From Tissierellia bacterium (GTDB lineage: Bacteria > Bacillota_A > Clostridia > Tissierellales > Peptoniphilaceae): a DNA stretch of 12,340 bases. The translations under genes were made by a program, and so were the position numbers. The stretch spans positions 1-12,340 of the forward strand of contig JAAZCH010000360.1 in NCBI GenBank assembly GCA_012513395.1, in the 5' to 3' direction. This document shows, one piece after another, positions 1-12,340 of this stretch (positions are counted from its first letter, which is position 1; each line of letters begins with the position of its first letter). The notes beneath the pieces are model-generated. The model searched no databases, was not told the DNA's origin, and was given only the letters and a program-made list of their open reading frames with translations.

Positions 1-184
1 GCTCATACACTAATAGACCAATATTCACGTAATCATCCCTAATCAAGCTTTCAATCTTATTAATATCTCTTCTAGATTTAAAGCTTTGTCCAAAATCCTC
101 AGCTTCTGCTTTTAACTTACTTCCGCCTTCTTCAATCATTTCCACGAATTGATTTAAAAAATCATTAAATTCAAATTTATTCAT
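1..184 (-). CDS. Hypothetical protein, N-terminal part (gene runs off the window)
   Basis: An open frame of 61 codons starts at the ATG at 184-182 and continues without a stop to the window edge, so the C-terminus is missing. The start is well supported: an AGGAGAGGTGAT ribosome site lies just upstream. The fragment begins MNKFEFNDFLNQF and is charged and probably helical, with a heptad-like stretch around residues 13-48 and the motif IGLLVYE at 55-61. It has no signal peptide or membrane segment. The pattern of a short charged helix followed by I-x-x-x-Y-x-x-I-G-x-x-x-Y/F-E resembles small Firmicutes proteins that end in a zinc ribbon, but that is a guess because the C-terminus is not in view. 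It is divergent from the glutaredoxin gene across 91 bases. Function unknown. Confidence 0.7.
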   Translation of the reverse strand, partial: MNKFEFNDFLNQFVEMIEEGGSKLKAEAEDFGQSFKSRRDINKIESLIRDDYVNIGLLVYE

Positions 185-206
185 GTTATCACCTCTCCTA
201 TTTAAT

Positions 207-222
207 ACCCAAGAGTTTGGGT
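207..222. promoter_or_regulatory. Inverted repeat in divergent intergenic region (possible operator)
   Basis: ACCCAA (207-212) and TTGGGT (217-222) form a perfect 6-base inverted repeat with a 4-base spacer. It lies in the 91-base gap between the divergent partial gene and the glutaredoxin gene. It sits just upstream of the -10 element at 243-248, where a repressor or activator would bind. ATACCC (205-210) is also complementary in inverted orientation to GGGTAT (240-245). No T tract follows, so it does not look like a terminator. The regulator is unknown. Confidence 0.35.
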
Positions 223-242
223 TTTACTTTTCCTTCTAAGGG

Positions 243-248
243 TATAAT
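243..248 (+). promoter_or_regulatory. Putative -10 element of the glutaredoxin-yfcE unit
   Basis: A perfect TATAAT lies 27 bases upstream of the glutaredoxin start codon, with the GGAGGT ribosome site at 262-267 between them. No convincing -35 hexamer is found at 16-18 bases. TTGGGT at 217-222 is 20 bases away and TTTACT at 223-228 is 14 bases away. The promoter may therefore need an activator or be weak. Confidence 0.5.
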
Positions 249-275
249 TTTATTATTAAATGGAGGTAGATTTAA

Positions 276-506
276 ATGAAAGAATTAAAATTATATGTCT
301 TAGAAAGATGCCCATATTGCATTAAAGTGGTAAACCTTATAAAGGAAAAAGGATTAGATGTAGAAATTCTAGACGTAAATATTCCTGAAAATCAAGATGC
401 ACTAATGAGAATAGGCGGCGAAGATATGGTTCCCATGTTAACTGTTGATGGCGATCCTATGTATGAGTCTTCTGATATTATAAAATGGCTTAACGAGAAT
501 TATTAA
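276..506 (+). CDS. Glutaredoxin-family thiol-disulfide protein
   Basis: A 76-residue single-domain glutaredoxin, the usual length of the small bacterial class. It should reduce disulfides or glutathione mixed disulfides in the cytoplasm, or act as an NrdH-like electron donor. The dithiol active site CPYC is at residues 12-15 after the first beta strand. The cis-proline motif MVPML has P53, and the YESSDIIKWL segment (63-72) is the usual C-terminal helix start of glutaredoxins. There is no signal peptide. The start is fixed by GGAGGT 8 bases upstream. The gene runs directly into yfcE with a one-base gap, so the two are probably co-transcribed and translationally coupled. Whether the partner thiol is glutathione or a thioredoxin-reductase-type system cannot be told from the sequence. 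Confidence 0.93.
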   Translation: MKELKLYVLERCPYCIKVVNLIKEKGLDVEILDVNIPENQDALMRIGGEDMVPMLTVDGDPMYESSDIIKWLNENY

Positions 507-507
507 A

Positions 508-1050
508 ATGAAAATCGGGTTTATTTCAGACACCCATGGAAATCTTCCTTGGACTGAAAAGGGACTGGAAATATTAAGAGAATGTGATGAAATCCTTCAC
601 TTAGGTGACGTCTTGGCCCACGGCCCTAGAAACCCAATTACTGAAGGATACGATCCCAAAGCATTGGCAGAAGTATTAGAATTTAAAGACAATATCCACT
701 ATATAAGGGGAAATTGTGATGCCGATGTAGATGAGATGGTTTTGGATAAAGATATTTCCAATTACGAAAATTTGTTTGAGTGGGGCGACTTAATAATTTA
801 TGCTATCCACGGCTACAAAGAAAATGAACTTTCTAGATTGTATCGAGCTGAAGAGCTAGGTGCAAACGTATTGGTCACAGGTCATAGCCATAAAAAGTAT
901 CTGGAGAAAATTGACAATTTAATAGTTTTAAATCCAGGTAGCACGACTCTTCCAAAAGACGGCGTGAGAAGTGTTGCGATGTATGAAAGTGGAATTTTTA
1001 AGCTAATTGATATTGAAAATGGAACAGTTATTAAAGAATTAAAATTATAA
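508..1050 (+). CDS. yfcE: YfcE-family metallophosphodiesterase
   Basis: A 180-residue cytosolic calcineurin-like phosphoesterase, close in length to E. coli YfcE (184). All dinuclear metal ligands of the fold are visible: D8 and H10 in SDTH, D34 in LGD, N69 in RGNCD, H101 in IHG, and H126 and H128 in GHSH. The segment around LGDVLAHGPRN (33-42) followed by EGYDP (46-50) is characteristic of YfcE rather than generic MJ0936-type enzymes. The family hydrolyses artificial phosphodiesters in vitro, and its natural substrate is not established. The ATG lies one base after the glutaredoxin stop and has only a weak GAGA-like ribosome site, which suggests translational coupling. There is nothing odd in the coding sequence. 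Confidence 0.92.
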   Translation: MKIGFISDTHGNLPWTEKGLEILRECDEILHLGDVLAHGPRNPITEGYDPKALAEVLEFKDNIHYIRGNCDADVDEMVLDKDISNYENLFEWGDLIIYAIHGYKENELSRLYRAEELGANVLVTGHSHKKYLEKIDNLIVLNPGSTTLPKDGVRSVAMYESGIFKLIDIENGTVIKELKL

Positions 1051-1069
1051 GTTAAAGACAGAAAAGTTA

Positions 1070-1075
1070 TATAAT
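1070..1075 (+). promoter_or_regulatory. Possible -10 element for the EamA transporter gene
   Basis: A perfect TATAAT occurs 20 bases after the yfcE stop, but no good -35 hexamer precedes it at the usual spacing. If used, the transcript would have a leader of roughly 90 bases containing the 1115-1145 hairpin. In such AT-rich sequence the hexamer could be there by chance. Confidence 0.3.
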
Positions 1076-1114
1076 CGATTTGATTTTTTTAAATTAAAAT
1101 ATATACTTGGACTT

Positions 1115-1145
1115 AAGGAGAGGTATGATTGTCTGCCTCTCTTTT
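1115..1145 (+). terminator. Hairpin with T tract after yfcE (terminator or leader attenuator)
   Basis: AAGGAGAGGTA (1115-1125) pairs with TGCCTCTCTTT (1134-1144) through a core of six perfect pairs (GAGAGG/CCTCTC) plus two G-T wobbles. The loop is 8 bases, and the stem ends in a short run of T. It fits a rho-independent terminator of the glutaredoxin-yfcE unit. If the TATAAT at 1070 is a real promoter, the hairpin would instead lie in the transporter leader and could act as an attenuator. I do not recognise a known riboswitch here. Confidence 0.55.
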
Positions 1146-1171
1146 ATAAATTAAAATTTTTAGGTGAAATT

Positions 1172-2023
1172 ATGAATCATGAAAAAAAAGGAACTTTATT
1201 AGTTTTTGGAGCTGTTCTTCTTTGGAGCTTGGCTGGATTTATAATAAAATCAGTTGAAGCTAGTGCTTTGTGGATAATTTTAATACGAAGTCTTTCTGGC
1301 GGACTTTTTTTATCATTTTTTATTTTCAAGGAAAAAATTTCTCCAATGAAAAATGTCATTTTGGCGGCACTTTTTATGTCATTATTTTCCTTGTCGATTA
1401 CTGTAACTACGCAAATTTCCAGCTCGGCCATGGCTATTTCTATGCAATATGCAGCTCCTATGTATTTAATTGGTTACGGATTAATAAAAAACAAAAAATT
1501 TATTGCTAAAAAATTTATAGTGCTCATTTGTATATTTATTGGAGTATCTGCTAATGTATTTGGAGAATTTGTAAGAGGTAATTATCCTGCTATTGTTTCA
1601 GGATTGGCAATAGGGATTACTTTTATCCTTTATTCTACTAATTTACAAAAAATAAAGACAGGTTCTCCCTTGGGTATAGTTTCACTTATAAATGTTTTTT
1701 GTACGCTTTTTTATTTATTAATACTTCCATTTAATTTTGGAAATCCTCCAACGAGTTTTGGACATATTGCATTGTTGATAATTGCTGGTATATTAATTTC
1801 TGGTTTATCTTATGCTTTTTACGGTTGGGGTCTTAGAATAATAAGTGTAGAAAAAGCAATGATAATCGCCCTTGCTGAACCTATTTTAAATCCCATTTGG
1901 GTGTTTCTATTAAACGGCGAGATTCCAGGATTTAATGTCATAGTCGGCATGATTTTTATTTTAATGGGAGCTGTTTTCGATGTGTTTTTCAGTTCTTCCA
2001 ATGAATCTACTTTGAACAATTAA
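1172..2023 (+). CDS. EamA/DMT-superfamily transporter
   Basis: A 283-residue integral membrane protein built almost entirely of hydrophobic segments. It fits the ten-helix EamA fold of two repeated five-helix halves (roughly residues 5-135 and 140-272). The N-terminus reads KKGTLLVFGAVLLWSLAGF, the usual first helix. The second half contains the conserved EKAMIIALAEPILNPIWVF stretch, which corresponds to the family motif before the last helix pair. Members export or import small metabolites such as amino acids, nucleosides or drugs, and the substrate cannot be predicted. The start is the ATG preceded by AGGTGA 6 bases upstream. The gene stands alone, convergent with the fatty acid operon, and ends at the shared terminator. 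No functional link to its neighbours is apparent. Confidence 0.88.
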   Translation: MNHEKKGTLLVFGAVLLWSLAGFIIKSVEASALWIILIRSLSGGLFLSFFIFKEKISPMKNVILAALFMSLFSLSITVTTQISSSAMAISMQYAAPMYLIGYGLIKNKKFIAKKFIVLICIFIGVSANVFGEFVRGNYPAIVSGLAIGITFILYSTNLQKIKTGSPLGIVSLINVFCTLFYLLILPFNFGNPPTSFGHIALLIIAGILISGLSYAFYGWGLRIISVEKAMIIALAEPILNPIWVFLLNGEIPGFNVIVGMIFILMGAVFDVFFSSSNESTLNN

Positions 2024-2040
2024 AAAATATTTAATGATAA

Positions 2041-2079
2041 AAAACCTCTTGATCTAGTAGTTCACGTATCAAGAGGTTT
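2041..2079. terminator. Bidirectional terminator between the transporter and the FASII operon
   Basis: AAACCTCTTGAT (2042-2053) and ATCAAGAGGTTT (2068-2079) form a perfect 12-base-pair stem with a 14-base loop. On the minus strand the stem is followed by a run of six T (complement of A at 2039-2044), a textbook rho-independent terminator just after the last gene of the fatty acid operon. On the plus strand it ends the transporter transcript with a weaker T-rich tail. It sits in the 62-base gap between two convergent genes. Confidence 0.9.
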
Positions 2080-2085
2080 ACAAAT

Positions 2086-2535
2086 TTATTTTCTTAAATA
2101 TTCATCTGCACTTGGAATATTTTCGTTTATTCTTCCCATCATTTTTGTAGTAATCTCGATTTCTTCTGGAGACAAATTGTCCATTATTTCATCTAGTATT
2201 GCTACAACATTTTCATTTTTAAGTTCTAAAAATCCGTAATATTTGTCGGTTACATTTAGATAAAAAATTCTCTTATCTTCTTGAGATTGAGTTTTTGTTA
2301 TATAACCTTTTTCTTCTAGATTAGAAATCTTATAAGCTGCATTAGGTTGCGAAATTTTCATAAAAGTTGCAACATCTCTAACTGTAGCTTGGTTCAATCC
2401 ATTAATTACTTCTAGGCAGAAGGACTCAGATACAGTCAGAGCATCTTCAGCTTCTCCAAAGTTTAAATTTCTATAAAAATCTAATCTAAATCTATTATAG
2501 ATTTTTAAAAATTCATTTATCATATCTTCTTTCAA
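2086..2535 (-). CDS. MarR-family transcriptional regulator, FabT-like
   Basis: A 149-residue MarR-type winged-helix protein. The N-terminal helix serves dimerisation, the helix-turn-helix spans about residues 51-78 (ATVRDVATFMKISQPNAAYK), and the wing carries the conserved DKRIFYL (87-93). C-terminal helices complete the dimer interface. As the last gene of a complete FASII operon it most likely controls fatty acid synthesis, as FabT does in streptococci, where long acyl-ACP is the corepressor. That role is inferred from context and fold, not from a specific FabT signature. The start is TTG at 2535-2533: AAGGAG lies 8 bases upstream, while the next ATG (codon 5) would be 20 bases away. It begins 12 bases after fabZ. 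Its operator, presumably before accB, is outside the window. Confidence 0.88.
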   Translation of the reverse strand: MKEDMINEFLKIYNRFRLDFYRNLNFGEAEDALTVSESFCLEVINGLNQATVRDVATFMKISQPNAAYKISNLEEKGYITKTQSQEDKRIFYLNVTDKYYGFLELKNENVVAILDEIMDNLSPEEIEITTKMMGRINENIPSADEYLRK

Positions 2536-2543
2536 AGCGTACT

Positions 2544-2549
2544 CTCCTT
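2544..2549 (-). promoter_or_regulatory. Ribosome site that selects the TTG start of the MarR gene
   Basis: AAGGAG overlaps the fabZ stop codon (TAA at 2550-2548) and lies 8 bases before TTG at 2535. It is too far (20 bases) from the in-frame ATG at 2523, so TTG is the likelier initiation codon. Confidence 0.7.
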
Positions 2550-2970
2550 ATTTAATTGCGAAGGTTAACTCTGCAGTTGCAGCTACTTCGTCTTCAACAT
2601 ATGCTGTGGCTATTCCTATTCCAATGGGACCTTTAATCCTAGTGAGTTCACATTCTAGTCTTAATGTATCTCCCGGTATTACTTGTCTTCTAAATTTCGC
2701 ATTTTTTATTCCAGCAAATAAGGCAATTTTTCCTTTGAATTTCTCTTCAGATAAAAGCGCTACTGCTCCTACTTGAGCTAGAGCTTCTATTATTAAAACT
2801 CCGGGCATCACATGATAATCAGGAAAATGTCCTTGGAAAAACGGTTCATTTGCAGTAACTCCTTTAAGACCTACAGCCCTTTTACCCACTTCTAGCTCTA
2901 CTATTTTATCCACCAAAAGCATGGGATATCTATGAGGAATAATTTGTTGTATCTCGTTGGAGTTAAGCAT
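2548..2970 (-). CDS. fabZ: 3-hydroxyacyl-ACP dehydratase FabZ
   Basis: A hot-dog-fold dehydratase of 140 residues, the usual FabZ length. It removes water from 3-hydroxyacyl-ACP in the elongation cycle. The family motifs are clear: [12 protein letters not shown] (12-23), catalytic H48 in GHFP, and catalytic E62 in [11 protein letters not shown] (56-66). I place the start at the ATG at 2970-2968. GAGGTG lies 5 bases upstream, and this gives the canonical N-terminus [17 protein letters not shown] longer frame would need a TTG at 3012 deep inside fabF with a poor ribosome site. With this start the gene overlaps fabF by 8 bases (ATGCTTAA). As the only dehydratase here and of FabZ rather than FabA type, it is not expected to isomerise to cis-3 products. 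Confidence 0.95.
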
Positions 2971-4207
2971 CTTCCCACCTCTTAAACAGTAATGAAGCGT
3001 TATGTCCTCCAAAACCTAGAGAGTTACTCATTACGTATTCTAATTCTTTTTCTATAGGTTCATTAGGTACAATATTCAAATCGCAATCTGAATCAGGAAC
3101 TTTGTAATTCAAAGTTGCTGGTACTATGCCTTTATTTAAAGCAATCAATGAAATTATAGCCTCTAGAGCTCCAGAAGCTCCTAATAAGTGCCCCGTCATG
3201 GATTTAGTAGAACTTATATATAAATCCTTTGCATGATCTTTGAAAACTGTTTTGACGGCATTAGTCTCTATGGCGTCGTTTAGTTTTGTACTAGTTCCGT
3301 GGGCATTTATATAGTCTATTTTTTCGGGATCAATATTAGCTTCTTTAATAGCGTCACTAATTGCAATAGCTGCATACTTCCCGTCTTCATGTGGTGCAGT
3401 TATATGAAATGCATCAGATGTAGCTCCGTAACCTACAATTTCTCCATAGATTCTAGCTCCTCTGTTCTTTGCATGTTCCAGTTCTTCTAAAACTAAAATA
3501 CCTGCTCCTTCTCCCATAACGAATCCATCTCTTTCTGCATCGAAAGGAATAGAAGCTCGGTTAGGATCTGTACTTGTGGATAGTGCTTTCATGGAAACAA
3601 ATCCGCCTACGCCTAGGGGTGTTATACTTGCTTCTGAACCACCTGCAACCATTAAATCTGAATATCCGTCTTTTATACTTCTAAATGCCTGTCCTATAGA
3701 ATCACTTCCTGCTGCACAAGCTGTGACTGTGGCATAGTTTTGTCCATTTAATCCTAGGTGGATTCCTATTTGGGCTGATGTCATATTGATTATGCTCATG
3801 GGTATGAAAAATGGAGAAATCTTATTAAATCCTTTTTCTATACCTTTTGAATGCTCAATTTCTATGGTTTCTATTCCGCCAATTCCACTTCCCACTATAA
3901 CTCCACATCTGGTATCTCCTGCCAACTGACCTAATTCCAACCCGGAATCTTCAAAGGCAATTTGAGATGCGTAAACTCCAAATTGAGTTACCCTATCCAT
4001 CCTTCTCGCACTTTTTCTATCGATGATTTTTGTAGGATCAAAATCTTTCACTTCACCTGCCAATTTCGCATCGAAACCAGTAGTGTCAAAAGCTTCAATA
4101 GGTCCAATGGCACATTTTTTTTCTATAATGCTGTTATAAATTTCATCAAAAGTATTCCCTATAGAAGTAACAGCTCCAATTCCAGTAATTACAACTCTTC
4201 TACTCAT
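2963..4207 (-). CDS. fabF: 3-oxoacyl-ACP synthase II FabF
   Basis: A 414-residue condensing enzyme, the same length class as E. coli FabF. It condenses malonyl-ACP with acyl-ACP in each elongation round. The Cys-His-His triad is visible: C164 in TACAAGS, H303 in NAHGTST and H340 in [11 protein letters not shown]. The C-terminal glycine-rich [11 protein letters not shown] (396-406) is also present. The N-terminus [17 protein letters not shown] is typical. Its ATG overlaps the fabG stop by one base (TAATG), and a GGAGG ribosome site lies 12 bases upstream, a slightly long spacing that fits coupled reinitiation. It is the only elongating KAS in the window, so it must serve saturated chains and, if made here, unsaturated chains. 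Confidence 0.97.
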
Positions 4208-4947
4208 TAGAAATTCATTCCTCCATCCACACTTATTACTTGCCCTGTAATATAATTTGCTTCGTCACTTGCTAAGAAAGCTACCAAGTTCGCCACATCT
4301 TCAGGTGAACCCAATCTCTTTAAAGCTATTGCTTCTTCATATTTTTTGATAATATCTTCAGGTAATTTGTCAGTCATATCAGATTTAATAAATCCTGGAG
4401 CAACTGCATTTACGCATACTCCTCTAGAGCCCAATTCCTTCGCTAAAGATTTTGTCATTCCTATCATTCCAGCTTTGGAAGCAGCGTAGTTAATTTGACC
4501 TGCGTTTCCAGTAATCCCCACGATACTGGAAATATTTACAATCTTACCGTAACGATTTTTTGACATATGCTTTGCCAATACTTTCATCATCATAAAAGCA
4601 GATTTTAAATTGGCATCTATTACATCATCAAAGTCTTCTTCTGTCATTCTTAGAATTAGTTTATCTCTCGTGATTCCTGCATTATTTACTAGAACTTCAA
4701 TTTTTCCAAATTGAGAAACTGCTTCCTCAAAAATTCTTTCGCAGTCTTCCATCTTGGATACATCTCCTTGAACTAGTAATACATCTACCCCTAGATTCTC
4801 TAATTCTTCTTTTACAATTTTAGCTGCACTTTCGTCAGATCTATAGTTAAGGGCAATATTAAATCCTTCTTGGGCAAGCTTTTTTGCAATTTCTTTTCCA
4901 ATTCCTCTGCCAGCTCCTGTAACAAGAGCTGTTTTTCTCTCAATCAT
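4207..4947 (-). CDS. fabG: 3-oxoacyl-ACP reductase FabG
   Basis: A 246-residue short-chain dehydrogenase that reduces 3-oxoacyl-ACP with NADPH. The Rossmann motif TGAGRGIG is at 10-17, NNAG at 88-91, and the catalytic residues are N113, S141 (in NISSIVG), Y154 and K158 (in NYAASKAG). The C-terminus VDGGMNF is the FabG signature. Placement between fabD and fabF makes the assignment secure among the many SDR paralogues. The ATG lies inside the end of fabD with an 8-base overlap (ATGATTGA), and AGAGGTG lies directly upstream. Confidence 0.97.
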   Translation of the reverse strand: MIERKTALVTGAGRGIGKEIAKKLAQEGFNIALNYRSDESAAKIVKEELENLGVDVLLVQGDVSKMEDCERIFEEAVSQFGKIEVLVNNAGITRDKLILRMTEEDFDDVIDANLKSAFMMMKVLAKHMSKNRYGKIVNISSIVGITGNAGQINYAASKAGMIGMTKSLAKELGSRGVCVNAVAPGFIKSDMTDKLPEDIIKKYEEAIALKRLGSPEDVANLVAFLASDEANYITGQVISVDGGMNF

Positions 4948-5860
4948 TTTTCACCTCTTTTACAAAGCATTCGTAATTTTCAATTGAGTCGATTACATAA
5001 ACATTTGCTTTTCTATCTATCTTTCGAATAAATCCTCGTAGTACCCCACCAAAACCTACTTCTACAAAGGTGTCTACTCCTCTTTCAATCAAAAACTCTA
5101 TACACTCTTGAAAACGAACTGTATGGGAAACTTGCTTAGCCATTATTTCTTTAATGTCCTCGTCATCCTCTCTAGGTCTTCCAATAAAATTATAAGGAAT
5201 TTCTACGTTTTCATTTTTAAATTCGTATTTATCGAATAGCTTTGATAATTCTTCTTCTACAGGAATCATATAAGTGGTATGAAATGGACCTGACGTATTC
5301 AGCTCTACTAACCGTCTAGCCTGGTCTTCTATGGAAATCTTTAATCTGTTTAAAGCTTCAATATCTCCAGAGACTACAATCTGTCCTGGACAATTTAGAT
5401 TCGAAATTTCCACTCTTGATTCACCATCTGATACTTCTTGACAGTATTTTTCAAGTACGTCTGCATCCATTCCCAACACTGCAATCATTCCAGAATTTAT
5501 CTCAGCACCTACTTCTGCCATGAGTTTTCCTCTGATTTTTGCAATCTCTATGGCTTCCTCAGAGGTTATTATTTCCGAGTGAGCCAAGGCTGCATATTCG
5601 CCTATGCTAAGACCCGCCGTGTAATCAAACACTATGCCATCTTCCTTAAACATTTCGCTTATCATGGTTTGGTAAGCTATCATGGCAGGTTGAGTGTTTT
5701 CTGTTTTGGATATAGTCTCCATATCAGATTCAAGGATAATATTTTTTAAATCTTCATCCAGTTTGTCATAATAATCTTTTGCAAAAGAGTCACTAAGGTA
5801 AAAATCTTCACCCATTTTCTCTTGTTGGCTACCTTGGCCAGCAAATAATATAGCTTTCAT
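4940..5860 (-). CDS. fabD: Malonyl-CoA:ACP transacylase FabD
   Basis: A 306-residue acyltransferase that moves malonyl from CoA to ACP to supply FabH and FabF. The N-terminal motif AGQGSQ (7-12), nucleophile S85 in GLSIGEYAAL, R110 in the RGKLM segment and H194 in GPFHT form the expected active site. The usual GHSLG elbow reads GLSIG here. Leucine at that position is also known in other Gram-positive FabD proteins, so it does not suggest inactivity. I start at the ATG at 5860-5858, 8 bases after AAAGGAG. A TTG one codon earlier is only 5 bases from it. The ATG overlaps the stop of the upstream flavoprotein gene (TGATG). It overlaps fabG by 8 bases at its 3' end. Confidence 0.95.
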   Translation of the reverse strand: MKAILFAGQGSQQEKMGEDFYLSDSFAKDYYDKLDEDLKNIILESDMETISKTENTQPAMIAYQTMISEMFKEDGIVFDYTAGLSIGEYAALAHSEIITSEEAIEIAKIRGKLMAEVGAEINSGMIAVLGMDADVLEKYCQEVSDGESRVEISNLNCPGQIVVSGDIEALNRLKISIEDQARRLVELNTSGPFHTTYMIPVEEELSKLFDKYEFKNENVEIPYNFIGRPREDDEDIKEIMAKQVSHTVRFQECIEFLIERGVDTFVEVGFGGVLRGFIRKIDRKANVYVIDSIENYECFVKEVKND

Positions 5861-6906
5861 CAAGTCAGCTCCTTTGTCAAATCTTCAATTACTTCCTTTA
5901 CTGATTGTAGTTTTGTTATTTTTCCAACATTTATTCCTGAGAATACCAATCCTTCTTCTAGATTTCCAGTTACAGAATTTATTAATGCCGTACTGATACA
6001 GTATTTTGTAGTTCCTGGATCACAAGGCACCAAACAGTTTTGGCAACTCTTAGGTTTAATTCTTCCTTCTCTTTCTACTCTTTCAAGCAGTGGAGTATTT
6101 ATCGCCCTGCCTGGCATCCCTACTGGACTGTATATTACGCGTAGGTCTTCAGCAGTGGCATTGACAACGTGATTTTTAAATATATCTGATGCGTCACATT
6201 CGTGAGTTGCAATAAATCTAGTTCCCAGTTGCACTCCATCTGCTCCAAGGTCTAGAAATTCTTTTACATCAGCTCCGTCAAAAATACCTCCTGCTGCAAT
6301 CACAGGAAATTCGTAACCCTTTTCGTCTCTGTATTCCAAAATTTCCTTTAGATTTTCTCTTATCTTATCTTCACCTTCAATTTCTTCAAGGGAATATCCC
6401 AAATGCCCTCCTGCTTTAACTCCTTCAAGGACTACGAAGTCAGGAAGTCTATCAAATTTCTTTTTCCAAGTACGAACTATTACATCCAGTGCCCTTTTGG
6501 AAGATACAATTGGAGCAATCAATACATCTGTGCCTGCAACTATTTCAGGTAGTTTCAATGGAAGTCCAGCGCCGACCACCAAAGCGTCTGCACCATTTTC
6601 TGAAGCGAATCTGGCAAGTTCAGTAAATTCTGTGATGGCTTGCATTATATTAACTGCAATCATGCCTCTTCCTTTTGAAATTTCTTTGGCTTTTGTTATT
6701 TCTTTTTTCAAAGCTCTCATATTAGCTTCTACGTTATTTTTTTTATAATCTGGCTCTCTAAACCCTATGCCCACTGAAGAAATTGTGCCCACGCCACCTT
6801 CTAAGGCGACATGACCCGCTAAATTTCCCAAGGACACTCCCACGCCCATACCACCTTGGACTATGGGTACATCCATGATAAATTTTCCGATTTTTAAAGG
6901 TTTCAT
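5860..6906 (-). CDS. Nitronate monooxygenase/FabK-superfamily flavoprotein with Cys cluster, FabX/UfaA-like
   Basis: A 348-residue TIM-barrel FMN protein, 40 residues longer than the FabK encoded next to it. Flavin and active-site features are VQGGMGVG (16-23), H168 in KAGGHLG, AAGGIFDG (204-211) and GTRFIATHE (228-236). It differs from FabK in the N-terminal KPLKIGK segment and in a C-terminal cysteine cluster C288-X2-C291-X3-C295-X7-C303, followed by a GLVFSG segment (319-324). Such a cluster in this superfamily fits the [4Fe-4S] site of Helicobacter FabX, which dehydrogenates and isomerises acyl-ACP to start unsaturated fatty acids. Neisseria UfaA is a related anaerobic factor. Placed between fabK and fabD, overlapping both (ATGA and TGATG), it very likely acts on ACP-bound acyl chains. 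A second enoyl reductase or a true nitronate monooxygenase remain alternatives. Confidence 0.8.
   Translation of the reverse strand: MKPLKIGKFIMDVPIVQGGMGVGVSLGNLAGHVALEGGVGTISSVGIGFREPDYKKNNVEANMRALKKEITKAKEISKGRGMIAVNIMQAITEFTELARFASENGADALVVGAGLPLKLPEIVAGTDVLIAPIVSSKRALDVIVRTWKKKFDRLPDFVVLEGVKAGGHLGYSLEEIEGEDKIRENLKEILEYRDEKGYEFPVIAAGGIFDGADVKEFLDLGADGVQLGTRFIATHECDASDIFKNHVVNATAEDLRVIYSPVGMPGRAINTPLLERVEREGRIKPKSCQNCLVPCDPGTTKYCISTALINSVTGNLEEGLVFSGINVGKITKLQSVKEVIEDLTKELT
5869..5875 (-). promoter_or_regulatory. Ribosome site that sets the fabD start at ATG 5860
   Basis: AAAGGAG lies 8 bases before ATG 5860 and 5 bases before the in-frame TTG at 5863. The spacing and the ATG both favour 5860, giving MKAILFAGQGSQ. 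Confidence 0.65.
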
Positions 6907-7829
6907 TTACACATTCTCTCTTTCACTTTGAGATAATCTTCGTATAATTCCTCAATTATATCTTTTACAGGTTTCTTTTCATTAATTTGAGGAGATACTA
7001 ATCCCGCCATCAATGAACCTTGTTCCATATCTCCTTCTTGAACAGCTTTTCTTAAAGCACCCATAGTGAAAACTTCCAGCTGCTCCAAATCCCAACCTTC
7101 TTTTTCTTTATTGATGTATTCATTAGTCATGGAGTTTCTTATTACTCTGGTAGGAACGCCTCTGATTCTTCCGATTACAGTAATATGTGTGTCCTTAGCT
7201 TTAATAATTCTGTCCTTATAATTGTCATGAATCGGACATTCATCTGCAACCAGGAGCATAGTTCCCACTTGAACGCCTATTGCGCCAAGGACTTCAGCTG
7301 CATACATCTGTCTACCATTTGCAATTCCACCTGCAGCAATTACAGGAATATTAACCCTGTCTTTCACTTGGGGAATCAAAGTCATAGTCGTCATCTCGCC
7401 AACATGACCTCCAGCTTCAGTACCTTCTGCTATTACAGCATCTACGCCTAATCTCTCCATTTTTAACGCCATGGTCGGATTTGCAATTACAGGAATTACC
7501 ACTGATCCTTTATTTTTCCACATGCTTATATATCTTCCAGGATTACCTGCTCCAGTCGTTACTACAGGCACTCTCATTTCTTCAATAATTTCAGCCATTT
7601 CTTGGACATGATAATTCATAAGCATTAAATTTACGCCAAAGGGCTTGTCAGTTAATGTCCTAATCTTTTCAATTTCTGCCCTCAATCCCTCTGGCTTTAA
7701 CCCACCACTTGCAATTAGTCCTAATCCACCAGCATTTGATACCGCAGCTGCAAACTCAGCAGTAGCAATATTAGCCATCCCACCTTGGATTATAGGATAT
7801 TTCACGTCAATAATATCTCTTAAGTCCAT
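6903..7829 (-). CDS. fabK: Enoyl-ACP reductase II FabK
   Basis: A 308-residue FMN-dependent enoyl-ACP reductase, the triclosan-insensitive replacement for FabI, which completes each elongation cycle using NAD(P)H. It matches streptococcal FabK along its length: YPIIQGGMANIA (11-22), the TDKPFGVNLML stretch (60-70), TTGAGNP (91-97), the EAGGHVG motif with catalytic H142, and AAGGIANG (165-172) for flavin phosphate. It lacks the C-terminal cysteine cluster of the neighbouring paralogue. The ATG is preceded by AGGTGA and begins 7 bases after the fabH stop. Its end overlaps the next gene by four bases (ATGA). No fabI, fabL or fabV is visible in the window. Confidence 0.95.
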   Translation of the reverse strand: MDLRDIIDVKYPIIQGGMANIATAEFAAAVSNAGGLGLIASGGLKPEGLRAEIEKIRTLTDKPFGVNLMLMNYHVQEMAEIIEEMRVPVVTTGAGNPGRYISMWKNKGSVVIPVIANPTMALKMERLGVDAVIAEGTEAGGHVGEMTTMTLIPQVKDRVNIPVIAAGGIANGRQMYAAEVLGAIGVQVGTMLLVADECPIHDNYKDRIIKAKDTHITVIGRIRGVPTRVIRNSMTNEYINKEKEGWDLEQLEVFTMGALRKAVQEGDMEQGSLMAGLVSPQINEKKPVKDIIEELYEDYLKVKERMCK

Positions 7830-7836
7830 TTTTCAC

Positions 7837-8763
7837 CTACCATGTAATTACAGTTGATGCCCAACTCAAGCCTCCTCCGAAGCCTGAAAGGACAATTTTC
7901 ATATTCTCCCTAAAATAACCCTTTTCATTCATCTCATCTAAAGCAATTGGAATGCTAGCAGCAGAAGTATTGCCGTAATTTTGCAAATTCATATAGAATT
8001 TTTCCTCATCCAATTTCAATTTTTTTCTAACATGCTCAATAATTCTTTTGTTTGCTTGATGAAATATATAATAATCTATATCTTCATATTCTAAATTAGC
8101 TTTTTCCAATACTTTGGAAACGGATTCCACCATAATATTAGTAGCAAATCTAAATACTGCTTTTCCTTCCATTCTCAAAGCCGAATCTCGTTTGGTGTCG
8201 GTAGTTCTTCCCAGCGCATGCAAAGATTCGAAATCTCCACTAGATCCGATGTCAAAAAATGATTCCTCTTCATTTTTCTCTACCAATACAGCACCTGCTC
8301 CATCTCCAAACAGAATTGAAGTTGTGCGATCTTCCATATCCAAAACTTTTGAAATGGTTTCTGCCCCTACCAATACCCCTTTTCTACCTGATTCCAAAAG
8401 GGAATCCATTACTTTTAATCCTGCGACAAATCCGCTACAAGCCATATTAAAATCAAAAGCTATGCTGTCATTTTTAATATTAAGCTCCTTTTGAATCATA
8501 GAAGCTATCGAAGGAGTTATCAAATCCGGTGTAAATGTAGCTACTAAAACTACATCCACATTGGATAAATCTTCACCTCTAAATTTTTCTACAGCTTTTA
8601 ATGCTAAATCTGAAGTGTCTTCCCCTTCTACAAATCGCCTAGCTTCTATTCCTGTTCTGCTTTGAATCCATTCGTCACTGGTATCCATAATTTTTTCAAA
8701 GTCTTTATTTGTAACTATTTTTGGAGGAACATATTTACTTGTTTTTATAATTTTTAAACCCAT
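7837..8763 (-). CDS. fabH: 3-oxoacyl-ACP synthase III FabH
   Basis: A 308-residue initiating condensing enzyme that joins an acyl-CoA primer to malonyl-ACP. The Cys-His-Asn triad is present: C109 in NMACSGF, H235 in FHQANKR and N265 in NYGNTSAAS. The DEWIQSRTGIEAR segment (30-42) and C-terminal GFGGGLSWAS (294-303) are typical FabH. Whether it prefers acetyl-CoA or branched primers cannot be judged by eye. The ATG overlaps the accA stop by one base (TAATG). It forms the link between the acc block and the fab block. acpP, which often follows fabH in Gram-positive clusters, is absent: only 7 bases separate it from fabK. Confidence 0.96.
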   Translation of the reverse strand: MGLKIIKTSKYVPPKIVTNKDFEKIMDTSDEWIQSRTGIEARRFVEGEDTSDLALKAVEKFRGEDLSNVDVVLVATFTPDLITPSIASMIQKELNIKNDSIAFDFNMACSGFVAGLKVMDSLLESGRKGVLVGAETISKVLDMEDRTTSILFGDGAGAVLVEKNEEESFFDIGSSGDFESLHALGRTTDTKRDSALRMEGKAVFRFATNIMVESVSKVLEKANLEYEDIDYYIFHQANKRIIEHVRKKLKLDEEKFYMNLQNYGNTSAASIPIALDEMNEKGYFRENMKIVLSGFGGGLSWASTVITW

Positions 8764-9671
8764 TACCTACCTATCCTCCTGAATTTTTCTACTCTATCGC
8801 TTTGTAATTTATTTTTTGAAATCTTTTCTAGGCTTTTTAATTCCTCTTCTAAAGCTTCGCCTAGTCTAGTCATATTTATTGCAAAATCTTCTTTTAAAAA
8901 CGAAACATCTTCTTCTACTACTCTATCTACTACTTTTAAATCCAACAAATCCTTCGCTGTAAGTTTCATTATCTTACTAGCTTCTCTAGCCCTTGAAGCA
9001 TCCTTCCAAATTATGGAAGAAAAACCTTCTGGAGATAAAATAGAATATACTGAATTTTCAAATAAAATAACTTTGTTTCCCACACCTAAAGCAAGAGCGC
9101 CCCCTGAGCCACCTTCCCCAGTGACTACAGAAATTATTGGAACTTTTAGTCCAAAGGAGTTCATTATAGACTGAGCTATAGCTTCTCCCTGGCCTCTTTC
9201 TTCAGCTCCCAATCCAGGATATGCTCCAGATGTATCGATAAATGTTAAAATCGGTCTGCCAAATTTATTAGCTTGGTTCATAAGCCTTTGGGCTTTTCGA
9301 TATCCTTCAGGATTGGGCATACCGAAATTCGTCTTTAGATTTTCTTCGATATTTTTTCCCTTTTTTGTGCCTAAAAATGTAACAGGACGACCGTTAAATT
9401 TTCCGATTCCTCCGATTAGGCAATAATCTTCGCCAAATAATCTATCTCCAGCTAGATAAACTTTTTCCCTTATTAAATAGTCTATAAATTCATCTGCCTT
9501 AGGTCTTTCCTTGTGCCTTGCCAAATACACTCTATCAAAAGGTTCAAGTTCAGATTTTGCTAATTTGCGAAGATCTTCCATCTCCCTTTTTATTTTTGCT
9601 CTTTCTCCATTGGGAGCTGCTTTATATTTATTTGCCAAGACTAAATATTCTTGTTCTCTTTTATCAATCAT
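8763..9671 (-). CDS. accA: Acetyl-CoA carboxylase carboxyltransferase subunit alpha
   Basis: A 302-residue crotonase-fold subunit that pairs with AccD to transfer CO2 from carboxybiotin to acetyl-CoA, giving malonyl-CoA. Visible motifs are DTSGAYPG (146-153), GEGGSGGALALG (185-196), SPEG (213-216) and IWKD (221-224). The N-terminal helical region (1-45) is normal for AccA. It is slightly shorter than E. coli AccA (319). The start ATG follows AGGGG at about 5 bases and lies 9 bases after the accD stop. Its stop overlaps the fabH start. AccA and AccD are adjacent, which suits their 1:1 heterotetramer assembly. Confidence 0.96.
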   Translation of the reverse strand: MIDKREQEYLVLANKYKAAPNGERAKIKREMEDLRKLAKSELEPFDRVYLARHKERPKADEFIDYLIREKVYLAGDRLFGEDYCLIGGIGKFNGRPVTFLGTKKGKNIEENLKTNFGMPNPEGYRKAQRLMNQANKFGRPILTFIDTSGAYPGLGAEERGQGEAIAQSIMNSFGLKVPIISVVTGEGGSGGALALGVGNKVILFENSVYSILSPEGFSSIIWKDASRAREASKIMKLTAKDLLDLKVVDRVVEEDVSFLKEDFAINMTRLGEALEEELKSLEKISKNKLQSDRVEKFRRIGR

Positions 9672-9680
9672 ATAAACCCC

Positions 9681-10514
9681 TCAATGTATACTCAATATCC
9701 TGTGGAGATAGGCAACTAGAATTCTTCTTTCCAAAATAATATCTACGAAGCCATGATCCCTTTGAAATTCAGATCTTTGGAATCCCTCAGGAAGTTCTTC
9801 TCCTATGGTCTGTTTTATTACCCTTGGCCCTGCAAATCCTATTAATGCTTTTGGTTCTGCTATTGCAATATCAGCAAGAGATGCGAAACTCGCAGTTACT
9901 CCTCCAGTAGTTGGATTAGTAAAAACATTAATGTATAAAAGTCCAGCCTCTGAATGTTCTCTAACTGCGTTGGAAGTTTTAGCCATTTGCATCAAGGAAA
10001 TAATTCCCTCTTGCATTCTAGCTCCTCCACTAGCAGAAAAAGAAATAACAGGCAATCGCCTTTTCGTTGCAAACTCAAAAGCTTTTGTGATCTCTTCACC
10101 TACATAAGCTCCCATGCTTCCCATTAAAAATCCCTTGTCCAAAACTATAACTACCGAATCTTTGTCTTTTATATTTCCACGAGCACATATGACACCTTCA
10201 TCTGCTCCACTTTTTGCTTTGTTTTCCCTAAGTTTATCTTGATAATCAGGAAATTCCAAAGGATTTTGGTATCTTGGTTTCGAACTGATTATTCTATATC
10301 CTGGTTCCAAAATCATATTTAAACGATCTTGGGAGTTCATATAATTGTGAAATCCGCAATTGGGACACACAAAATGCGTCTCCACCATTTTTTGTCTCAA
10401 GACATCAGTTTTGCAATTTTCACACGTGATATAAAGGTTTTCTCCTCCATCTCCTTCTGTTCTCTTTCTTCTTAACAAAGAGAGGAGAGATTTACGAGTT
10501 TTTAAATTTTCCAA
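9681..10514 (-). CDS. accD: Acetyl-CoA carboxylase carboxyltransferase subunit beta
   Basis: A 277-residue carboxyltransferase subunit with the N-terminal four-cysteine zinc ribbon typical of bacterial AccD: C31-X2-C34 and C50-X2-C53. The crotonase-fold body carries SGGARMQEG (162-170), NPTTGGVTASFA (200-211) and GPRVI (229-233). It partners with AccA. The start codon is TTG at 10514-10512. AGGAGG lies 8 bases upstream, and there is no better in-frame ATG before the zinc ribbon. The gap to accC is 4 bases, so the accD ribosome site lies within the last codons of accC. There are no signs of damage, and the length is typical. Confidence 0.95.
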   Translation of the reverse strand: MENLKTRKSLLSLLRRKRTEGDGGENLYITCENCKTDVLRQKMVETHFVCPNCGFHNYMNSQDRLNMILEPGYRIISSKPRYQNPLEFPDYQDKLRENKAKSGADEGVICARGNIKDKDSVVIVLDKGFLMGSMGAYVGEEITKAFEFATKRRLPVISFSASGGARMQEGIISLMQMAKTSNAVREHSEAGLLYINVFTNPTTGGVTASFASLADIAIAEPKALIGFAGPRVIKQTIGEELPEGFQRSEFQRDHGFVDIILERRILVAYLHRILSIH

Positions 10515-10518
10515 TTAC

Positions 10519-11892
10519 TTATCCTCCTATCACTCTTATTTGTTCCAAAAGGTATTCCATTCTTTCTTCTATATAGGCAGTGGAATAATTTCCCCTTAAA
10601 AAAATAGGGTCGTGAAGTATGGCGTATTGAATTCCCAAATTTGTGATAATTCCAGAAATTATCGTCTCTTCAATAGCCCTTCGCATTCTCCTTATAGCTT
10701 CTAATCTAGTCTGCCCGTGAACAATTATCTTCCCAAGCATAGAATCGTAGTATGGAGAAACTTCGCAGTCGCTGAATAAAAACGTATCAAATCTAGTGCT
10801 GAACCCACCAGGTTGAAAAAAGAAATCAATTCTTCCCACATTAGGCCTAAATTCATCCAAGGGGTTTTCTGCATTTACTCTTACTTCTAATGCGTGTCCT
10901 CTTAGTTCTATATCCTCTTGTTTATAAGGAAGTTTCAACCCACTTGCAATCCTAAGCTGCTCTCTGAGTAAATCTATCCCAGTAACCATTTCAGTTACAG
11001 GATGTTCAACTTGAATTCTAGTGTTCATCTCTATAAAATAATAGTTTCCATCTTGGTCTACTATAAATTCTACTGTTCCAGCATTTTCGTAATTACAAGC
11101 CCTAGCTGCCTTTATAGCAACTTGACCCATCTCTTCTCGTAAAGCATCACTTAAAAAAGTAGAGGGTGATTCTTCTATCATTTTTTGATTTTTTCTTTGG
11201 ATAGAACATTCCCTCTCGCCTAAATGTATTACATTGCCGAAACTGTCTGCTAGTATTTGAAATTCAATATGTTTTGGATTTAAAATCAATTTTTCCAAAT
11301 ACACTTCGTCATTTCCAAAAGCTTGCATAGCTTCCGATTTTGCACTATTATATGCATCTTCTAATTTTTCTTTGCTAAAAACAGCTCTCATTCCCCTGCC
11401 GCCACCACCACTTGAGGCTTTGATTAGGACAGGATAGCCGATTTTTTCTGATACTTCCGCAGCTTCTTCAAGGGTATTTATAATTCCCTCTGAACCTGGA
11501 ACTGTAGGTACTCCACTAGCCATCATTAATTCTCTAGCTTTGGATTTTTCTCCCATCAATTCTATAATGTCTCCAGAAGGTCCGACAAATTTCATGCCGT
11601 TTTCTTCCACTATCCTAGCAAAATTAGGATTTTCAGACAAGAATCCATAACCAGGATGTATGCCATCGCAGTTCATTTCTATAGCTGCTGTTAAGATATT
11701 GTCTACATTTAAATAACTCTCTTGGGAGCGAGGACCACCTATACAGATTGCATAGTCTGCCATTAAAACGTGGAGTTGATTTCTATCCACAGTGGAGTAC
11801 ACTGCGACCGTTTCAATCCCCAATTCCCTACAAGATCTGATTATTCTAATAGCAATTTCTCCCCTATTAGCAATCAACACTCTATTTAACAT
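10519..11892 (-). CDS. accC: Acetyl-CoA carboxylase biotin carboxylase subunit
   Basis: A 457-residue ATP-grasp enzyme that carboxylates the biotin on AccB using ATP and bicarbonate. The N-terminal NRVLIANRGEIAIRIIR, the HPGYGFLSEN segment (79-88), the glycine-rich lid SGGGGRGM (161-168), K237 in RKNQK, E275 in AGTVEF, and E288, N290 and R292 in the EMNTRIQVEHP motif are all present. The histidine of the RRHQK motif familiar from E. coli reads asparagine (N235). I take this as family variation because all other catalytic residues are kept. The ATG overlaps the accB stop by one base (TAATG), with GAGGAA upstream. The length is typical of AccC (about 450). Confidence 0.97.
   Translation of the reverse strand: MLNRVLIANRGEIAIRIIRSCRELGIETVAVYSTVDRNQLHVLMADYAICIGGPRSQESYLNVDNILTAAIEMNCDGIHPGYGFLSENPNFARIVEENGMKFVGPSGDIIELMGEKSKARELMMASGVPTVPGSEGIINTLEEAAEVSEKIGYPVLIKASSGGGGRGMRAVFSKEKLEDAYNSAKSEAMQAFGNDEVYLEKLILNPKHIEFQILADSFGNVIHLGERECSIQRKNQKMIEESPSTFLSDALREEMGQVAIKAARACNYENAGTVEFIVDQDGNYYFIEMNTRIQVEHPVTEMVTGIDLLREQLRIASGLKLPYKQEDIELRGHALEVRVNAENPLDEFRPNVGRIDFFFQPGGFSTRFDTFLFSDCEVSPYYDSMLGKIIVHGQTRLEAIRRMRRAIEETIISGIITNLGIQYAILHDPIFLRGNYSTAYIEERMEYLLEQIRVIGG
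10523..10528 (-). promoter_or_regulatory. Ribosome site for the TTG start of accD, inside the accC 3' end
   Basis: AGGAGG is formed largely by the two terminal glycine codons (GGA GGA) of accC just before its TAA stop. It lies 8 bases from TTG 10514, which decides the accD start and makes accC and accD translation physically linked. Confidence 0.75.
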
Positions 11893-12335
11893 TATAGTTC
11901 CTCTATTTCAAATAATTCGTCTTCATAACCTATAAGATCACCGTTTATGGCCAAAACTTTTTTAACAGTTCCGGAAACAGGACTCTTTATTTCATTTAAC
12001 ATTTTCATAGCTTCAAGTATGCACAGTACATCTCCAGCAGAAACCTTTTGTCCAACTTCCACAAAGGGCTTTGCACCAGGAGATGGCGCAGTATAAAACG
12101 TTCCCACTAAGGGAGCTTTTACTATATATCCTGAAGGTTCTAAGGCAACAGGAACTTCTTCTATTTTTGGAGTCACATCAGCTTGAACTGTATTTAAAGA
12201 ATCAGAAAGGGTGTAAGTCATTTGCCCTCCACCCTTTTCCATTGCTATTCTTAAATTTTCATCTTCAACTTCTAATTTAGAAATTTTGCTTTCTTCAAAT
12301 AGTTCAAGGATAGCTTTGATTTTATCTAAATCCAT
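11892..12335 (-). CDS. accB: Biotin carboxyl carrier protein of acetyl-CoA carboxylase
   Basis: A 147-residue BCCP, the first gene of the operon that is in view. The N-terminal helix (1-33) is the usual association region, followed by a flexible linker (about 35-65) and a biotinyl domain (about 68-147). Biotin would be attached to K111 in the EAMKML motif by a biotin ligase not encoded here. The APLVGTFYTAPSPGAKPF segment (74-91) holds the protruding thumb typical of acetyl-CoA carboxylase BCCPs, which separates it from other biotinyl proteins. The start ATG is 5 bases from the window edge, so its ribosome site and the operon promoter cannot be seen. It is complete. Confidence 0.95.
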   Translation of the reverse strand: MDLDKIKAILELFEESKISKLEVEDENLRIAMEKGGGQMTYTLSDSLNTVQADVTPKIEEVPVALEPSGYIVKAPLVGTFYTAPSPGAKPFVEVGQKVSAGDVLCILEAMKMLNEIKSPVSGTVKKVLAINGDLIGYEDELFEIEEL

Positions 12336-12340
12336 AATTA

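What the first reader, a model, noticed from the sequence alone, without database searches (positions are those of the whole stretch)
5860..6906. FabX/UfaA-like flavoprotein embedded in a FASII operon, candidate unsaturated fatty acid enzyme
Two FabK-superfamily genes lie in tandem. The first (6903-7829) is a classical FabK. The second is longer, has a KPLKIGK N-terminus, keeps the active-site histidine (H168) and carries a C288-X2-C-X3-C-X7-C303 cluster that FabK lacks. Established knowledge: Helicobacter FabX is an FMN and [4Fe-4S] member of this superfamily that dehydrogenates and isomerises acyl-ACP to introduce the cis double bond. Neisseria UfaA, in the same superfamily, is needed for unsaturated fatty acids under anaerobic growth. 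No fabA, fabM or fabN appears in this cluster. Inference: this gene supplies the unsaturated branch. FabX passes electrons to oxygen, so an anaerobic version would need another acceptor, which would be new biochemistry.
Basis: partly seen in the sequence, partly recalled or inferred. Interest (0 to 1): 0.75.

Follow-up and report, generated by a model that had tools for sequence, protein, structure and literature searches.

The report
FabX-type enzyme in anaerobe's fatty-acid operon
This gene, from a bacterium of a presumably oxygen-avoiding lineage, is a relative of the Helicobacter enzyme FabX, sits in the middle of the fatty-acid operon, and is the best candidate there for making unsaturated membrane lipids without oxygen.

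The parts
5860..6906 (-). fabX-type gene, 348 aa
   Evidence: open frame; FabX clade
6403..6405 (-). codon of H168, equivalent of catalytic H182 of H. pylori FabX
   Evidence: aligned column, H in 70 of 70 FabX-clade and 32 of 32 FabK rows; role of H182 from PMC8626469
5998..6045 (-). C288-X2-C291-X3-C295-X7-C303, equivalents of [4Fe-4S] ligands C300/C304/C308/C320 of H. pylori FabX
   Evidence: C in 70 of 70 FabX-clade rows at all four columns, in 0 of 32 FabK rows and 0 of 4 other rows; ligands from PMC8626469
6457..6495 (-). predicted ACP-docking helix, residues 138-150 (R138, V142, R145, K150 against K152, I156, K159, R164 of H. pylori FabX)
   Evidence: aligned columns; docking residues from PMC8626469
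6903..6906 (-). 4-base overlap (ATGA) of fabK stop and fabX start
6903..7829 (-). fabK, enoyl-ACP reductase II, 308 aa
   Evidence: TIGR03151 398 bits, below its cut-off of 453; PDB FabK 315 bits; FabK clade
7837..8763 (-). fabH
   Evidence: NF006829 354 bits, over cut-off
8763..9671 (-). accA
   Evidence: NF004344 370 bits, over cut-off
9681..10514 (-). accD
   Evidence: TIGR00515 296 bits, just under its cut-off of 317; place in conserved order
10519..11892 (-). accC
   Evidence: NF006367 680 bits, over cut-off
11892..12335 (-). accB
   Evidence: TIGR00531 126 bits, over cut-off
4940..5863 (-). fabD (the ATG at 5860 fits the start better than the listed TTG)
   Evidence: TIGR00128 246 bits, just under its cut-off of 261; junction TGATG
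4207..4947 (-). fabG
   Evidence: TIGR01830 351 bits, over cut-off
2963..4207 (-). fabF
   Evidence: TIGR03150 604 bits, over cut-off
2548..3012 (-). fabZ
   Evidence: NF000582 185 bits, over cut-off; PF07977
2086..2535 (-). MarR-family regulator, FabT-like
   Evidence: best NCBIfam hit FabT 47.5 bits, below its cut-off of 200; MarR PF01047

Best explanation
The gene is a FabX-type flavoprotein of the FAS-II pathway of a Tissierellia-type, presumably fermentative bacterium and makes the branch point of unsaturated fatty acid synthesis, cis-3-decenoyl-ACP. Acyl-ACP docks on a basic helix (R138-K150), the chain enters a tunnel between FMN and H168 and ends at a [4Fe-4S] cluster held by C288/C291/C295/C303 (shown: residues and predicted fold; inferred: cofactors, binding and chemistry). 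My preferred mode, which is inference (about 0.55 given the UFA role): it takes trans-2-decenoyl-ACP from FabZ, in competition with FabK next door, and H168 plus flavin move the double bond to cis-3 with no net oxidation, so no outside electron acceptor is needed. Elongation by FabF then gives the unsaturated chains. The same outcome by oxidation of decanoyl-ACP, as in H. pylori, would need an acceptor and is less likely here.
Against: No activity, cluster or lipid data exist for this protein. The window's genome is not held, so a second enzyme elsewhere cannot be excluded. Identity to HpFabX is only 38-39%; of the HpFabX ACP contacts T130 and R160 are not kept and R164 is K150; tunnel residues F74/Y75 fall in a loop missing here. 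FabK-positive, FabX-negative clostridia also have a single FabZ (24 of 25) and mostly no crotonase match over cut-off (18 of 25), so FabX does not complement the known enzymes in a simple way. 19 of 25 FAS-II-linked genomes do have crotonase-family genes, which could include a FabM. In 36 of 60 loci FabX has no FAS-II cluster within the stretch searched. HpFabX is a dehydrogenase in vitro and no acceptor but oxygen is known for it.
Confidence: 0.72

Rival explanations
1. Same UFA role, but as a true acyl-ACP dehydrogenase as in H. pylori, handing electrons to an acceptor other than oxygen (a small redox protein, a quinone, or another enoyl-ACP).
For: HpFabX dehydrogenates decanoyl-ACP (PMC8626469); His, cysteine and most FMN-contact residues are conserved, and the cluster takes part in electron storage in HpFabX. 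UfaA in Neisseria is described as relying on an unknown acceptor (PMC11300592). In Burkholderiales the family often sits beside nar or ubiUV genes, where quinone could serve.
Against: Same-arrangement clostridial genomes show no menD or mqnC over cut-off and no cytochrome bd (0 of 12 each); no redox partner family was seen to recur beside the gene; none was recognised in the window's operon. Enoyl/acyl thioester couples lie far above NAD (recalled), so NAD is not a plausible acceptor.
Confidence: 0.25
2. The single FabZ of the operon (2548-3012) is itself the dehydratase/isomerase, like FabN, and FabX does something else, such as an auxiliary enoyl-ACP reductase.
For: FabZ and FabN cannot be told apart by a sequence signature (PMC2700279); FabX over-expression partly relieves FabK inhibition in F. 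nucleatum (PMC11091888), which fits a reductase; FabX-negative clostridia also have one FabZ.
Against: The single FabZ of C. acetobutylicum lacks isomerase activity in vivo and in vitro (PMC2700279). FabK sits next door, so a second reductase is not obviously needed; FabX keeps FabX-type and not FabK-type residues.
Confidence: 0.12
3. A nitronate monooxygenase or general flavin oxidoreductase, as public annotation names it.
For: Pfam PF03060 is named NMO; the names given in the listing are nitronate monooxygenase or flavin oxidoreductase.
Confidence: 0.04

Closest known systems
H. pylori FabX (PDB 7e1q, 9lt5)
   Same: fold over 343 residues, catalytic His and its Ser partner, four Cys ligands, most FMN contacts, KPLKIGK start, basic docking helix
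   Different: 38-39% identity; cysteine spacing CX2CX3CX7C instead of CX3CX3CX11C; shorter loop after residue 50; sits inside a FAS-II operon next to FabK; lineage presumably fermentative
N. gonorrhoeae UfaA (NGO1024; relative in L038)
   Same: same clade, four Cys, His; reported need for anaerobic UFA synthesis (as cited in PMC11300592)
   Different: 37% identity, on a long branch with C. necator; none of the window's other FAS-II proteins matched within 4 kb. That L038 is UfaA itself is my reading
F. nucleatum FabX homologue C4N14_08920
   Same: anaerobe with FabK and FabX; cysteines kept (PMC11091888)
   Different: 50.8% identical to H. pylori FabX by that paper; the F. vincentii relative L037 has no FAS-II match within 4 kb
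FabK (enoyl-ACP reductase II)
   Same: superfamily, TIM barrel, His
   Different: no cysteines at the four columns, separate clade; 24-30% structure-based identity
FabM / FabA / FabN
   Same: would do the same pathway step (to cis-3-decenoyl-ACP)
   Different: unrelated folds, no flavin (recalled)
[quoted passage not shown]
   Same: flavin plus [4Fe-4S], moves a double bond between C2 and C3 of an acyl thioester (titles; rest recalled)
   Different: different family and substrate; analogy only

Membership tests
FabX (FMN/[4Fe-4S] dehydrogenase-isomerase) | falls in the FabX clade, apart from FabK and NMO | tested here: met
   70-row clade 100/99 incl. HpFabX; window inside a 14-row subclade 99/99; midpoint root, long NMO branches flagged
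FabX (FMN/[4Fe-4S] dehydrogenase-isomerase) | four Cys ligands of the [4Fe-4S] cluster | tested here: met
   C288, C291, C295, C303 align with C300, C304, C308, C320; residues only
FabX (FMN/[4Fe-4S] dehydrogenase-isomerase) | bound [4Fe-4S] about 13 A from FMN | not testable with these tools
FabX (FMN/[4Fe-4S] dehydrogenase-isomerase) | catalytic His182 with Ser273, FMN contacts | tested here: met
   H168, S260, E161, N86, Q226, T229 identical; several other contact positions differ
FabX (FMN/[4Fe-4S] dehydrogenase-isomerase) | ACP contacts T130, K152, I156, K159, R160, R164 | tested here: inconclusive
   L117, R138, V142, R145, T146, K150: charge kept at three, T130 and R160 changed
FabX (FMN/[4Fe-4S] dehydrogenase-isomerase) | activity: acyl-ACP dehydrogenation/isomerisation, UFA phenotype | not testable with these tools
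   needs bench work
FabK | member of the FabK clade / TIGR03151 over cut-off | tested here: not met
   outside the FabK clade; 111.8 bits, cut-off 453.1; note that the window's own FabK scores 398 and also misses that cut-off
Nitronate monooxygenase | clusters with characterised NMO | tested here: not met
   apart from P. aeruginosa NMO 4q4k, the only characterised NMO in the tree
Nitronate monooxygenase | nitronate oxidation | not testable with these tools
   needs assay

The most novel reading that the evidence does not exclude
FabX-family enzymes of strict anaerobes are redox-neutral flavin/[4Fe-4S] isomerases of enoyl-ACP (or use another enoyl-ACP as their electron acceptor), and this is the ancestral, oxygen-independent job of the family; oxygen use by H. 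pylori FabX is the exception. This would supply the cis double bond in those Clostridia that carry it, a step for which no enzyme was known in C. acetobutylicum in 2009, and an anaerobic back-up in denitrifiers and cyanobacteria, where the gene often sits beside nar, ubiUV or psbA genes.
Probability: 0.4. Interest if true: 0.78.

Novelty: new member of a known kind. Interest (0 to 1): 0.52.

Why it matters
How C. acetobutylicum introduces the cis double bond was ascribed to a 'novel and unknown enzyme' (PMC2700279, 2009, passages). My literature searches (open-access library only; one search listed 20 of 31) found FabX homologues noted in anaerobes but no listed title or passage placing FabX in clostridial FAS-II operons. 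A FabX in the FAS-II operon of lineages where I found no cytochrome bd and no menD or mqnC over cut-off (12 genomes) gives a clean system for asking what happens to FabX's electrons. It would also bear on FabK-directed drug work, since fabX up-regulation partly bypasses FabK inhibition in F. nucleatum (PMC11091888). It does not settle C. acetobutylicum itself, which I did not check.

Tried and rejected
Nitronate monooxygenase identity: rejected on tree and structure. A second FabK: rejected. Hypothesis that the ~315-aa subgroup (L089-L097) lacks the cluster: rejected; its sequences carry a C-X2-C-X3-C-X4-C motif and C at all four columns. Hypothesis that FabX presence is complementary to a second FabZ/FabN: not supported, FabX-negative FabK-positive genomes have one FabZ in 24 of 25 and none in 1. 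Search for an electron-transfer partner next to FabX: the most recurrent families are FAS-II genes, a MarR gene and ACP; further down are an ABC-type ATPase (7 of 69 loci) and a glutamate synthase-type flavoprotein (4 of 69); families were judged by eye from the first 60 residues of one member, no HMM scan. Search for a characterised name for the short subgroup: only generic names. Distances of cysteines from FMN: not measured, model coordinates are not in the box. Promoter and terminator scan: counts at the shuffled level, nothing usable. Two papers could not be read. One paper search gave nothing.

Limits of counts: the 93 FabX-like genomes of 391 were picked by hand from the listing (best E at most 7e-35; the typed list was counted; at most 5 candidates per genome were scored). 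The 60 loci are 40 taken in order of score, Hornefia (already held as L001) left out (17 with FAS-II genes), and 20 chosen further down (7 with FAS-II genes; 5 of these 20 were chosen because the listing showed a FabK close by). FAS-II genes were sought with the window's proteins and one ACP at E 1e-8; L054, with one accC-type match only, is not counted as linked. No completeness figures are given for the genomes. Junction gaps use the first Met of each frame: fabK-fabX -116 to +26 in 13 loci, fabX-fabD -4 to +21 in the 11 where it was measured.

Full report
WHAT IS THERE. The - strand of the window holds accB, accC, accD, accA, fabH, fabK, the gene in question, fabD, fabG, fabF, fabZ and a FabT-like MarR gene, in that order. 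The gene (5860-6906, 348 aa) starts inside the last codons of fabK (4-base overlap ATGA) and its stop shares a base with the ATG at 5860 that best fits the fabD start, so the three are packed as in one transcription and translation unit. The closest database protein, 94% identical, is from a 'Tissierellia bacterium' MAG. The window's own genome is not held. acpP is not in the window, but in 11 of the 12 relatives with the fabK-fabX-fabD order it is the match directly upstream of accB, where the window ends; in the twelfth (L061) it precedes fabH and no acc gene matched.

RESIDUES. Positions taken from the FabX structure paper (PMC8626469: abstract, passages and sections 4, 9, 11, 13 seen) were mapped on an alignment of 106 rows. 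The four cluster cysteines are present in 70 of 70 FabX-clade rows and in 0 of 32 FabK rows. Catalytic His is in all rows. Ser273, which holds the His in FabX, is Ser in 70 of 70 and in 0 of 32 FabK (22 have Arg or Lys). F339 is Phe in 70 of 70 against 1 of 32. I321 is Ile or Val in 70 of 70 against 0 of 32. L325 is kept but is also Leu in 31 of 32 FabK, so it is not telling. On the ACP-docking helix position 152 is basic in 70 of 70 FabX rows against 2 of 32 FabK; 159 is basic in 66 of 70, but also in 24 of 32 FabK; 164 is K, R or H in 52 of 70 and a gap in FabK. In the window these are R138, R145 and K150; T130 and R160 are not kept. Spacing of the cysteines varies in the clade (CX2CX3CX7C here, CX3CX3CX11C in H. 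pylori, CX2CX3CX4C in a short subgroup), so the exact spacing is not diagnostic.

CONTEXT IN RELATIVES. In a survey of 391 clostridial genomes 215 had a match at E <= 1e-10, which includes FabK; 93 by hand count had a strong FabX-like match. I examined 60 loci with flanks of up to 9 kb (how they were chosen is in Tried and rejected): 24 have FAS-II genes alongside, 17 of the 40 taken by score and 7 of 20 others. Adding the window and Hornefia L001, the 26 FAS-II-linked cases show six arrangements: between fabK and fabD (13), upstream of fabH on the same strand (8, with a MarR gene between in several), divergent from fabH (1), convergent after the cluster (1), after accA (2), between fabG and fabF (1). 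Because the gene is found at the cluster in different places, I read the link as functional rather than inherited neighbourhood alone; the cases are not independent in the tree.

OTHER ENZYMES. The 25 genomes with FAS-II-linked FabX were searched. Fatty acid desaturase PF00487 0 of 25 and acyl-ACP desaturase PF03405 0 of 25 (this family rang in only 1 of 14 control genomes). FabA/FabZ domain PF07977: exactly one in 23 of 25, two in G264 and G244. Crotonase family PF00378, which would include FabM: none in 6 of 25 (G356, G141, G374, G253, G296, G091), present in 19. So in six genomes, two with the window's order, no enzyme of the FabA, FabN, FabM or desaturase kind other than the single FabZ was found. 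Against over-reading: 25 FabK-positive genomes without a strong FabX match (taken in order of handle) show one FabZ in 24 and none in 1, and a crotonase match over cut-off in 7. They too lack a known unsaturating enzyme, or make no unsaturated acids, or use something unknown.

ELECTRONS. H. pylori FabX dehydrogenates decanoyl-ACP, stores an electron on the cluster and passes electrons to oxygen; no other acceptor has been found, but the isomerisation of trans-2 to cis-3 needs no oxygen (PMC8626469). In the 12 genomes with the fabK-fabX-fabD order menD over cut-off was 0 of 12 (8 with weaker hits), mqnC over cut-off 0 of 12 (11 with weaker hits; I take both kinds as broad-family matches), and cytochrome bd 0 of 12. 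Other oxidases, other quinone routes and soluble acceptors were not searched. No electron-transfer family was seen to recur beside FabX in 69 loci. Hence I favour redox-neutral isomerisation of trans-2-decenoyl-ACP, the FabZ product for which FabK competes. A flavin plus [4Fe-4S] enzyme that moves a C2/C3 double bond exists in Clostridium aminobutyricum (titles in the reference list of PMC7078158; mechanism recalled). Partial relief of FabK inhibition by fabX over-expression in F. nucleatum (PMC11091888, passages) suggests that a FabX homologue works in an anaerobe and touches the FabK substrate pool; it fits either an isomerase or a reversible reductase.

LITERATURE. In print already: FabX homologues in many species, most living anaerobically (PMC8626469 Discussion), F. 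nucleatum FabX (PMC11091888, passages), a Bacteroidales FabX and UfaA with an unknown acceptor (PMC11300592, passages). C. acetobutylicum: single FabZ has no isomerase activity, 'novel and unknown enzyme' (PMC2700279, passages). PMC12921513 (F. nucleatum FabK structure) was searched for passages; it does not mention FabX (FabX count 0). Isabella and Clark 2011 and Bi et al. 2016 are not held; I know them here only as cited. Searches listed no paper on FabX inside clostridial FAS-II operons; subscription papers are not covered.

BEYOND THE WINDOW. In other phyla the family often sits beside genes of life without oxygen. Of 10 Burkholderiales loci fetched, 6 have nitrate reductase genes within 6 kb (L107, L108, L109, L110, L115, L116), 2 have ubiUV (L040, L110), and 3 have neither (L113, L114, L117) (UbiT/U/V of L040 named by NCBIfam). 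All 3 cyanobacterial loci fetched have psbA within about 2 kb, two also heme oxygenase. The Parabacteroides, F. vincentii and N. gonorrhoeae loci show none of these within 4 kb. This fits an oxygen-independent role of the family, in line with the title of Isabella and Clark as cited, but is association only.

VERDICT. Function as the unsaturating step is likely (0.72), mode unproved. New member of a known kind; interest moderate because it makes an old question testable.

Noticed in passing
L107, L108, L109, L110, L115, L116, L040: FabX/UfaA-type genes of Burkholderiales sit beside respiratory nitrate reductase genes and/or ubiUV (oxygen-independent ubiquinone synthesis) in 7 of 10 loci fetched.
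   Followed up: partly
L039, L111, L112: FabX-type genes on cyanobacterial plasmids lie within about 2 kb of psbA in 3 of 3 fetched, and near heme oxygenase in 2 of 3; possibly a low-oxygen gene set with an oxygen-free route beside O2-dependent desaturases (inference).
   Followed up: partly
L089-L097 (and Cetobacterium L046): A shorter (about 315 aa) subgroup of the FabX clade with compact cysteine motif C-X2-C-X3-C-X4-C and no FAS-II match nearby; function unknown.
   Followed up: partly
L050, L051, L056, L057, L058, L076, L105, L106: In a second common layout fabX stands upstream of fabH; a MarR-family gene is the next ORF after fabX in 9 of the 69 loci.
   Followed up: partly
L052 and L098 (genome G301): One genome carries two full-length FabX-type genes, one divergent from the FAS-II cluster and one elsewhere.
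   Followed up: no
window 276-2023, + strand: Glutaredoxin/GST-N-like protein, metallophosphoesterase and EamA-type transporter genes run towards the FAS-II operon.
   Followed up: no
L002, L037, L038 (records NZ_CP154629, NZ_CP084075, NZ_CP119142): These 'plasmid' records are 2.1 to 2.6 Mb and look like whole chromosomes labelled as plasmids in the collection.
   Followed up: no
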